Translations under genes and position numbers: made by a program
Assembly: GCA_030840805.1 (NCBI GenBank)
Contig: JAVEDU010000013.1
Coordinates: 1-64,000, forward strand
DNA length: 64,000 bases
Source: Actinomycetota bacterium
Lineage (GTDB): Bacteria; Actinomycetota; Actinomycetes; Mycobacteriales; HKI-0501
Reading direction: 5' to 3'
The notes under the pieces: generated by a model
Database searches by the model: none
What the model saw: the letters and a program-made list of their open reading frames with translations, nothing else
What the model was told of the DNA's origin: nothing
Shown: positions 1 to 64,000 of the stretch, piece by piece
Layout of the letters: every line of letters begins with the position of its first letter
How positions within the stretch are numbered: position 1 is the stretch's first letter

Positions 1-211
1 CGGTCCTCTCGCCCACGCTGGGCTTCCCGCCGGACGGTCCGACCCAGCCGGCGCGGTCTTCCGCGCCCGGGGCCTTGTGCGGCGCGATCCGCGCGCTGCC
101 CTCGGCCTGGAGCCGGGCGGCCGTGACGTCGTCGACCTCGACCACCGCACCGGCCCGGTGATGGCTCCCCCGCGGGTCTGTCCACTCCCGCGACAACATG
201 ACACTGGGCAT
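1..211 (-). CDS. Small hypothetical protein, cut by the window edge
   Basis: An open leftward frame starts at ATG 211 and stays open to base 1 (70 codons seen, 3' end missing). The start is supported by GAGGAGG seven bases upstream on the minus strand. The visible protein begins MPSVMLSREWTDPRGSHH and is acidic and polar, with a VVEVDD stretch and no membrane segment. I do not recognise the family. It is divergent from the cyclase gene at 283, leaving about 70 bp for both promoters. Overlapping rightward frames in the same bases have no supporting start. Confidence 0.5.
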   Translation of the reverse strand, partial: MPSVMLSREWTDPRGSHHRAGAVVEVDDVTAARLQAEGSARIAPHKAPGAEDRAGWVGPSGGKPSVGERT

Positions 212-282
212 GGTGGTCCTCCTCGGTCGCACGCTCGGTTGTCCCGAGGCCGGATACAACCATCCGGACGGCCGGGGAGGAG

Positions 283-3200
283 ATGACTGTCCACATCGCG
301 ACACGACCCGGTCGTACGTCGTCTCGTTCGGTTCAATTCCTGGCGAAGTCGCGTGGCTTCCTGCCACGATGCGATGTCGGACAGCGTTCGGACTGCCAAG
401 ACAAGAGGAGTCGCGGCATCGACACGTACTGCGTCCACTGTGCAGCGCCCGCGCGGGACCATCACCGGTTCTGCGGGGTGTGTGGCTCCGCGCTGCACAT
501 CCGCTGCCCCCGGTGCCGCACGCTGGTCGAGCCCGGGCTCCGGTTCTGCACGTCCTGCGGCGCGGAGGTCGGCGCGCCCCGCGCCGCCGTCGCGCACCAC
601 GAGGAGCGGCGCACCGTCACGATCCTGTTCGTGGACCTGATCGGGTTCACCGCGCTGGCCGAACGGCTCGACCCCGAGGACGTGCGCGACCTGCAGGCCA
701 CCTACTTCCGCACGGCGAGCCGCATCATCCGCACCCACGGCGGCGTGGTGGAGAAGTACATCGGCGACGCGGTCATGGCGATCTACGGCGCACCGGTGAG
801 CGGCGAGCACGACGCCTTCCGCGCGGTCCGCACCGGCTTGGAGCTCCAGCGGGTGCTGGACGGGCAGGCCGCCGCGACCGAGGGCCGCCTGCGGGCCCGG
901 GTCGGGATCGCGACCGGCGAGGCGCTGGTCGACCTCGACGCGATCCGGGACCGCGGCCAGGCCCTCGTCACCGGCGATGTCGTGAACACCGCGTCCCGCC
1001 TGCAGGCCCTCGCCCCCGCCGGTGGCGTCCTGGTCAACGGGGCGACCCGGCGCGCCACCGCGGGCAGCGTCCGGTACGACGAGCAGCTCCCCGTGCAGCC
1101 GGAGGGCAAGGCGAGCACCGTCGAGGTCTGGCTGGCCCGGGAGATGCTCCGGGACCGGCTCGGGCTCGACGCCGTGGACGACTGGCCGGTCGTCGGCCGG
1201 GAGCACGAGCTGGAGCTGCTCACCCAGACCCTGGTCCGGTGCGTCCGGGACCGGGTGCCGCAGCTGGTGTCGATCGTCGGCAGCCCCGGGGCCGGCAAGA
1301 GCCGGCTGCTGCGGGAACTGTTCCGCCGGGTCGACGCCACGCCCGAGCTGGTCGTGCGCTGGCGGTCCGGCCGGTGCATGCCGTACGGCGAGAACGGCGC
1401 GTTCGGGCCGCTCGCCGAGGTCGTCAAGAGCCACGCCGGGATCCTCGACACCGACGACGCGCGCACCGCCAGGGCGCGCCTGGTCGCCGCGCTGGACTGC
1501 CTCGTGGACGCCGAGGAGGTCCCTCGGCTCACCGACACCGTGGCCCCGCTCGTCGGCCTGCCCGGCGTCACGGTCACCCCGGACGAGGCCGAGGCCTCCT
1601 GGCACCGGGTCATCCTCGCGTTCACCCGGCAGCTGCCGGCCGTGCTGGTGATCGAGGACCTCCAGTGGGCCGACCCGGCGCTGCTGCGGTTCCTCGCCGG
1701 GGCGGTCGAGGCGGCGGAGGGGCTGCCGCTGCTGGTGATCTGCACGCACCGACCCGAGCTGCTCGAACGGGACCCGGGCTGGGCCGGCGTCCGCGCCCGG
1801 ACCCTCACCGTCAACGTGGGCCCGCTGCCCACCGGCGACATGCAGAGGCTGCTCACCCTGCTGCTCGACGGCGCGCCCCCGCCCCCGCCGCTGTCGGAGC
1901 GGCTGGTCGGGCTCGCCGGCGGGAACCCGCTGTACGCCCAGGAGTTCGTCCGGATGCTCCGCGAGCAGGGCAGGCTCGTCCGGGTCGGCGACACCTGGAC
2001 CCTCGACCCGCAGGCGGACCTGTCCACCCCGGAGACCGTGCAGTCCCTCGTCGCCAGCCGCCTCGACCTGCTGAGCCGCGACGACCGCGCCGTCGTGCAG
2101 GCCGCCGCCGTCGTCGGTGCCCACCTGTGGCCGGGCGCGGTCGCGGCGCTGGTGGACGTCCCGGTCGCGGAAGCGGAGAACTCGCTGCGCCGGCTCGTCG
2201 CCAAGGACCTGCTCGCCGAGCGCCCGGGATCCCGGATGGGCGGCCACGCCGAGTACGTGTTCCGGCACGCGATCATCCGGCAGATCGCGTACTCCCGGCT
2301 CCCCCGCGCGGTCCGCGCCGGCCACCACCACCGGGTCGCCGACTGGCTGGACGGCCTGACCGGCGAGCGGCCCGCCGTCCTGGTCGAGACGCTCGCCCGG
2401 CACCGCACCGCCGCGCTGAACCTCGCCCGCACGCTCCGCTGGGACACCACCCCGTACGAGGAGCCGGCCCGGCGGACGCTCGTCGCGGCCGCCCACCAGG
2501 CGTACCGGCTGCACTCGCTGGATGCGGCGCTGCAGTACGTGGACCAGGCGCTCGCCCTGTGGCCGGACTCCCACGAGGTGCCGGAGCGCCGCCGTGCCGA
2601 GCTGCTGCGCTCGCAGGTGCGGTTCCTCCGCGACTGCGACGGCTTCTACCGGGAGGGCGGGGTCAAGGAGCTCGAGGATCTCGCCGGCGTGCTCCGCGCC
2701 GAGCAGGACCTGCCGCAGGCCGCCGCCGCGTACACCCAGCTCGGTCAGGTGGAGTGGATGCGGACCGAGAAGGACGCGGCGCGGGCGCATCTGCGGCGGG
2801 CGCTGGACCTGTTCGCCGACCTGCCCGACAGCGAGGCCAAGGCGGAGGCGTGGGCCGAGTGGGCGCGGCTGCACATGCTCGACTTCCGGCGGGACGAGGC
2901 GGTGCTCGCCGCCGGGACGGCCTCGGGCATCGCGCGGCGGCTGGGACTGCGCGAGGTCGAGGCGAACGCGATGATCACCGCCGCGACGGCCCGGTACCTC
3001 GCCGGTGAGCCGGCCGGGCTCCCCGACCTGGAGGAGGCCGTCGAGTACTGCCGGCGGCACCGGCTGCCCTCCCTGCGGCGCGCGATCCTCAACCTGTCCA
3101 CGGTGCTGCAGGAAGAGGGCGACCTGCGCCGGTCGCATCAGCTGGAACGCGAGAGCAGGCACGTGCACGGCGGGCGGAAGAGCCTGATCTCCAACTTCTC

Positions 3201-4017
3201 CGAGTCCGCCGAGCGCGCCTACTTCGACGGTGACTGGGAGGCGATGCTCGCGGCGGCGGGCGAGTTCCTCGACGGGCGGGACGACGAGACCGCCGACTGG
3301 GACCTGCAGCTGCGCGGGATCCGCGGCTGGATCCGGGTGCTCCGCGGCGAGGATCCCTGCGACACGGTGATGCGGTGCCTGACGGCGGCCCGCCGGTCCG
3401 GGTTCCGGCGGCTGCTCCGGGGCGCGCTCGCCCACGGCGCCCTCTGCCTCGTCCTCCAGGACCGCCCGGAGGAGGCGGCCGGTCTGCTGGCCGAGCTCGC
3501 CCAGAGCTGGCGGGAGGACCCGTCCTGGCCGTCCCGGGAGTGGGTGCCCGCGGCGGCGCACGCCGCGGCGCTGCTCGGCCCGGAGAGCACCGCCGCGATG
3601 CAGGAGATCCTGCGGTCGATCGAGCGCGACACGCTGTGGCGCCGGGCGGCGACGCACCTGCTGGACGGTGCGGCGGCGACCCACCGTGGCGAGCACGCGC
3701 TGGCCGCCCGCCGGTACGCGCAGGCCGTCGAGGTGTACGACGAGATGGGGGATGAGACCGACGCCGCGCTGACCGCCGCCTGGACGCTGCGCGCGCTCGT
3801 CGCGGCCGGCGACCGCGAGTCCGCGCGCGCGTGGCAGGAGCGGGTGCGCACCTTCGCCCGGCGCAACGGCGCCGGTGGGCTCCTGGCCGGGCTGCACGCG
3901 CTGCTGCGTGGGGACGCCGAACCGGGCGCGGACCGCACGATCGTGCTCGACCCGCCCGAGGGGGGCGCGGCGACCGGACCCCCTCAGTCGTCGTCGAGGC
4001 CCGCCTCGATCGCGTAG
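283..4017 (+). CDS. Zinc-ribbon / class III nucleotide cyclase / AAA-ATPase / TPR regulator
   Basis: This 1244-residue multidomain signalling protein has, in order: a double zinc ribbon (C50/C53, C64/C67, C75/C78, C89/C92); a class III adenylate/guanylate cyclase domain at about 105-285; an AAA/STAND-type ATPase with Walker A (GSPGAGKS, 333-340) and Walker B (LVIEDLQWAD, about 455-464); then about 700 residues of helical TPR-like repeats. Both metal-binding aspartates (D118 in LFVDL, D162 in KYIGD), the base-reading lysine (K158) and transition-state residues N235/R239 (NTASR) are present, so cyclase activity is plausible. Substrate (ATP or GTP) and ligand are unknown. The first 45 residues look unconstrained and the purine-rich GGGGAGG is only two bases from ATG 283, but I see no better in-frame start. 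The last 34 bases overlap the convergent response regulator. Confidence 0.85.
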   Translation: MTVHIATRPGRTSSRSVQFLAKSRGFLPRCDVGQRSDCQDKRSRGIDTYCVHCAAPARDHHRFCGVCGSALHIRCPRCRTLVEPGLRFCTSCGAEVGAPRAAVAHHEERRTVTILFVDLIGFTALAERLDPEDVRDLQATYFRTASRIIRTHGGVVEKYIGDAVMAIYGAPVSGEHDAFRAVRTGLELQRVLDGQAAATEGRLRARVGIATGEALVDLDAIRDRGQALVTGDVVNTASRLQALAPAGGVLVNGATRRATAGSVRYDEQLPVQPEGKASTVEVWLAREMLRDRLGLDAVDDWPVVGREHELELLTQTLVRCVRDRVPQLVSIVGSPGAGKSRLLRELFRRVDATPELVVRWRSGRCMPYGENGAFGPLAEVVKSHAGILDTDDARTARARLVAALDCLVDAEEVPRLTDTVAPLVGLPGVTVTPDEAEASWHRVILAFTRQLPAVLVIEDLQWADPALLRFLAGAVEAAEGLPLLVICTHRPELLERDPGWAGVRARTLTVNVGPLPTGDMQRLLTLLLDGAPPPPPLSERLVGLAGGNPLYAQEFVRMLREQGRLVRVGDTWTLDPQADLSTPETVQSLVASRLDLLSRDDRAVVQAAAVVGAHLWPGAVAALVDVPVAEAENSLRRLVAKDLLAERPGSRMGGHAEYVFRHAIIRQIAYSRLPRAVRAGHHHRVADWLDGLTGERPAVLVETLARHRTAALNLARTLRWDTTPYEEPARRTLVAAAHQAYRLHSLDAALQYVDQALALWPDSHEVPERRRAELLRSQVRFLRDCDGFYREGGVKELEDLAGVLRAEQDLPQAAAAYTQLGQVEWMRTEKDAARAHLRRALDLFADLPDSEAKAEAWAEWARLHMLDFRRDEAVLAAGTASGIARRLGLREVEANAMITAATARYLAGEPAGLPDLEEAVEYCRRHRLPSLRRAILNLSTVLQEEGDLRRSHQLERESRHVHGGRKSLISNFSESAERAYFDGDWEAMLAAAGEFLDGRDDETADWDLQLRGIRGWIRVLRGEDPCDTVMRCLTAARRSGFRRLLRGALAHGALCLVLQDRPEEAAGLLAELAQSWREDPSWPSREWVPAAAHAAALLGPESTAAMQEILRSIERDTLWRRAATHLLDGAAATHRGEHALAARRYAQAVEVYDEMGDETDAALTAAWTLRALVAAGDRESARAWQERVRTFARRNGAGGLLAGLHALLRGDAEPGADRTIVLDPPEGGAATGPPQSSSRPASIA

Positions 4018-4616
4018 CGGACCAGCCCGGCGCGGTTGCGCACCTGGAGCTTGCCCATCGCGTTCTGGACGTGGTTCTGCACGGTGCGATGGGACAGCCC
4101 GAGGCGCGCCGCCACCTGCTTGGCGGTCAGGCCCTTCGCGACCAGCCGGAGCACCTCGGTCTCCCGGTCGGTGAGCCTCGGCGGGTCACCGGCGGCGGGC
4201 TCGGTGGCGATCCGCCGGTACTCCCCCAGCAGCAGCCCGGCCAGGCCCGCGGTGAACGTGGCCTCGCCCGCCGCCGTGCGGCGTACCGCGCCGAGCAGCT
4301 CCCCGGCGCCGGCCGACTTCAGCAGGTAGCCCGTCGCGCCCGCCTTCACGGCCTCCAGCACGTCGCCCGCCTCCCCGCTCGCGGACAGCACCAGCACCCG
4401 GGTGGCCGGGAGTGCGGCGACGATCCGGCGGGTCGCCTCCACGCCGGACAGCTCCGGGAGGTGGAGGTCCATCACGACGACCTCGGGCCGGACGGCCGTG
4501 GCGATCCGCACGGCGGCGACGCCGTCGGGCGCCGTGGCGACCACGTCCAGCCCGGCCTCGCCGAGGTCCCGGGCGACCGCGTCGCGCCACATCGGGTGGT
4601 CGTCGACGACCATCAC
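3984..4616 (-). CDS. NarL/FixJ-family response regulator
   Basis: About 210 residues. An N-terminal receiver domain has the acidic pair in VVDDHP, phospho-acceptor Asp in VVVMDLHLPE, and Lys in YLLKSAG. A C-terminal LuxR-type helix-turn-helix follows (LTDRETEVLRLVAKGL, then SHRTVQNHVQ). It should act as a DNA-binding output of the adjacent kinase. The start is GTG 4616 or the next codon, ATG 4613; the kinase frame ends 13 bases upstream, so the genes are likely translationally coupled. Its last 34 bases overlap the end of the cyclase gene on the other strand. Because the partner kinase is interrupted, its phosphorylation source is uncertain. Confidence 0.9.
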   Translation of the reverse strand: MMVVDDHPMWRDAVARDLGEAGLDVVATAPDGVAAVRIATAVRPEVVVMDLHLPELSGVEATRRIVAALPATRVLVLSASGEAGDVLEAVKAGATGYLLKSAGAGELLGAVRRTAAGEATFTAGLAGLLLGEYRRIATEPAAGDPPRLTDRETEVLRLVAKGLTAKQVAARLGLSHRTVQNHVQNAMGKLQVRNRAGLVRYAIEAGLDDD

Positions 4617-4629
4617 CCGGAGCGACGTC

Positions 4630-5745
4630 TCACCGGCGGGGCACACGCAGCTCCACCTCCGTACCCTCGCCGGGCGCGCTGACGATCTCGGCGCTGCCGC
4701 CGAGGTCCCGCAGCCGTCCCAGCACGGACTGCGCCACGCCGAGCCGTCCCGCCGCGGCGGCGGCCGCCAGCCGGCCCGGCGCGATCCCCGGGCCGTCGTC
4801 GCGCACGGTGACCACCACCTGCGACCCGGTGTCCTCGACCAGCACCCAGGCCTCCGCTTCCGGGCCGACGTGGCGGGCGACGTTGTGCAGCGCGGCGCCG
4901 ACCGCCGCCGCCAGCTCGGCGGCGCGGGTGGCCGGGAGCAGCACTGCCGTGGCGGGGGCCGCCAGGTGCACGCGCGGGGACGGGTCGGCGAGGAGGACAC
5001 GCAGGTCGACCTGGCCGTCGTACCGGGGCGCGGACAGCCGGGACGTCATCAGCGCGCGCAGCGCGACCTCCTGCTCGCCGGCCAGCCGGGCCAGCTCGGC
5101 GCCCTCCCCGCCCAGCTCCGGGCCGCGGCGCTGGACCAGCGCGAGCACCTGGAGCACGCCGTCGTGGATGTGCCGGCCGAGCCGCTAGCGTTCCGCGGTC
5201 GCGGCCTGCATCCGCACACCCTCGGCGAGGGTGCGCTCGGCCCGCCGGCCCAGCGCCGCGACGTAGCCGACCACCGCCCCGGCGACGAACAGCAGGACGA
5301 TGTTGTTCACGGTGAGGTCGCTGGCGCCGCCGCGCTGGACCATGTTCGCGAGGCTGACCAGGGCCGCCGCGGCGAGGCCGCCGGCCACCCCCCAGGCGAG
5401 GCCCCACGCCAGCACCACGGAGGCCGACCACACCATCGGTACGGTGGCCTCGCCGGCCACGATCCGCGCCGGTGACTCCACCAGCACGGTCGCGCCGATC
5501 GCGAGGAGCGTGATCACCGCGTCGGTGGCCAGGAGCGGCGTCCGCCACCGGGTGGCCCGGGGGTACGCCCAGATCGACACGCCGCTCCAGGCCGCCATCA
5601 GCGCGAGCGTGGCCACCAGGGCGCCCGGGCCGGCCACGTTCGGGAGGTCGTACAGGTTGGCCCCCACCGCGTAGGCGAGGGTCAGCAGCCGGAACACCGC
5701 CACGGCCCGCCACAGCGTGACCTCCAGCGTGCCGCCCGGGGTCAC
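4630..5745 (-). pseudogene. Sensor histidine kinase (MacS-like) interrupted by an in-frame TAG
   Basis: The frame from GTG 5745 encodes a membrane sensor of about six hydrophobic segments (residues 1-186) that stops at TAG 5187-5185. The same frame then continues without a shift into RLGRHIHDGVLQVLALV, the phospho-acceptor H-box, and a HATPase_c domain with ALHNVARH and DDGPGIAP, ending at 4630. In relatives the interrupted codon is usually Glu or Gln (inferred from family pattern ER-E/Q-RLARHIHDG), so one base change explains the stop. GTG 5157 could restart translation, but only after the catalytic His (5166-5164). The start overlaps the plsC stop as GTGA, so the pair is coupled. This could be a true null allele, a sequencing error, or a suppressed stop. 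Confidence 0.85.
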
Positions 5746-6470
5746 GCTGCCGCGGCCCCGCTGGACGCCGGGGCCGGATCGGGCGCCGCCGGGCCGGCCG
5801 CCTGGGCCTTCACCTTCGCGGCGTAGACATCGACGTACTCCTGGCCGGACAGCTCCATCAGCTCGTACATGATCTCGTCGGTCATCGACCGCTCGACGAA
5901 CCGGTCACCGGCCAGCCCCTCGTACCGGCTGAAGTCGAGCGGGTGGCCGATCTTCATCCGGACCCGCTTGATCCGCGGCATGAGCGTGCCGGGCGGCTGG
6001 ATCTCGTGGGTGTTGATCATCGCGCAGGGGACGACGACCGCACCCGTCTGCAGCGCGAGCCGGGCCACGCCGGTCTTGCCCCGGTACAGCCGGCCGTCCG
6101 GCGAGCGGGTGCCCTCCGGGTAGATGCCGACGATGTCGCCGAGGTCGAGGATGCGCTGGAGCGTGGTCAGGGCGGACTTGGCCGCGGAGCCGGACGCCCG
6201 ATCGATCGGCACCTGGCCCACGCCGCTGAAGAACAGCTTCGACAGGAATCCCTTGATGCCGGGCGAGTTGAAGTACTCCGCCTTGGCGGGGAACGTCACC
6301 TTCCGGCCCACCATCAGCGGCAGGAAGATCGAGTCGGAGAACGACAGGTGGTTGCTCGCCAGGATCGCCGGACCGGAGGTCGGGATGTTCTCCAGACCCT
6401 CCACCTTCGGGCGGAAGAGCAACCGCACCCACGGTCCGATCAGGATGTGCTTGCACATCCAATAGAACAC
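5742..6470 (-). CDS. plsC: 1-acyl-sn-glycerol-3-phosphate acyltransferase (PlsC family)
   Basis: A 242-residue lysophospholipid acyltransferase that would transfer an acyl chain to lysophosphatidate at the inner membrane face to give phosphatidate. The HX4D catalytic motif is NHLSFSD (H41, D46) and the substrate-binding motif is YPEGTRSPDG (E119). GTG 6470 is preferred because AGGAGG lies five bases upstream; a longer frame to 6590 adds an unconserved arginine-rich leader. Its stop overlaps the start of the interrupted kinase (GTGA). Several paralogues are usual in actinomycetes, so the lipid substrate is not certain. Confidence 0.9.
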   Translation of the reverse strand: MFYWMCKHILIGPWVRLLFRPKVEGLENIPTSGPAILASNHLSFSDSIFLPLMVGRKVTFPAKAEYFNSPGIKGFLSKLFFSGVGQVPIDRASGSAAKSALTTLQRILDLGDIVGIYPEGTRSPDGRLYRGKTGVARLALQTGAVVVPCAMINTHEIQPPGTLMPRIKRVRMKIGHPLDFSRYEGLAGDRFVERSMTDEIMYELMELSGQEYVDVYAAKVKAQAAGPAAPDPAPASSGAAAA

Positions 6471-6650
6471 CGGCCCTCCTTCCGAACCGTCGCCGAATCC
6501 CCGCGCCGTCGGCACGGTGGTGCAGAGCCTACGTACCGTGGCACGGGTCATACAACGCACTCCCCGAAGTGTTCCCCGTCGTGACACCATGGAACGGCTT
6601 CACCGGCGCGCCGACGCACGCGCCGGCACCGCGGAGGGGGTCGGGGAACA

Positions 6651-7424
6651 GTGTCGCTCATGCCGGGTGCGGAGCCGTTCGCGTTCGACGCGGGCCCCGG
6701 CGCTCCCGCCGGCGTCGTCCTGTGCCACGGCTTCACGGGGTCGCCGCAGAGCATGCGGCCCTGGGGCGAGTACCTCCACGCCGCCGGGTTCGACGTCCAC
6801 GGTCCCCGGTTGCCGGGCCACGGCACCCGCTGGCAGGACCTGAACCTCACGCGCTGGGAGGACTGGTACGGCGAGCTGGAGCGCGCGTTCGACGCGATGC
6901 GGTCCCGGCACGACGTGGTGGTCGTGATGGGCCTGTCGATGGGCGGCACGTTGACGCTGCGCCTCGCCGAGGAGCGCGGCGCCGACCTCGCCGGCGTCGT
7001 GTTGGTGAACCCCTCACTGGCGACCCAGCGCCGGGACGCCCGGATCCTGCCGCTCGCGGGGCGCCTGATCGGATCGCTCCCCGGTATCGCGAGCGATATC
7101 AAGAAGCCCGGCGTCGCCGAGCTGGCGTACGACCGGATCCCGCTGCGCGCCGCCCACTCGCTGAGCCTGCTGTGGCGGATCGTCTGCGCGGACCTCGGCC
7201 GGGTCGACGTTCCGATCCGGCTGTTCCGCAGCGTCGACGACCACGTGGTCGAGCCGATCAGCGGCGAGCTGCTGTTGGCCGGCGTGGCCGGCACGGACGT
7301 CCGGGAGACCCTGCTGACCGACAGCTATCACGTCGCCACCCTCGACAACGAGGCCGAGCGGATCTTCGCGGGAAGCGCCGAGTTCACCCGGCAACTGACT
7401 GCCGCCGCGGACCCGGTGCGATGA
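6651..7424 (+). CDS. Alpha/beta hydrolase, Est30-like carboxylesterase
   Basis: A 257-residue soluble alpha/beta hydrolase. Features are an oxyanion-hole HGFTG (26-30), nucleophile elbow GLSMGG (Ser96), an acid in the RSVDDHVV stretch, and a catalytic His in DSYHVATLD near the C-terminus. Size and motif spacing fit the thermostable carboxylesterase/monoacylglycerol lipase group. The GTG start lies after a GGAGGGGG run. The stop overlaps the start of the next gene as ATGA, so the two are co-translated. Substrate is unknown; the divergent neighbour is plsC, so a lipid substrate is conceivable but unproven. Confidence 0.85.
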   Translation: MSLMPGAEPFAFDAGPGAPAGVVLCHGFTGSPQSMRPWGEYLHAAGFDVHGPRLPGHGTRWQDLNLTRWEDWYGELERAFDAMRSRHDVVVVMGLSMGGTLTLRLAEERGADLAGVVLVNPSLATQRRDARILPLAGRLIGSLPGIASDIKKPGVAELAYDRIPLRAAHSLSLLWRIVCADLGRVDVPIRLFRSVDDHVVEPISGELLLAGVAGTDVRETLLTDSYHVATLDNEAERIFAGSAEFTRQLTAAADPVR

Positions 7425-8410
7425 CGACGCCGTCCGGCCGAAGTCCGCGGGGTCGCCGCGACAACGGGCTCGACGCCACGGAGTACGCGGCGGCGGCGGA
7501 TGTCGACCCCCGCGTCGGCGAGCATTTGCTCGACGTCCTCGGGCTCGCCGGGATCGCCGCGTACCTGCAGCCGAGCGCCGACCTGCACCCCGTCACCCGG
7601 ACGACCACCCTGCCGAACCGCCCCACCGACCGCCTGTTCGTGGACCGGCGGCATCTCGCCGAGGCCCGGGACGTGATCGGCAGCCTGGACGTCGGGACCG
7701 GCTCGGAACCGGCGGCGGACCCGGCGCGCGGGGCGCCCGCGGAGACCGGCAGCGGCGCCGCCACCCCGGCGGACCACCCCGCGAACCCGTCCCTGCGGCG
7801 GCGGCGCGAGGACGTGGACGTCGACGCGGGGTGGCGGGACATCCTGGAGAGCTGGGCGGCTCCCGCGGTGGAGCCGCCGGCCCCCGGCTCCCGGGGCCGC
7901 GTCGCGGCGGCCGAGCCGGACAGCGCGCCCCCGGACAGCGCGCCCCCGGACGGGAGCACCCCCGACCGGAACACCCCGGACAGCGCCACCCCGGACAGCG
8001 CCACCCCGGACAACGCCGCCCCGGACCAGGGCACCCCGGCGGAGACCGCGCCCGAGTCCCCGCGCGGCGAACGCCGACGGCTACCCCGGGACACCGCCGT
8101 GCCGCGGCCGATCACCGGGCTCGACGTCCCGTTCGACCCGAACGAGCGCGTCGAGGACCCGGACGACGAGGGCTTCGTCCCGCCGGCGCCGCCGCCGGTC
8201 CCCCGCGCGTCCCGCTACACCGTGCTGGCGGTGGCGCTGGTCCTGGTGGGGCTCGCGCTGTTCCTCCGGCCGACGCTGCTGCCGATCGGCGGGTCGACCT
8301 CCCTGGTGCTCGGGGTGGCGGGGATCCTCGGCGGCTTCGGGACCCTGGTGTGGCGGCTGCGCGACGGCCTGACGGACGACGACGAGGGAGACGACGGGGC
8401 CAAGGTCTGA
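7421..8410 (+). CDS. Hypothetical protein with repeat linker and two C-terminal membrane helices
   Basis: 329 residues. About 1-85 looks like a compact soluble domain (AAAADVDPRVGEHLLDVLGL; FVDRRHLAEARDVI). Residues about 90-255 are a disordered Pro/Asp/Ala-rich linker containing pentapeptide repeats of the PDSAT type. Two hydrophobic helices follow (YTVLAVALVLVGLALFL and SLVLGVAGILGGFGTLVW), then an acidic tail. The soluble part is therefore probably tethered on the cytoplasmic side. It is coupled to the preceding esterase by an ATGA overlap. I do not recognise the N-terminal domain; it vaguely resembles short signal-transducing DUF2007-like domains, but this is a guess. Confidence 0.7.
   Translation: MTTPSGRSPRGRRDNGLDATEYAAAADVDPRVGEHLLDVLGLAGIAAYLQPSADLHPVTRTTTLPNRPTDRLFVDRRHLAEARDVIGSLDVGTGSEPAADPARGAPAETGSGAATPADHPANPSLRRRREDVDVDAGWRDILESWAAPAVEPPAPGSRGRVAAAEPDSAPPDSAPPDGSTPDRNTPDSATPDSATPDNAAPDQGTPAETAPESPRGERRRLPRDTAVPRPITGLDVPFDPNERVEDPDDEGFVPPAPPPVPRASRYTVLAVALVLVGLALFLRPTLLPIGGSTSLVLGVAGILGGFGTLVWRLRDGLTDDDEGDDGAKV
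7918..8039 (+). repeat. 15-bp imperfect tandem repeat inside a coding region
   Basis: About eight units of a 15-bp, five-codon repeat, best preserved as ccggacagcgccacc, encode the Asp/Ser/Ala/Pro linker of the 7421-8410 protein. Units differ mostly by whole-codon changes and the period keeps frame, so copy number could vary without disrupting the gene. Confidence 0.75.
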
Positions 8411-8448
8411 GCCGCGGGGCATCCACCCCGGCGGACGGAGGAGCGCGC

Positions 8449-9672
8449 GTGCACCACGAGATCGTGGAGATCAGCGGCCACCTGATGGACTCCGGCGTGC
8501 TCGCCCGCGTCCTCGACGACGTGCTGGAGTACGGCGGCGACTACCGCATCGACCGGCTCGACCTCGGCCGTGAGCACGACGACGAGTCGGCGGCGCGGAT
8601 CACCGTCGGCGCGGACTCGACCGACCGGCTCGCCCGGATCCTGATGCGGATCCAGGGGCACGGGGTCAACCTGGTCGACCCGGGGCAGGCGGTGACCCGG
8701 CCGGCGCCCGCGGACGGGGTGTTCCCGGACGACTTCTACTCGACCACGAACCTCGACACGGTCGTCCGGCTCGACGAGACCTGGGTGCCGGTCCGCCAGC
8801 CCGAGATGGACTGCGGCCTGCTGGTCACGCCCGCCGGTGTCCGCACGATTCCGGTATCCGACGTCCGGGCGGGCGACGCAGTCGTCTGCGGGCCGGGCGG
8901 GGTGCGCGTCGTACTGCCGCCCGCACCGGACGACCACGCCGGCTCGTTCGGCTTCATGTCCTCGGCGGTGTCCAGCGAGAAACCGCAGGCGCTGCTCGTC
9001 CGGCAGATCGCACAGCAGATGCGGGACGTGCGCGCCGCCGGCCGGCGGATCCTCTGGGTCGGCGGGCCGGCCATCGTGCACACCGGGGCGGGGCCGGCGA
9101 TGGTGGCGCTGGTCGAGGCCGGGTACGTCGACGTGCTGTTCGCCGGCAACGCGCTCGCGACCCACGACATCGAGGCGTCGCTGTTCGGGACCTCGCTGGG
9201 CGTGGACCTCATCAAGGGAGCCGGGGTGCCGCACGGGCACGAGCACCACATTCGCGCCATCAACAGGATCCGGGCGTGCGGGTCGATCGCCAAGGCGGTC
9301 GACGACGGCGTGCTGACCGGGGGCGTGATGCACGCGCTGGTGACCCACGACAAGGACTTCGTGCTGGTCGGCTCGGTCCGCGACGACGGCCCGCTGCCGG
9401 ACGTGTACACCGACGTCGTCGCCGGTCAGCGCGCGATGCGGGCGCAGCTGCCGGGCGTCGGCTTCGCGATCATGGTGGCGACGATGCTCCACAGCATCGC
9501 CACCGGGAACCTGCTGCCCGCCTCGGTGCCGCTGGTCAGCGTCGACATCAACCCGGCCACGGTCACCAAGCTCGCCGACCGCGGGTCGGCGCAGGCGGTC
9601 GGGATCGTCACCGACACCGGGCTGTTCCTGGAGCAGCTCGCCGGCGAGCTGGTGGCGGGCTACCGGCCCTGA
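8449..9672 (+). CDS. TIGR00300-type LOR/SDH protein, probable ornithine cyclodeaminase
   Basis: 407 residues matching the LOR/SDH domain family seen in archaeal ornithine cyclodeaminases and in the C-terminal half of cyanobacterial AgrE/ArgZ. Recognisable pieces are VEISGHLMDSG at the N-terminus, MDCGLLVTPAGVRTIP, the SSEKP block, GPAIVHTGAG, LFAGNALATHDIE, and GTSLG...GHEHHIRAIN near the middle. The likely reaction is NAD-dependent conversion of ornithine to proline and ammonia, or a related amino acid reaction. The arginine dihydrolase half of AgrE is absent. The GTG start at 8449 has GGAGGAG six bases upstream; the preceding gene ends 38 bases away. Confidence 0.75.
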   Translation: MHHEIVEISGHLMDSGVLARVLDDVLEYGGDYRIDRLDLGREHDDESAARITVGADSTDRLARILMRIQGHGVNLVDPGQAVTRPAPADGVFPDDFYSTTNLDTVVRLDETWVPVRQPEMDCGLLVTPAGVRTIPVSDVRAGDAVVCGPGGVRVVLPPAPDDHAGSFGFMSSAVSSEKPQALLVRQIAQQMRDVRAAGRRILWVGGPAIVHTGAGPAMVALVEAGYVDVLFAGNALATHDIEASLFGTSLGVDLIKGAGVPHGHEHHIRAINRIRACGSIAKAVDDGVLTGGVMHALVTHDKDFVLVGSVRDDGPLPDVYTDVVAGQRAMRAQLPGVGFAIMVATMLHSIATGNLLPASVPLVSVDINPATVTKLADRGSAQAVGIVTDTGLFLEQLAGELVAGYRP

Positions 9673-9747
9673 GGTTGTCGCCGTCCCGTCATCCGCCCGT
9701 CTCCCGGTTGTCGCACACACCGTCGACGCTGGAGGCGGAGGTGTCGA

Positions 9748-9999
9748 ATGCCGATCGCCCAGCACACCCGGTCCCGCGCCGACGAGGTGCTCGCGCTGTG
9801 GTGTGAGTTCACCCGGACCGACCCGGCCGCCCTCGACGCCGGGGACCGGCTCGCGTTCCTCCGGCGGCCGCAGGTGGAGGCCCTCGCCGGCACGCCCGAC
9901 GCGGTGCTCCGGGATGTCGCCGAGCGGGTGCGCCGCGGCCGGTCGCTGCCGCTGGAGCGGTGGCTCGCCGGGGTCCGGGTGGTCCGCGCGGGCCGGTAG
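9748..9999 (+). CDS. Small hypothetical helical protein (83 aa)
   Basis: A short frame from ATG 9748 with GGCGGAGG eight bases upstream and codon use like its neighbours. The protein is charged and predicted helical, with RADEVLALWCEFTRTDPAAL at the start and an arginine-rich tail. It has no signal peptide or membrane helix. I do not recognise a family. It lies on the same strand 75 bases after the cyclodeaminase homologue and could be a separate unit. Confidence 0.55.
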   Translation: MPIAQHTRSRADEVLALWCEFTRTDPAALDAGDRLAFLRRPQVEALAGTPDAVLRDVAERVRRGRSLPLERWLAGVRVVRAGR

Positions 10000-10118
10000 C
10001 GTCCCGCCGATCCGACCGCCCCCTCGCGGCGTGACCGCCGGCACCCTCCAGTTCTGGAACGATTGAGTCGATCACGGTGCTGTACCTGGTCGAGATCGCC
10101 CCGAGCCGAGGAGCACCG

Positions 10119-10256
10119 ATGTACCCGCCCGTGAGCCACACCACCGACCTGGTGGCCGCGCTGTTCTACGACGAGCCGTGCCGTGCGGAGGCCCGCGCCA
10201 AGGCCGTGCCCGAGCGTCGTCGACGCACGCTCCGCGAGCGCCTGCTCGGCCGCTGA
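10119..10256 (+). CDS. Very small basic hypothetical protein (45 aa)
   Basis: ATG 10119 is preceded by CCGAGGAG with a five-base gap. The 45 codons encode a peptide with an acidic/hydrophobic first half (TTDLVAALFYDEP) and a basic second half (ERRRRTLRERLLGR). Short actinomycete proteins of this shape are common, but there is no family I can name. It ends just before a stretch with three copies of gctgaRccgac, and converges on the EEP-family gene. Confidence 0.45.
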   Translation: MYPPVSHTTDLVAALFYDEPCRAEARAKAVPERRRRTLRERLLGR

Positions 10257-10310
10257 ACCGACCCAGCAGCTGAGCCGACCCGCCGCTGAGCCGACACAGC
10301 GGCGGAACGG

Positions 10311-11006
10311 TCAGCCCAGGTCGAGCCGGACCCGCACCGGGAAGTGGTCGCTCGCGACCCGCACGTCGGCCGAGTCGAGCACCTCGTACCCGCTGACGGC
10401 CAGGCCCGGGTCCGCCCACACGTAGTCGATCCGGCGCCGCGGCGACGCGGTCGAGAACGTCGGCGTCCGCGGGTCGCCCCCGGTCACCGCCGTGTCGACC
10501 AGCCGCTCGGCGAGGACCGCCGACACCGCCCCGCCCGACGCCTCGTTGAAGTCGCCGACGAGCACCGCCGGCGGGGCGTCCGGGGGCACCAGGTCGAGCA
10601 GCCGCCGGGCCTGGCGGGCCCGCTCCGCCGGGTACAGGCTCAGGTGCGTACCGACGGCGGTGAACCGGTGACCGGCCAGCGACAGCTCCGCCACGGCCGC
10701 CCCGCGCCGCTGCGGGAGCTCCAGCTTCGGCGGGCACACCAGCGGGAACCTCACGTCGCGCGTCCGGTGCACGGTCACCGCGAGGTCGGACAGCAGCAGG
10801 TTGCCGGCGGCCGGCGCACCCCCGGCCACGACCACGAGCCCGCAGCGCCGAGCCAGGTCCGCCGCGCGGGACCGCCAGCGGAACAGCTTCGGCGCCTCCT
10901 GCACGCACACGAGTTGCGCACCGCTGCCCCGGATCACCCGGACCAGCGCCCCGAGATCGTCCCGCAGGCCCCGGACGTTGTACGTGAGCACGGTCAGCTC
11001 GGTCAT
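10311..11006 (-). CDS. Endonuclease/exonuclease/phosphatase (EEP) family protein
   Basis: 231 residues with the DNase I-like fold: LTYNVRGL at the N-terminus (metal-binding Asn), CVQE (catalytic Glu), THLSLYP, LVGDFNEA (Asp/Asn pair), RRRIDYVW and the terminal SDHFPVRV (Asp-His). All catalytic positions are present. Members hydrolyse phosphodiester bonds in nucleic acids, inositol phosphates or lipids, and the substrate cannot be told from sequence. No signal peptide is visible. The ATG overlaps the glucokinase stop by one base (TGATG), so it is the last gene of the leftward operon. Confidence 0.85.
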   Translation of the reverse strand: MTELTVLTYNVRGLRDDLGALVRVIRGSGAQLVCVQEAPKLFRWRSRAADLARRCGLVVVAGGAPAAGNLLLSDLAVTVHRTRDVRFPLVCPPKLELPQRRGAAVAELSLAGHRFTAVGTHLSLYPAERARQARRLLDLVPPDAPPAVLVGDFNEASGGAVSAVLAERLVDTAVTGGDPRTPTFSTASPRRRIDYVWADPGLAVSGYEVLDSADVRVASDHFPVRVRLDLG

Positions 11007-11953
11007 CAGCGGAGTCTGGCGAGATCGGCGGCGCCGATCAACCCCGCCTCGTTGCCGAGCTCGGCGGCGCGGATCCGGGCCACCGGCAACGTGATCCGCG
11101 GGCCGAGCGCGGCGACGTAGGCCTCCCGGGCCGGCGCGATCAGCAGGTCACCGGACTCCGCGACCCCGCCGCCGACCACGATCAACCCCGGGTCCCAGAT
11201 GGACACGAGGTCGGCGAGCCCCTGCCCGAGCCACTGCGCGATCACCCCGAACGCCTCGATCGCCGCCGGGTCGCCCTCCCCCGCCGCCTGGGTGATCTGC
11301 GGACCCTGGATCGCGTCGACCTGGCCGCCGGCGAGCCGCAGCAGCCGGGCCGCGCGGTGCGGGTCGGCCTCGGCGAGCGCCCGCGCCTCCCGCACCAGCG
11401 CGCGGCCGCTGCAGTACTGCTCGAAGCAGCCGCGGCGCCCGCACCCGCACGGCAGGCCGCCCGGCACGAACCGCACGTGCCCGAACTCCCCGGCCACCCC
11501 GTACGCACCGCGGAACAGCTTCCCGTCCGCGATGATCCCGCCGCCGATGCCGGTCCCGACGGTGATCAGCAGCACCTCGGAGACACCGCGCGCCGCGCCG
11601 AAGCGGAACTCCGCCCACGCCGCGGTGTTCCCGTCGTTCTCGACCACGACCGGAAGCCCGACCTTGTCGGCGATGCGGTCGCGGAGCGGCTCGTCCCGCC
11701 AGGCGACGTTCGGGGCGAACATCACGGTGGACCGGTCGGCGTCGATCCAGCCCGCCGCACCGACCCCGACGGCCTCCACGCCCGGGTACGCGTCGACGAG
11801 CGCGGCGACCACCTCGGCGATCACCACCGCCGTCTGGCCCGAGTCGTCGTCGGGCGTCGCCCGGCGCACGGTGGTGAGCACCTCGCCGTCGGGTGTCACC
11901 ACGCCGCCGAGGACCTTCGTGCCCCCGACGTCGACTCCGATGGTCAGCGTCAC
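11006..11953 (-). CDS. glkA: ROK-family glucokinase
   Basis: 315 residues with the ROK kinase signature: phosphate-binding DVGGTK at the N-terminus, catalytic Asp in VVENDGNTAA, TVGTGIGGGI, the GEFGHV box, and a structural zinc site CGCGRRGCFEQYCSG. It would phosphorylate glucose with ATP in the cytoplasm and may serve carbon-catabolite control as in Streptomyces. The GTG 11953 start places DVGGTK at residues 7-12, as in relatives. The neighbours (EEP downstream; DUF5304-like, ArsA, SRPBCC upstream) resemble, from memory, the surroundings of glkA in Streptomyces. Confidence 0.9.
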   Translation of the reverse strand: MTLTIGVDVGGTKVLGGVVTPDGEVLTTVRRATPDDDSGQTAVVIAEVVAALVDAYPGVEAVGVGAAGWIDADRSTVMFAPNVAWRDEPLRDRIADKVGLPVVVENDGNTAAWAEFRFGAARGVSEVLLITVGTGIGGGIIADGKLFRGAYGVAGEFGHVRFVPGGLPCGCGRRGCFEQYCSGRALVREARALAEADPHRAARLLRLAGGQVDAIQGPQITQAAGEGDPAAIEAFGVIAQWLGQGLADLVSIWDPGLIVVGGGVAESGDLLIAPAREAYVAALGPRITLPVARIRAAELGNEAGLIGAADLARLR

Positions 11954-11979
11954 GCCGTTCCCCGCTCTCTCGTCCGCCG

Positions 11980-12315
11980 TCAGGCCAGGTCGATGTGTTC
12001 CACGTGCGGCTCGGGCCCCGGCGGGGTCCCCGGCCGGGCATGCCCGTCGAACATCGTGCGCAGCACGCCCGCGAGCGCCGTCGCCGCATCGGTCGCGAGC
12101 GTGGTCATCCGCTCCGCCGCCTCCGGGTGGTCGGACCGGATGGCCCGCACGGCTCGGCACACCGGGCACCCGGCGCACTCCGGGGCGCCGGTGTCGAGCC
12201 GGTCCCCGTCGGGGTCCACCGCGGACACCGCGCGACGGGCCCAGTCCGCCGCCGCCTCGACCAGCCGGGCGGCCTCCTCGGCGAGGGCACCGGGCTCGGG
12301 TCGGGGCGCGGTCAC
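11980..12315 (-). CDS. DUF5304-like protein with a CxxC motif
   Basis: 111 residues, predicted largely helical, with the motif ECAGCPVCRAVRAI in the middle and a short acidic/His tail (HVEHIDLA). The Cys pattern and genomic position between a ROK glucokinase and an ArsA-like ATPase fit the actinobacterial DUF5304 group, whose function is unknown; the cysteines could bind metal. GTG 12315 is chosen because it overlaps the ArsA stop as GTGA, indicating coupled translation. Confidence 0.7.
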   Translation of the reverse strand: MTAPRPEPGALAEEAARLVEAAADWARRAVSAVDPDGDRLDTGAPECAGCPVCRAVRAIRSDHPEAAERMTTLATDAATALAGVLRTMFDGHARPGTPPGPEPHVEHIDLA

Positions 12316-13484
12316 GCGGCACCGACCGGGACCTGACCGAAGTGGACGACCAGTCGCCCGTCGGTCAGCGCGGCGCCGAGGACCGGGCGCGGCGACAGCC
12401 ACTCCGGCAGCGTCACCACCCTGCGCTGCCCGCCCACGGTCACCACCAGGTCGTCCCCGGCCCGGGCGAGGTCCACCTCGGCACGCTCGGCGAGGGGCAG
12501 GGGCATCGACAACACGGTCTCCTCACCGTCCGACTCCACGTGCAGGGCCCTGATCTCCGGCGGAGCGCCCAGCGGGTCCGCGTCGCCGTACAGGTGCTCG
12601 GCGTAGGCGGCGAGCGCGTCCAGCCCGACCGGCTCCTCCGGCAGGTAGGGGCCGAGGTGCACGGGCAGCCCGGCGAAGCTCTGCCGCACCTCGTCCAGCT
12701 GCACCGCCTGGGCGGCCACCCACCCGGCCCGCCAGGGGTCGTCGCCGCCGGCCGGGATGACCCGGTTCGCCACCACCGCGTCGACCGCGAACCCGTACAG
12801 CGACAGGCTCGTGAACGTCCGCCGCGCCTCCGCCACCACGACCGCCTCCGGGGTCAGCACCAGCCGCACGCTGGCGCGGGCGGGGTCGGTGAGCAGCGCG
12901 TACACCTCGGCCAGGTCGGCGTGCAGCCGCTGGACGGACCCGAACACGTCATCGGCCGGCAGCGCCTCGCTCCCGACGAACGGCCGGGCCGCGCGGGCGA
13001 GCCGGCGGTGCCCGGGGAACGCGTGCTCGAAGTACCAGCCCAGCGCGGCGGGCAGCGCCAGCAGCCGGAGCGTCTCCGCGGTGGGCGCGCAGTCCACGAC
13101 GACGAGGTCGAGGTCGCCGGCCCGCACCCGGGCCCGCACCTCCAGCAGCGCGAGGATCTCGTCGGCGCCGGGCAGCACGGTCAGCTGCTCGGCCGCGAGC
13201 GCGTCGACGCCACCGCGCCCGAGCAGCTCCCGGAGATACCCGCGGACCGTCGCCCACGACTCCTCGAACCGGCGCTGGGTGTCGACCTGCTGGCCGAGCA
13301 GGTCGGTCGCCACCGGCGTCGGCTCGGGGCCGAGCGGGACGCCGAGGGCGTCGGCGAGCGAATGGGCCGGGTCGGTGGACAGCACGAGGGTCCGCAGCCC
13401 GCGCCGCGCCGCGAGGACCGCGGTGGCGGCGGCCGACGTCGTCTTCCCCACGCCACCCTTGCCGGTGAACAGCAGTACGCGCAC
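12312..13484 (-). CDS. ArsA/GET3-family ATPase
   Basis: 390 residues. The N-terminal deviant Walker A is GKGGVGKTT at about residues 7-15, followed by LSTDPAHSLADAL (switch I) and VVVDCAPTAETLR (switch II), all typical of ArsA/Get3 ATPases. The C-terminal hundred residues resemble the alpha-crystallin-like ArsA_HSP20 extension (MPLPLAERAEVDLARAGDDL). There is no ArsB partner or metal-binding cysteine array nearby, so arsenite transport is unlikely; a chaperone or targeting role is more plausible. The GTG 13484 start has GGAGGAG six bases upstream. It heads an operon with the DUF5304-like, glkA and EEP genes. Confidence 0.85.
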   Translation of the reverse strand: MRVLLFTGKGGVGKTTSAAATAVLAARRGLRTLVLSTDPAHSLADALGVPLGPEPTPVATDLLGQQVDTQRRFEESWATVRGYLRELLGRGGVDALAAEQLTVLPGADEILALLEVRARVRAGDLDLVVVDCAPTAETLRLLALPAALGWYFEHAFPGHRRLARAARPFVGSEALPADDVFGSVQRLHADLAEVYALLTDPARASVRLVLTPEAVVVAEARRTFTSLSLYGFAVDAVVANRVIPAGGDDPWRAGWVAAQAVQLDEVRQSFAGLPVHLGPYLPEEPVGLDALAAYAEHLYGDADPLGAPPEIRALHVESDGEETVLSMPLPLAERAEVDLARAGDDLVVTVGGQRRVVTLPEWLSPRPVLGAALTDGRLVVHFGQVPVGAA

Positions 13485-13552
13485 GCCCGCTCCTCCGGCT
13501 CCGCTGCCCTGACGATCGCCAGAGCGTATCCGCCGGTGGCCGTCGCCCGGGG

Positions 13553-13990
13553 TCAGGCCTCGGTGCGCTTCTTCAGCTCCTTGAGCGCGGTGTCCATGAT
13601 GACCTTCTCCGCCTTGCGCTTGAACATGCCCAGCATCGGGATGCTCAGCTCGACGGCGAGGGTGTACGTCACCGTGGTGGTGCCGTCGCCGTTGTCGGCC
13701 AGGTCGTAGGAGCCGTGCTGGCTCTTCTGCGTCTCGCCGCGGACCAGGTGCCACTCGATCCGGGACAGGTCCTCGGCATACGCGTACTCGAGCACGTAGT
13801 CGTCCCGGACCACGCCCGCGTCGACCACGAACCGGACCTGGCTCGCGTGGCCGTCCGGATAGGACTGGAGGATCTCGACGGTCTTCACCGCGCCGGCCCA
13901 GTCCGGGTACGACCCGAAGTCGGTGATGACGGCGGCCACCTCCTCGACAGGGGCGCTGACCGTGATCGACTGCGTGGAGGAATCCGCCAT
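13553..13990 (-). CDS. SRPBCC-family protein (polyketide cyclase/dehydrase-like)
   Basis: 145 residues with the START-like fold: an ITVSAPVEEVAAVITDF opening helix region, FGSYPDWAGAVKTVEI, and a long C-terminal helix (AEKVIMDTALKELKKR). Such proteins form a hydrophobic pocket for lipids or polyketides; no ligand can be assigned. A TAGCCT box seven bases before the ATG and no Shine-Dalgarno sequence suggest a leaderless transcript. Confidence 0.8.
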   Translation of the reverse strand: MADSSTQSITVSAPVEEVAAVITDFGSYPDWAGAVKTVEILQSYPDGHASQVRFVVDAGVVRDDYVLEYAYAEDLSRIEWHLVRGETQKSQHGSYDLADNGDGTTTVTYTLAVELSIPMLGMFKRKAEKVIMDTALKELKKRTEA

Positions 13991-13997
13991 GCCCGGC

Positions 13998-14003
13998 AGG
14001 CTA
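13998..14003 (-). promoter_or_regulatory. Candidate -10 box of a leaderless promoter (SRPBCC gene)
   Basis: TAGCCT on the minus strand, separated by seven bases from ATG 13990. That spacing would put the transcript start at the start codon; no ribosome binding site is present in the gap. Confidence 0.45.
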
Positions 14004-14008
14004 GCGCG

Positions 14009-14791
14009 TCACCAGGTCACCGCGTACGGCACGCCGGTCTCCCGGAAGTGACCGACGTTCACGCACTCGGTCCGGCCGACCCGGGTCCGGAGGTGCAGCG
14101 GCTGGTGGACGTGCCCGAACAGCACCATCCGCGGCTGGTGCTCCCGTACCGCGTCCAGCAGGGCGTGGCTCCCGCGTTCGAACCGCCGGGCGACCGTGTC
14201 GTAGCAGAGCTCCGGCACCGCGGGCGGGATGTGGCTGCACAGCACGTCGACCGGGCCGAGGGCGGCGACCTTGGCCGCGAACTGCTCCTCGGTGACCAGA
14301 TAGGGATACCGGCTGGGCCGGTCCCCGATCCCGCCGCCGACGAACCCCACCCTGAGCCCGCCGATCTCGGCGACCTCCCCGTCGAGGACCCGGATCCCGT
14401 CCCGGGTGAACTCCGGCCACAGCTGGGGCGCGTCCACGTTCCCGTAGGTGCACCAGGCCGGCGACGGCATCGCGGCGAACACCTCGCGGTACTCCTGCCG
14501 GATCGCGTCGAGCAGGAGCTGCTGCGGGTCGGCATCCCGCTCGACGGCGGCCGCGGCGAGCATCGCGCGGCTGAACTCCCCCGCCTCCCGGAACCGCTGG
14601 GCGGTGCGCAGCCCGATCCAGTGGGCGACGTTGTCCGCGCCGTACAGGCGGCCCATGATCCCGGCACTGGGGTCGGTGTAGTCGACGGCCTCCAGGAGAT
14701 CGCCGAGCACGATCAGCGCGTCGGCGCCGTCGGCCGCACGGGCCAGCGCATCCGTGCGGCCGTGGACGTCCGATACCACGTGCACGCGCAT
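14009..14791 (-). CDS. Calcineurin-like metallophosphoesterase
   Basis: 260 residues with the full metallophosphoesterase motif series: DVHG (metal 1), LGDLLEAVD, TYGNVDAP (replacing the usual GN[HD]D), SHIPP, and FGHVHQP near the C-terminus. It is cytoplasmic by sequence. It probably hydrolyses a small phosphodiester or monoester; substrate is unknown. Upstream TACCCT seven bases before ATG suggests leaderless initiation. The gene sits between two SRPBCC genes and the zinc-ribbon gene, all leftward. Confidence 0.85.
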   Translation of the reverse strand: MRVHVVSDVHGRTDALARAADGADALIVLGDLLEAVDYTDPSAGIMGRLYGADNVAHWIGLRTAQRFREAGEFSRAMLAAAAVERDADPQQLLLDAIRQEYREVFAAMPSPAWCTYGNVDAPQLWPEFTRDGIRVLDGEVAEIGGLRVGFVGGGIGDRPSRYPYLVTEEQFAAKVAALGPVDVLCSHIPPAVPELCYDTVARRFERGSHALLDAVREHQPRMVLFGHVHQPLHLRTRVGRTECVNVGHFRETGVPYAVTW

Positions 14792-14798
14792 GGCGGTG

Positions 14799-14804
14799 AG
14801 GGTA
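14799..14804 (-). promoter_or_regulatory. Candidate -10 box of a leaderless promoter (phosphoesterase gene)
   Basis: TACCCT on the minus strand ends seven bases before ATG 14791, with no Shine-Dalgarno sequence between them. Confidence 0.45.
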
Positions 14805-14840
14805 CGGGTGGGGCGGCGGCCGGGGCGGGCCGACCCCGGG

Positions 14841-15287
14841 TCAGCCGAACAGCCAGAGGACCGCGGCGAGCAGCGCGAGGATCCCGGCGACGGACCCCAG
14901 CGCGACCGCGATCCGGGCCCCGCGGCTCAGCCCGGTGAGGGCCGACACGGTGGGGATGCCCCGGTCCGCGGCCAGGGCGGCGAGGAACCCGCTGCCACAC
15001 GAGGAGCAGGCCGCGGCGGCGAGGTCGTTCACCGTGCCGCACTGCGGGCACGGCCATCCGGGCGCCGGGGTGTCACCGCCGGGCGCACGGTGCCGGGCCC
15101 GGGCGGCCACGGGCGGACCCGGCTCGGCCTCGGGCGGCTCGGGGGACTCCGCCGGCCCGGGAGCCGAGGACACGGGGGCAGCCACCTCGGGAGCCGGCGG
15201 TCGCAGGTCGGCGTAGCACTGGGTGCACCACTCGGCGCCCTCGCCGACCCGCGCCCCGCACTGCGGGCAGCGGGTCACGGCCGCCAT
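14841..15287 (-). CDS. Double zinc-ribbon protein with C-terminal membrane anchor
   Basis: 148 residues: a zinc ribbon CPQC...CTQC at about residues 8-25, a Pro/Glu-rich linker, a second ribbon CPQC...CSSC at about 85-105, and one C-terminal hydrophobic helix (IAVALGSVAGILALLAAVLW). It is probably a cytoplasmic zinc-ribbon tether at the membrane. ATG 15287 immediately follows the stop of the upstream SRPBCC gene, so the two are a transcription unit. Function is unknown. Confidence 0.7.
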   Translation of the reverse strand: MAAVTRCPQCGARVGEGAEWCTQCYADLRPPAPEVAAPVSSAPGPAESPEPPEAEPGPPVAARARHRAPGGDTPAPGWPCPQCGTVNDLAAAACSSCGSGFLAALAADRGIPTVSALTGLSRGARIAVALGSVAGILALLAAVLWLFG

Positions 15288-15288
15288 C

Positions 15289-15702
15289 TCAGCCCTCCCC
15301 CGCCGCGACCCGCACCGACGGCTCGCCGGGTCCGCGGCCCGCCTCGAGCCGGTCCTTGACCGCCCAGAGCACCCGCTTGGCATGCCGGGCCCGGGCCTGG
15401 ATCTCCCGCACGGCGTCCCGCGGGCTCGGCGTGACGACCGCGCCGGCCGAGTCGGTGAGGTCGCAGCGCAGGTACGTGTGGATCACCACGCCGTCCCCGA
15501 ACGCCTCCAGCCAGACCTCACAGGAGCCGGCGAGGGCCCCGGTCGCCGTCCACCGGATCCCCTCCAGCCCACGGTCCATGAACACCGCGAGCCGCAGGTC
15601 AGGCCACAGCTCCGCGGTGAACCCCGGTTCGTGCACGGCCGCCGCGACCAGCGCGGGCACGGCCGCGACGAACGTCTCCTCGATCAGATCGATCTGCGCC
15701 AC
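15289..15702 (-). CDS. SRPBCC-family (START-like) protein
   Basis: 137 residues from the putative GTG 15702. It reads as a SRPBCC domain, with IDLIEETFVAAVPALVAAAV at the start, the strand pair GIRWTATGALAGSCEVWLE, and a C-terminal helix rich in Arg/Ala. The frame stays open further upstream to 15876, but that part lies in the divergent promoter region and does not look conserved. It is the first gene of the unit ending with the zinc-ribbon protein. Ligand unknown. Confidence 0.65.
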   Translation of the reverse strand: MAQIDLIEETFVAAVPALVAAAVHEPGFTAELWPDLRLAVFMDRGLEGIRWTATGALAGSCEVWLEAFGDGVVIHTYLRCDLTDSAGAVVTPSPRDAVREIQARARHAKRVLWAVKDRLEAGRGPGEPSVRVAAGEG

Positions 15703-15781
15703 GGGTGTGAGGATGCCACCACTGAGCGTTGTATTTGGGACGGGCCTCACACAGACCCCACTCGGCCCGGTAGGTTTTGCC

Positions 15782-15795
15782 TTACCTGCCAGTAA
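15782..15795 (+). promoter_or_regulatory. Candidate palindromic operator of the acyl-CoA ligase gene
   Basis: TTACCTGCCAGTAA is an interrupted palindrome (TTAC-N6-GTAA) located 31 bases before the start codon. Arms and spacing fit a TetR-type operator of the kind reported before actinobacterial fatty-acid genes. The regulator is not in the window. Confidence 0.45.
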
Positions 15796-15826
15796 CCGCA
15801 GGGTATGTCGAGCCGGGAGAGGCACT

Positions 15827-17617
15827 GTGCGTGAGCTGATCGTTCCACCTGTGGCGACCGTCGCGGAGGACACCAACCTGACTGATCCGGTCTGGGAGAA
15901 CGCAGACGCCTACCCGGACCAGGAGATCCTCAGCCGCCTGGTCGGAGGCGAGTGGCAGCACGTCACCGCCGCAGAGTTCCGCGCCGAGATCGTCGGGCTG
16001 GCCAAGGGCCTGATCGCCGCCGGGGTGGGCCCCGGCGACCGCGTCGGCCTGATGAGCAAGACGCGCTACGAGTGGACCCTGTTCGACTACGCGATCTGGT
16101 CCGCCGGCGCCGTCACCGTGCCGATCTACGAGACCTCCTCCGCCGAGCAGGTCGCCTGGATCCTCGGCAACTCCGGCGCCGTCGCCGTCGTCGCCGAGAC
16201 GGCAGACCACGTCGCGGTCGTCGAGTCCGTGCGCTCGCAGCTCCCCGACCTGGCCGCCGTGTGGCAGATCGACACCGACGTCGTCGCCACGCTCACCGAC
16301 GAGGGCTTCGGCACCCCGGACGAGGCCGTCGCCGAGCGGCGGGCGGGGGTCCGGCGCGACGACCTGGCCACGATCATCTACACGTCGGGCACGACCGGCC
16401 GCCCCAAGGGCTGCGAGCTCACCCACGGCGCGTTCTACGCCGACGTCGCGAACGCGATGCCCGGGCTGAGCAAGCTGTTCAAGGACGGCTCCTCCACGCT
16501 GCTGTTCCTGCCGCTGGCCCACGTGTTCGCCCGGCTGATCCAGTGCGGCGCGATCGCCACCCGGACCCGGCTCGGTCACAGCGCCGACGTGAAGAACCTG
16601 CTGGCCGACCTGGCGGTCTTCAAGCCGACCTTCATCCTCGCGGTGCCCCGCGTGTTCGAGAAGGTCTACAACGGCGCGAAGCAGAAGGCGCATGCCGGCG
16701 GCAAGGGCGCGATCTTCGACGCGGCCGAGCGGACCGCGATCGCCTACAGCGAGGCGCTGGACAGCGGCGGCGCGGGCCTGGGCCTCAAGCTCAAGCACAC
16801 GCTGTTCGACAAGCTGGTCTACTCCAAGCTGCACGCCGCGCTCGGCGGGGAGTGCATCGCGGCCGTCTCCGGCGGCGCGCCGCTCGGCGCCCGGCTCGGC
16901 CACTTCTTCCGTGGCATCGGCCTGACCGTGTACGAGGGGTACGGCCTCACCGAGACCTCGGCGCCCTCGACGGTGAACCAGCCGGACGCCATCAAGGTGG
17001 GCACCGTCGGGCGCCCGCTGCCGAGCGTCGGGATCCGGATCGCCTCCGACGGCGAGGTCCTGATCAGCGGCCCGCACCTGTTCAGCGGCTACTGGCAGAA
17101 CCCGGCGGCCACCAAGGAGGCCATCGACCCCGAGGGCTGGTTCCACACCGGCGACCTCGGCGAGCTCGACTCCGACGGCTTCCTGAAGATCACCGGCCGC
17201 AAGAAGGAGATCATCGTGACGGCCGGCGGCAAGAACGTCGCGCCCGCCGTGCTCGAGGACACCGTCCGCGCGCACCCGCTGATCAGCCAGGCCATGGTCG
17301 TCGGCGACCAGCAGCCGTTCATCGCCTGCCTCGTCACGATCGACCCCGAGGCGTTCGAGCCGTGGAAGGAGCGCACCGGCAAGCCGGCCGGCACGTCCGT
17401 CGCGGACCTGCTCGACGACGCCGAGCTCCGGGCCGAGGTCCAGGGCGCGGTGGACCAGGCGAACCGGGGTGTCTCGAAGGCCGAGGGCATCAAGAAGTTC
17501 GCCATCCTCCCCCGGGACTTCACCGAGGAGGGCGGCGAGATGACCCCGTCGCTCAAGCTCCGCCGGCACGTGATCATGAAGCAGTACGCCGAGGACGTGG
17601 CGGCGCTCTACCGGTGA
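15827..17617 (+). CDS. Long-chain fatty-acid-CoA ligase (FadD15-like)
   Basis: 596-residue AMP-forming acyl-CoA synthetase that would activate long-chain fatty acids through an acyl-adenylate. Motifs are the P-loop YTSGTTGRPKGCELTH, YGLTETSAPS (adenine site), WFHTGDLGELDSDGFLKITGRKKE (hinge) and ITGRKKEIIVTAGGKNV; the catalytic Lys region MTPSLKLRR is near the C-terminus. GTG 15827 with GGGAGAGG upstream is chosen; the frame extends upstream but into regulatory DNA. It is divergent from the SRPBCC gene and has a candidate fatty-acid-responsive operator. A hairpin follows the stop. Confidence 0.92.
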   Translation: MRELIVPPVATVAEDTNLTDPVWENADAYPDQEILSRLVGGEWQHVTAAEFRAEIVGLAKGLIAAGVGPGDRVGLMSKTRYEWTLFDYAIWSAGAVTVPIYETSSAEQVAWILGNSGAVAVVAETADHVAVVESVRSQLPDLAAVWQIDTDVVATLTDEGFGTPDEAVAERRAGVRRDDLATIIYTSGTTGRPKGCELTHGAFYADVANAMPGLSKLFKDGSSTLLFLPLAHVFARLIQCGAIATRTRLGHSADVKNLLADLAVFKPTFILAVPRVFEKVYNGAKQKAHAGGKGAIFDAAERTAIAYSEALDSGGAGLGLKLKHTLFDKLVYSKLHAALGGECIAAVSGGAPLGARLGHFFRGIGLTVYEGYGLTETSAPSTVNQPDAIKVGTVGRPLPSVGIRIASDGEVLISGPHLFSGYWQNPAATKEAIDPEGWFHTGDLGELDSDGFLKITGRKKEIIVTAGGKNVAPAVLEDTVRAHPLISQAMVVGDQQPFIACLVTIDPEAFEPWKERTGKPAGTSVADLLDDAELRAEVQGAVDQANRGVSKAEGIKKFAILPRDFTEEGGEMTPSLKLRRHVIMKQYAEDVAALYR

Positions 17618-17625
17618 CCGGCGGG

Positions 17626-17650
17626 TATCGGGGCAAGATGAGCCCCGATA
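17626..17650 (+). terminator. Hairpin after the acyl-CoA ligase gene
   Basis: A perfect nine-base stem (TATCGGGGC/GCCCCGATA) with a seven-base loop starts eight bases after the ligase stop. It has no T-run, so it may attenuate rather than end transcription before the kinase gene at 17676. Confidence 0.45.
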
Positions 17651-17675
17651 AGTCCACCGGACGACGGGAAGCTCC

Positions 17676-19379
17676 ATGACCTTGCACGACCTGCGCGGCC
17701 GGGTGACAGCGATTGCCTCGCTGTCCCCGGCCGCACCGGCAGATCGGGCCACCGCGCCCCGGCCGGGCTGGATCGCGGCCTGGGTGCGGTTCCCGCTCCT
17801 CGTCCTCGTCGTCGGCCTGACCGTCTCCACGGACAGCTCACCGGCGTCGTGGGCGTGGCTGGCCGTACTGGCCGGCGCGGCGCTGCTCGCCCTGCCCGCC
17901 AAGGAGAGTCCGCAGCTGGCGCGGGTCGGCCGGGTCGCGGAGGTCGTGGTCACGGCCCTCGCCGCCGCCCGTACCGGCCCCGTCATCGGCGCCACCCTGC
18001 CGTACCTCGCCGCACCGGTGCTCGCCGCCGGGCTCGTCGTCGGGGCGCTGGACGCGTTCCTGCTGCTCGGCCTCGCGGTCGTGCTGCTGGGCGCCCGCGG
18101 GGCGGTGACGGACATGCTGCAGAACCCGGACTTCGTCCGGCTGTCGGTCACCTGGGTGGTCGTCGCGGCGGTCGTCGCGATGGTGGCGGCCTGGGCGGGC
18201 CGGTGGCTCCGGATGGCCCGGCCCACGACGTCCGACCCGGAGCCGGAGTACGCGCAGGCGACCCGGCTCCTCACCCAGCTCCGCACGGTCGCCCGCCAGC
18301 TTCCCGGCACGCTCGACCCGGGCAGCATCGGCGACCGCCTGCTGGACGAGATCCGCTCGGTCGCTCCCTCCGACCGGGCCGCGGTGCTCACCGGGAGCGG
18401 CGGCGGCCGGCTCGTCGTGCTGGCCCAGGCGGGGCTGGAGCGGGTCGACTGGGAGACCACCCTGGACGCCGACACGCCGGTGGCCGAGGCCTGGCTGTCC
18501 CAGCAGCCCCAGGTGGCCGGGCGCTCGCTGGCGCGCAGCTCCCGGACCGGCGAGGTGTCGGCCCTGGTGCTGCCGCTGGTCACCGGCGTCCGCACGGTGG
18601 GGCTGGTGCTGCTGGAGTCCGACCGCGCCGGGGGCTATCCCGCGGGCGTGGTCGCCGCGGCCCGGGCCGTCGCCGACCCGGCCGCGCTGCGACTGGAGAC
18701 CGCACTGCTGTTCGACGACGTCCGCAGCATCGCCACCACCGAGGAGCGCCAGCGGCTCGCGCGCGAGATCCACGACGGGGTCGCGCAGGAGCTGGTCATG
18801 GTGGGGTACGGCATCGACAACGCCCTCGCCCAGCTGCCGCCCGGGGCGGACGGGTCCGAGCAGGCCCTGCGCACCCTGCGCGAGGAGGTCACCCGGGTGA
18901 TCACCGAACTGAGGCTGTCGCTGTTCGAGCTGCGCAGCGACGTCGACCGGCACGGTGGGCTGGGGACGGCGATCGCCGACTACGCGCGTACGGTGGGGGC
19001 CGCGGGCGGGATGCGGGTGCATCTCAGCCTGGACGAGGCCGGTGCGCGACTGCCGGCTGCGGTGGAGGGCGAGCTGCTCCGCATCGCCCAGGAGGCGGTC
19101 GCCAACGCCCGCAAACACTCCCGCGCCGAGAACCTGTGGGTCACTTGCGAGGTCGACCCGCCGTTCGCGCGGGTCGAGGTGAGTGACGACGGCGCGGGGA
19201 TGCCGTCTCGCACGCGAGACGGCAGCTACGGCATGAGCATCATGGCCGAGCGCGCGAGCCGCGTGCGGGCCACGTTGGAGATCGCGGCACGTGAACCGAA
19301 CGGCACCACTGTGTCGGTGGTGCTCGCTTCCCGCCATGGGGGCGGTAGCGTGTCGGTACAGGAGGTGGAGGGCGACTGA
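17676..19379 (+). CDS. NarL-type sensor histidine kinase with membrane and GAF-like domains
   Basis: 567 residues. About five hydrophobic segments occupy 34-180, a GAF-like sensor domain about 200-340, then a HisKA_3 dimerisation domain with phospho-acceptor His366 (REIHDGVAQE), and a HATPase_c domain with the N-box EAVANARKHSRA (about 473) and G1 box DDGAGMP (about 505). It would phosphorylate the regulator encoded immediately after. ATG 17676 follows GGGAAGCTCC. Its stop shares one base with the regulator ATG (TGATG), so the two are coupled. The signal is unknown. Confidence 0.9.
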   Translation: MTLHDLRGRVTAIASLSPAAPADRATAPRPGWIAAWVRFPLLVLVVGLTVSTDSSPASWAWLAVLAGAALLALPAKESPQLARVGRVAEVVVTALAAARTGPVIGATLPYLAAPVLAAGLVVGALDAFLLLGLAVVLLGARGAVTDMLQNPDFVRLSVTWVVVAAVVAMVAAWAGRWLRMARPTTSDPEPEYAQATRLLTQLRTVARQLPGTLDPGSIGDRLLDEIRSVAPSDRAAVLTGSGGGRLVVLAQAGLERVDWETTLDADTPVAEAWLSQQPQVAGRSLARSSRTGEVSALVLPLVTGVRTVGLVLLESDRAGGYPAGVVAAARAVADPAALRLETALLFDDVRSIATTEERQRLAREIHDGVAQELVMVGYGIDNALAQLPPGADGSEQALRTLREEVTRVITELRLSLFELRSDVDRHGGLGTAIADYARTVGAAGGMRVHLSLDEAGARLPAAVEGELLRIAQEAVANARKHSRAENLWVTCEVDPPFARVEVSDDGAGMPSRTRDGSYGMSIMAERASRVRATLEIAAREPNGTTVSVVLASRHGGGSVSVQEVEGD

Positions 19380-20374
19380 TGACGACGGACCAGACGACCG
19401 ACCAGAAGACGGTGCTCTTGGTCGACGACCACGAGTTGATCCGCCAGGGGCTGCGGCACGCCTTCGAGCGTGACCCGGAGTTCACCGTGGTGGGCGAGGC
19501 CGGGTCGGTTGCGGAGGCCGTGCGACTCGCGGCGGAACTCAAGCCCGCTGTCGTCATCATGGACCTGCGCCTGCCCGACGGCAGCGGGCTCGACGCGACG
19601 CGTCAGCTGCGTGCGACGATGCCCGACGTCGGCATCGTGGTGCTCACGATGTATGCCGGGGACGACCAGCTGTTCGGGGCACTGGAGGCCGGCGCGAGCG
19701 CGTTCGTGCCGAAGAACGCGCCGTCGGACGAGGTGGTCGCGGCCGCCCGGCACGCCGCCTCCTCCCCCAACGCGTTCACCGCCTCCGACCTGGCCGAGGC
19801 CATGAAGCGGCGGCTCGCCCCCAGCGGTCCGCAGCTCTCGCCCCGGGAGGGTCAGGTGCTGCGCCTGCTCGCGGACGGGATGAGCGTCGCCGGGATCGCG
19901 AAGCAGCTGTACGTGAGCGAGTCCACCGCGAAGACCCACATCTCCAAGCTGTACGAGAAGCTCGGCGCCGGAAACCGGGCGCAGGCGCTGATGACGTCGT
20001 TGCGCCTCGGGCTGCTGCAGGCCCCGGACCAGCCGCGATTCTTGCTTTTCCCGAATGATCAGGGGGTTGGCAACAGACACGCCAGCGTGTCGTGTTGCCA
20101 ACCCCATGATCAATTCGAGGGTGGGGTGAGCAGCTCGCCCATCCGCGCGGCCAGGGTGTCCCAGCGCCACTCGGCCTCGACCCACGCCCGCCCCGCCGCG
20201 CCCATCCTGGCGGCGAGCTCCCGGTCGGCGAGCAGCGACGCGACCCGGTCGGCGATCTGGGCGACGGACCGGCCGTCCACCACGTATCCGGTCTCGCCCT
20301 CGCGGACCGCGTCCGGTGCGCCGCCGGAGTCCCCCGCGACGACCGGTAGCCCGGTGGCCGAGGCCTCCAGATAG
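19379..20374 (+). CDS. NarL/FixJ-family response regulator with run-on C-terminus
   Basis: The first ~217 residues are a standard regulator: receiver with VDDHE, phospho-acceptor D62 in IMDLRLPDGSG and Lys in FVPKNAP, then a LuxR helix-turn-helix (LSPREGQVLRLLADGM; STAKTHISKLYEKL). Such proteins normally end soon after LMTSLRLGLL. Here no stop follows; the frame passes through the 20063-20105 hairpin and 265 bases of antisense pimB coding sequence, ending at 20374 with an arginine/serine-rich tail. In the +2 frame a TGA lies at 20056-20058, just before the hairpin, so a small frameshift near the 3' end (or a sequencing error) is the likely cause. It is coupled to the kinase upstream. Confidence 0.85.
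   Translation: MTTDQTTDQKTVLLVDDHELIRQGLRHAFERDPEFTVVGEAGSVAEAVRLAAELKPAVVIMDLRLPDGSGLDATRQLRATMPDVGIVVLTMYAGDDQLFGALEAGASAFVPKNAPSDEVVAAARHAASSPNAFTASDLAEAMKRRLAPSGPQLSPREGQVLRLLADGMSVAGIAKQLYVSESTAKTHISKLYEKLGAGNRAQALMTSLRLGLLQAPDQPRFLLFPNDQGVGNRHASVSCCQPHDQFEGGVSSSPIRAARVSQRHSASTHARPAAPILAASSRSASSDATRSAIWATDRPSTTYPVSPSRTASGAPPESPATTGSPVAEASR
20063..20105. terminator. Strong hairpin, probable bidirectional terminator
   Basis: A 12-bp perfect stem GGGGTTGGCAAC/GTTGCCAACCCC encloses an inner five-base stem (gacac/gtgtc). The whole is flanked by TGATCA on each side, which can extend pairing. It lies between the convergent response regulator and pimB. T-rich sequence is limited, so the stem length is the main evidence. 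Confidence 0.75.
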
Positions 20375-21240
20375 ACGATCCCGAGCCCCTCGACGTCCAG
20401 CCCGCGCCGCCGCGTCCGGCACGGCATCGCGAACACGTCGCCCGCGGCGAAGTACCGCGGCAGCTCCGCCCACGGCACCGAGCCGGTGAACACCACGTCG
20501 TCGGCCACCCCGGACTGGACCGCGAGCCGCTGCAGGCGCGGCGCGTCCGGCCCGCCGGACACCAGCAGCAGCGCGGCGCCCGGCACCCGGCGGCGGATCT
20601 CCGGTAGGGCCCGGATCAGCATGTCCTGACCCTTGCGGGGCACCAGCCGGGACACGCACACGACGACCGGGCGGTCGGCGAGCCCGAGGCGTTCCCGGAC
20701 CTCCGAGCCGTCCACGTCGGGCGAGAACACCTCGGTGTCCACGCCGGGGGGCAGCCGCCGCAGGTCGGTGAGCCCGTCGACCGCGGCCGCGAGCCGGCGC
20801 CGGGTGTACTCCCCCAGGTAGGTCACCACGTCGGCGCCACGGGCGATCCGGCGCAGCATGGCCCGGGCCCCCGGCAGCTGCGCCCAGCCGACCTCGTGTC
20901 CGTGCGTCTGCGCGACGATCCGCTCCACCCCGGCCCGGCGCAGGACCGGGGCGAGCAGCCCCAGCGGCGCCGCGGCCCCGAACCAGGCGCTGTCGCAGCC
21001 GTGCGCGCGGACCAGCTCCTGGGCCCGGCGCGCCACGTCCGGCACCGGGAGCATCAGCGAGGTGGGATGCCGGACGACCTCGAACGGCTGTTCCGCGTCG
21101 AACGCCGCCGCGCCCCGCCACGCCGGGGCGTACACCACGAGCGAGCCGGCGGGCTGGCGCACGGCGAGCCCGTGCACGAACGCCTGGATGCCGCCGGGCC
21201 GCGGCGGGAAGTCGTTCGTGACGACGAGCGTGCGGGTCAT
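20110..21240 (-). CDS. pimB: GT4 glycosyltransferase, PimB-like mannosyltransferase
   Basis: 376 residues of GT-B fold. The N-terminus VVTNDFPPRPGGIQAFVHGL is characteristic of the phosphatidylinositol monomannoside mannosyltransferase PimB group; donor-site motifs follow in VSRLVPRKGQDMLI and in EASATGLPVVAGDSGG, with the Glu of the EX7E motif. It would add mannose from GDP-mannose to PIM1 at the cytoplasmic membrane. ATG 21240 is chosen; the frame runs further upstream into the protease gene, antisense-free but unconserved. It starts four bases inside the M48 gene end, so it is coupled. The 3' end faces the strong hairpin. Confidence 0.85.
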   Translation of the reverse strand: MTRTLVVTNDFPPRPGGIQAFVHGLAVRQPAGSLVVYAPAWRGAAAFDAEQPFEVVRHPTSLMLPVPDVARRAQELVRAHGCDSAWFGAAAPLGLLAPVLRRAGVERIVAQTHGHEVGWAQLPGARAMLRRIARGADVVTYLGEYTRRRLAAAVDGLTDLRRLPPGVDTEVFSPDVDGSEVRERLGLADRPVVVCVSRLVPRKGQDMLIRALPEIRRRVPGAALLLVSGGPDAPRLQRLAVQSGVADDVVFTGSVPWAELPRYFAAGDVFAMPCRTRRRGLDVEGLGIVYLEASATGLPVVAGDSGGAPDAVREGETGYVVDGRSVAQIADRVASLLADRELAARMGAAGRAWVEAEWRWDTLAARMGELLTPPSN

Positions 21241-22544
21241 GCCGTTGCCTCCGGGGGGTGCCCCGGCACGTCCGGGTTGTCCAGGGGCAGGTCCGCCGCC
21301 CGGGCGAACGCGTGCGCCGCCGCGATCCGCTGCACGGTGGTCGGGTGCGACGCGAACAGCAGGTACGGCACCGGGCCCGGATCGAGGTCCGCGAGGTTGG
21401 TCAGCGCGAGCCGCCGCTGCATGGCGGCGAACACGCCCGGCCGGCGGCTCAGCTCCAGCGCGTACGTGTCGGCCCGGCCCTCGATCCGCCGCGACAGCAG
21501 GTTCTGGACCGGGGTGAGCAGCAGCCCCACCACCGCGAGCACCGCGAACAGCACCCCGACCGACCGCGGGTCCGCCGGACCGGTCGCGTGGGCCGCCCGC
21601 AGCACCGGCGGCCAGGCCAGGACCAGGTGGAGCAGGCAGCACAGCGCGGCCGCGCCGAGGGCGGCCAGCGCGGTGCCTGCGAGGACGTCGCGGCGGGCGG
21701 CGTGACCCAGCTCGTGGGCCACGACGGCCTCGATCTCCGCGGCCGGCGCGCCGGTGACCAGCGTGTCGAACACGACGACCCGGCGGGTGGCGCCGAACCC
21801 GGACACGTACGCGTTGAGCGCCGTCGTGCGCCGGGACGCATCGGCGACCAGCACGTCCCGGACGGGGACACCGCCCCGCTCGGCGAGCGCCAGCAGCCGG
21901 TCCCGCAGCGGCGACGGCTCCATCGGCGCGAACCTCAGGAACAGCGGCTCGACCAGCACCGGGAACACGAACGCCAGCAGGAGCACCACCGCGGCCGCCG
22001 CCGGCGCCGCCCAGGCCCACCACCAGCGGGGCGACGCGCCGAGGAGCCCGTAGAGGGCGGCCAGCGCGGCGGCGGACAGCACGGCACCCAGCGCGACCGA
22101 CTTGGCGGCATCCCCGAACCAGGAACGCCAGGTCCGCACCGACAGGCCGTACCGGCGCAGCACGATCTCGCGTCGCACCGCGAACGGCAGGCTCACGACC
22201 TCGGCGAGCGCGCCGAGGACCAGGCCGCCGAGGGCGGCCCGCAGCGGCGCCGGGCCGGCGGTGAGCCACCCCACCAGCGCGGCACCCAGCGGGGTGAGGC
22301 CGTACAACAGCGGGACCGCCAGCCCCGCGACCAGCGCGGTGTACGTCCACGGCCGCAGGGCCCGGTGGAACGCCGCGTGCCGGTCGCCCACGGCGGGCTC
22401 CACCGGCAGCAGCTCGGCCCGCCGGGCCCGGGCGCCGGCGCGGGACGGCCCCGGCCGGCCGTAGCGCAGGGCTCCCCCGGCGATCAGCAGCGCGACGGCC
22501 ACGATCCCGAGGAGCGCGAGAGCGGCGGCCGGGCGGTCGCTCAC
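21237..22544 (-). CDS. M48 family metallopeptidase (Ste24-like)
   Basis: 435 residues with an N-terminal hydrophobic segment, four or five further membrane segments, and the zinc site HELGH (in VVAHELGHAARRD). The third ligand Glu probably lies in the RRIEGRADTYAL stretch downstream. This fits CAAX-protease/Ste24-type membrane proteases that cleave misfolded or lipidated proteins. GTG 22544 overlaps the stop of the upstream peptidase gene (GTGA). Substrate is unknown. Confidence 0.85.
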   Translation of the reverse strand: MSDRPAAALALLGIVAVALLIAGGALRYGRPGPSRAGARARRAELLPVEPAVGDRHAAFHRALRPWTYTALVAGLAVPLLYGLTPLGAALVGWLTAGPAPLRAALGGLVLGALAEVVSLPFAVRREIVLRRYGLSVRTWRSWFGDAAKSVALGAVLSAAALAALYGLLGASPRWWWAWAAPAAAAVVLLLAFVFPVLVEPLFLRFAPMEPSPLRDRLLALAERGGVPVRDVLVADASRRTTALNAYVSGFGATRRVVVFDTLVTGAPAAEIEAVVAHELGHAARRDVLAGTALAALGAAALCCLLHLVLAWPPVLRAAHATGPADPRSVGVLFAVLAVVGLLLTPVQNLLSRRIEGRADTYALELSRRPGVFAAMQRRLALTNLADLDPGPVPYLLFASHPTTVQRIAAAHAFARAADLPLDNPDVPGHPPEATA

Positions 22545-23923
22545 CCGAGCTCCCGGCGCAGGTGGTCACGCCAGGCCGCGACGAACTCCGCCGGCGTCAT
22601 TCGCAGCTGGGTGCGGAGCGCCGCGGTGAGCGCGGTCGCCGGGGTGCCGGCGGCCTCGCTCACCTCCCGGTAGAAGCGGACCAGGCCGTCGCGGCCGATC
22701 CGCTCCGCGATCACCCGGCACGCGAGCCAGGACGCCTCGTACGCCCGGGCGAGCCGGGGGCTGTCACCGGCGAAGTCGCGCTCCGTGGGCAGGGTCTTCG
22801 GAAGCCGTCCCGCCCGTACGTCCGTGCCGAGCTCCCGCGCGGCGCTGCGCACGGTCGCGCCGCTGTCGAGGTACCCGACGTAGTCCGCGAAGCCCTCCGC
22901 CACCCAGTACGGGGTGTTGGTACTCGTCACGTCCCGGGTCGCCACGTGGGTGATCTCGTGCTGCACGACGACCTGCCGGCCGAAGTCGCTCAGCGAACGG
23001 AACGGCCCCGGGTTGATCGCCACCCGCTCCCCGGCGGGCGGCCCGCCGTCGATGCCGACGTCCGCCGAGGCGACCGCGGCGATCTGGGACAGGTCCCCGG
23101 CATGCTCGACCAGGCGCCGCAGCTCGGTGGTGGAGTCGGGCACCAGCACGACCACCCTGCCGGGCCAGTCCCGCCACACCCGGGTCACGCGCGGCACGGC
23201 CGCGTCGGCGGTACGGAGGATCCGCCGCATCAGCGGCAGGGACGCCGGATGGCCGAGGACGAGCACCCGCCGGGACCGGACGGCGGCGACGGGCCCGAAG
23301 TCCCACAGCCCGCGGGCGGTCCGCTGCCCCGCGCTCGCGAAGTCGCTGTCCGCGGCGAGGTACCACCGGCCCCCGCGCCGGACGAACGTCAGGTAGTGCT
23401 CCTGCGCGGTCGGCTCCCCGTCGTACCCGGCGAGGGCGTACCGCATCCGCACCGCCGCTCCCCAGGTCGGGACGTCGTACCGCCGGGCCGCGGCGGGCGG
23501 CAGCTCCAGGGCCCGCGCGGGGTCGAGGTCGTAGCCGACGTCGGCGAGCGGCACCGCCGCCAGGGCGTCGAACAGTCGCGCCTGCGCCGCGCGGAACGGG
23601 GTCCGCGGATCGACGCCCGCGAGGAACGCGTCCCGGTCGCGCCGGATCAGCGCCGACGCGCGGCGGACCAGCAGCGCCGTGACGGCGCTCGTGCGGGCGG
23701 CCGCCTCCCGGTCACCCGCGCCCCGGACGGTGCGGTCCTGGGCGGCGCCCGCCACGGCGGCACGCGGCAGGTCCGGTGCGGTCAGTCGGGCGGTGAGGAC
23801 CCCCGCGCCGGTCGCCACCTGGATCACGACCACCGCCCACGCGGCCGTGACCACCCAGGGTGGCGCGACGCGTGGGCGGATCGACCGGCGTCGGGACGTC
23901 GTCGGCCCGGCGCTGGTGGTCAC
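22541..23923 (-). CDS. Membrane-anchored gluzincin-like metallopeptidase
   Basis: About 460 residues: one N-terminal membrane helix (PPWVVTAAWAVVVIQVATG), an extracellular domain of unclear fold, and a peptidase MA-like region with HEITH followed about 20 residues later by WVAEGFADYVG, the spacing expected for a gluzincin HEXXH...E zinc site. The start is GTG 23923 or GTG 23929; there is no clear ribosome site. Downstream genes overlap by four bases, making a protease-protease-pimB operon. Function is unknown; an exported peptidase acting on cell-envelope proteins is plausible. Confidence 0.7.
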   Translation of the reverse strand: MTTSAGPTTSRRRSIRPRVAPPWVVTAAWAVVVIQVATGAGVLTARLTAPDLPRAAVAGAAQDRTVRGAGDREAAARTSAVTALLVRRASALIRRDRDAFLAGVDPRTPFRAAQARLFDALAAVPLADVGYDLDPARALELPPAAARRYDVPTWGAAVRMRYALAGYDGEPTAQEHYLTFVRRGGRWYLAADSDFASAGQRTARGLWDFGPVAAVRSRRVLVLGHPASLPLMRRILRTADAAVPRVTRVWRDWPGRVVVLVPDSTTELRRLVEHAGDLSQIAAVASADVGIDGGPPAGERVAINPGPFRSLSDFGRQVVVQHEITHVATRDVTSTNTPYWVAEGFADYVGYLDSGATVRSAARELGTDVRAGRLPKTLPTERDFAGDSPRLARAYEASWLACRVIAERIGRDGLVRFYREVSEAAGTPATALTAALRTQLRMTPAEFVAAWRDHLRRELG

Positions 23924-23963
23924 GCGCACATCGTACGGAACCGCGACGGCAGGAACGGGGCGG

Positions 23964-24953
23964 TCAGGACGGCCGCGCCGCACCGATGACGTTCGACCCG
24001 GCCTGCTGGTACGGAACCTTCCGGACCACGTCGCCGGTGGTCGGCGCGTGGATCACCATGCCGTCGCCGACGTAGAGGGCGATGTGGCCCGGGTAGTACA
24101 CGAGGTCGCCGGGCGCCAGATCGGACAGGGCGACCTTGCCGAAGGCGTGGTACTGCGCCTTCGCCGAGTGGGGCATCGAGACGCCCGCCGCGCGCCAGGC
24201 GGCCATCGTGAGGCCGGAGCAGTCGTACGCGCCGGGCCCGTCCGCGCCCCACGAGTACGGCTTGCCCATCTGTGCGTAGGCGAAGGAGACGGCGAGCCGG
24301 GCGGCGCCGCTGGCCGGCCCGGCGTAGATCTCCGGCGACACCCGGTCCCCGGACCGGCTGGCCCGCGCGAAGCCGTACCGGTCCTGGAGCGCGGTCCACT
24401 TGGCGAGGTCCGCCTCGATCTGCTTCTTGCGGTCGGTGAGGCTCTTCAGCTCGCGCGCCTGCAGGACCCGCTCGGCGTTGAGCTTGGCCTGCTTGTCGGC
24501 GAGCTGCTTCTGCACGAGGAGGAGACGGTCCAGCTCGACGCGCTCCCCCGCGTTCAGGATCTCCAGGGTGGACATCTGGTCGATGAAGGTCTGCGGTGAA
24601 CCGCTCGTCATCACCGCGGTGAACATGCTCATGTTCCCGCCCTGGTACGCCGCCGCGGCGAAGTCGGCGACGCGCGCGGACGACGCGTCGACCCTCTTCA
24701 GGAGTGCGGCCGAGTCCACGCGGTACTGCTGCTGTCGCTGCGCGCTGGCGTCGAGCGCGTCGCGGGACTGGTTGTACGCCTCGGTCGCCGCCTCCATCTT
24801 GTGTTGGAGGTTCAGGACCGTCCGTTCTGCCTGGGCCGCGGTCGGAGGGGGCGCTGCCACCGCGGGCCGGGTGGCAAGCGCCACCGTCAAGATGGCCACC
24901 AGGCCGAGGCCGAGCAGGTGGAGGGTCCGGACCGACGCTCGTTCGGAGCTCAC
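23964..24953 (-). CDS. Secreted NlpC/P60 peptidoglycan hydrolase with coiled coil (RipA-like)
   Basis: 329 residues: a signal peptide (LLGLGLVAILTVALATRPAVA, cleavage near residue 34), a long helical coiled-coil (about 40-205) and a C-terminal NlpC/P60 domain with catalytic Cys (YDCSGLT), His (PGHIALYVG) and a third polar residue in VIHAPTTGD. Such enzymes cut the D-Glu-mDAP bond in peptidoglycan stems; the coiled coil autoinhibits relatives such as RipA. GTG 24953 has GAAGGAG upstream. The leader contains a c-di-AMP riboswitch, so expression should fall when c-di-AMP is high. Confidence 0.9.
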   Translation of the reverse strand: MSSERASVRTLHLLGLGLVAILTVALATRPAVAAPPPTAAQAERTVLNLQHKMEAATEAYNQSRDALDASAQRQQQYRVDSAALLKRVDASSARVADFAAAAYQGGNMSMFTAVMTSGSPQTFIDQMSTLEILNAGERVELDRLLLVQKQLADKQAKLNAERVLQARELKSLTDRKKQIEADLAKWTALQDRYGFARASRSGDRVSPEIYAGPASGAARLAVSFAYAQMGKPYSWGADGPGAYDCSGLTMAAWRAAGVSMPHSAKAQYHAFGKVALSDLAPGDLVYYPGHIALYVGDGMVIHAPTTGDVVRKVPYQQAGSNVIGAARPS

Positions 24954-24980
24954 GTGGAACCGTGCTCCTTCTTCCGTGAC

Positions 24981-25190
24981 CGCCTACCGAGTTAGCTGAC
25001 GGGTTCGGGCGGGAAGCTCGCCCTACCGCGAGGTACCGCGGATTCACCCCGGGAACACCGGGTCCCCGGCCCACCGGAAGGAGTCCTCCCGGCGGTTCGG
25101 CGGTGGCTCCCGACGCCGTCCTGGTGGGCGGCGAAGGACCGGGGGCCGCGGTCAGGCTAGGGCTCCCGAGACCCCGGATTCAAGATCCGC
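24981..25190 (-). ncRNA. ydaO-yuaA type c-di-AMP riboswitch
   Basis: In the minus-strand leader of the NlpC/P60 gene, GGGGTGAATCC (25050-25040) is followed by TAGGG and then a 40-base block containing GCCCGAACCCGTCAGCTAAC and GGTAGGCG (25025-24981). This matches the conserved core of the ydaO riboswitch, which senses cyclic di-AMP and commonly controls actinobacterial cell-wall hydrolases. The 5' limit (about 25190) is a guess. The stretch 25191-25431, between the riboswitch and the next gene, shows no gene or clear motif to me. Confidence 0.85.
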
Positions 25191-25431
25191 TCGAGGGGAA
25201 GTTGCCCGAGTCAATTGCAAATCAGCCATTCGGCGGCACGGCGGTGACGCGCCGCAGTCCACCCTCTGCTCAGCGTCACTTTCGCCATGGACTGGCCCCA
25301 CCGGCGCGGACCCGGCCGTCCGGTGTGGCCCTCGGGCGGAGGCGCGCGTCGAACGCTCCTCGGCGCACCGATTCGCCGCCGGCACGGCGGTGTCCGCGAC
25401 GAGGAGGCGGGCAGCCAGGCCCGCGGCGGGG

Positions 25432-25647
25432 TCAGCCGGCCCGTCGGGTGCCCTCGTCACCCAGCGCAGGCAGGCCGGGCACCAGCCGGAGCCGCGGCAC
25501 CAGCCCGGCGTCGGCGAGGTTGAGCAGGGCCTGCTGCTCGGTGTCGTCGAGCTCCACGCCGGTGGGTGGCGCACCGAGCAGCACGCTCATCACGCAGTCG
25601 CCACAGGCCGGTCCCCGGACCGCACAGGTGTCACAGTCGATCAGCAC
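25432..25647 (-). CDS. Small cysteine-rich hypothetical protein (71 aa)
   Basis: Starts at GTG 25647 with GAGGAGGG nine bases upstream. The N-terminus has three cysteines in a metal-site-like arrangement (IDCDTCAVRGPACGDCVMS), followed by an acidic helical part and a basic tail. Short proteins with this DCDTC...ACGDC pattern occur widely in actinomycetes next to NlpC/P60 genes; function is unknown. It ends 240 bp before the riboswitch and probably has its own terminator. Confidence 0.7.
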   Translation of the reverse strand: MLIDCDTCAVRGPACGDCVMSVLLGAPPTGVELDDTEQQALLNLADAGLVPRLRLVPGLPALGDEGTRRAG

Positions 25648-25765
25648 GTGAGCTGCCCTCCTCGCCTCGCTCGGTCAGGGGTGCCCTGACGGTCGCGCCG
25701 AACCCGTGTCCGGCGTCACCACGGAAGCTAGGAGGGGGGTACGACAGAACTCCGGGACGCGGGTG

Positions 25766-27430
25766 TCAGGACCGGCCGAGACGGCGCACGAGGGCGACCG
25801 ACGCGAGGGCGTACGCACCCGAGCGGCGCACCGCGTCGGCGACCTCCCGGTCGGTCGACACCACGACCACCGGACGGCCGGCGGGCTCGGCCCGGACGAG
25901 CCGGCGGATCACCTCGTCCGCGATCTCCCCGGGCCGGCTGAACAGCACCCGGACGCCACGCGGGGACGGGGGCGCCGCCGGGAGCCGCTCCGCCCCGTCG
26001 AACACCACGGTGACCTCCGCGCCCGTCTGGGCCGCGAGCACCGCCACCCCGGCGATCAGACGGGCGCGCTGCTGCTCCAGCGAGAGGTCGCCGTAGCCGG
26101 TCTTGGTGACGTTGTACCCGTCCACGACGAGGTGGACCCGCGGCAGCGCGAGCAACTGGTCGAGCCGGGCCGGGTCGTCCGGACCGAGCGCGCGGACCGG
26201 CGTCCCGGCACCCGGCCCGACGCCGGTCTCGGCCTCGACGAGGTCGGCGGGCAGCACCGCGGGCGGGGTGAGGGCCAGCTCGCGTCGCAACCCCAGGGCG
26301 GCCTGGCCGATCGTCTCCACGAGCAGCCAGAGCCGCGCGTCCTCGGCCGACCGGCCCTCTCGGACCGACTGGCGGGCAGCGGCGATCGCGTCCTCCGCGG
26401 TGGCGAGCCGGGACCGCAGCCGCCGGTTCTCGGCCTCGGTCGCGGCGCCGGTGGCGGCGGCCCGGCCGCGCTCGGTGGCGAGCGTCTCGGCGGCCCGGCG
26501 GGCCTCGGCCTCGGCCGCCCGCAGGTCGCGGGTGAGGTCCCGGACCCGGCCGCGGACCCGGTCCAGCTCCTCGCGCAGCGTGGCCGCCTCGGCGCGGGCG
26601 CGATCGACGTCGGTGCGGGACTGGGTGCGGAGCCGGTCCAGCTGGGCGATGAGCCGGGCGACCTCGGCGTCGCGGGCCGCGAGCGCGGTGCGGACGGTCT
26701 CGTCGTGGGTCCGGTCCCCGGCGGCCGCCACGAGGTCCACCCAGCCCGGCGGCCGGAGCAGGTAGGCCAGCGCCGCCACCTCGACAGGGTCCGCGGCGGC
26801 GGGCGGCCGGCCCGCCGCGAGTGCCTCGCCCACCGGGCCGGCGGCCTTCGCGGTCCGGTCGGCGACCCGCTGCCGGAACGCCGGGTCGGCCAGGGCCGCC
26901 GCGATCGCGGTGCCACCGTGCCGGGCGCGACGCGCCGGGGTGAACCGGGCGACCGCACGCAGCGACGCCGGGACCTCGTCCGCGCCGAGGGCCCCGAGCG
27001 CGTCGGCGGCGAGCAGGACCACCCGGCGGCGGACCGGCTCGGGCAGCACGGCGGGCTCGACCTCGGCAGCGTCACCGGCGAGGCGGTCCGCCACGGCCGG
27101 GCCGACCTCGGCGTCGTCGGACTCGGCGGCGGACCGCTCGGCGCTGCCCGGCCCGACAGGAGCCCGCCCGGCGTCCTCCGGCGCGGCGTCCTCCCGCGCG
27201 GCGTCGTCCCGCCCGGCGTCGTCCCGCCCGGCGTCCTCCGGCGCGGCGTCGTCCCGCCCGGCGTCCTCCGGCGCGGCGTCGTCCCGCCCGGCGTCGTCCC
27301 GCCCGGCGTCGTCCCGCCCGGCGTCGTCCCGCCCGGCGTCGTCCGGATCGCCGTGGCCCGCCCGGAAATTCTCTACCTGAAGTTCAGGGTCAGACTGCGA
27401 CTCGAAATCCGGCTCACGCTCGGGGATCAC
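25766..27430 (-). CDS. NYN (YacP-like) domain ribonuclease-type protein with coiled coil
   Basis: About 554 residues. An acidic pentapeptide-repeat N-terminus (residues about 28-85) is followed by an alpha-helical domain, a long coiled coil (about 300-380, rich in RAEAATLREELDRVRGRV-like heptads) and a C-terminal NYN domain with VVDGYNVTKTGYG, TVVFDGAE and VVVSTDREVAD, the PIN-like acidic residues. YacP/Rae1 relatives are ribosome-associated endoribonucleases. GTG 27430 (start VIPEREPDFES) is chosen over an upstream Arg-rich extension to 27616. Neighbours give no direct clue. Confidence 0.8.
   Translation of the reverse strand: MIPEREPDFESQSDPELQVENFRAGHGDPDDAGRDDAGRDDAGRDDAGRDDAAPEDAGRDDAAPEDAGRDDAGRDDAAREDAAPEDAGRAPVGPGSAERSAAESDDAEVGPAVADRLAGDAAEVEPAVLPEPVRRRVVLLAADALGALGADEVPASLRAVARFTPARRARHGGTAIAAALADPAFRQRVADRTAKAAGPVGEALAAGRPPAAADPVEVAALAYLLRPPGWVDLVAAAGDRTHDETVRTALAARDAEVARLIAQLDRLRTQSRTDVDRARAEAATLREELDRVRGRVRDLTRDLRAAEAEARRAAETLATERGRAAATGAATEAENRRLRSRLATAEDAIAAARQSVREGRSAEDARLWLLVETIGQAALGLRRELALTPPAVLPADLVEAETGVGPGAGTPVRALGPDDPARLDQLLALPRVHLVVDGYNVTKTGYGDLSLEQQRARLIAGVAVLAAQTGAEVTVVFDGAERLPAAPPSPRGVRVLFSRPGEIADEVIRRLVRAEPAGRPVVVVSTDREVADAVRRSGAYALASVALVRRLGRS
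27170..27349 (-). repeat. 12-copy 15-bp tandem repeat in the NYN gene
   Basis: Twelve units of a 15-bp repeat in two main types (ggcgtcgtcccgccc, seven copies, and ggcgtcctccggcgc, three copies) sit near the 5' end of the NYN gene and encode DDAGR/EDAAP pentapeptides. The near-identity of copies suggests recent slippage or unequal crossing over; frame is always kept. Confidence 0.85.
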
Positions 27431-27503
27431 GGCAACCGGGCCCCACCGACCGGCGACGGGCGCCGGGGACCAGCGCCCCGCACCGCCCTGTCGCCGGCCG
27501 TGG

Positions 27504-27737
27504 TCACGACGCCGGGCGGGGTTCGAGCGAGACGGTGTCCGCACCGCGGCACCATCGGCAGCTGACCTGCTCGACGGTCTCGACGAGCACCTCGCGCTCC
27601 TCGACGGCGGGCTCACCCGCGAGATCGACGTGGACGTACTCGCGCGTGCGCAGGGTCCGGGTCACGTCGAAGCGCGTGAGGTTGCCGCACTGGGTGCAGC
27701 GCCACCGGGTCTGGGCCGTGGGCATCGGGGTCGGCAT
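27504..27737 (-). CDS. Small zinc-ribbon protein (77 aa)
   Basis: Two CxxC pairs (CTQC about residue 14 and CRWC about residue 60) separated by a basic/acidic beta-rich segment form a single zinc ribbon. ATG 27737 or ATG 27725. The protein is divergent from the exonuclease gene, 81 bp away, and ends 73 bp before the NYN gene start. Function unknown; small zinc ribbons of this type are often nucleic-acid binding. Confidence 0.65.
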   Translation of the reverse strand: MPTPMPTAQTRWRCTQCGNLTRFDVTRTLRTREYVHVDLAGEPAVEEREVLVETVEQVSCRWCRGADTVSLEPRPAS

Positions 27738-27806
27738 GAACCACAGTCTCGCATCCGTCCCGCCCGTCGTCCGGCGAGCCTCCGCGGTTCTGTCGTAGCC
27801 CCTGCC

Positions 27807-27812
27807 TACCTT
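27807..27812 (+). promoter_or_regulatory. Candidate -10 box of a leaderless promoter (nuclease gene)
   Basis: TACCTT lies six bases before ATG 27819, and no Shine-Dalgarno sequence lies between them. Confidence 0.4.
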
Positions 27813-27818
27813 CGGCTC

Positions 27819-29642
27819 ATGTCCCCCGCACCATCCCCCGGCCGGCCCGGTATCCCGGTCGCCCCGCGCGTCCCGGTCCAGCCGGCCCGGTACGTCCAAC
27901 CGAGCTTCGACTCACTCGGTGAGCCGCTGCGGGACGTCACGTTCGTCGTGGTCGACCTGGAGACCACCGGCGGTTCCCCGGCGGACAACGCGATCACCGA
28001 GATCGGCGCCGTGAAGGTGCGCGGCGGCGAGGTGCTGGGCGAGTTCCAGACGCTGGTGAACCCGGGCACCGGCATCCCGCCGTTCATCGCGGTCCTCACC
28101 GGCATCACCGACACGATGGTCGCGCCGGCGCCGAAGATCGACGAGGTGCTGCCGGCGTTCCTGGAGTTCGCCGAGGGCACCGTGCTGGTCGCCCACAACG
28201 CCCCGTTCGACCTCGGCTTCCTCAAGGCCGCCTGCGAGCGGCAGGGCCGCCCGTGGCCGGGCTTCCGCCGCGTCGACACCGCCGTGCTCGCCCGCCGCGT
28301 GCTCCACCGCGACGAGGCGCCGAACTGCAAGCTGGCGACGCTGTCCCGGCTCTTCCGGACGACCACCGAGCCGAACCACCGCGCCCTGGCCGACGCCCGC
28401 GCGACGGTCGACGTGCTGCACGGGCTGTTCGCCCGGCTCGGCAACCTGGGCGTGCAGACGCTGGACGAGCTGGACTCGTTCACCCGGCAGGTGTCCGAGG
28501 CGCAGCGGCGCAAGCGGCACCTCGCCGAGGGCCTGCCGTCCGCGCCCGGGGTGTACGTGTTCCGGGACGGCCGCGGGCGTACGCTGTACGTGGGCACCAG
28601 CAAGGACATCCGCACCCGGGTCCGGCAGTACTTCGTGTCCTCCGAGCAGCGCACCCGGATGGCCGAGATGATCGGCGTCGCCGAGCGGGTCGAGGCGCTC
28701 GAGTGCGCCCACGCCCTGGAGGCGGAGATCCGGGAGCTGCGGACGATCGCCGCGCTGGCGCCGCCGTACAACCGCCGGTCCAAATATCCGGAGAAGGTGC
28801 TCTGGCTCCGCCTCACCGACGAGGCGTACCCCCGGCTCTCGATCGTCCGCGGCCTGCACGGCGACGGGTCGGGCCACCTCGGGCCGTTCTCGTCCAGGCG
28901 GCAGGCCGAGACGGCGATGACCGCGATCCACGAGGCTCTCCCGCTGCGCCAGTGCACCCAGCGGCTGTCGCTGCGCACGCCCTCCTCGGCCTGCGTCCTG
29001 TTCGAGATGGGCCGGTGCGGGGCACCGTGCGAGCACCGGGAGACGCCCGAGACGTACCGCCTGCACGCCGACGCCTTCCGGCAGGCGGTGGACGGGGACC
29101 CCGGCGTGATCGTGGACCGGCTCCTCGCGCGCCTCGGCACGCTCTCGACCGAGGAGCGGTACGAGGAGGCCGCCGCGCAGCGCGACCGGCTCGTGGCGTT
29201 CCTCCGCGCGGTCGTGCGGATGCAGCGGCTGCGGTCGCTCACCCGGGTCGGCGAGCTGGTGGCCGCCCGCGCGGACGGCCGCGGCGGCTGGGAGCTCGTG
29301 GTCGTGCGGTACGGCCGGCTGGTCTCCGCGGGCGTGTCGCCGCCCGGTGCGCACCCGCGGCCGTACCTCGACGCGCTGCTCGCCACCGCGGAGACCGTCG
29401 AGCCCGGTCCCGGTCCGGTGCCCTGCGCGACCGCGGAGGAGACCGAGAAGGTGCTGGCCTGGCTGGACCGGCCGGAGAGCCGGCTCGTGGAGCTCGACGG
29501 CGCCTGGGTGTGCCCGGCGGGCGGTGCGGAGCGGTGGCGCTCGCTGCTGGACCGGGTGGACGCGTCCCGGGACGCGGCGGACCCCTTCGCGGACCGGCGG
29601 ACGCTCCGGCCGGTGGCGCAGCCGGCCCGCGCCACGGCCTGA
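27819..29642 (+). CDS. DEDD exonuclease fused to UvrC/Cho-like GIY-YIG nuclease
   Basis: 607 residues. An N-terminal DnaQ-like exonuclease (about 40-205) has DLETTG, NAPFDLGFL and HRALADARAT, giving the DEDDh acidic/His set. It is followed by a GIY-YIG domain (about 245-330: GVYVFRDGRGRTLYVGTSKD, catalytic Arg in TRVRQYF) and a Cys-containing UvrC-like region (CTQRL, CVLFEMGRCGAPC). It resembles mycobacterial Rv2191-type proteins, a UvrC-related repair nuclease fused to a proofreading fold. ATG 27819 shows a leaderless promoter; nothing in the neighbours links it to a repair operon. Confidence 0.88.
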   Translation: MSPAPSPGRPGIPVAPRVPVQPARYVQPSFDSLGEPLRDVTFVVVDLETTGGSPADNAITEIGAVKVRGGEVLGEFQTLVNPGTGIPPFIAVLTGITDTMVAPAPKIDEVLPAFLEFAEGTVLVAHNAPFDLGFLKAACERQGRPWPGFRRVDTAVLARRVLHRDEAPNCKLATLSRLFRTTTEPNHRALADARATVDVLHGLFARLGNLGVQTLDELDSFTRQVSEAQRRKRHLAEGLPSAPGVYVFRDGRGRTLYVGTSKDIRTRVRQYFVSSEQRTRMAEMIGVAERVEALECAHALEAEIRELRTIAALAPPYNRRSKYPEKVLWLRLTDEAYPRLSIVRGLHGDGSGHLGPFSSRRQAETAMTAIHEALPLRQCTQRLSLRTPSSACVLFEMGRCGAPCEHRETPETYRLHADAFRQAVDGDPGVIVDRLLARLGTLSTEERYEEAAAQRDRLVAFLRAVVRMQRLRSLTRVGELVAARADGRGGWELVVVRYGRLVSAGVSPPGAHPRPYLDALLATAETVEPGPGPVPCATAEETEKVLAWLDRPESRLVELDGAWVCPAGGAERWRSLLDRVDASRDAADPFADRRTLRPVAQPARATA

Positions 29643-29678
29643 TCACGACGGCCCGCCGCGGCCCCGGCCACCGCCGAC

Positions 29679-29684
29679 TAGCGT
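29679..29684 (+). promoter_or_regulatory. Candidate -10 box of a leaderless promoter (Nudix gene)
   Basis: TAGCGT lies six bases before ATG 29691, with no ribosome binding site in the gap. Confidence 0.4.
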
Positions 29685-29690
29685 GTCGGC

Positions 29691-30206
29691 ATGGTCCGCA
29701 CCCCCCCGAGCCTGTGGCGGCGGAGCGTCCACGAGACGTTCCTGCTGCTACCCCGCGCCCTCCGAAGGCGCGTGGTCCGCGCCGTCACGCCCAACTACAC
29801 GGTCGGCGCGGTCGTGCTGCTCCGAAGTCCCGATGGAGCCCTGCTGCTGCTCCGCCAGCGGCCGTGGAAGGGCTGGTCCCTCCCCGGCGGCCTGCTGGAC
29901 CGCCTGGAGGAACCGGCCGACGGCGCCCGCCGCGAGGTCGCCGAGGAGATCGGCCTCCACCTCGGTCCCGACGAGCTCCTCCCGGCCGTCCCGAACGCGG
30001 TCGTCTACCCCCGCGCGCAGCAGGTCGACTGCGTGTTCACCGCGACGGTGGACCCCGCGACGCGGGAGCTGCACCTCGACCCCGTCGAGGTGCAGGACGC
30101 CCGATGGTTCCCCGCCGACGAGCTCCCCCCGCTCACCTGGCCGACCGCCCGGCTGCTGGCCGGCTACGGTCTGGGACCGCGCGCCGCCGACCAGACCGCC
30201 CGGTGA
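29691..30206 (+). CDS. Nudix hydrolase
   Basis: 171 residues with an intact Nudix box: GGLLDRLEEPADGARREVAEEIGL region (G-X5-E-X7-REUXEEXGU, acidic residues in REVAEEIG). It probably hydrolyses a nucleoside diphosphate-X compound; the preceding WSLPGGL fits the family. Substrate unknown. A TAGCGT box six bases upstream suggests a leaderless start. Its stop overlaps the next gene's GTG by four bases, so both are one unit. Confidence 0.88.
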   Translation: MVRTPPSLWRRSVHETFLLLPRALRRRVVRAVTPNYTVGAVVLLRSPDGALLLLRQRPWKGWSLPGGLLDRLEEPADGARREVAEEIGLHLGPDELLPAVPNAVVYPRAQQVDCVFTATVDPATRELHLDPVEVQDARWFPADELPPLTWPTARLLAGYGLGPRAADQTAR

Positions 30207-30955
30207 CCCTCGCCGGCATCGTGCTGGCCGCGGGCGAGGGCCGGCGACTGCGCCCCCTCACCGACCTGCGCCCCAAGCCGCTGTGCCCGGTCGGGGCGGG
30301 TACGCCGCTGGACGACGCGCTGGCCCGGCTCGCCGCGGCCGGGCTCGCCGGGCCCGACCTGGTCGCCGTCAACGCCCACCACCTCGCCAACCAGATCGTG
30401 GCGGCCACCGCGGGCCGCGCCCACGTCTCGGTCGAGCGGCCCGAGGCGCTCGGGACGGCCGGTGCGATCGGGGCGCTGGCGGGATGGCTGGACGGGCGGG
30501 CGGCGGTGATCGCGAACGGGGACGCCTACCTGGCCGGCGAGGATCCGCTCGGGCGGCTCCTCGACGGCTGGTCGGGCGACCGCCCGCGGCTGCTCACCGT
30601 TCGCGACCCGGCGCGCGGCGACTTCGGGGACCTGCGGTTCGCCGGGATCTCGCTGCTGCCGGCCGCGATCGCGGCGCGGCTGGAGGCCGTGCCCACCGGC
30701 CTCTACGAGGTGGTGTGGCGGGACACGCAGGTGGAGCTCGTCGAGTTCGACGGCACGTTCGTGGACTGCGGCACCCCGCGCGAGTACCTGGCCGCGAACC
30801 TGCACGCGTCCGGCGGGGCCAGCGTGGTGGGCCGGGACGCGGTGGTCGAGGGCACCCTTACCCGCAGCGTGGTGTGGCCCGGCGGCCGGGTCGGCCCGGA
30901 CGAACACCTGGTCGATGCCGTCCGGACCGACACGGGGCTCACCGTCCCGGCGTGA
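30203..30955 (+). CDS. Sugar-phosphate nucleotidyltransferase
   Basis: 250 residues with the NTP_transferase signature LAAGEGRRLRPLT at the N-terminus, a Lys in KPLCPVGAG, an acidic metal pair in IANGDAYL, and a C-terminal DCGTPREYLAANL. It would form an NDP-sugar from a sugar-1-phosphate; the group includes mannose-1-phosphate guanylyltransferases and the MurU-like enzymes. The exact sugar cannot be read. GTG 30203 overlaps the Nudix stop (GTGA). It converges on helD, which ends four bases away. Confidence 0.85.
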   Translation: MTLAGIVLAAGEGRRLRPLTDLRPKPLCPVGAGTPLDDALARLAAAGLAGPDLVAVNAHHLANQIVAATAGRAHVSVERPEALGTAGAIGALAGWLDGRAAVIANGDAYLAGEDPLGRLLDGWSGDRPRLLTVRDPARGDFGDLRFAGISLLPAAIAARLEAVPTGLYEVVWRDTQVELVEFDGTFVDCGTPREYLAANLHASGGASVVGRDAVVEGTLTRSVVWPGGRVGPDEHLVDAVRTDTGLTVPA

Positions 30956-30958
30956 GGT

Positions 30959-33280
30959 TCAGGTGCGGGGCGCCAGCGCGCCGAGCGTCACCGGCAGGTC
31001 CCCCGGGTACAGCACCCCGAGCCGCTGGGTCGACCGGGTCAGCGCCACGTACAGGTCGCTGTGCCCGCGCGGCGACTCGGCCACGATCCGGGCCGGGTCG
31101 ACGACGAGCACCGCATCGAACTCCAGCCCCTTCGCCTGCCGCGCGGTGAGCACGACGACCGGGCTCTCCAGGTCCGCGTCCGCGCCGATCGCGGCGGGCA
31201 CCGCGGCGGTGACCTCGGCGCCCAGCTCCTCCAGCCGGCCGGCCGGGACGATCACCCCGAAGCGCCCGTCCCCCAGCTCCGCCACGCCCGCTCGCACCAG
31301 CTCGGCCAGCCGACCGGGCTCCTCGGTGACGGCCCACGGCTCGACCCCCGCGGAACGGACCGACCGCGGCGCCGCCAGCTCCGGGTCCACCGCGGCGAGC
31401 ACGTCCCGGGCGACGGCCATGATCTCCGCGGGGGTGCGGTAGCTGACCGTCAGCTCCTCCGCCCGCCACCGGCTCCCGACGTGCGGCGCGAGGACGTCCG
31501 CCCACGAGGAGGCACCCTCCGCGGCGCCCGTCTGGGCCACGTCGCCGACCAGCGTCATCGACCGGGCCGGACAGCGCCGCATCAGCAGCCGCCAGGCCAT
31601 CGAGGACAGCTCCTGCGCCTCGTCCACGATGACGTGGCCGAACGTCCAGGTCCGGTCCGCCGCGGCCCGCTCGGCCGCGGTCCGGTACTCGGCGTCCTCG
31701 TTCCGTCCGGCGAGCTGGTCGGCGTCGATCAGGTCGGCGACCGACAGGGCCTCGAGGTCGATGTCCTTCTCGTCCTCGCTGTCGATCGAGCGGGACCCCG
31801 CGGCGATCTCCAGCACGCCCTCGGCGTAGTCGAGTTGCTCCAGCCTCTCCTGCTCCGCGGCGGCCGCGGCCGCGCGCTCGTCCTCGCCGAGCAGCTCGGC
31901 CAGCTCGTCCAGCAGCGGTACGTCGGCCGCCGCCCAACCGGCGTCCGCGTCGCGGAGCAGGGCCGCCCGCTCGGTGGCGGTGAGCGACGGCGCCGCCGAG
32001 GCGATCCGTTCCTCGGACGCCCACAGGTCGGCGAGCAGCTCCGCCGGGGTGAGCAGCGGCCACAGCAGGTCGAGGGCACCCTGGACCGCGGAGTCCCCGG
32101 CGAGCTCGTCGCGGATGTCGAGGACGTCGGCCTCGTCGAGCAGGTTCGCGCCGCCGAGCGGGTCCGCGCCGATCCGCTCGGCGACCTGCCGCGCGAGGTC
32201 CGCCACGATCGCCCGCGCGAACATCGGGCGGGCGAGGTTGTGCGGCAGCGGAGAGCGGCGCGCCCAGGCGCGCGCGCGGGCCACCGTGTCGCGGTCCAGC
32301 AGCAGCGGCTCGCGGTCGACCACGACCTCCAGCCCGTCCTCCGGTACCCACTGCCGGTCCCCGACCGCCGCGGCGAGGATCCCGGTCATCGCGGCCCGGC
32401 CCTTGATCTCGGCGGCCTCGGCGGACTCCGCGGCGCGGGCGGTGATCCCTGGGTACAGGTCGGCGACCGTGGCCAGCAGCACGCCGGTCTCGGCCAGCGC
32501 GGGCAGCACCTCGGAGATGTACCGCAGGAACGTGGTGTTCGGGGCCACGACGAGCACGCCGCGGGTGGTGAGCCGGCGGCGGTGGGTGTACAGCAGGTAC
32601 GCGGCGCGGTGCAGCGCGACGGCCGTCTTGCCGGTGCCGGGGCCGCCCTGGACCACCAGGACGCCGTCGAGGTCGGACCGGATCACCCGGTCCTGCTCGG
32701 CCTGGATCGTCTCCACCACGTCGCGCATCCGGCCGGTCCGGCCGGCGTCCAGCGCGGCCAGCAGCACCGCCTCGCCGGTCAGGTCACCGTGGCCGGTGTC
32801 CCGGGCGGTGGCGAGGTCGAGTACCTCGTCGTCCAGCCGGACGACCCGCCGCAGGCTGGTCCGGATGTGCCGCCGCCGCACCACGCCCTCCGGCGAGGCG
32901 GCGGTCGCGAGGTAGAACGGCCGGGCCGCCGGTGCCCGCCAGTCGACCAGCAGCGACTCGTGGTCCCCGGCCTCGCCGAACAGGCCGACCCGGCCGACGT
33001 ACGCGCGGTCGCCGTCGTCGAGGTCGAGCCGGCCGAAGCACAGCCCGCTCTCCACCGCGCCGAGCTCGGTCACGCGCTCCCGGTACATCCGGATCGTGTG
33101 CTCCCGCTCGTACTGCGACTGCGGGGTGCCGCCGGTGTCGCGCAGCGCCGCGGTGAGCCGTGCGGACGCCAGGGCGCGGACCTCGTCGAGGCGGGCGTAC
33201 AGCATCGAGACGTGGACCTGCTCACGGGACAGTTCCCCAGCACGGTCGAGATCGGCGGCACATTCCGGGACGCTTGTCAC
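30959..33280 (-). CDS. helD: HelD-family RNA polymerase-recycling ATPase
   Basis: 773 residues of UvrD/Rep-like superfamily 1. Walker A is GGPGTGKTAVALHRAAYLL and Walker B lies in VIVDEAQELSSMAWRLLMRR. An N-terminal coiled-coil arm (SREQVHVSMLYARLDEVRAL) and C-terminal helicase domain (ARQAKGLEFDAVLVVDPARI; YVALTRSTQRLGVL) complete the class. HelD removes stalled RNA polymerase from DNA; a related actinobacterial protein, HelR, gives rifamycin tolerance. The GTG 33280 start has GGGGAG five bases upstream. No rifamycin-associated element that I can recognise is upstream. A hairpin with a T-run is 30 bases away on the other strand. Confidence 0.88.
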   Translation of the reverse strand: MTSVPECAADLDRAGELSREQVHVSMLYARLDEVRALASARLTAALRDTGGTPQSQYEREHTIRMYRERVTELGAVESGLCFGRLDLDDGDRAYVGRVGLFGEAGDHESLLVDWRAPAARPFYLATAASPEGVVRRRHIRTSLRRVVRLDDEVLDLATARDTGHGDLTGEAVLLAALDAGRTGRMRDVVETIQAEQDRVIRSDLDGVLVVQGGPGTGKTAVALHRAAYLLYTHRRRLTTRGVLVVAPNTTFLRYISEVLPALAETGVLLATVADLYPGITARAAESAEAAEIKGRAAMTGILAAAVGDRQWVPEDGLEVVVDREPLLLDRDTVARARAWARRSPLPHNLARPMFARAIVADLARQVAERIGADPLGGANLLDEADVLDIRDELAGDSAVQGALDLLWPLLTPAELLADLWASEERIASAAPSLTATERAALLRDADAGWAAADVPLLDELAELLGEDERAAAAAAEQERLEQLDYAEGVLEIAAGSRSIDSEDEKDIDLEALSVADLIDADQLAGRNEDAEYRTAAERAAADRTWTFGHVIVDEAQELSSMAWRLLMRRCPARSMTLVGDVAQTGAAEGASSWADVLAPHVGSRWRAEELTVSYRTPAEIMAVARDVLAAVDPELAAPRSVRSAGVEPWAVTEEPGRLAELVRAGVAELGDGRFGVIVPAGRLEELGAEVTAAVPAAIGADADLESPVVVLTARQAKGLEFDAVLVVDPARIVAESPRGHSDLYVALTRSTQRLGVLYPGDLPVTLGALAPRT

Positions 33281-33309
33281 GCCAACTCCCCAACGCTATA
33301 ATTCGTCAC

Positions 33310-33337
33310 GACGGCAGCCCTCGGCGCCGTCTTTTTT
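33310..33337 (+). terminator. Intrinsic-terminator-like hairpin, plus-strand orientation
   Basis: The stem GACGGC/GCCGTC (33310-33315 and 33326-33331), extended by an inner gcc/ggc pair, is followed directly by six Ts (33332-33337). In plus orientation no gene ends here: helD starts at 33280 and the GST gene ends at 33377, both leftward. On the minus strand the same hairpin lies after the GST gene, without a T-run, and near the -35 region of helD. Confidence 0.6.
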
Positions 33338-33376
33338 GTTGCACGAATTCCCGAATATAGCGCGGGTTCCGGCGGG

Positions 33377-34327
33377 CTACGCGCGCACCCACACCTCGGG
33401 GTCGGGGCCCTTCGGGACGATCCCGGTCGGGTCGATCGCGTCGTGCGTGCGGTAGTAGTGCCGCTTGACGTGGTCGAAGTCCACGGTGTCGCCGAAGCCC
33501 GGCAGCGCGTACAGGTCGCGCGCGTACCGCCACAGGTTCGGCAGCTCGGTGAGCTTGGCCCGGTTGGCCTTGAAATGGCCGTGGTAGACCGCGTCGAACC
33601 GCACCAGGGTGGTGAACAGGCGGACGTCCGCCTCGGTGAGCTCGTCCCCGAGCAGGTACCGGCGGTCGGCCAGCCGCTCCTCCAGCGCGTCGAGGCGGGC
33701 GAACAGCGCGTCGTACGCCTCCTCGTACGCTTCCTGCCCCGTCGCGAACCCGCACCGGTACACACCGTTGTTCACGTCCCGGTAGATGTCCGCCATCAAC
33801 GGGTCCAGCTCGTCGCGCCGCGACTCGGGGTACAGGTCCGGAGCCCCCGGCCGGTGGTGCGCCCGCCACTCGGTCGACAGGTCGAGCGTCAGCTGCGGGT
33901 AGTCGTTCGTCACCACCAGGCCGGTCACCGTGTCGACCACGGCGGGCACCGTGACGCGGCCGGTGTACCCCGGGTCGGTCGCGCGGTAGGCCTCGGCGAG
34001 GTAGGAGATGCCCAGCACCGGGTCCCGGCCGTCGGGGTCCAGGGTGAACCGCCAGCCACGCTCGTCCCGGATCGGGTCGACCACGGCGAGCGAGATCGCG
34101 TCGGTGAGGCCGAGGAGCCTGCGGTCGATCACCGCCCGGTGCGCCCACGGGCAGGCCAGCGACACGACGAGCCGGTACCGGCCGGCCTCGACCGGCCAGC
34201 GCCCCTCGGCGTCCGGGCCCTCCCCCGGGCCGCTGGTGCTGCCGAGGGTGATCCGGCCGGTGAACCGGTTCCCCTGCCGCTTCCACTCTCCGGTGCGGCC
34301 CGTCTCGGCCGTGAACTGCGCGCTCAT
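33377..34327 (-). CDS. GST-fold S-thiol-hydroquinone reductase (ECM4/YqjG-like)
   Basis: 316 residues. The nucleophilic Cys is in SLACPWAHRAV (about residue 59), the C-terminal helical domain carries ADVRLFTTLVRFD. This fits the xi-class, which reduces S-glutathionyl hydroquinones. Actinomycetes use mycothiol, so the co-substrate is probably mycothiol, inferred and not shown by sequence. ATG 34327 with a TAGGGT box six bases before it suggests a leaderless mRNA. Confidence 0.85.
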   Translation of the reverse strand: MSAQFTAETGRTGEWKRQGNRFTGRITLGSTSGPGEGPDAEGRWPVEAGRYRLVVSLACPWAHRAVIDRRLLGLTDAISLAVVDPIRDERGWRFTLDPDGRDPVLGISYLAEAYRATDPGYTGRVTVPAVVDTVTGLVVTNDYPQLTLDLSTEWRAHHRPGAPDLYPESRRDELDPLMADIYRDVNNGVYRCGFATGQEAYEEAYDALFARLDALEERLADRRYLLGDELTEADVRLFTTLVRFDAVYHGHFKANRAKLTELPNLWRYARDLYALPGFGDTVDFDHVKRHYYRTHDAIDPTGIVPKGPDPEVWVRA

Positions 34328-34333
34328 GATCCG

Positions 34334-34339
34334 ACCCTA
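34334..34339 (-). promoter_or_regulatory. Candidate -10 box of a leaderless promoter (GST gene)
   Basis: TAGGGT on the minus strand, six bases before ATG 34327, with no Shine-Dalgarno sequence in the gap. Confidence 0.45.
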
Positions 34340-34401
34340 CGGCGCCGCCACACAGCTAGCATGGCCGCGAACCTGCCCGACGCCGCTGGGAGCACCGCAC
34401 C

Positions 34402-34680
34402 GTGATCACCTCGATCGTCATGATCGCCTGCTCGACCGACTCCATCCCGGAGGTCGCCGAGGCGATCGCCGAGCTCGACGGGGTGAGCGAGGTGTACTCC
34501 ACCGCCGGCACCGTCGACCTCGTGGCGATCGTGCGCGTCCGGGAGTTCGACCAGGTCGCCGAGGTCATCGCCGGCGGGATCAGCAAGGTGCCCGGCGTGC
34601 TCGACACCGAGACGCACATCGCGTTCCGGGCGTACTCGCGGCACGACCTGGACGCCGCGTTCTCCCTCGGCCTGGAGTAG
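34402..34680 (+). CDS. Stand-alone Lrp/AsnC-type RAM domain protein
   Basis: 92 residues, all of it the ligand-binding RAM (AsnC_trans_reg) fold with the alpha-beta pattern VMIACSTDSIPEVAEAIAEL, YSTAGTVDLVAIVRV and GVLDTETHIAFRAYS. It has no DNA-binding domain, so it probably acts as a small amino-acid sensor, possibly associating with an Lrp-type regulator. Its genomic position, convergent with trpD and eight bases away, is conserved in many actinomycetes. GTG 34402 is the only sensible start. Confidence 0.85.
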   Translation: MITSIVMIACSTDSIPEVAEAIAELDGVSEVYSTAGTVDLVAIVRVREFDQVAEVIAGGISKVPGVLDTETHIAFRAYSRHDLDAAFSLGLE

Positions 34681-34688
34681 TCCGCCCC

Positions 34689-35723
34689 TCAGCGGGCGGC
34701 GTGGGCCGTGCTGACCCACCGCTCCAGCAGGTCGGCCGCCGCCCCGCTGTCGACCGCCTTCGCGGCCCGCTCCACCCCGGCCGCCAGGGCCTGCGTCACG
34801 TCGCCGCCGAGCCCGTCGTACGCGGCCAGGGCGGCTCCGGCGTTCACGAGCACCGCGTCGCGCGCCGGGCCGCGTTCCCCGGCGAGCAGCGCACGGGCCA
34901 CGGCCGCGTTGTAGGGGGCGTCCCCGCCGCGCAGGTCCGCGGGCGTGGCACGTGCCATCCCGAGGTCGGCGGCATCCGCCGTCGTCTCGGTCACGGTGCC
35001 GTCGTGGACGACCCAGAGCCGCGTCGGCGCGGTGGTGGTGAACTCGTCCAGCCCGTCCTCGCCGCGGAACACCAGCGCCGACGTGCCGCGGGCGGCGAGC
35101 ACCCCCGCCATCACCGGCGCCATCCGGGTGTCCGCGCAGCCCACGGCGGCCGCGCGGGGGCGGCCCGGGTTGGTGAGCGGCCCGAGGAAGTTGAAGACCG
35201 TCGGCACGCCGAGCTCCCGCCGGGGCATCGCGGCGTGGCGCATCCCGGGGTGGAACTTCGCGGCAAAGCAGAACCCGATGCCGACCTCGGCGACACACCG
35301 CTCGACCGCGGCGACCTCGAGGTCCACCGGGATGCCGAGCTCCTCCAGCAGGTCCGCCGACCCGCATTTCGAGCTGGCGGCGCGGTTGCCGTGCTTGACC
35401 ACGCGCACCCCCGCCGCGGCGACGACGATCGCCGCCATCGTGGAGATGTTCACGGTGTTGGCACGGTCCGCGCCGGTGCCGACCACGTCCACCGCGTCGG
35501 CCGAGACGGCGATCGGGGTCGCCCGCGCCAGCATGGTGTCGACGAGCCCGGCGACCTCCTCGGCCGTCTCGCCCTTGGCCCGCAGCGCCATCGCGAACCC
35601 GGCCACCTGCGCCGGCGTCGCCTCACCGCTCATGATCTCGCCCATCGCCCACGCGGTCTCCGCGGCCGTCAGCGTCTCGCGGGCGAGCAGGGCGGTGAGG
35701 AGCCGCGGCCAGGTGTGCGTCAC
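34689..35723 (-). CDS. trpD: Anthranilate phosphoribosyltransferase
   Basis: 344 residues of the TrpD family, second step of tryptophan synthesis: anthranilate plus PRPP to N-(5-phosphoribosyl)-anthranilate. The PRPP-binding [14 protein letters not shown] and anthranilate/Mg site [21 protein letters not shown] are intact. No other trp genes are in the window, so it is an isolated trpD as in Mycobacterium. GTG 35723 begins one base after the stop of the upstream receiver-like gene, implying co-transcription. Confidence 0.95.
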
Positions 35724-35724
35724 G

Positions 35725-36144
35725 TCAGCGCGCCGTGGGCAGCGAACCGGCCCGCTTGCGCAGCAGGTCGGCGACGACCTCGGCCGCGTGCAGCGGGTCG
35801 AGCGGGTGGGCCAGCGTGGCGTCGGCCTGCGACCAGTTCGCCAGCCACCGGTCGTCCCTGCGCGCGAGCACGAGGCAGATGAGCGGGCAGTCGTCGATCT
35901 CGTTCTTCAACTGGCGACTGAGGCCCATCCCGCCGGTCGGGTGCGCCTCGCCGTCGAGCAGCAGCAGGTCCACCCCGCCGGCGTCGACCGCGGCCACGAC
36001 CTCGCTGCCGGTGGACGCCTCCAGGTACCGGACCGGGCCCACGTCCGCGGCCGGACGACGCCCGACCGCCATCCGGATCCGCTCACGTACCGCGGCGTCG
36101 TCGCTGAACACGAGCACGGTGTGCTCGCCGGCGGGGGTGCTCAC
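35725..36144 (-). CDS. Receiver-like (degenerate) response regulator, no output domain
   Basis: 139 residues with a CheY-like fold. The acidic pair is VFSDDAAV and the phospho-Asp region is [10 protein letters not shown]; the conserved Lys of the receiver is replaced: LAHPLDP stands where KP is expected. There is no output domain. It may sense or bind something other than a phosphoryl group. It precedes trpD by one base and is divergent from ctaE, an arrangement I recall in other actinomycetes. GTG 36144 is the probable start. Confidence 0.7.
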
Positions 36145-36313
36145 AGGGCGGCTCCCAAACACGTGCGGTCGGTACGGGCGTCGAGCGGATGCTACCGGCG
36201 GGCCCGGTCGGAGCCGCGGGCGAGTCGGCCCTGCTCCCCGGAGCGGACGTTCGGGGCACAGATCACATCCGCCACGCCGCCGACCCCCCCGGGTGGCGAA
36301 CCGGGCCGGGGGC

Positions 36314-36319
36314 CATAAT
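36314..36319 (+). promoter_or_regulatory. Candidate -10 box of the leaderless ctaE promoter
   Basis: CATAAT lies six bases before GTG 36326 and there is no Shine-Dalgarno sequence in the gap. A leaderless ctaE transcript is inferred. The remainder of the 36145-36313 spacer shows nothing I can name. Confidence 0.4.
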
Positions 36320-36325
36320 GGCCGC

Positions 36326-36925
36326 GTGACCGCTGCCCCCACCTTCGAGCAGAGCCAGATCCACTCGCTGACGCGGCCGAACATGGTCAGTGTCGGGACG
36401 ATCGTGTGGCTCTCCAGCGAACTGATGTTCTTCGCTGCGCTCTTCGCGATGTACTTCTCCATCCGCGCCGCCCAGCCGGAGCTCTGGACGCACCACACCG
36501 AGGTGCTGAACCTGGCGTACGCCACGCCGTTCACGCTCATCCTGGTGGCGTCGTCGTTCACCTGTCAGCTCGGCGTGTTCGCGGCCGAGAAGGGTGACGT
36601 GTACCGGCTCCGGCGCTGGTTCGCCCTCACGTTCGTGATGGGCTTGGTCTTCGTGCTCGGCCAGGCGAACGAGTACCTCACGCTCGTCCACGAGGGCGTG
36701 AAGATCAACACGGACGGCTACGGATCGGTCTTCTACCTCACCACCGGCTTCCACGGCCTCCACGTCATCGGTGGCCTGGTCGCGTTCATCTTCGTGATGA
36801 TCCGCTCGACCATGGGCCGGTTCACGCCGGCCCAGGCCACCAGCGCCATCGTCGTCTCGTACTACTGGCACTTCGTCGACGTCGTGTGGATCGCCCTGTT
36901 CGCGATGATCTACCTCATCAAGTAG
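36326..36925 (+). CDS. ctaE: Cytochrome c oxidase subunit III
   Basis: 199 residues, five membrane helices, with [29 protein letters not shown] and the C-terminal [21 protein letters not shown] region typical of heme-copper oxidase subunit III. It is part of the aa3-type oxidase and, in actinomycetes, of the bc1-aa3 supercomplex. It begins the ctaE-qcrC-qcrA-qcrB order shared by actinobacteria; ctaC, ctaD and ctaF are not in the window. Confidence 0.95.
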
Positions 36926-36997
36926 GGCGGTAACCGTGCAGCTGCGCCATCCCGTCCCGACCACTCGCCCCTGCTGGGCAGACCGCAAGGTGACCAC

Positions 36998-37801
36998 ATG
37001 ATCTCGAGTTCCGCCGCCCGCGTGGGCGACCGGTTCCGCCGCCACTCCGGCCTCGTCGTGCTGGCACTGGCGCTCGGCCTCCTCGGCACCATGTACGCGG
37101 CGTTCGCGCCGGTGTCGCAGGCCGACGAGCAAAAGACCACCGCCAGCGCCGAGGACGTGCGCGAGGGCCAGCAGCTCTTCGAGGGCGGCTGCATCACGTG
37201 CCACGGCCGCAACGCCCAGGGCGTGCAGGACCGCGGTCCGAGCCTGATCGGCGTCGGCGCCGCCTCGGTGGAGTTCCAGGTCGGCACCGGCCGCATGCCG
37301 ATGGCCCGCAACGAGGCCCAGGCCGTGCGCAAGCCCGCGCTGTACGACGACAAGCAGACCCGCCAGCTGGCGGCGTACGTGGAGTCGATCGGCGGCGGTC
37401 CGCAGCTCCCCAGCGGTGAGCTGCGGTCCACGGACAAGGACGTCATCGCCGAGGGCGGCCGGCTGTTCCGGCTGAACTGCTCGTCGTGCCACGCGTTCGG
37501 CATGGGCGGCGGCGCGCTGTCGTCCGGCAAGTTCGCTCCGAGCCTGCAGCCCAGCACCGACCGGGACCTCTACGCGGCGATGCTGACCGGCCCGCAGAAC
37601 ATGCCGGTCTTCGGCGACAACCAGCTCACGCGGGACGAGAAGAAGGCGATCATCTCCTACGTCCAGGCGCAGAAGGGCGACCAGGACCCGGGCGGCGCGG
37701 GCATCGGCCGTACCGGCCCGGTGCCGGAAGGCCTCGTGGTCTTCCTCGTCGGCATCGTCGGCCTCCTCATCGCGACGCTGTGGATTGCGGGGAAGTCATG
37801 A
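36998..37801 (+). CDS. qcrC: Menaquinol-cytochrome c reductase, diheme cytochrome c subunit
   Basis: 267 residues: an N-terminal membrane helix (LVVLALALGLLGTMYAAF), two c-type heme sites (GCITCHGRN and CSSCHAFGMGG, each CXXCH), and a C-terminal membrane anchor (VFLVGIVGLLIATLWIAG). The two heme domains pass electrons from the bc1 complex straight to the aa3 oxidase without soluble cytochrome c, the rule in actinomycetes. The stop overlaps qcrA by four bases (ATGA). Confidence 0.95.
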   Translation: MISSSAARVGDRFRRHSGLVVLALALGLLGTMYAAFAPVSQADEQKTTASAEDVREGQQLFEGGCITCHGRNAQGVQDRGPSLIGVGAASVEFQVGTGRMPMARNEAQAVRKPALYDDKQTRQLAAYVESIGGGPQLPSGELRSTDKDVIAEGGRLFRLNCSSCHAFGMGGGALSSGKFAPSLQPSTDRDLYAAMLTGPQNMPVFGDNQLTRDEKKAIISYVQAQKGDQDPGGAGIGRTGPVPEGLVVFLVGIVGLLIATLWIAGKS

Positions 37802-38865
37802 CCTCTGTACACGACCACTCCTCCCCTGCCGGGGAGCCCACCGTCGACGTGGACGACCCGGCGCTGAGCCAGTTCGACCTCGTCCGCGAGGGTGCACGCC
37901 GCGACGGCGTCGAGATCGTGCACTACGCGCCGCGGTTCCCGGTGCCGGGCACCCGGGAGGAGCGGCGGGCCGAGCGGCGCATCGCGACCCTGTTCGTGCT
38001 GGCGGGCCTCGGCTCGCTCGCGTTCCTCGTCATCTACTCGGTGTGGCCGTTCGAGTACCAGCTCGGCGCCGGCCGGGACAAGTGGTTCACGCCGCTCCTC
38101 GGGGTCACGCTGGCACTGGCGTTCTTCGGCGTGGGCGCTGGGATCATCGTGTGGTCCAAGCGGCTGATGCCCGAGGAGATCGCGGTCCAGGACCGCCACG
38201 ACGGCGCCTCCGACCCGGCGGAGCGCAAGCTCACCGCGGCCACGCTGCTCTCCGCGTACGAGGAGACCGGCCTCCGCCGCCGCCCGCTGCTCAAGGGCGC
38301 GCTGGCGATCGGCGTGGCCCCGATGGGACTGGCCCTCGGCGCCCCGTTCATCGGGTCGTTGATCACGGACCCGAAGGACGACCTGTTCCACACCGGCTTC
38401 GGCAAGGGCACCCACCTGGTCCGCCACGACGGGACGAAGATCCGCCCGGCGGACCTCAAGCCCGGCGGTATCGAGACCGTGTTCCCGGGCATCCCGGGCG
38501 GCGCGACCAACGCGCACGCCGACTCCCCCACGCTGCTGATCCACCTGCGTGAGAACGAGGCCGAGAAGGCGATCGCGAACTCCCGCAAGGGCTACGAGGA
38601 CGCGCACGTCGGCAACTTCTTCGCCTACTCGAAGATCTGCACGCACGCCGGCTGCCCGGCGAGCCTGTACGAGCAGCAGACGAACCGCCTGCTGTGCCCG
38701 TGCCACCAGTCGCAGTTCGACGTGCTCGACGGCTGCCGGCCGGTGTTCGGCCCGGCCACCCGCAGCCTTCCGCAACTCCACATCGCGCTCGACGAAGAGG
38801 GATACTTCGTGTCGCAGCACGACTACAAGCTGGCAATCGGTCCGGCCTTCTGGGAGCGTCCGTGA
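37798..38865 (+). CDS. qcrA: Menaquinol-cytochrome c reductase, Rieske iron-sulfur subunit
   Basis: 355 residues with three N-terminal membrane helices (actinobacterial type, longer than the single-helix proteobacterial form) and a C-terminal Rieske domain. The [2Fe-2S] ligands are C and H in CTHAGC and CPCHQS; both cysteines not acting as ligands can form the disulfide. ATG 37798 overlaps qcrC. The stop overlaps the qcrB start region (GTGATG), so the three genes are tightly coupled. Confidence 0.95.
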
Positions 38866-40445
38866 TGAAGCGACCCACGATCGACCCAGGGAAGTCCGCC
38901 GCCTGGACCGATGACCGGCTGGCGGTCGCGAGCCCCGTACGCCGGCTGATGAACAAGGTCTTCCCCGACCACTGGTCGTTCCTGCTCGGGGAGATCGCGC
39001 TCTACTCGTTCGTCGTCCTGCTGCTGTCGGGCGTGTTCCTGACCCTGTTCTTCGACCCCTCGATGCAGGAGGTCGTCTACCAGGGCCCGTACACGCCGCT
39101 GTACGGCATCCCGATGTCGCGTGCGTTCGAGTCGAGCCTGGAGATCTCGTTCGAGGTCCGGGGCGGCCTGATCATGCGCCAGATCCACCACTGGGCAGCC
39201 CTGCTGTTCATGGCATCGATCCTCGTGCACATGTTCCGGGTGTTCTTCACCGGCGCGTTCCGCCGCCCGCGTGAGCTGAACTGGCTGATCGGCATGACGC
39301 TGCTCATCCTCGGCATCCTCGAGGGCTTCGCCGGTTACTCGCTCCCCGACGACGCGCTGTCCGGCACGGGCCTGCGGATCATGCACGCGATCGTCCTGTC
39401 GATCCCGGTGATCGGTACCTGGACGGCGTTCGCCCTGTTCGGCGGGGAGTTCCCCGGCACGGACATCGTCCCGCGGCTCTACATCGTCCACGTGCTGCTC
39501 GTCCCGGGCCTGCTGCTGGCGCTGATCGGCGCCCACATGGGCCTGCTGGTCAAGCAGAAGCACACCCAGTTCCCCGGCCCTGGCCGGACCGAGGACAACG
39601 TGGTCGGCCACCGCATGGTGCCGGGCTTCGCCGCCAAGGCCGGCGGGTTCTTCATGATCGTGTTCGCGATGATCGCCTTCCTGGGCGGGGTCTTCCAGAT
39701 CAACCCGATCTGGCTGTTCGGCCCGTACGAGGCCGCCGTCGTGTCCGCCGGTTCGCAGCCGGACTGGTACGTCGGCTTCCTCGACGGCTCGACCCGCCTG
39801 ATGCCGCCGTGGGAGATCACCGCGTTCGGGCATACGGTTCCGGCGCTGTTCTGGCCCACCGTGGTGCTGCCCGGCATCCTGTTCACGGTCGCGATGCTGT
39901 ACCCGTGGCTGGAGCAGCGGTACACCGGCGACCGCGCTCACCACAACCTGCTCCAGCGTCCGCGCGACGTTCCGGACCGCACCGCGCTGGGCGCGATGGC
40001 GGTCGGCTTCTACGTCGTGCTGTTCATCTCCGGCGGTAACGACATCATCGCGGAGAAGTTCGACATCTCCCTGAACGCGATGACGTGGATCGGCCGCGTC
40101 GGGCTGCTCGTGGTGCCGCCGCTGGCGTACTACGTGGCCCACCGGCTCTGCCTCGGCCTCCAGCAGAACGACCGCGAGACGCTGGTCCACGGTGTCGAGA
40201 CGGGCATCATCCGGCGCCTGCCGAACGGTGCCTTCGTCGAGGTGCACCAGCCGCTCGGCCCGGTGGACGACCACGGTCACGGCGAGCTCGGGTACGCCGG
40301 CTGGGCCGTGCCGAAGAAGATGAACCGGCTCGGCGCCCTCGGGTCGTCGGTCAAGGGCTTCTTCGTCCCGATCGAGCAGCCGACCGAGGCTCCGGTCTCC
40401 CCCGCCCCGTCGCGGGAGCTCACCGGGGCGCGCGGGGACGACTAG
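38862..40445 (+). CDS. qcrB: Menaquinol-cytochrome c reductase, cytochrome b subunit
   Basis: 527 residues from GTG 38862 (or ATG 38865). Eight membrane helices with heme b ligand histidines visible in [20 protein letters not shown], and in [16 protein letters not shown]; the Qo-site PEWY is PDWYVGF here ([12 protein letters not shown]), the actinobacterial form. A polar C-terminal extension of about 120 residues ([12 protein letters not shown]) is also usual in the group. It is the target site of telacebec-like inhibitors. Followed by a strong terminator. Confidence 0.95.
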
Positions 40446-40463
40446 TCTCCCGGCACGTTGCCC

Positions 40464-40497
40464 GAGGCCCCGCCGACCCTCCGGTCGGCGGGGCCTC
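40464..40497 (+). terminator. Perfect terminator hairpin of the qcr operon
   Basis: A perfect 15-base stem GAGGCCCCGCCGACC/GGTCGGCGGGGCCTC with loop ctcc begins 19 bases after the qcrB stop. No T-run follows, as is common in high-GC terminators. Confidence 0.85.
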
Positions 40498-40648
40498 GTC
40501 GCGTCCGGCGCCGTGTCTCCCGCTCGACCTCCGGTTGATCCCGGGATTGTGGGCAGACCGCCCGGCGTGTCCTGCCGAAAGCCCCATGATCGGCGCAGCC
40601 GCCTCGGCGCCCGCTGCGTGGTGATCACCGTTCTGTCAGGGTGAGGCC

Positions 40649-41431
40649 ATGAGCCGTCTCGACCAGGTGGACCTGACCGTCACGCTGCCGAAGAAGGAGG
40701 CCGCGGACCGGCTCGACGCCGCGCAGCGCCGCCTGCTGTACCTGCGCCTGGTACTCGGCGGCCAGCTGGGCGACCACCGGCTCGGTCCCCCGCTGTGCGT
40801 CGTGTTCGAGGGCTGGGACGCATCCGGCAAGGGCGGCGCGATCAAGCGGCTGGTCCACCCGCTCGACCCCCGGCACGTCCGCGTCGCACAGTTCGCGGCG
40901 CCGACCCACGACGAGAAGCGGCACCACTTCCTGTGGCGGTTCTGGCGGGTGCTGCCCGGCTGGGGCGGGATGGCCGTGCTGGACCGCTCCTGGTACGGCC
41001 GGGTGCTGGTGGAGCGGGTCGAGAACTTCGCGACCGAGGAGCAGTGGTCCCGTGCGTACGGCGAGATCGTCGAGTTCGAGGAGACGCTCGCCGCCGAGGG
41101 GATGATCCTCGTCAAGTTCTGGATGCACCTGTCGCCGGAGGAGCAGCTGCGGCGGTTCGAGTCCCGGGCGCGCGACCCGCTGCGGTCCTGGAAGCTCACG
41201 GACGAGGACTGGCGCAACCGGGAGAAGCGTCCCGGGTACGAGGCCGCGGTCGCCGACCTGCTGGACCGGACCGACCACCCGCGGGGGCCGTGGCACGTCG
41301 TCCCGTCGGACGACAAGCGGTACGCGCGGGTCGCGGTGGCGGAGACCGTGTGCGCGGCGGTGGAGGCGGAGCTGCGGGCCCGCGGGTACGACCTGACCGA
41401 GCCGGCGGTGCCGGACCCGGACGTCGACTGA
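40649..41431 (+). CDS. Polyphosphate kinase 2 (PPK2) family protein
   Basis: 260 residues with Walker A GWDASGKGGAIKRL, Walker B LDRSWYGRVLVERVE and the lid region EEQLRRFESRARDPLRSWK. The short single-domain size fits PPK2-like enzymes that transfer phosphate between polyphosphate and nucleotides; nucleotide specificity (NMP or NDP) cannot be told. ATG 40649 lies after a GAGG and a CAGGGT box (possible leaderless start). Convergent with the MMPL gene. Confidence 0.88.
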   Translation: MSRLDQVDLTVTLPKKEAADRLDAAQRRLLYLRLVLGGQLGDHRLGPPLCVVFEGWDASGKGGAIKRLVHPLDPRHVRVAQFAAPTHDEKRHHFLWRFWRVLPGWGGMAVLDRSWYGRVLVERVENFATEEQWSRAYGEIVEFEETLAAEGMILVKFWMHLSPEEQLRRFESRARDPLRSWKLTDEDWRNREKRPGYEAAVADLLDRTDHPRGPWHVVPSDDKRYARVAVAETVCAAVEAELRARGYDLTEPAVPDPDVD

Positions 41432-41449
41432 CGGTGCGGTGACCGGCCC

Positions 41450-43618
41450 TCACACCCCGACGGGCTCCGGCCGTTCGGCGCGAAGGCTCTCCCCCTCGAT
41501 GTCCACGTTCGGCAGGATCCGGTCCAGCCAGCGCGGCAGCCACCAGGCCCGCTCGTCGAGCAGGGACATCACGGCGGGGACGAGCGTCATCCGCACCACG
41601 AACGCGTCGATCAGGACGCCCACCGCGAGCGCGAAGCCCATCGACTGGATCACCGGGTCGTCCAGCAGCATGAAGCCGCCGAACACCGCGATCATGATCA
41701 GGGCGGCCGCGGTCACCACCCGGGCGCCGTGTCCCATCCCGCCGACGACGGCCTCCCGGGCGGTGTCCCCGTGGACGAAGTCCTCCCGCATCCGGGACAC
41801 GAGGAACACCTCGTAGTCCATCGCCAGGCCGAACAGGATGCCGATCAGCAGGATCGGCAGGAAGCTCACGAGCGGCCCGGGCGTGTCGATGCCGAGCAGC
41901 GCGGCGCCCCAGCCCCGCTGGAACACCGCGACCGTCACGCCGAACGTGGCCGCGACCGTGAGGAGGAACCCCAGTGCCGCCTTGACCGGGACGAGGATCG
42001 AGCGGAAGACCAGCGCCAGCAGCAGGATCGACAGGCCGACGACGAGCAGCAGGTACACCGGCAGTGCCCCGGCGAGCTTCTCGGAGACGTCGATGCCGAC
42101 CGCCGTGGCACCGGTGACCGCGACATCCACCCCCGGCCCGGCCCGCAGCGGGGCGAGCCGTTGCCGGATCTCGTGGACGAGGTCCGCGGTGGCCTCGCTG
42201 CTGGGACCACCGGTCGGGATGACGGCCAGCACGGCGGTACGACGGGACCGGTTCAGCTGCGGCGGGAGCAGGGCGAGCAGGCTCGGGGTGCCCTTCAGCC
42301 GCGCGAGCACCTCCTGCGCCACCCGCGCCGTGGTCGCCGGGGAGTCCGTCGACACGACCACCGCGAGGCGGCCGTTGAAGCCGGGTCCGAAGCCCGCGCT
42401 GACCAGGTCGTAGGCCTCCCGCAGGCTGGTGCCCCTCGGCGCGGTCCCGGCGTCCGGCAGGGCCAGCCGCATCGAGGTGACCGGGATCGCGAGCGCGGCG
42501 AGGACCACCACCGAGGCGAGGACCACCGGCACCCGGTGGTGCGTGACCAGCCGGGCCCAGCGGAACCCGGAGCCCTCCTCGTGTTCCCCCACCGGCTCCG
42601 CCGCACGGCGCTCGCGGCGGCTCAGCACCCGCCGCCCGGCGAACCCCAGCAGCGCCGGCAGCAGGGTGATCGCGACGAGCACCGCCACCAGCACGGTCGC
42701 GGCGGCGGCGAGGCCCATCACGGTGAGGAACGGGATGCCGACGACGGACAGCCCGGCCAGCGCGATCACCACCGTCGCGCCGGCGAACACGACGGCCGAG
42801 CCCGCGGTGCCGACGGCCCGGGCGGCGGCCTCGTGGGGCTCGATCCCCTGCCGGAGGTTCTGCCGGTGCCGGGCGGTGATGAACAGCGAGTAGTCGATGC
42901 CGACGGCCAGCCCGAGCATCAGCGCGAGCAGCGGGGCGGTCGACGTGAGCTGCACGGTGCCGCTGAGGGCGTACAGGCCGGACATGCCGGCGGCCACGCC
43001 GAGGAGCGCGGTGAGCATCGTCATCCCGGCGGCGACCAGCGAGCCGAACGTGACGACGAGGACCACGGCGGCGACGACCACGCCGATGGCCTCGGCGGAC
43101 CCCAGGTGGGGCTCGGCGCCCATCACCTCCCCGCCGTGCGCGACCGTCAGGCCCGCGGAGCGCGCACCGCGGCCGGTCTTGGCGAACGCCTCGCGCTCGG
43201 TCTCGGTGATGTCGTCGGCCCGGTGGGTGAACTGCACGGAGATCAGGGCGTACCGGCCGTCGCGGGAGATCGTCCCCGCCCGGTACGGGTCGGCGATGCC
43301 GACCACGCCCGGCACGGCCGCCGCCTCGAGCACGAGGGTCCGGACGGCGGCCCGGGCCTGCGGGGTGGCCAGCGTCTGCCCGGGCGGCGCGACGACGACG
43401 ATGGTCCCGGCGGCTCCGCCGGCCTGCGGGAACTCGCGCGCGAGCGCATCCAGGGCGCGCTGGGACTCGGTGCCGGGGATGCTGAAGTTGCGGACCGTCG
43501 GACCCTGGAAGGCGGCGGCGGCCCCACCGAGAGCGAGCAGGATCAGCAACCAGATCGCGGCGACCCATCCCCGGTGCCGGAACGAGACACGGCCGATCCG
43601 GTACAGCAACGTTGCCAT
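41450..43618 (-). CDS. MMPL/RND-family transporter
   Basis: 722 residues with twelve membrane helices in two halves, each begun by one helix and a large extracytoplasmic domain. Repeated stretches such as GIDYSLFITARHRQNL and ILFGLAMDYEVFLVSRMRED are the conserved TM4/TM10 segments, the second with the proton-relay Asp in DYEVF and the first GIDYS. Members export lipids or drugs. It has no neighbouring polyketide or lipid genes. Divergent-free: the next gene upstream (PucR) runs in the same direction 74 bp away. Confidence 0.9.
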   Translation of the reverse strand: MATLLYRIGRVSFRHRGWVAAIWLLILLALGGAAAAFQGPTVRNFSIPGTESQRALDALAREFPQAGGAAGTIVVVAPPGQTLATPQARAAVRTLVLEAAAVPGVVGIADPYRAGTISRDGRYALISVQFTHRADDITETEREAFAKTGRGARSAGLTVAHGGEVMGAEPHLGSAEAIGVVVAAVVLVVTFGSLVAAGMTMLTALLGVAAGMSGLYALSGTVQLTSTAPLLALMLGLAVGIDYSLFITARHRQNLRQGIEPHEAAARAVGTAGSAVVFAGATVVIALAGLSVVGIPFLTVMGLAAAATVLVAVLVAITLLPALLGFAGRRVLSRRERRAAEPVGEHEEGSGFRWARLVTHHRVPVVLASVVVLAALAIPVTSMRLALPDAGTAPRGTSLREAYDLVSAGFGPGFNGRLAVVVSTDSPATTARVAQEVLARLKGTPSLLALLPPQLNRSRRTAVLAVIPTGGPSSEATADLVHEIRQRLAPLRAGPGVDVAVTGATAVGIDVSEKLAGALPVYLLLVVGLSILLLALVFRSILVPVKAALGFLLTVAATFGVTVAVFQRGWGAALLGIDTPGPLVSFLPILLIGILFGLAMDYEVFLVSRMREDFVHGDTAREAVVGGMGHGARVVTAAALIMIAVFGGFMLLDDPVIQSMGFALAVGVLIDAFVVRMTLVPAVMSLLDERAWWLPRWLDRILPNVDIEGESLRAERPEPVGV

Positions 43619-43692
43619 GGCCGATCCGATCGTCGTCGAACCCCCGCGCGCCCATCGTCACCCCAGCGGCCGGAGACCGCATCACCGGTGGG

Positions 43693-44892
43693 TCAGTCCG
43701 GACCGAACCCGGCCAGGGTCCGGGCCACGTCCAGGACCAGCCGGTCCCACGGCCGGCGCGGGTCGCGGCCGGTCAGGGCGGTGACGCGCCGGAGCCGGTA
43801 CCGCAGGGTCTGCGGATGCAGGTGCAGCGACTCGGCGGCGGCGGTCGCCGACCCGGTGGCGAGGAACGCGCCCAGCCCGTCGAGCAGATGCGCCGCGCCG
43901 GGCTCGACCAGGCCGCCGAGGACACTGCTCACCACGTCGGCGGGACGGGCCGTGGGGCGGGCGGCGAGGAGCGCCACCACCTGCGCGTCGCCCGTCGCCA
44001 GCAGGGGGCGACCCTCGAACGCGTGCGCCGGCGCGAGGTCGAGTGCGTCGACCGCGAGGCGGTACGCCCTGATCACCTCCGCCAGCGGGAAGCCGCCGAC
44101 GGCGCACCCCCGCCAGCCGCGCTCCCCGACGGCCGCGGCCACGGCCATGGCCTCGGTCCCCCCGGGCAGCACGGCCCCGCCGGGCAGCACGGCGACCAGC
44201 CGGCCGCCGCGGACACCCGACAGCACCGCCTGGCCGCCGGCCACCGGCAGCAGCGCGGCCAGCACCGGCGCCACCGCGGCGGGCGGCACCTCCGCACCGG
44301 CGGGCCCGGCCACCAGCAGGCACGGCCGGGACGGCAGCGTCACGTCCAGCTCGCGGCATCGGTCCGCCAGCGCCGACGGAGAGGTCTGGCGCCCGGTGAG
44401 GAGGTCGTCGAGCAGGTCGCGGAGGGCGCGTTCCCGGTCACCGGCGAGCCGGCCGCTCGCGGCCGCGTACCCCGCGTACACGGCCTCCGACAGCGCGTCG
44501 ACGCTCGCCAGCCACAGTCGGACGAGCGACAGCATGTCCTCGACGTCGAGCCGGCCCCCGCCCTGGGCCACGACGAGATCGGTCGACCGGGTGGCCGCGA
44601 CCCGGTACGCCCGCAGCACCACCGGCAGCGGCCGCCCGTCCAAGGCCCGGGCGGCGCCGACGCCACGGAACCGGGCCAGGTCCTCGGCGGTGAGCGACCC
44701 ACCGTCCACCCACAGCTCCACTATCCGGCGCAGTGCCCAGCTCGCGATGGCGCGCACCTCGGCGAGCTGCGGCGGCGCGAGCAGCCGGTATGCCGGGATC
44801 TCCGCCGTGACCGCGTCGAGGAGCGCGTCGGCGACGACGTCCGGGCGTGCGTCGAACGCCCGCTGGATCCGCCGCCGTTCCGTGACGCCCAC
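43693..44892 (-). CDS. PucR/CdaR-family transcriptional regulator
   Basis: 399 residues. The C-terminal helix-turn-helix (ATAAESLHLHPQTLRYRLRRV, PucR_HTH_30) is diagnostic, and the central part fits a GGDEF-like PucR domain. The N-terminal region carries no named sensor fold. It is divergent from a FAD dehydrogenase 117 bases away, and the gap contains two inverted repeats, so it probably controls that gene and itself. Ligand unknown. Confidence 0.85.
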   Translation of the reverse strand: MGVTERRRIQRAFDARPDVVADALLDAVTAEIPAYRLLAPPQLAEVRAIASWALRRIVELWVDGGSLTAEDLARFRGVGAARALDGRPLPVVLRAYRVAATRSTDLVVAQGGGRLDVEDMLSLVRLWLASVDALSEAVYAGYAAASGRLAGDRERALRDLLDDLLTGRQTSPSALADRCRELDVTLPSRPCLLVAGPAGAEVPPAAVAPVLAALLPVAGGQAVLSGVRGGRLVAVLPGGAVLPGGTEAMAVAAAVGERGWRGCAVGGFPLAEVIRAYRLAVDALDLAPAHAFEGRPLLATGDAQVVALLAARPTARPADVVSSVLGGLVEPGAAHLLDGLGAFLATGSATAAAESLHLHPQTLRYRLRRVTALTGRDPRRPWDRLVLDVARTLAGFGPD

Positions 44893-44901
44893 GTCTCCCC
44901 C

Positions 44902-44918
44902 TTGTCACCGAATGACAA
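44902..44918. promoter_or_regulatory. Inverted repeat, candidate PucR operator 1
   Basis: TTGTCA-CCGAA-TGACAA, a perfect six-base inverted repeat with a five-base spacer, lies ten bases before the PucR start codon. Confidence 0.5.
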
Positions 44919-44946
44919 CGTATCGGTGTCCGGGGTGCGCAGGTTC

Positions 44947-44965
44947 GTTGACCCGTGTTGTCAAC
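44947..44965. promoter_or_regulatory. Inverted repeat, candidate PucR operator 2
   Basis: GTTGAC-CCGTGTT-GTCAAC, a perfect six-base inverted repeat with a seven-base spacer, lies 45 bases before the dehydrogenase start. Its arms (TTGAC/GTCAA) resemble those of operator 1. Confidence 0.5.
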
Positions 44966-45009
44966 TTCGACACTCTCCGTGAGGAGCAGCACAGTGAGGG
45001 GTAGCCGGC

Positions 45010-46662
45010 GTGGAGGCAGACGTCATCGTGGTGGGCGGCGGCCTCGCGGGGCTCGTGGCGACGGCCGAGCTGGCCGCCGCGGGGCGGCGGGTCCTGCTGC
45101 TCGACCAGGAGTCCGAGGGCAGCCTCGGCGGGCAGGCGCACTGGTCGCTCGGCGGCCTGTTCCTGGTCGACTCCCCCGAGCAGCGCCGGATGGGCGTGCG
45201 GGACTCCGTGGACCTGGCGATACAGGACTGGCTCGGCACGGCGGGCTTCGACCGCGACCGCGAGGACCACTGGCCGCGGCAGTGGGCACGCGCGTACGTC
45301 GAGTTCGCCGCCGGGGAGAAGCGCTCCTGGCTGCACGGGCTCGGGATGCGGTTCTTCCCGGTGGTGGGCTGGGCGGAGCGCGGCGGGTCCCTGGCGACCG
45401 GCCAGGGCAACTCGGTCCCCCGCTTCCACATCACCTGGGGCACCGGCCCCGGCGTCGTCGCCCCGTTCGAGCGCCGGGTGCGGGAGGCCGCGGAGCGGGG
45501 GCTGGTGACGTTCGGTTTCCGGCACCGGGTGGACGAGCTGACCACGACCGGCGGCGTGGTGGACGGCGTGCGCGGCACCGTGCTGGAGCCCAGCTCCGCG
45601 GCCCGCGGCCGCCCGACGTCCCGGGTGGCCGCCGGCGAGTTCGCGTACCGGGCCCAGGCCGTCGTCGTCGCCTCCGGCGGCATCGGCGGTAACCCCGACC
45701 TCGTCCGGCAGAACTGGCCCGCCCGGCTCGGGTCCCCGCCGGAGCGGATGCTGACCGGCGTCCCCGCCTACGTCGACGGGCGGATGCTGGCGATCACCGA
45801 GGAGGCCGGCGGGCACCTCGTCAACCGTGACCGGATGTGGCACTACACCGAGGGCATCACGAACTGGGACCCGATCTGGCCGGGGCACGGCATCCGGATC
45901 CTGCCCGGCCCGTCGTCGCTCTGGTTCGACGCCACCGGTCGGCGGCTGCCGGTCCCGCTGTTCCCCGGGTTCGACACCCTCGGCACGCTGGAGCACATCA
46001 CCCGCACGGGACACGACCACACGTGGTTCGTGCTGAACCAGAGGATCATCGAGCGCGAGTTCGCCCTGTCCGGCTCCGAGCAGAACCCGGACCTGACCGG
46101 CCGGAGCGTGCGGCAGGTGCTCAGGCGTGCCCTGCCGGGCGCACCGGGGCCGGTGGAGGCGTTCAAGCGGCACGGCGCCGACTTCGTGGTGGCCGACCGT
46201 CTCGGCGAGCTGGTGGCCGGGATGAACCGGCTCACCGACCGTCCGCTGCTCGACGCCGACTGCCTGGAGCGGCAGATCGTCGCCCGGGACCGCGAGCTGG
46301 CCAACCCGTTCACCAAGGACCTGCAGGTGACCGCGATCCACGGCGCGCGCCGGTACCGCGGCGACCGCCTGGTCCGGGTCGCCACCCCGCACCGGATGCT
46401 GGACCCGAAGGCCCGCCCGCTCATCGCGGTGAAGCTGCACATCCTGACGCGCAAGACGCTCGGCGGCCTGGAGACCGATCTGTCGGGGCGGGTGCTGCGC
46501 GCGGACGGCTCACCGCTGCCCGGCGTGTACGCGGCCGGGGAGGTCGCCGGGTTCGGCGGCGGCGGGATGCACGGGTACCGCTCGTTGGAGGGGACGTTCC
46601 TGGGCGGGTGTCTGTTCTCCGGGCGGCAGGCGGGTCGCGCCGCCGCCCGGAGTACAGGCTGA
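45010..46662 (+). CDS. FAD-dependent dehydrogenase (3-ketosteroid dehydrogenase-like)
   Basis: 550 residues of the FAD_binding_2 family. The Rossmann dinucleotide site is VVGGGLAGLVATAELAAAG with the ribose-binding Glu/Asp in LLLDQE; the second FAD contact is in AAGEVAGFGGGGMHGYRSLEG. The length and C-terminal FGGGGMHG block fit actinobacterial KstD-like and Rv0785-like proteins, but no catalytic steroid-binding Tyr can be assigned with confidence, so substrate is open. GTG 45010 follows GAGGGG; it is divergent from and probably regulated by the PucR protein. Confidence 0.8.
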   Translation: MEADVIVVGGGLAGLVATAELAAAGRRVLLLDQESEGSLGGQAHWSLGGLFLVDSPEQRRMGVRDSVDLAIQDWLGTAGFDRDREDHWPRQWARAYVEFAAGEKRSWLHGLGMRFFPVVGWAERGGSLATGQGNSVPRFHITWGTGPGVVAPFERRVREAAERGLVTFGFRHRVDELTTTGGVVDGVRGTVLEPSSAARGRPTSRVAAGEFAYRAQAVVVASGGIGGNPDLVRQNWPARLGSPPERMLTGVPAYVDGRMLAITEEAGGHLVNRDRMWHYTEGITNWDPIWPGHGIRILPGPSSLWFDATGRRLPVPLFPGFDTLGTLEHITRTGHDHTWFVLNQRIIEREFALSGSEQNPDLTGRSVRQVLRRALPGAPGPVEAFKRHGADFVVADRLGELVAGMNRLTDRPLLDADCLERQIVARDRELANPFTKDLQVTAIHGARRYRGDRLVRVATPHRMLDPKARPLIAVKLHILTRKTLGGLETDLSGRVLRADGSPLPGVYAAGEVAGFGGGGMHGYRSLEGTFLGGCLFSGRQAGRAAARSTG

Positions 46663-46698
46663 GTCAGCTCACAGAGCCGAGGTCACACCGCCGTCGGT

Positions 46699-47658
46699 TC
46701 AGCCGGCGTCCAGAATGTCGACCACGAACACCAGGGTGTCCGTGCCCTTGATCCCGGCGTCCGGCTGCCCGTTCTTGCCGTAGCCCAGGGCCGGCGGGAT
46801 CACGAGCAGCACCCGGCTGCCGACGGTCTGACCGACCAGGCCCTGGTCCCAGCCCTTGACGACCTGGCCGACACCGATCGGGAAGCTGGCGGGCTGGCCG
46901 CGCTTGAAGGACGAGTCGAACACCTTGCCGCCGGGCCACACCACGCCGGTGTAGTGCACGGTGATGGTCTGCCCGGACTTCACCGCGTCGCCGGTGCCCT
47001 TGATCAGCGGCTGCGTGACGAGCTTCGTGGGTGCCGTGGTCTTCGGGACGGTGATCGTCGGCTGACCCTTGTCGTCCACCTTCACCGTCGGCAGCCCGGC
47101 CCTCGGGGCCACCGGCGCGCCCGTGGCCTGCGCCAGCGGGGTGCGGATCGACTCGATGTCGAGCACGAACAGCAGGGTGTCGTCCTTCTGCACGCCGAGC
47201 TGGCTGTTGCCCTGCGCCCCGAACGCGTCCGTGGGCGGGATGCCGACCAGCACGCGGGACCCGGCCTGCTGGCCGGTCATGCCCGTGACCAGGCCCTTGA
47301 TGAGCTGCTTCTCGTCGGCGGTGAACGTCGACGGCTGGCGGCCGAACGTGTTCTCGACCTCCTTGCCGTCGCGGCCGTTCACGAGCACGTAGTTCACGCT
47401 GACCTTCTGGCCGGTCTCGATCTCCGGCCCCTTCCCGGGCGTGATCACGCGGGTGCTCGTGGCCTTGAGCGAGAACGGCGCCTTCACGGTGACCTTCGGC
47501 TTCTCCCCCGCCTTGCCGTCGACCTTCACGGCGGCGAGCGCGGCGGCACCCTGGTCGGAGCCACCCTTGTCGGCGGAGCCGGAGTCGGAGCCACAACCGG
47601 CGAGGAGAACGGCCGGGACGGCGAGGGCAACGAGGGTGCGAGCGACGCGCAAGCGCAT
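46699..47658 (-). CDS. Exported two-domain FKBP-type peptidyl-prolyl isomerase, lipoprotein
   Basis: 319 residues. A signal peptide with lipobox (LLAGC; lipidated Cys22) places it on the outer face of the membrane. The C-terminal FKBP domain (about 215-318) keeps VHYTGVVWPGGKVFDSSF and VVKGWDQGLVG. The first domain (about 85-180) is degenerate: the pocket Trp is replaced by Leu (LIKGLVTGM) and the FDSS motif by ENTFG, so it is probably inactive. It is convergent with the dehydrogenase. Likely helps fold exported proteins. Confidence 0.88.
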   Translation of the reverse strand: MRLRVARTLVALAVPAVLLAGCGSDSGSADKGGSDQGAAALAAVKVDGKAGEKPKVTVKAPFSLKATSTRVITPGKGPEIETGQKVSVNYVLVNGRDGKEVENTFGRQPSTFTADEKQLIKGLVTGMTGQQAGSRVLVGIPPTDAFGAQGNSQLGVQKDDTLLFVLDIESIRTPLAQATGAPVAPRAGLPTVKVDDKGQPTITVPKTTAPTKLVTQPLIKGTGDAVKSGQTITVHYTGVVWPGGKVFDSSFKRGQPASFPIGVGQVVKGWDQGLVGQTVGSRVLLVIPPALGYGKNGQPDAGIKGTDTLVFVVDILDAG

Positions 47659-47990
47659 GGGAGGCCTTCGGTGGGGTGCGGGGGGATCGCGCCCAACGAT
47701 AGCGACCGCCCGCCGCACGCGGCAGCCGCTCCCGGGCCACCCCGGTGTCCTCGGCCGGTCCGGCCGCGGTGCGCGCGGACCGGCGGCGTACCGGCGCGCC
47801 CGGCTCGGCCCGTGCGGCGCCCGCCCTGCGCGTGCAGATCGACCTGTCCGCGGCGGTACGCGGCGCTGTGACCGGCGTGGCCCGCGGCCCTGGAGATCCG
47901 AGACCGAGCCGACCGCGCACCGACGGCCTCGTGCCGATCCGGCGCACGTGATACACCCATGCGACATCCGCGATCCGAGGGGAACGCTCC
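47659..47990. other. 332-bp gap without a recognisable gene
   Basis: The spacer between the divergent FKBP and methionine-synthase-like genes. It contains a possible 68-codon frame starting at 47745, but that has no ribosome site and arginine/proline-rich composition typical of non-coding high-GC DNA. GAGGGGAAC just before 47991 is a good ribosome site for the next gene. No operator or repeat stands out. Confidence 0.5.
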
Positions 47991-49109
47991 ATGAGCCTGC
48001 GCCCGACACCGCCCTTCCGCGCCGACCACGTCGGGAGCCTGCTGCGGCCGGAGCCGCTGCTGGCAGCCCGCGCCCGGTTCGCCGCCGGGGAGCTCGCGGC
48101 CGAGGAGCTGCGCGCGATCGAGGACGACAGCATCCGCGCGGCCGTGCGGATGCAGGAGGACCTCGGGCTACGGGGGATCACGGACGGGGAGTTCCGCCGC
48201 ACCTCGTGGCACATGGACTTCATCTATCGGCTCGGCGGCGTGGACCGGACCGCGGAGAAGCTGGCGGTCCACTTCCGGAACGCCGACGGGGAGCTGGACT
48301 TCGAGTCCGCCGCGCTGCGGGTGCACGACCGGGTCACGCTGGACGACACGATCTTCGCCGACGCGTTCACGTTCCTGCGTGACACCGTCGAGACCGGGAC
48401 GCCGAAGCTGACCATCCCGTCGCCGAGCATGGTCCACTACCGCGGCGGCCGGGCGGCCATCGACTCCGGCGTCTACCCCGATCTGGACCGGTTCTGGGCC
48501 GACCTCACCTCCGCGTACGCCGAGGAGGTGCGCAGGCTCGGCGAGCTCGGCTGCACGTACCTGCAGCTCGACGACACCAGCCTCGCGTACCTCAACGACC
48601 CGGCGCAGCGCGCGCTGGTCGCCGAGCAGGGCGGCGATGCGGAGCACCAGCACGAGCTGTACATCCGCAACCTCAACGCCGCCCTCGCCGGCCGGCCCGA
48701 GGGGATGTCCGTCACCACCCACATGTGCCGGGGAAACTTCCGCTCGTCCTGGGCCGCCGAGGGTGGTTACGACTTCGTGGCCGAGGCGCTGTTCTCGGAG
48801 CTGGACGTGGACGGCTTCTTCCTGGAGTACGACGACGACCGCTCCGGCGGCTTCGAGCCGCTGCGCTTCGTCCCGCCCGGCAAGATGGTCGTACTGGGAC
48901 TGGTCACCACCAAGCGCGGGGCGCTGGAGGACAAGGACCAGCTCAAGCGGCGTATCGACGAGGCCGCAAAGCACGTGCCGCTGGAGCAGCTGTGCCTGTC
49001 ACCGCAGTGCGGCTTCTCGTCCACCGTGGAGGGCAACGCGCTGACCCGGGAGGAGCAGGCCGCCAAGCTCCGGCTCGTCGTGGAGACGGCGGAGGAGGTC
49101 TGGGGCTGA
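47991..49109 (+). CDS. MetE C-terminal-like (cobalamin-independent methionine synthase-type) methyltransferase
   Basis: 372 residues of a TIM-barrel methyltransferase domain. The zinc ligands are a His in SVTTHMCRGNF, its following Cys, a Glu, and a C-terminal Cys in LSPQCGFSS. The N-terminus FRADHVGSLLRP is shared with the stand-alone MetE-like group, which lacks the N-terminal barrel of full-length MetE. Methyl donor and acceptor are uncertain; the group can use simple methyl thiols or folates. ATG 47991 has GAGGGGAAC nine bases upstream. Confidence 0.85.
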   Translation: MSLRPTPPFRADHVGSLLRPEPLLAARARFAAGELAAEELRAIEDDSIRAAVRMQEDLGLRGITDGEFRRTSWHMDFIYRLGGVDRTAEKLAVHFRNADGELDFESAALRVHDRVTLDDTIFADAFTFLRDTVETGTPKLTIPSPSMVHYRGGRAAIDSGVYPDLDRFWADLTSAYAEEVRRLGELGCTYLQLDDTSLAYLNDPAQRALVAEQGGDAEHQHELYIRNLNAALAGRPEGMSVTTHMCRGNFRSSWAAEGGYDFVAEALFSELDVDGFFLEYDDDRSGGFEPLRFVPPGKMVVLGLVTTKRGALEDKDQLKRRIDEAAKHVPLEQLCLSPQCGFSSTVEGNALTREEQAAKLRLVVETAEEVWG

Positions 49110-49110
49110 C

Positions 49111-50229
49111 TCATCCGGTGAGACAGCGCCCCAGGCCGCCGAGGATCTGTGACATCACGGGGCGCCAGGCCGCCGAGCTGTGGCCACCGGACGGCGTGAC
49201 GATCGTGCTGACGCCGTCCGATGGCAGGGTCCGGACCACCGCGGCGAACCTCATCAGCTCCCGGTACTCCTCGGTGTCATCGCGGGCGCTCACCAGTACG
49301 AACGACATCGGCTGCGTGACGTTCCGCACCTGGTGGATCGGGGTGTTCGCGAGCCGCTCCTCCGGGGTGGGCGACGGGTCCACCATGCCCTGCCGGACGT
49401 TGTCGATCGGGCCGGAGAAGTATCCGGACAGGCTCACCACGGTGGAGAACCGCGTGGGGTTCCGCAGCGCGAGATCCGCCGCGCAGTACCCCCCGCTGGA
49501 CGTGCCCATCGTCGCCCAGCCCGCCCGGTCCGTGCGGGCCCGTAGGAGGTGCGGGACCGACCTCGGGACGTCCACGCCGAGGTAGGTCGCGACCGCGTGG
49601 CCGTGCGGCTCGTCGATGCACTGCCGGTCCGGCATCGGCGCCGGGTTCCGGGTCGGGGCGATGCCGATCACCGGCGGCAGCGTGTGACGTGCGATCGCGG
49701 TGTCGAAGGACTTCTGCAGCGGAAGCGAGCCGAAGATCGAACCCGGCCGGGAGTGGCTCCCCGCGATCAGCTCCACGACGGGAAACGTTCGGCGGGCGTA
49801 GGTAGCCGAGAAGTACTGCGCCGGCAGGTACACCCGGGCCGGCCAGCGGTACCCGGTGCGGCGGCCCGGCACGGTGATGTCGGTGACCACGCTGCCGGTG
49901 AGGTGGCGGGACCGGCGCAGCGCGGCGAGCGCCGCGTCGAGACTGCCCGGCCCGCCGGTGCCGAGCACGGGGTGCGCCGTTGCCGGGGGCGTTCCGGCCA
50001 CGCGGCGTGCCGCCCGCAGGTGTATGTCCGGCAGCGACGCCCGGGCGCTCGGTGGCGGCGCGGGCGCGACGACCAGCGCGGCCAGCAGGACCTGTCCGAG
50101 GACGAGCAGCCCGGCGTCACGGCCGCGGGCGGGACGTCCGCCGTGGCGCCGGCGGGACGCCGTGGCGGCGGCGAGGCCGGTGATCGCGGTCGCCAGCAGA
50201 ACCATGACCAGAACCGATGTCGGGCCCAT
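49111..50229 (-). CDS. Membrane-anchored esterase of the Ag85/esterase D superfamily
   Basis: 372 residues. One or two N-terminal membrane helices (SVLVMVLLATAITGLAA; VLGQVLLAALVVAPAP), then an extracellular alpha/beta-hydrolase domain with VYLPAQYF, nucleophile GTSSGGYCAAD, an Asp-bearing loop and a His in PSGGHSSAAW. The pattern fits Ag85-like esterases of corynebacterial/actinomycete type, although no mycolic-acid genes are nearby. ATG 50229 has GGGAGGGG upstream. Converges two bases from the MetE-like gene. Confidence 0.82.
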   Translation of the reverse strand: MGPTSVLVMVLLATAITGLAAATASRRRHGGRPARGRDAGLLVLGQVLLAALVVAPAPPPSARASLPDIHLRAARRVAGTPPATAHPVLGTGGPGSLDAALAALRRSRHLTGSVVTDITVPGRRTGYRWPARVYLPAQYFSATYARRTFPVVELIAGSHSRPGSIFGSLPLQKSFDTAIARHTLPPVIGIAPTRNPAPMPDRQCIDEPHGHAVATYLGVDVPRSVPHLLRARTDRAGWATMGTSSGGYCAADLALRNPTRFSTVVSLSGYFSGPIDNVRQGMVDPSPTPEERLANTPIHQVRNVTQPMSFVLVSARDDTEEYRELMRFAAVVRTLPSDGVSTIVTPSGGHSSAAWRPVMSQILGGLGRCLTG

Positions 50230-50308
50230 CGCGGCCCCTCCCTGCGTCGCGGCGTCGTCGCCGCACGGGGACAGGGTGGCGCGGTGGTGCAACCGGCGGA
50301 CGCCGGGC

Positions 50309-51691
50309 TCAGTGGCCGAGCGCGCGCCAGAAGGCCGCCGCCGCGGCCGACGGCCGGCCGGTACGCCGCTCGGACCGGTCGGCGTGCGTCATCAGCGCGG
50401 TGACCGCGTTCACCCCGGCCCAGCGCAGCGGCTCGGGCTCCCACCGCCGGGTGCGCCGCCGTACCCACGGCAGCCGCGTCACCTCGGTGTCGTGGCCCAG
50501 CACCAGCTCCGCGACGGTACGGCCGGCGAGCTGCGCCGTGGCCACCCCGTCCCCCACGTAGCCGCCGGCCCATGCCAGCCCGGAGCTCCGGTCGAACCCG
50601 ACGGCCGGGTACCAGTCGCGCGGCACCCCCAGGGGCCCACCCCAGCGGTGGGTGACCGCGGCGTCCCGCAGGACCGGGAACAGGTCGACGAGCACGGCAT
50701 GCAGCGCCTCGTGCACCCGGTCGACGCGGTCGTACGCGGGCGACACCCGGGAGCCGTAGTGGTACGGCGCACCCCGGCCACCGAACGCCAGCCGCCCGTC
50801 CGCGGTCCGCTGCCCGTAGATCGTCAGGTGCCGCTCGTCGGAGAACGTGGCGCGGTCGCGCAGGCCGATCCGGTCCCACACCGAGGACGGCAGCGGCTCG
50901 GTGGCGAGCATGAGCGAGTACACCGGGGCGACGTCGCGGCGGCGGCCCGGCAGCTGCGCGGTGTACCCCTCGGTGGCGGGCAGGACGACCTCGGCCCGCA
51001 CGGTGCCGTGGCTGGTGACGACCCGGCCGGGGTCGACGCGCAGGGCCGCCGTCGTCTCGAAGATCCGTACGCCGCGCCGCTCGACCGCGGTCGCGAGCCC
51101 GCGCACCAGCCGAGCCGGGTCGAGCGCGGCGCAGTGCCGGGTGGTGACGGCGCCGAGGGCGCCGGCCCCGGCGACGCGGCGGCGGGCCTCGGCCGGGCCG
51201 ATCAGGTCCAGCGTGTCGGGCCCGAACCCGTGCCGCCGGGCCTCGGCCACGTGTGCCTTCGCGCGGGCGAGCTGCGCCGGCCCGCGGGCCAGCGACACCG
51301 AGCCGCCCTTGGTGTAGTCGCAGTCGATCCCCTCCGCGCCGGCGAGCCGCCCCACATCGTCCACACTGGACTCCAGGGCCGTCTGCATCGCCGTCACCTG
51401 CGCCGCGGTCGCCTCCCGCCGCATCCGCGTCCACGAGGCCGGGAACAGCGCCGAGCACCAGCCCCCGTTGCGGCCGGACGCGCCGAAGCCGGCGACCTCC
51501 CGTTCCAGCACGGCGATCCGCAGTCCGGGGTCCTGCCGGATCAGGTGGTACGCGGTCCAGAGCCCGGTGTAGCCCGCGCCCACGATCGCCACGTCGACGG
51601 CGGCGTCGCCGGGCAGCGGGGCACGCGGCTCCCAGGAGCCGGGGTACCGGTCGTGCCAGAGGCTGAGGCGCCGGTAGTCCGGCGCCGTCAC
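50309..51691 (-). CDS. FAD-dependent DAO-family oxidase, gamma-glutamylputrescine oxidase-like
   Basis: 460 residues. N-terminal Rossmann site VAIVGAGYTGLWTAYHLI with FGASGRNGGW, C-terminal GWAGGYVGDGVATAQLAG, typical of the PuuB/OrdL subgroup of the D-amino-acid oxidase superfamily. It would oxidise a secondary or primary amine (gamma-glutamyl-putrescine in PuuB) to an aldehyde and ammonia with H2O2 formed. The GTG start overlaps the aminotransferase stop by four bases (GTGA), so it is coupled to it. No glutamyl-ligase (PuuA) is in the window, so substrate is inferred. Confidence 0.82.
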   Translation of the reverse strand: MTAPDYRRLSLWHDRYPGSWEPRAPLPGDAAVDVAIVGAGYTGLWTAYHLIRQDPGLRIAVLEREVAGFGASGRNGGWCSALFPASWTRMRREATAAQVTAMQTALESSVDDVGRLAGAEGIDCDYTKGGSVSLARGPAQLARAKAHVAEARRHGFGPDTLDLIGPAEARRRVAGAGALGAVTTRHCAALDPARLVRGLATAVERRGVRIFETTAALRVDPGRVVTSHGTVRAEVVLPATEGYTAQLPGRRRDVAPVYSLMLATEPLPSSVWDRIGLRDRATFSDERHLTIYGQRTADGRLAFGGRGAPYHYGSRVSPAYDRVDRVHEALHAVLVDLFPVLRDAAVTHRWGGPLGVPRDWYPAVGFDRSSGLAWAGGYVGDGVATAQLAGRTVAELVLGHDTEVTRLPWVRRRTRRWEPEPLRWAGVNAVTALMTHADRSERRTGRPSAAAAAFWRALGH

Positions 51692-52920
51692 GTCAGGGCG
51701 GCCCGCAGCGTCGCGGGGATGAGGTCCAGGTCCGCGTCCTCGATGACGAGCGGCGGGCAGATCGCCAGGGTGGTCGGGGCGATCGGCCGCACGATCACGC
51801 CGGCCGCGAGCATGCGGTCCCGGACGCCGACCAGGTTCTCGCCCTCGTGGACGCCGACGCCCCAGATCCCGCCGACCCCGCGGACGTCGGCGACCAGGCC
51901 CTCGTCGCGGATCGCCCGCAGCGCCGGGCCGAGCCGGTCCCCGAGGTGACTCGCCCGCTCGACCAGGCCCTCGCGCTCGGTGATGTCGAGGCACACCAGC
52001 CCGGCCGCGCAGGCGCTGCCGTGTCCGGAGTAGGTGTAGCCGTGCCGGAAGACGTAGTCCGGGTCCGCCCCGAGGGGCTCGTGGACGGAGGGCGCGACGA
52101 TCACGCCGCCGAGCGGCACGTACCCGCTGGTGATCGCCTTGGCGAACGTCGTCAGATCCGCCCGGACCCCGAAGTGCTGCCCGCCGAACATGCTGCCGAG
52201 CCGCCCGAAGCCGCAGACCACCTCGTCCAGTACCAGGTGCGCGCCGTACTCGTCGCACAGGGCACGCAATCCGGTCAGGTAGCCGTCCACCGGCGGGTAC
52301 ACCCCACCGGCACCGATGACGGGCTCGGCGAACACCGCGGCGACGCGACCGGGGTTGTCACGGAACACCACCCGCACCGCGTCGAGGTCGTCCTTCGGCA
52401 CCTGCACGACATCGCCCACGCCGGGGCCGAAGTCCTTCTGGTTCAGCGGCAGGCCGGTGAGCGCCATCCCGCCGTAGGTCACGCCGTGGTAGCTCGGGGC
52501 GCGGCTGATGATCAGCGTGCGTTCCGGCCTACCCGCCTGCGCGTGCGCGGCGCGGCTGAGCTTGATCGCGGTGTCGACCGCCTCGGAGCCGCCGCTCGTG
52601 AAGAACACCCGGCTGTCCGGGACCGGCGCCAGGGCCACGATCCGCTCGGCGAGCTCGTCCGCGCGGGCATTGGAGAACTTCTCGAACAGGTGGTACGTCT
52701 CCAGCTCGCGCATCTGCCGGGAGACCGCCTCGGCCACCTCGCTGCGGCCGTGGCCGATGTTGCAGTGCCACAGCGACGCCATCGCATCGACGTACCGCTT
52801 GCCGGCGTCGTCGAAGACGACCGCGCCCTCCCCCCGGACCAGGCGGAGGAAGCTGCCGTCGTCGGCACCGGGCTTCGCGAACGGGTGGAGCAGCGGACCG
52901 GGCTTCGCGGTGGGTGTCAT
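51688..52920 (-). CDS. Class III PLP aminotransferase (omega-amine:pyruvate type)
   Basis: 410 residues, aspartate-aminotransferase-III family. The Schiff-base Lys is in FAKAITSGYVPLG, the PLP phosphate site in FFTSGGSEAVDTA, and the Asp on the pyridine N in LVLDEVVCGFGR. Arg for the alpha-carboxylate is not evident; omega-amines are the likely substrates. It is the middle gene of a leftward operon (asnC-aminotransferase-oxidase); start ATG 52920 overlaps asnC by one base. Confidence 0.88.
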   Translation of the reverse strand: MTPTAKPGPLLHPFAKPGADDGSFLRLVRGEGAVVFDDAGKRYVDAMASLWHCNIGHGRSEVAEAVSRQMRELETYHLFEKFSNARADELAERIVALAPVPDSRVFFTSGGSEAVDTAIKLSRAAHAQAGRPERTLIISRAPSYHGVTYGGMALTGLPLNQKDFGPGVGDVVQVPKDDLDAVRVVFRDNPGRVAAVFAEPVIGAGGVYPPVDGYLTGLRALCDEYGAHLVLDEVVCGFGRLGSMFGGQHFGVRADLTTFAKAITSGYVPLGGVIVAPSVHEPLGADPDYVFRHGYTYSGHGSACAAGLVCLDITEREGLVERASHLGDRLGPALRAIRDEGLVADVRGVGGIWGVGVHEGENLVGVRDRMLAAGVIVRPIAPTTLAICPPLVIEDADLDLIPATLRAALT

Positions 52921-53423
52921 CAGGGTGTCCCGTAGTTGTAGGTCTGCTTGTGGACCCGGAGGCAGATGGAGGTCTCCACCTCGCGGACGCCCTCGACCGG
53001 GCGGATACGGTCGTTGACGACCGTGAGCAGATGCTCGTTGTCCCGGCAGACCACCTCCAGCTGGAGGTCGTAGCGGCCGGACGTGAGCACGCAGTAGTCG
53101 ACCTCGGCGATCTCGCTGAGCACGTCGGCGACCACCCGGGCGTCGCCCGTCACCGAGATCCCGATGCTCGCCATCACGCCGAAACCCAGCGTCAGCGGGT
53201 CGGTGACCGCGACGATCTGGAGCAGCCCGCTGTCCACCAGCGCCTTGACCCGCTGCCGCACGGCCGCCTCCGAGAGACCGACGGCGGCGGCGATCGCGGT
53301 GTAGGACCGGCGACCGTCCTCCTGCAGCTCACGCAGGATCGCCTTGCCCACGCCGTCCAGCAGCTCCGGCGGACTGGGGGCCAGGGCGAGCCCGCTCCGG
53401 TGCCGGCGCGGTACAGGTGCCAT
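52920..53423 (-). CDS. Lrp/AsnC-family transcriptional regulator
   Basis: 167 residues. An N-terminal winged helix-turn-helix (LLDGVGKAILRELQEDGRRS, then GLSEAAVRQRVKALVDSG) is followed by the RAM ligand domain (MASIGISVTGDARVVADVL; VLTSGRYDLQLEVVCRDNEH). A clear local regulator of the amine-catabolism operon and the divergent permease, by position; ligand unknown. ATG 53423 with AGGAGG seven bases upstream. Confidence 0.9.
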   Translation of the reverse strand: MAPVPRRHRSGLALAPSPPELLDGVGKAILRELQEDGRRSYTAIAAAVGLSEAAVRQRVKALVDSGLLQIVAVTDPLTLGFGVMASIGISVTGDARVVADVLSEIAEVDYCVLTSGRYDLQLEVVCRDNEHLLTVVNDRIRPVEGVREVETSICLRVHKQTYNYGTP

Positions 53424-53490
53424 CGGGTGTCCTCCTCACGACCGGTCGCTCTTTCTCAGAGTGCTCTGCGCAGCCTGCCACACCAAGGGT

Positions 53491-53504
53491 CTTCGTTACG
53501 GAAG
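53491..53504. promoter_or_regulatory. Imperfect palindrome, possible AsnC/Lrp site
   Basis: CTTCGTTACGGAAG has complementary ends (CTTC/GAAG) and lies between the divergent asnC and permease genes, just before the candidate permease promoter. Confidence 0.3.
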
Positions 53505-53506
53505 GG

Positions 53507-53535
53507 TTGATCTTCTTCGGAACCCCTTGTGTAGA
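53507..53535 (+). promoter_or_regulatory. Candidate permease promoter
   Basis: TTGATC (53507-53512), a 17-base spacer, then TGTAGA (53530-53535), giving a leader of about 45 bases before the permease start codon at 53587. Confidence 0.35.
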
Positions 53536-53586
53536 GGCTCGGAATCTGCGAGAACCGTGCCCCACACGCTCTCATTGGGAGGAACC

Positions 53587-55089
53587 GTGGCAGAGCTGGC
53601 GGCCATCGACGACGACAAGGGACTGAAGCCGGGTGCCCTCGGGCTGCTCTCCGGCATCGTGATCGGGGTGTCCTCGACCGCGCCCGGCTACAGCCTCGCG
53701 GCCACGATCGGCTTCGTCGCGGCGGCCGTGGCGTTCCAGTCCCCCGCCGTGCTGCTGCTGGCGTTCGTGCCGATGTTCTGCATCGCGTACGCATACCGCG
53801 AGCTGAACGCGGCCGACCCCGACTGCGGCACGACGTTCCGGTGGGCAACGACCGCGTTCGGACCGCGGACCGGCTTCCTGGGCGGCTGGGGCATCGTCGT
53901 CGCCGACGTCGTGGTGATGGCGAACCTGGCGCAGATCGCCGGCCAGTACGGCTTCCTGCTGTTCGAGGCCGACGGGCCGGCGGCGAGCACGTTCTGGACC
54001 ACGCTGGTGGGGGCGGTGTGGATCACCGTGCTGACCTACGTCTGCTACCGCGGCATCGAGGTGAGCGCCCGGCTCCAGTACGTGCTCCTCGCCGTGGAGC
54101 TGGTGGCGCTCGCCGTGTTCGCGGTCGTGGCGCTGGTACGGGTCTACACCGGCTCGGTCGGCGAGGGCGCCGTCCGGCCGTCGCTGTCCTGGTTCAACCC
54201 GTTCGAGATCCCCTCGTTCAGCGCGCTGTCGGCGGGCGTGCTGCTCGCGGTGTTCATCTACTGGGGCTGGGACACCGCCGTCGCGGTCAACGAGGAGACC
54301 CGCGACCGCACCCGCACCCCCGGCCGGGCGGCGGTGATCTCCACCGTCCTCCTGCTCGGGATCTACGTGCTGGTCGCCGTGGCCTGCCAGGCGTACGGCG
54401 GGCTGGCGGTGCTCACCGACGAGGCCAACCAGGGCGACGTGCTCGCCGTGCTCGGCAACGCGGTGCTCGGCTCGACGTTCGGCAAGGTGCTCATCCTGGC
54501 GGTGCTCACCTCGGCCGCCGCCTCGACGCAGACCACGATCCTGCCGACCGCCCGTGCCACGCTGTCGATGGCCGCCCACCGGGCCATCCCCGCCTCGTTC
54601 GCGAAGATGCACCCGCGGTACCAGACCCCCACCACGTCGACGATCGCGATGGGCGTCGCCTCGGTGGTGTTCTACGTCGGGCTGGCGGCGATCAGCGGGA
54701 ACGTGCTCGCCGACTCGATCGCCGCGCTCGGACTGTTGATCGCGTTCTACTACGCCCTCACCGGTTATGCGTGTGCCTGGCAGTTCCGGCGGCAGATGCG
54801 CACGGCGCGCCAGCTGCTGGCGCGGGGCGTGCTGCCGCTGGTCGGCGCCGCGGTGCTGACGCTGTGCTTCTACAAGAGCGCGCGGGACATGTGGGCGGCC
54901 GACTACGGGAACACGTCGTTCGGCGGCGTCGGCGGCGTGTTCCTGCTCGGCATCGGCTCGCTGCTCCTCGGCGTGGTCGTCATGCTGATCCTGGAGTGGC
55001 GGATGCCGGCGTTCTACCGTGGCCCCGTCGAGCCGATGGCCGAGCCGGAGGTCGCCGACGACGACAAGCGCGTCACACCAGCTTCTTGA
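53587..55089 (+). CDS. APC-superfamily amino acid/polyamine permease
   Basis: 500 residues with about twelve hydrophobic segments. The first helix contains GIVIGVSSTAPGYSLAATIG, the glycine-rich substrate loop of APC transporters. It should import an amine or amino acid for the adjacent catabolic enzymes. GTG 53587 with GGGAGG just upstream; a longer frame begins earlier but would include the divergent promoter. The promoter and a possible regulator site lie in the 163-bp gap to asnC. Confidence 0.87.
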   Translation: MAELAAIDDDKGLKPGALGLLSGIVIGVSSTAPGYSLAATIGFVAAAVAFQSPAVLLLAFVPMFCIAYAYRELNAADPDCGTTFRWATTAFGPRTGFLGGWGIVVADVVVMANLAQIAGQYGFLLFEADGPAASTFWTTLVGAVWITVLTYVCYRGIEVSARLQYVLLAVELVALAVFAVVALVRVYTGSVGEGAVRPSLSWFNPFEIPSFSALSAGVLLAVFIYWGWDTAVAVNEETRDRTRTPGRAAVISTVLLLGIYVLVAVACQAYGGLAVLTDEANQGDVLAVLGNAVLGSTFGKVLILAVLTSAAASTQTTILPTARATLSMAAHRAIPASFAKMHPRYQTPTTSTIAMGVASVVFYVGLAAISGNVLADSIAALGLLIAFYYALTGYACAWQFRRQMRTARQLLARGVLPLVGAAVLTLCFYKSARDMWAADYGNTSFGGVGGVFLLGIGSLLLGVVVMLILEWRMPAFYRGPVEPMAEPEVADDDKRVTPAS

Positions 55090-55153
55090 CGACGGTATCC
55101 GTCGTAGACAACGCTGAAATCCGCGAACTGCACGCAAGCCACGGGAGGGCCCG

Positions 55154-56560
55154 ATGACCGCCACACCGCAGGAGCCGGGCGCCGCCTGGCAGCGGCTGCA
55201 CGACAGCGCACTCGCCGCCTCGGCCCGCGACCACCTCTGGATGCACTTCACCCGGCACTCGACGTACGCCACCGCCGCGGTCCCGGTGATCACCCGGGGC
55301 GAGGGGGCGTACATCTGGGACGACGCGGGACGGCGGTACCTCGACGGGCTGTCCGGGTTGTTCGTCGTCCAGGCCGGCCACGGCCGCGCCGAGCTCGCCG
55401 AGGCCGCCGCGACACAGGCTTCCCAGCTCGCGTACTTCCCGCTGTGGTCCTACGCCCACCCGCAGGCGATCCAGCTCGCGGAGCGGCTGGCGTCGCTCAC
55501 CCCCGGGGACCTCAACCGCGTCTTCTTCACCACCGGTGGCGGGGAGGCCGTGGAGACCGCGTGGAAGCTCGCCAAGCAGTACTTCAAGCTCACCGGCAGG
55601 CCGATGAAGCACAAGGTCATCAGCCGCGCCGTGGCCTACCACGGCACGACGCACGGCGCGCTGTCGATCACCGGCATCCCCGACGCCAAGAAGTACTTCG
55701 AGCCGCTCGTGCCGGGCGCGCACAAGGCCGCCAACACGAACTTCTACCGCGCTCCCGAGCACGGCGACGACCTCGAGGCGTTCGGCCGGTGGGCGGCCGA
55801 CCAGATCGAGCTCGCGATCGAGGCCGAGGGGCCGGACACCGTCGCCGCCGTGTTCGTCGAACCGGTGCAGAACTCGGGCGGCTGCTTCCCGCCGCCGCCC
55901 GGCTACTTCGCCCGGCTGCGGGAGATCTGCGACCGGCACGACGTGCTCCTCGTCTCGGACGAGGTCATCTGCGCCTTCGGGCGGCTCGGGACCACGTTCG
56001 CGTGCGACAAGTTCGGCTACGTCCCGGACATCATCACCTGCGCGAAGGGCATGACCTCGGGGTACTCCCCGATCGGCGCGATGATCGCCAGCGACCGGCT
56101 GATGGAGCCGTTCCTCACCGGGAGCGACTACTTCCCGCACGGCTACACGTTCGGCGGCCACCCGGTCTCGTCCGCGGTGGCGATGGCGAACCTCGACATC
56201 GTCGATCGCGAGCGGCTCAACCAGAACGTGCTCGACAACGAGAAGGCGTTCCGCTCGACGCTGGAGAAGCTGCTCGACCTGCCGATCGTCGGCGACGTGC
56301 GCGGTGACGGGTACTTCTACGGGATCGAGCTGGTCAAGGACCGGAACACCAAGGAGACGTTCGACGACGACGAGTCCGAGCGGCTGCTGCGGGGATTCCT
56401 CTCGAAGGCGCTGTTCGAGGCCGGCCTGTACTGCCGCGCCGACGACCGCGGCGACCCGGTCATCCAGCTCGCGCCGCCGCTCGGCTGCGACCAGAGCCAG
56501 TTCGACGAGATCGAGCAGATCCTGCGGGATGTGCTCTCCGAGGCGTGGAGGCGACTGTGA
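55154..56560 (+). CDS. Class III PLP aminotransferase (putrescine/omega-amino acid type)
   Basis: 468 residues. PLP Lys in [15 protein letters not shown], the [14 protein letters not shown] phosphate site, the Asp in [15 protein letters not shown] second aminotransferase of the same fold family as the one at 51688 but a different subgroup (longer N-terminus with [10 protein letters not shown]). Expected to take an omega-amine to an aldehyde for the downstream dehydrogenase. ATG 55154 with GGGAGGG upstream; its stop overlaps the next GTG by four bases. Confidence 0.88.
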
Positions 56561-57984
56561 CCACGGTGCGCAACTTCGTCGCGGGCTCGGCCCGCGCCGC
56601 CGCCGACGGCCGGACGACCGACCTGATCGACCCCACCACCGGCGACGTCTTCGGCACCGCCCCGCTGTCCGGCGCCGAGGACGTCAGGGCTGCCACCCGC
56701 GCCGCCGCGGACGCCTTCCCGGGGTGGCGGGACACCACGCCGGCCGAACGCCAGCGCGCCCTGCTGCGGATCGCCGACGCGATCGAGGAGCGCGCCGACC
56801 AACTGGTCGCCGCGGAGAGCCGCAACACCGGCAAGCCGCTCGGGCTGACCCGCTCGGAGGAGATCCCGCCGATGGTGGACCAGATCCGGTTCTTCGCCGG
56901 TGCGGCCCGCGTCCTGGAGGGACGCTCGGCGGGCGAGTACCTGGCCGGGCACACGTCGTTCGTCCGGCGCGAGCCCGTGGGCGTGTGTGCGCAGGTCACG
57001 CCGTGGAACTACCCGATGATGATGGCGGTCTGGAAGTTCGCGCCCGCGCTCGCCGCGGGGAACACGGTCGTCCTCAAGCCCAGCGACACCACGCCCGTGA
57101 CGACGGCCCTGCTCGCCGAGATCGCCGCCGAGCACCTGCCGGCGGGCGTGTTCAACGTGGTCTGCGGGGACCGTGACACCGGTGCGCTGCTGGTCGGCGA
57201 CGAGATCCCGCAGATGGTGTCGATCACCGGGTCGGTCCGGGCCGGGATGGCCGTGGCCGAGGCGGCGAGCCGGCGCGTCGCCCGGGTCCACCTGGAGCTC
57301 GGCGGCAAGGCGCCCGTCGTGGTGTTCGACGACGCCGACGTGGCGGCGGCGGCCGAGGCGATCGCGACGGCCGGCTACTTCAACGCCGGGCAGGACTGCA
57401 CGGCGGCGACCCGGGTGCTCGCGGGCCCGGGGGTGCACGACGACTTCCTCGACGCGCTCACGGCGCAGGCCAAGGCCACCCGCACCGGGCTACCCGACGA
57501 CGAGGACGTCCTGTACGGACCGCTGAACAGCGCCGCGCAGCTGGACCGGGTCGCCGGCTTCGTGGACCGGCTGCCCGGTCACGCGACGGTCGCCACCGGC
57601 GGGGCGCGGCAGGGCGCCACCGGGTTCTTCTACCAGCCCACCGTCGTGAGTGGACTGCACCAGGGCGACGAGGCGATCCGGCAGGAGATCTTCGGGCCGG
57701 TCATCACCGTGCAGCGGTTCACCGACGAGACCGAGGCGATCCGCTGGGCGAACGACAGCGAGTACGGTCTCGCATCGAGCGTGTGGACGAAGGACCACGG
57801 GCGCGCGATGCGGATGGCGCGGGCGCTGAACTTCGGCTGCGTCTGGATCAACACCCACATCCCGCTGGTCGCCGAGATGCCGCACGGGGGGTTCGGGAGG
57901 TCCGGATACGGCAAGGACCTGTCGATGTACGGGTTCGAGGACTACACCCGGGTCAAGCACGTCATGAGCAACATCGGCCCCTGA
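56557..57984 (+). CDS. Aldehyde dehydrogenase, gamma-aminobutyraldehyde dehydrogenase-like
   Basis: 475 residues. NAD(P) site features, catalytic Glu in [13 protein letters not shown] and Cys in [13 protein letters not shown] (GQXCXA). The N-terminal [20 protein letters not shown] and [20 protein letters not shown] fit PatD/PuuC-type amino-aldehyde dehydrogenases. It would oxidise the aldehyde made by the preceding aminotransferase (putrescine to GABA route). GTG 56557 overlaps the aminotransferase stop; GTG 56545 upstream is possible but less spaced. Confidence 0.88.
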
Positions 57985-58000
57985 GCGGAGGCGGCGGGAC

Positions 58001-58693
58001 ATGAGCGGGGAGTTCGAGGTCCGCAGGGAGGTCGCCCTGCCGGCCACACCCGAGCAGGTGTGGGCGGCGGTCGCGACGGGTCCGGGGCTGACGGCGTGGT
58101 TCATGCCGATGGAATTGGACCCCGCGAGCGACACGGTCACGGCCTGGGAACCGGGCTCGCGGCTCGCGGTCCGGACCCCGGCGGCCGAGGGCGGTGCGGC
58201 CCAGACGTTCGAGTACCGGATCGAGCCCGGAACCGACGGCACGGTGTTGCGGTTCGTCCACGGTGGCCTGGCCACCGACGAGCTCGCGGGCATCACCGGC
58301 CGGGGCTGGGACATGTACCTGCACACGCTCGCGCAGTACCTGAGGCACTTTCCCGGCCGCACGGCGACGTACATCGAGGCGGAGGCGCCGCAGTCCTCCG
58401 CCGACGCGAGCGCGTGGCCCGTCCTGCTGCGTGCCCTCGGGCTGCCCGAGGCCGTCGGCCCGGGCGACGCCGTCCGGGTCACCCCGGACGGCCTCGAACC
58501 GCTGGCGGGCACCGTCGACTACCTCGCCGCCGACTTCCTGGGCATCCGTACGTCCGATGCCCTGTACCGCTTCCACGGCCGGGCCGCGCTGGGTATGACG
58601 ATCGCCGTGGGTCACCACCTGTACCGCGACGGCGTCGACCCGGAGCGGACCACCCGGGCGTGGCAGACCTGGCTGGACGGGGTGTTCGCCTGA
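58001..58693 (+). CDS. SRPBCC (AHSA1-like) domain protein
   Basis: 230 residues. The first ~130 fit an activator-of-Hsp90-ATPase-homologue domain (VRREVALPATPEQVWAAVAT; LTAWFMPMELDP; FEYRIEPG). The remaining ~90 residues, ending AVGHHLYRDGVDPERTTRAW, are helical and unassigned. ATG 58001 has GAGGCGGCGGG upstream and follows the aldehyde dehydrogenase by 16 bases, probably co-transcribed. Role in amine use not known. Confidence 0.78.
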   Translation: MSGEFEVRREVALPATPEQVWAAVATGPGLTAWFMPMELDPASDTVTAWEPGSRLAVRTPAAEGGAAQTFEYRIEPGTDGTVLRFVHGGLATDELAGITGRGWDMYLHTLAQYLRHFPGRTATYIEAEAPQSSADASAWPVLLRALGLPEAVGPGDAVRVTPDGLEPLAGTVDYLAADFLGIRTSDALYRFHGRAALGMTIAVGHHLYRDGVDPERTTRAWQTWLDGVFA

Positions 58694-58821
58694 GATCGCC
58701 GTCATGATCACCCGATCGGCCCAGTCAGCTGTGATCTGGATCATCCGACTCTCCTTGTACAGCCGGTCGCACGAGGCGACCGCACCGGCCCTGGCCCGAC
58801 CGGGACAGCAAGGAGCCTTGT

Positions 58822-59190
58822 ATGAGCAAGCCGTTCGAACTCGCGTGGAACCAGGCCGACAACCGGCTCGAGTTCTCGATGCACGGCAAGTGGACCGCGG
58901 CGGACCTGGCCCTGTGGGTGTCCACGTACACCGCCGCCATCCGGCAGGGCCGCCCGGGCTGGACGCTGCTCGGCGACATGTCGGACTACCCGCCGCAGGC
59001 CGACGACATCTCGGCCGGCCACGAGAAGATGATGGCGCTCACCATGGCGCAGGGCGCCTCCCGGGTCGCCCTGGTCGTCCCGAAGGCGGTGCTCGCCATG
59101 CAGATGAAGCGGCTGCAGTCCAACGCGGGCGTGAACATGAAGAATGTCGGCAGCCGCGACGAGGCCATCGCCTACCTGAACGCCGCCTGA
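58822..59190 (+). CDS. Hypothetical protein with STAS/SpoIIAA-like appearance (122 aa)
   Basis: Starts at ATG 58822 with AGCAAGGAGC upstream. The alternating beta-alpha pattern (LEFSMHGKWTAADLALWVST; GWTLLGDMSDYPPQA; SRVALVVPKAVLAMQMKR) resembles a SpoIIAA-like or STAS fold; no Ser/Asp phosphosite can be assigned. Probably its own transcription unit; followed by a perfect 19-bp hairpin. Confidence 0.65.
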   Translation: MSKPFELAWNQADNRLEFSMHGKWTAADLALWVSTYTAAIRQGRPGWTLLGDMSDYPPQADDISAGHEKMMALTMAQGASRVALVVPKAVLAMQMKRLQSNAGVNMKNVGSRDEAIAYLNAA

Positions 59191-59228
59191 CCGACGGGGG
59201 CCGCCACACCGGCGAACCGTCTGCCCGA

Positions 59229-59269
59229 CCCGACGAGGGGCCCGCCGCACCGGCGGGCCCCTCGTCGGG
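59229..59269 (+). terminator. Perfect 19-bp hairpin terminator
   Basis: Stem CCCGACGAGGGGCCCGCCG with its exact complement and a three-base loop (cac) starts 39 bases after the 122-residue gene. It lacks a T-run but is one of the strongest hairpins in the window. Confidence 0.8.
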
Positions 59270-59307
59270 CTCCGCATCTCCCGCACGCGGCTGAGACGAT
59301 CACCGGC

Positions 59308-59718
59308 ATGGACGTCCTCAGCAGCCGCATCCTGATCCACCCCACCGATCCCGCCCGCAGCCGCCGCTTCTACCGCGACCAGCTGGGGCTGCCTGTCTAC
59401 CGCGAGTTCGGACCGCCGGAGAACCCCGGCCTCGTCTTCTTCGCCGGCGGTGGCTTCCTCGAGGTGTCCGGGCGCTCCACGGAGCCGCCCGGCCCGGGGG
59501 CCGCGCTCTGGTTGCAGGTACGCGACGTCCACGCCGAACACCGGCGGCTGGGCGCGGCCGGTGTCGAGGTGGTGCGGCCACCCTGCACCGAACCGTGGGG
59601 CCTGGTCGAGATGTGGGTCGAGGACCCCGACGGCGTCCGGATCGTCCTCGTCGAGATCCCCGCCGACCACCCGCTGCGGCGCGACACCCGAGGTCCGGTG
59701 CTGCCGGCCGGGGAGTGA
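59308..59718 (+). CDS. VOC (glyoxalase/bleomycin-resistance) family protein
   Basis: 136 residues, one vicinal-oxygen-chelate domain with two beta-alpha-beta-beta-beta halves: SRILIHPTDPARSRRFYRDQ, YREFGPPENPGLVFFAG and LWLQVRDVHAEHRRLGAAG, EMWVEDPDGVRIVLVEIP. A metal-dependent enzyme of unknown substrate or a drug-binding protein. It ends 30 bases before the left end of the IS element. Confidence 0.85.
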   Translation: MDVLSSRILIHPTDPARSRRFYRDQLGLPVYREFGPPENPGLVFFAGGGFLEVSGRSTEPPGPGAALWLQVRDVHAEHRRLGAAGVEVVRPPCTEPWGLVEMWVEDPDGVRIVLVEIPADHPLRRDTRGPVLPAGE

Positions 59719-59741
59719 CGCACACCGGTCACGGGGCGATT

Positions 59742-59747
59742 GCTAGT
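59742..59747. repeat. Left target site of the IS element (GCTAGT)
   Basis: GCTAGT flanks the left end and GCTAGG (60864-60869) the right end, five of six bases the same. This fits the NCTAGN target preference of IS481 and its relatives, with CTAG duplicated. Confidence 0.7.
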
Positions 59748-60863
59748 TGTACTGATCGGAGACGTTGGTCGAGGTCGTGTGACGACACGATCTGACGGTG
59801 CTTGATGGGCGAAGACCTCCCGGGGTGGAGTGGAGCTGCTGAAGGCGACCACTTCACGACCACCGGGAGGTCTTCGTGTCCCACGCTAACGCGGCCCTGA
59901 CCCCACGCGCCCGGCTGCGGCTGGCCCAGTTGATCGTCGACGAGGGCTGGCCGGTGGCCCGGGCGGCGGAGCGCTATGACGTGTCCTGGCCGACCGCGAA
60001 GCGGTGGGCCGACCGGTACCGCCAAGCCGGGCCGGCCGGGATGGCCGACCGGTCCTCACGGCCGCACCACTCGCCCCGGCGGACCCCGGCGCCGGTGGTG
60101 CGCCGCATCGTGCACCTGCGGTGGCGCCAGCGCCTGGGACCGGTGCAGATCGCCGACCGGGTCGGGGTGGCCCCCTCGACGGTGCACGCGGTGCTGACCC
60201 GGTGCCGGCTCAACCGGCTGTCCCACCTCGACCGGCACACCGGCGAACCGGTCCGCCGCTACGAACACGACCGGCCCGGGGCGTTGCTGCACGTCGACGT
60301 CAAGAAGCTCGGCAACATCCCCGACGGCGGCGGCTGGCGGTTCGTCGGCCGCGCCCAGGGCGACCGGCACCGCGCCGCCACGCCCGGCAAGCCCCGCAAC
60401 CGGCACCACAACCCGAAGATGGGCACCGCGTTCGTGCACACCGTCCTGGACGACCACTCCCGGATCGCCTACGCCGAGATCCACGACGACGAGACCACCA
60501 CCACCGCGATCGGCGTGCTGCGGCGCGCGGTGGCCTGGTTCACCGCCCGCGGCGTCACCACCGAACGGGTCCTGTCGGACAACGGGGCCTGCTACCGGGC
60601 CCGGGCCTGGCGGGCCGCCTGCGCCGAGCTCGGCATCACCCCGAAGTTCACCCGGCCCTACCGGCCGCAGACCAACGGGAAGATCGAGCGGTTCCACCGC
60701 ACCCTCGCCCAGGGCTGGGCCTTCCGGCGGCTCTACGTCACCGAGACGCACCGCCGCAAGGCCCTACCCGGCTGGCTCCACGAGTACAACCACCACCGGC
60801 CCCACACCGCCATCGGAGGACACCCACCCATCACCCGCTTGACCAACCTTTCCGATCAGCACA
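59748..60863. mobile_element. Complete IS481-family insertion sequence (1116 bp)
   Basis: The left end TGTACTGATCGGAGACGTTGGTC and the right end, read inward as TGTGCTGATCGGAAAGGTTGGTC, form 23-base terminal inverted repeats with 20 matches. The element carries one transposase gene and is flanked by CTAG. It inserted between the VOC gene and the surface-protein gene. The ends are intact and the transposase is full length, so it may be active. Confidence 0.9.
59810..59876 (+). promoter_or_regulatory. Inverted repeat covering the transposase ribosome binding site
   Basis: CGAAGACCTCCCGG (59810-59823) and CCGGGAGGTCTTCG (59863-59876) are perfect complements 39 bases apart. The second arm contains the GGGAGG ribosome site and touches the GTG start. 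In a transcript that starts outside the element, both arms are present and the start would be hidden. Confidence 0.65.
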
Positions 60864-60868
60864 GCTAG
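59876..60868 (+). CDS. IS481-family transposase
   Basis: 330 residues: an N-terminal helix-turn-helix (RARLRLAQLIVDEGWPVARA; YDVSWPTAKRW; VAPSTVHAVLTR) and a DDE catalytic core with Asp in LLHVDVKKLG, Asp in VLSDNGACY and Glu in TNGKIERFHRTLA, ending with HEYNHHRPHTAIGG. GTG 59876 is preceded by GGGAGG. The stop TAG (60866-60868) lies just outside the element, in the target CTAG. Confidence 0.92.
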   Translation: MSHANAALTPRARLRLAQLIVDEGWPVARAAERYDVSWPTAKRWADRYRQAGPAGMADRSSRPHHSPRRTPAPVVRRIVHLRWRQRLGPVQIADRVGVAPSTVHAVLTRCRLNRLSHLDRHTGEPVRRYEHDRPGALLHVDVKKLGNIPDGGGWRFVGRAQGDRHRAATPGKPRNRHHNPKMGTAFVHTVLDDHSRIAYAEIHDDETTTTAIGVLRRAVAWFTARGVTTERVLSDNGACYRARAWRAACAELGITPKFTRPYRPQTNGKIERFHRTLAQGWAFRRLYVTETHRRKALPGWLHEYNHHRPHTAIGGHPPITRLTNLSDQHS

Positions 60869-60869
60869 G
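60864..60869. repeat. Right target site of the IS element (GCTAGG)
   Basis: Its palindromic CTAG (60865-60868) gives the transposase its stop (TAG, plus strand 60866-60868) and the surface protein its stop (TAG, minus strand 60867-60865). Confidence 0.75.
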
Positions 60870-63800
60870 CGCGTTGCCGACGGGCGCCCCGCGCGACCGC
60901 GGACCCGACCAGGAGCATCGTGACGCCGACCAGGGCGGGCAGGATCACCGCGCGGCCCGTCGTCGGCAGGAAGCTCCGGGCCTGGGCGCCGGGGCCGGCG
61001 ACGTGGACCTTGATCGTGATCACCCGGACCGTGCCGTCGGCATCGACCACCCGGACCGTCACGGTGTCGGTGCCCACGAAACCGTCTACCGGCGTGTACA
61101 CGACCCGGCCGGCCACGATCGTGGCCGTCCCGTGTGCGGGGTCGCCGGTGATCTCCACGCTGCGCGCCGTCTCGGCCCCCGGGATCGCGGTGCTGGTGGT
61201 CGCCCCGGGCGGGCTGCTCGTCGTCACCGTGTCCTCCTCGACGGCCGTGAGGACGAACTGGGTCGTCGCGCTGGAGGCCGTGTGGTCGGCGTCGCCGGAG
61301 TAGGCGGCCCTCACCCGGTACGTGCCCGGGGGCAGCGTCGCCTTCGTGGCGCACCCCGTCGCCGGGAGCGTGGCGGTGCACAGCACCTTCCCGCCCGCGG
61401 AGAACGCCACGGTGCCCGTCGCGCCGGCGGGCAGCCCCGTCGCGGTCAGGACGATGCGGGTGCCCTCGGGCGCGGTCTCGGCACCGACGCCGGCGTCGAA
61501 GGGGCTCGCCGCCTTGGTGACGGTGAATCCCGTCGCGTCGGTGGCCTGCTCGTGGTTGCCGTCACCGGGGTAGGTCGCGGTCACCGGGTACGTCCCGGTG
61601 CCCAGGCCGGCGGGAGTCGCGCAGGACGTCGCCGGCAGCGTCACGGTGCACAGCGTCGCACCGGCCGAGACGAACTCCACCGTTCCGGTGGCTCCGGCCG
61701 GCAGCCCCGTGAAGGACAGCGTGGCCGGGGTGCCGTAGACCGTGGACGCCGGGGTGGCGGCGGCCGCGAATCCGGTCGAGGCCCGCTTGGTCACGGTGAA
61801 CCCGGTCGTGTCGCCGCTGCCCTCGTGGTTGGCGTCGCCGGAGTAGGCGGCGGTCACCGGGTAGGTGCCCGTGCCGAGGTCCGCCGGGGTGCCGCAGGAG
61901 GTCTCGGGCAGCGTCACCGTACAGAGGGTCTTCCCGCCGGAGGCGAAGGTGACCGTGCCGGTGGCTCCCGCCGGGAGGCCGTCGTAGGACAGCGTCTGGG
62001 CGCCACCGTAGGTGACGCTCGCGCTGCCCCGCCCCGCGTTCAGCGCGGTCTCGGCCTGGACGACGGTGAAGCGCGCCGTGGCCGTGGACCCGTCGTGGTT
62101 GTCGTCACCGGAGTAGGTCGCGGTGACCGCGTAGGTGCCGGTGTCCAGGTCGGCCGGTGCGCCACAGGAGGTGACCGGCAGCGTCGCCGCGCACAGGGCC
62201 CTCCCGCCGGAGACGAACGTGACCGTGCCGGTCGCGTCCGCCGGCAGGCCCGTGAAGGACAGCGTGTCGGCGACACCGTACGACGTCGAGGCCGGGGTGG
62301 CCGCCGCCGCGAGCGCGGACGAGCCCCGCTTGGTGACGGTGAAGGTGGTGGTGCCGTCGGTGCCCCGGTGGTTCGCGTCGCCGGAGTACGTGGCCGTCAC
62401 CGGGTAGGTCCCGGCGGCCAGGACGGCCGAGGTGGTGCACGAGGTGGTCGGCAGCGTCGCCGCGCACAGCGTCGTCCCGCCCGAGGTGAACGTGACCGTG
62501 CCGGTCGCCCCGGCCGGCAGCCCGCTGTGGGTCAGCGTGTCCGTCGAGCCGTACACGACCGACGGCGAGGTGGCGCCCGCCGTCAGCGACGTGTCGGCCT
62601 TGGTGACCGCGAAGCTGGTGGTGGCCGTCGACCCGGTGTAGTGGGCGTCACCCGGGTAGGTCGCCGTCACGGGATACGAGCCGGGCGCCAGCCCGGCACC
62701 CGTCGCGCACGAGGTGACCGGCAGCGTGGCCGTGCACAGCGTCGTCCCGCCCGAGGCGAACGTCACCGTGCCCGTCGCCCCCGCCGGGATCCCGGTCACC
62801 GACAGCGTGTCGGCCGTGCCGTGCTGCACCGACGACGCGCTCGCCGCGGCGGTGAACGAGGTCGCCGACTTCGTCACGGCGAAGGTGGCCGTAGCCGACG
62901 AGCCCGTGACGTTGCCGTCTCCGGCGTAGGTCGCCGTCACCGGGTACGAGCCCGGCGCCAGCCCGGCACCCGTCGCGCACGAGGTGGCCGGCAGCGTGGC
63001 CGTGCACAGCGCGGTCCCGCCCGAGGCGAACGTCACCGTGCCGGTCGCCCCCGCCGGGATCCCGGTCACCGAGAGGGTGTCCGGTGTCCCGTAGGCGACG
63101 GTCGCGGGGCTGGCGGCGGCGGTGAAGGAGGCGGTCGCCTTCGTCACGGTGTACGACGTCGTCGCGGCCTGGGGGCCGTACGCCCCGTCGCCCGAGTAGG
63201 TCGCGGTGACGGCATGGGAACCGGCGGCCACGTCGGTCGGGCTGACACAGCTGGTGGTGGGCAGCGTGGCGGTGCACAGCTCCGTAGCGCCCGTGGTGAA
63301 CACGACCGAGCCGGTGGCGTTGCCGGGCAGCCCGGTCATGGCCAGGGTGTCCCCCGTGCCGTAGACCACCGAGGCCGGGGTGGCCGTCGCGGCGAGCGTC
63401 CCGACCGCCACGGTGTGGCTGGTCTGCGCCGGCTTGGCGTCGGTGGAGGAGATCTTCGAGGCGATGCTGTAGCTGCCCGCGGTGAGCCCGGACGCGATCG
63501 TCACCGGGAGGTGGAGGGCCGGTAGGGCCGCGCCCGGCGCCACGGGCTCGGCCGGGGTGTAGGTGCAGCTGGCGGTCTGCCCGGAGATCGTGCAGACGTA
63601 GTCGCTACCGGTCACCGTGCCGGGGGTGAGCCCGGTCGGGAAGGTCGTCGTGACCGTGACGGGCCGGCTCTCCGCACCCTCGGTCGCGCTCAGGCTCGGG
63701 GTGACCGTCACGACCGCACGGTTGCCGGCCAGCAGCTTGCCGCTCTGGTTGTCGGTCATCGCCAGCGTCGGCGTCGGCAGCTGGCCGTTCAGCGTCGAGG

Positions 63801-64000
63801 ACTGGAGCATGTTGATCTCGTGGATCTCGTTGCTTCCGCCGGTGGAGGCGGCCCAGCCGAACGTGAGCTGGTAGGGCAGGCCGGTGACCGGGTCGAAGTA
63901 GGAGGCCGGGAAGTTGTAGCCACTCAGGGTCGTGCTCGTCGGCAGTGCCCCGGTGAGGGTCTGCACGGTGCCGTTCATCGTGGTCACCTGGAGCAGCCAG
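60865..64000 (-). CDS. LPXTG-type cell-wall surface protein with Ig-like repeats (5' end off the window)
   Basis: More than 1040 residues visible; the N-terminus is beyond base 64000. Order: the end of a probable L-type lectin-like beta-sandwich (FGWAASTGGSNEIHEI), a prealbumin/DUF11-like module, eight Ig-like (Big_3) repeats of about 90 residues, a short VTVRVVDADG domain, and a sorting signal LPTTG (60969-60955) followed by a hydrophobic helix and the basic tail RGARRQRA. Sortase would attach it to peptidoglycan. Each Ig repeat has two cysteines about nine residues apart (LCTATLPTTSC), a likely disulfide. The stop codon lies in the IS target CTAG, so the IS left the protein whole. Confidence 0.85.
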   Translation of the reverse strand, partial: WLLQVTTMNGTVQTLTGALPTSTTLSGYNFPASYFDPVTGLPYQLTFGWAASTGGSNEIHEINMLQSSTLNGQLPTPTLAMTDNQSGKLLAGNRAVVTVTPSLSATEGAESRPVTVTTTFPTGLTPGTVTGSDYVCTISGQTASCTYTPAEPVAPGAALPALHLPVTIASGLTAGSYSIASKISSTDAKPAQTSHTVAVGTLAATATPASVVYGTGDTLAMTGLPGNATGSVVFTTGATELCTATLPTTSCVSPTDVAAGSHAVTATYSGDGAYGPQAATTSYTVTKATASFTAAASPATVAYGTPDTLSVTGIPAGATGTVTFASGGTALCTATLPATSCATGAGLAPGSYPVTATYAGDGNVTGSSATATFAVTKSATSFTAAASASSVQHGTADTLSVTGIPAGATGTVTFASGGTTLCTATLPVTSCATGAGLAPGSYPVTATYPGDAHYTGSTATTSFAVTKADTSLTAGATSPSVVYGSTDTLTHSGLPAGATGTVTFTSGGTTLCAATLPTTSCTTSAVLAAGTYPVTATYSGDANHRGTDGTTTFTVTKRGSSALAAAATPASTSYGVADTLSFTGLPADATGTVTFVSGGRALCAATLPVTSCGAPADLDTGTYAVTATYSGDDNHDGSTATARFTVVQAETALNAGRGSASVTYGGAQTLSYDGLPAGATGTVTFASGGKTLCTVTLPETSCGTPADLGTGTYPVTAAYSGDANHEGSGDTTGFTVTKRASTGFAAAATPASTVYGTPATLSFTGLPAGATGTVEFVSAGATLCTVTLPATSCATPAGLGTGTYPVTATYPGDGNHEQATDATGFTVTKAASPFDAGVGAETAPEGTRIVLTATGLPAGATGTVAFSAGGKVLCTATLPATGCATKATLPPGTYRVRAAYSGDADHTASSATTQFVLTAVEEDTVTTSSPPGATTSTAIPGAETARSVEITGDPAHGTATIVAGRVVYTPVDGFVGTDTVTVRVVDADGTVRVITIKVHVAGPGAQARSFLPTTGRAVILPALVGVTMLLVGSAVARGARRQRA
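61240..63410 (-). repeat. Eight tandem Ig-like domain repeats (about 270 bp each)
   Basis: The repeat unit carries, in order, ATPASVVYGT-like opening, DTLSVTGIPAGATGTVTF, LCTATLPxTSC, and GSYPVTATYSGDGN. Repeat starts are about 270 bp apart. Neighbouring repeats 2 and 3 are most alike, the eighth is most divergent (EGTRIVLTATG). Confidence 0.85.

Follow-up and report, generated by a model that had tools for sequence, protein, structure and literature searches.

A plsC-macS-macR cluster with an in-frame stop codon in the kinase gene

The window, by which we mean the whole 64,000-nucleotide stretch of DNA analysed here, carries on its minus strand a plsC-like acyltransferase gene, a sensor histidine kinase gene and a response regulator gene (Table 1). 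The kinase frame starts at GTG 5745, ends at TGA 4632-4630 and contains a single internal stop, an amber codon (TAG, 5187-5185, minus strand) that was read from the window sequence and represents MacS codon 187. The surrounding codons on the minus strand are ...GCG GAA CGC TAG CGG CTC GGC CGG CAC ATC CAC GAC GGC GTG..., and those following the TAG translate as RLGRHIHDGV. The phospho-acceptor histidine of the HD motif is encoded seven codons past the TAG (5166-5164, MacS residue 194). No common start codon (ATG, GTG or TTG) is present in frame between the TAG and this histidine; the first one, GTG 5157, is located 27 nt after the TAG and beyond the histidine codon. A sequence-only reading of this region had described a kinase frame that is intact on either side of the TAG without a shift, the motif RLGRHIHDG directly after it, and a restart at GTG 5157 that would yield a protein without the phospho-acceptor histidine. 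The single stop, the collinearity of both halves on the family profile (see below), the translation and the position of the first common start agree with this description.

Table 1. Features of the interrupted kinase gene and its neighbours (positions in the window).
Feature	Position	Strand	Evidence
NarL/LuxR-type response regulator, MacR-like, with Response_reg (PF00072) and GerE (PF00196)	3984..4646	-	profile matches
MacS C-terminal half, with H-box (HIHDG) and HATPase_c	4630..5184	-	HATPase_c 1.1e-11; NF047322 positions 185-367
GTG, first common in-frame start past the TAG, without Shine-Dalgarno	5155..5157	-	duplex energy against anti-SD
Phospho-acceptor His codon, HD motif	5164..5166	-	translation; HisKA_3 partial match 185-205; conserved column
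In-frame TAG, MacS codon 187	5185..5187	-	sequence; Glu/Asp in 89/96 other homologous loci
MacS N-terminal half, 186 codons ahead of the TAG, with the membrane sensor region (DUF5931, PF19354)	5188..5745	-	PF19354 5.4e-32; NF047322 positions 3-183
plsC-like acyltransferase, upstream of the kinase; TGA stop and kinase GTG overlap as GTGA	5742..6470	-	sequence, ORF table

Read through the TAG, the frame scores 431.2 bits against the NCBIfam profile for the MacS sensor histidine kinase (NF047322, 367 positions), for which the curated whole-protein cut-off is 300 bits. Scored singly, the halves reach 130.2 and 278.1 bits, both below this cut-off. The N-terminal half matches profile positions 3-183 and the C-terminal half positions 185-367; thus, exactly one profile position is lost. 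The GC content at third codon positions is 0.978 upstream and 0.962 downstream of the TAG, and codon-position GC is coding-like on either side. Because the read-through frame gives a full-length MacS, each half fits its own part of the profile and the composition is coding-like, the split frame is not just two ORFs that happen to lie end to end. By its profile matches, the interrupted gene is a MacS-family sensor histidine kinase gene that is otherwise intact. The DUF5931 sensor region (PF19354, 5.4e-32) and an adjoining NarL/LuxR-type regulator, both expected of a MacS, were found, and the single frame that should join sensor, H-box and HATPase is broken by the TAG at codon 187. The locus deserves a flag in annotation, as a gene caller will give two partial kinases at 4630-5745.

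The regulator gene probably starts at GTG 4646, in which case it overlaps the kinase end by 17 nt, and its product is 57-80% identical (mostly 60-80%) to the regulators adjoining MacS in relatives. Only one DUF5931 gene is found in the whole genome, the interrupted macS, so that the genome has no intact second MacS. Eight HisKA_3 kinases are encoded elsewhere.

The interrupted gene shows no other sign of decay

Of the columns conserved at 90% or more, the C-terminal half retains 65/66, which is better than 33 of the 52 non-redundant relatives; at 95% or more, all 44 columns are retained. Apart from codon 187, the window MacS shows just three differences from the 90% consensus, A115G, A176G and D287H, and A115G and D287H are also seen in relatives. 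Judged by these positions, macS has undergone no further decay beyond the TAG, and the lesion is therefore either fresh or an error.

Codon 187 and gene order in relatives

We read codon 187 in 97 homologous loci, a count that includes a few loci overlapping the same gene, and a stop was found in the window only. The other 96 loci have 78 Glu (51 GAG, 27 GAA), 11 Asp, 6 Ala (all in distant kinases) and 1 Thr. All four MacS copies of the two other genomes of the family, two in each, have a Glu codon (GAG, GAG, GAA and GAA). The ancestral codon had been proposed to be Glu or Gln; Glu is favoured, as it occurs in 78 of the 96 loci and Gln in none. Reading this codon in relatives had also been suggested as a check: all 96 loci have a sense codon, and none of the loci compared carries a TAG at codon 187 or has halves split there. 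Among the relatives listed from a search across 299 genomes of the order, none has an internal stop. The most parsimonious original event suggested by this comparison is a single substitution in a Glu codon.

Of 73 relative loci whose kinase is full-length, a regulator lies near MacS in 67 and plsC beside it in at least 27, both lower bounds because many of these loci have flanks of 1.5 kb only. The nearest full-length relative of the window MacS is less than 60% identical.

A relative from the same family (G001, C1:2063915-2066633) carries a tandem pair of MacS genes flanked by plsC and the regulator, against one MacS gene in the window genome. In Fodinicola feengrottensis (NZ_WOTO01000065.1) and in G002 (C72:16217-18513) both tandem MacS copies appear in pieces that lie in differing frames, which suggests frameshifts. 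In G002 these are likely to be assembly errors, since this genome is only 74% complete.

Mutation, sequencing error or recoding

We consider it probable that the TAG is genuine and arose by recent nonsense mutation of macS in its plsC-macS-macR cluster, and that this mutation makes MacS null and leaves MacR an orphan. Given the codon usage of this genome, TAG would be the outcome of approximately 70% of random nonsense changes (GAG to TAG alone accounts for 13-23%), so that the amber codon needs no special cause. It is possible, if less probable, that macS is intact in the population and that the TAG entered the consensus through a sequencing or assembly error, or stems from a minority strain. 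The assembly, a 4.46 Mb draft split into 111 contigs and possibly metagenome-derived, is 95.18% complete with 1.3% contamination; in such a draft a single base, in an allele known from one genome, may have been miscalled in the consensus or may come from a minority allele. The lack of a second lesion and the retention of nearly all conserved positions downstream are exactly what an error predicts. In addition, the step from a Glu codon to TAG requires a G-to-T transversion, a known artefact of library oxidation. Against an error speaks that no genuine internal stop was found in 99 ABC and 40 HATPase domain matches of the same genome, two large families; thus, the assembly is not riddled with errors. 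In a composition-based screen for in-gene stops, covering 1.92 Mb of the 4.46 Mb, only one clear stop that is not recoded turned up, and such point errors are accordingly rare here. However, we roughly estimate that, on ordinary assumptions, real nonsense changes and consensus errors are both expected on the order of once per 2 Mb, and since these numbers are similar, the low genome-wide count does not separate mutation from error.

The screen also bears on whether the TAG is read through by a suppressor tRNA, local amber recoding or leaky termination, giving a full-length kinase with residue 187 substituted. It returned 38 stops flanked on either side by sequence that looks coding. Most of these read, on visual inspection and without a check of each one, as normal junctions between genes or as antisense shadows. 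A gene is clearly interrupted in two cases: by the TAG in macS and by a TGA in a formate dehydrogenase gene, at its selenocysteine site. Finding the latter demonstrates that the screen can detect recoded stops. That this genome recodes another stop, with a tRNA-Sec and a SelB match present, would fit readthrough of the TAG, as would the downstream half without decay. But none of the 42 Rfam-called tRNAs of the genome, with anticodons read by ARAGORN, has a CUA anticodon; TAG is a normal terminator that ends 94 of 558 long coding ORFs; no other TAG clearly interrupts a gene in the 1.92 Mb; and no relative has a TAG at codon 187. Amber recoding is therefore disfavoured and readthrough of any kind very unlikely. 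More doubtful still is a functional role for the TAG as a regulated site of readthrough or suppression that would set the amount of full-length MacS relative to the sensor stub. Least probable of all is a split kinase assembled from two separately translated halves: reinitiation at GTG 5157, 27 nt past the stop, is conceivable, but this GTG has no Shine-Dalgarno, a restart there would omit the phospho-acceptor histidine, and in no relative are the halves split at codon 187. The interrupted macS is thus either an artefact or a commonplace disrupted member of a known gene family, and not a novel biological device. The two explanations offered by the sequence-only reading, a recent single-base nonsense change or a sequencing error, are still the only well-supported ones; the MacS/MacR identity, the absence of other decay and the test against recoding go beyond it.

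Several observations were made alongside. The formate dehydrogenase belongs to an actinobacterial family (NF041513, 1947 bits) and is encoded at L199:12993-16448 (plus strand), with the in-frame TGA at L199 position 13725 (G000:C77:73725). The tRNA-Sec (L200:4909-5002) and a SelB match over the cut-off (G000:C77:86342-87118) are located within approximately 13 kb of it, the SelB match at a distance of about 10-13 kb. ARAGORN called a tRNA-Arg (CCT) at window positions 45870-45944 (plus strand) that is absent from the Rfam tRNA search of the genome. A second TAG in a HATPase domain (G000:C4:66294-66569) was considered as support for recoding and rejected, as this stop is the natural C-terminus of the protein.

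Predicted consequences for MacS and MacR

If the nonsense mutation is real, a one-base change at the Glu codon would cut MacS to a membrane sensor stub of 186 amino acids, truncated just ahead of the dimerisation/phospho-acceptor helix. The duplex of the region before GTG 5157 with the anti-Shine-Dalgarno sequence has an energy of -2.1 kcal/mol (random median -5.0), that is, this start has no Shine-Dalgarno. The downstream half would probably not be restarted efficiently and would lack the phospho-acceptor histidine even if it were. GTG 4646 of the regulator is preceded by its own, strong Shine-Dalgarno (-14.2 kcal/mol), so that synthesis of MacR should continue independently of the kinase stop. 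As the genome has no second DUF5931 kinase, MacR would be left without its cognate kinase and would either stay unphosphorylated or receive phosphate from other donors. The earlier proposal of an orphan sensor half and a regulator lacking its own kinase thus holds if the base is right. The strain would then be a naturally occurring kinase-null mutant, in a two-component system conserved among actinobacteria, whose regulator can still be expressed, and it would serve as a modest natural experiment on MacR in the absence of MacS.

The MacR consensus, which we take to be TGAGTACNNGTACTCA, has no match within the window. Exact GAGTACNNGTACTC cores occur twice in the genome regions examined, one inside a sucA-like coding sequence and the other upstream of a large membrane-protein gene. 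The latter is an exact GAGTACNNGTACTC palindrome (L227:5068-5081, G000:C110) that resembles the presumed consensus and is located just past a UDP-glucose dehydrogenase-like gene, approximately 35 nt upstream of the large polytopic membrane-protein gene. The membrane-protein gene is a possible MacR target.

Comparison with known MacS/MacR systems

In Streptomyces coelicolor MacS/MacR (SCO2121/SCO2120) governs morphogenetic membrane proteins and antibiotic production (PMC9739842, PMC10345050), and MacR is classed as NarL type (PMC9739842). The window locus resembles this pair, a likeness that is profile-based: the kinase, when read through, scores above the MacS equivalog cut-off and is followed by a NarL-type regulator. 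It differs from the S. coelicolor pair in that the kinase frame is broken by the TAG before the H-box, and the window has no match to the presumed MacR consensus. The TAG does not alter the current picture of how MacS/MacR-type systems operate. The gene order is shared with plsC-macS-macR clusters of Mycobacteriales and other Actinomycetes (e.g., L026-L031 and L063), in which it is common where the flanks allow it to be seen. In contrast to the window, the kinases in these clusters of relatives are intact and have Glu or Asp at codon 187.
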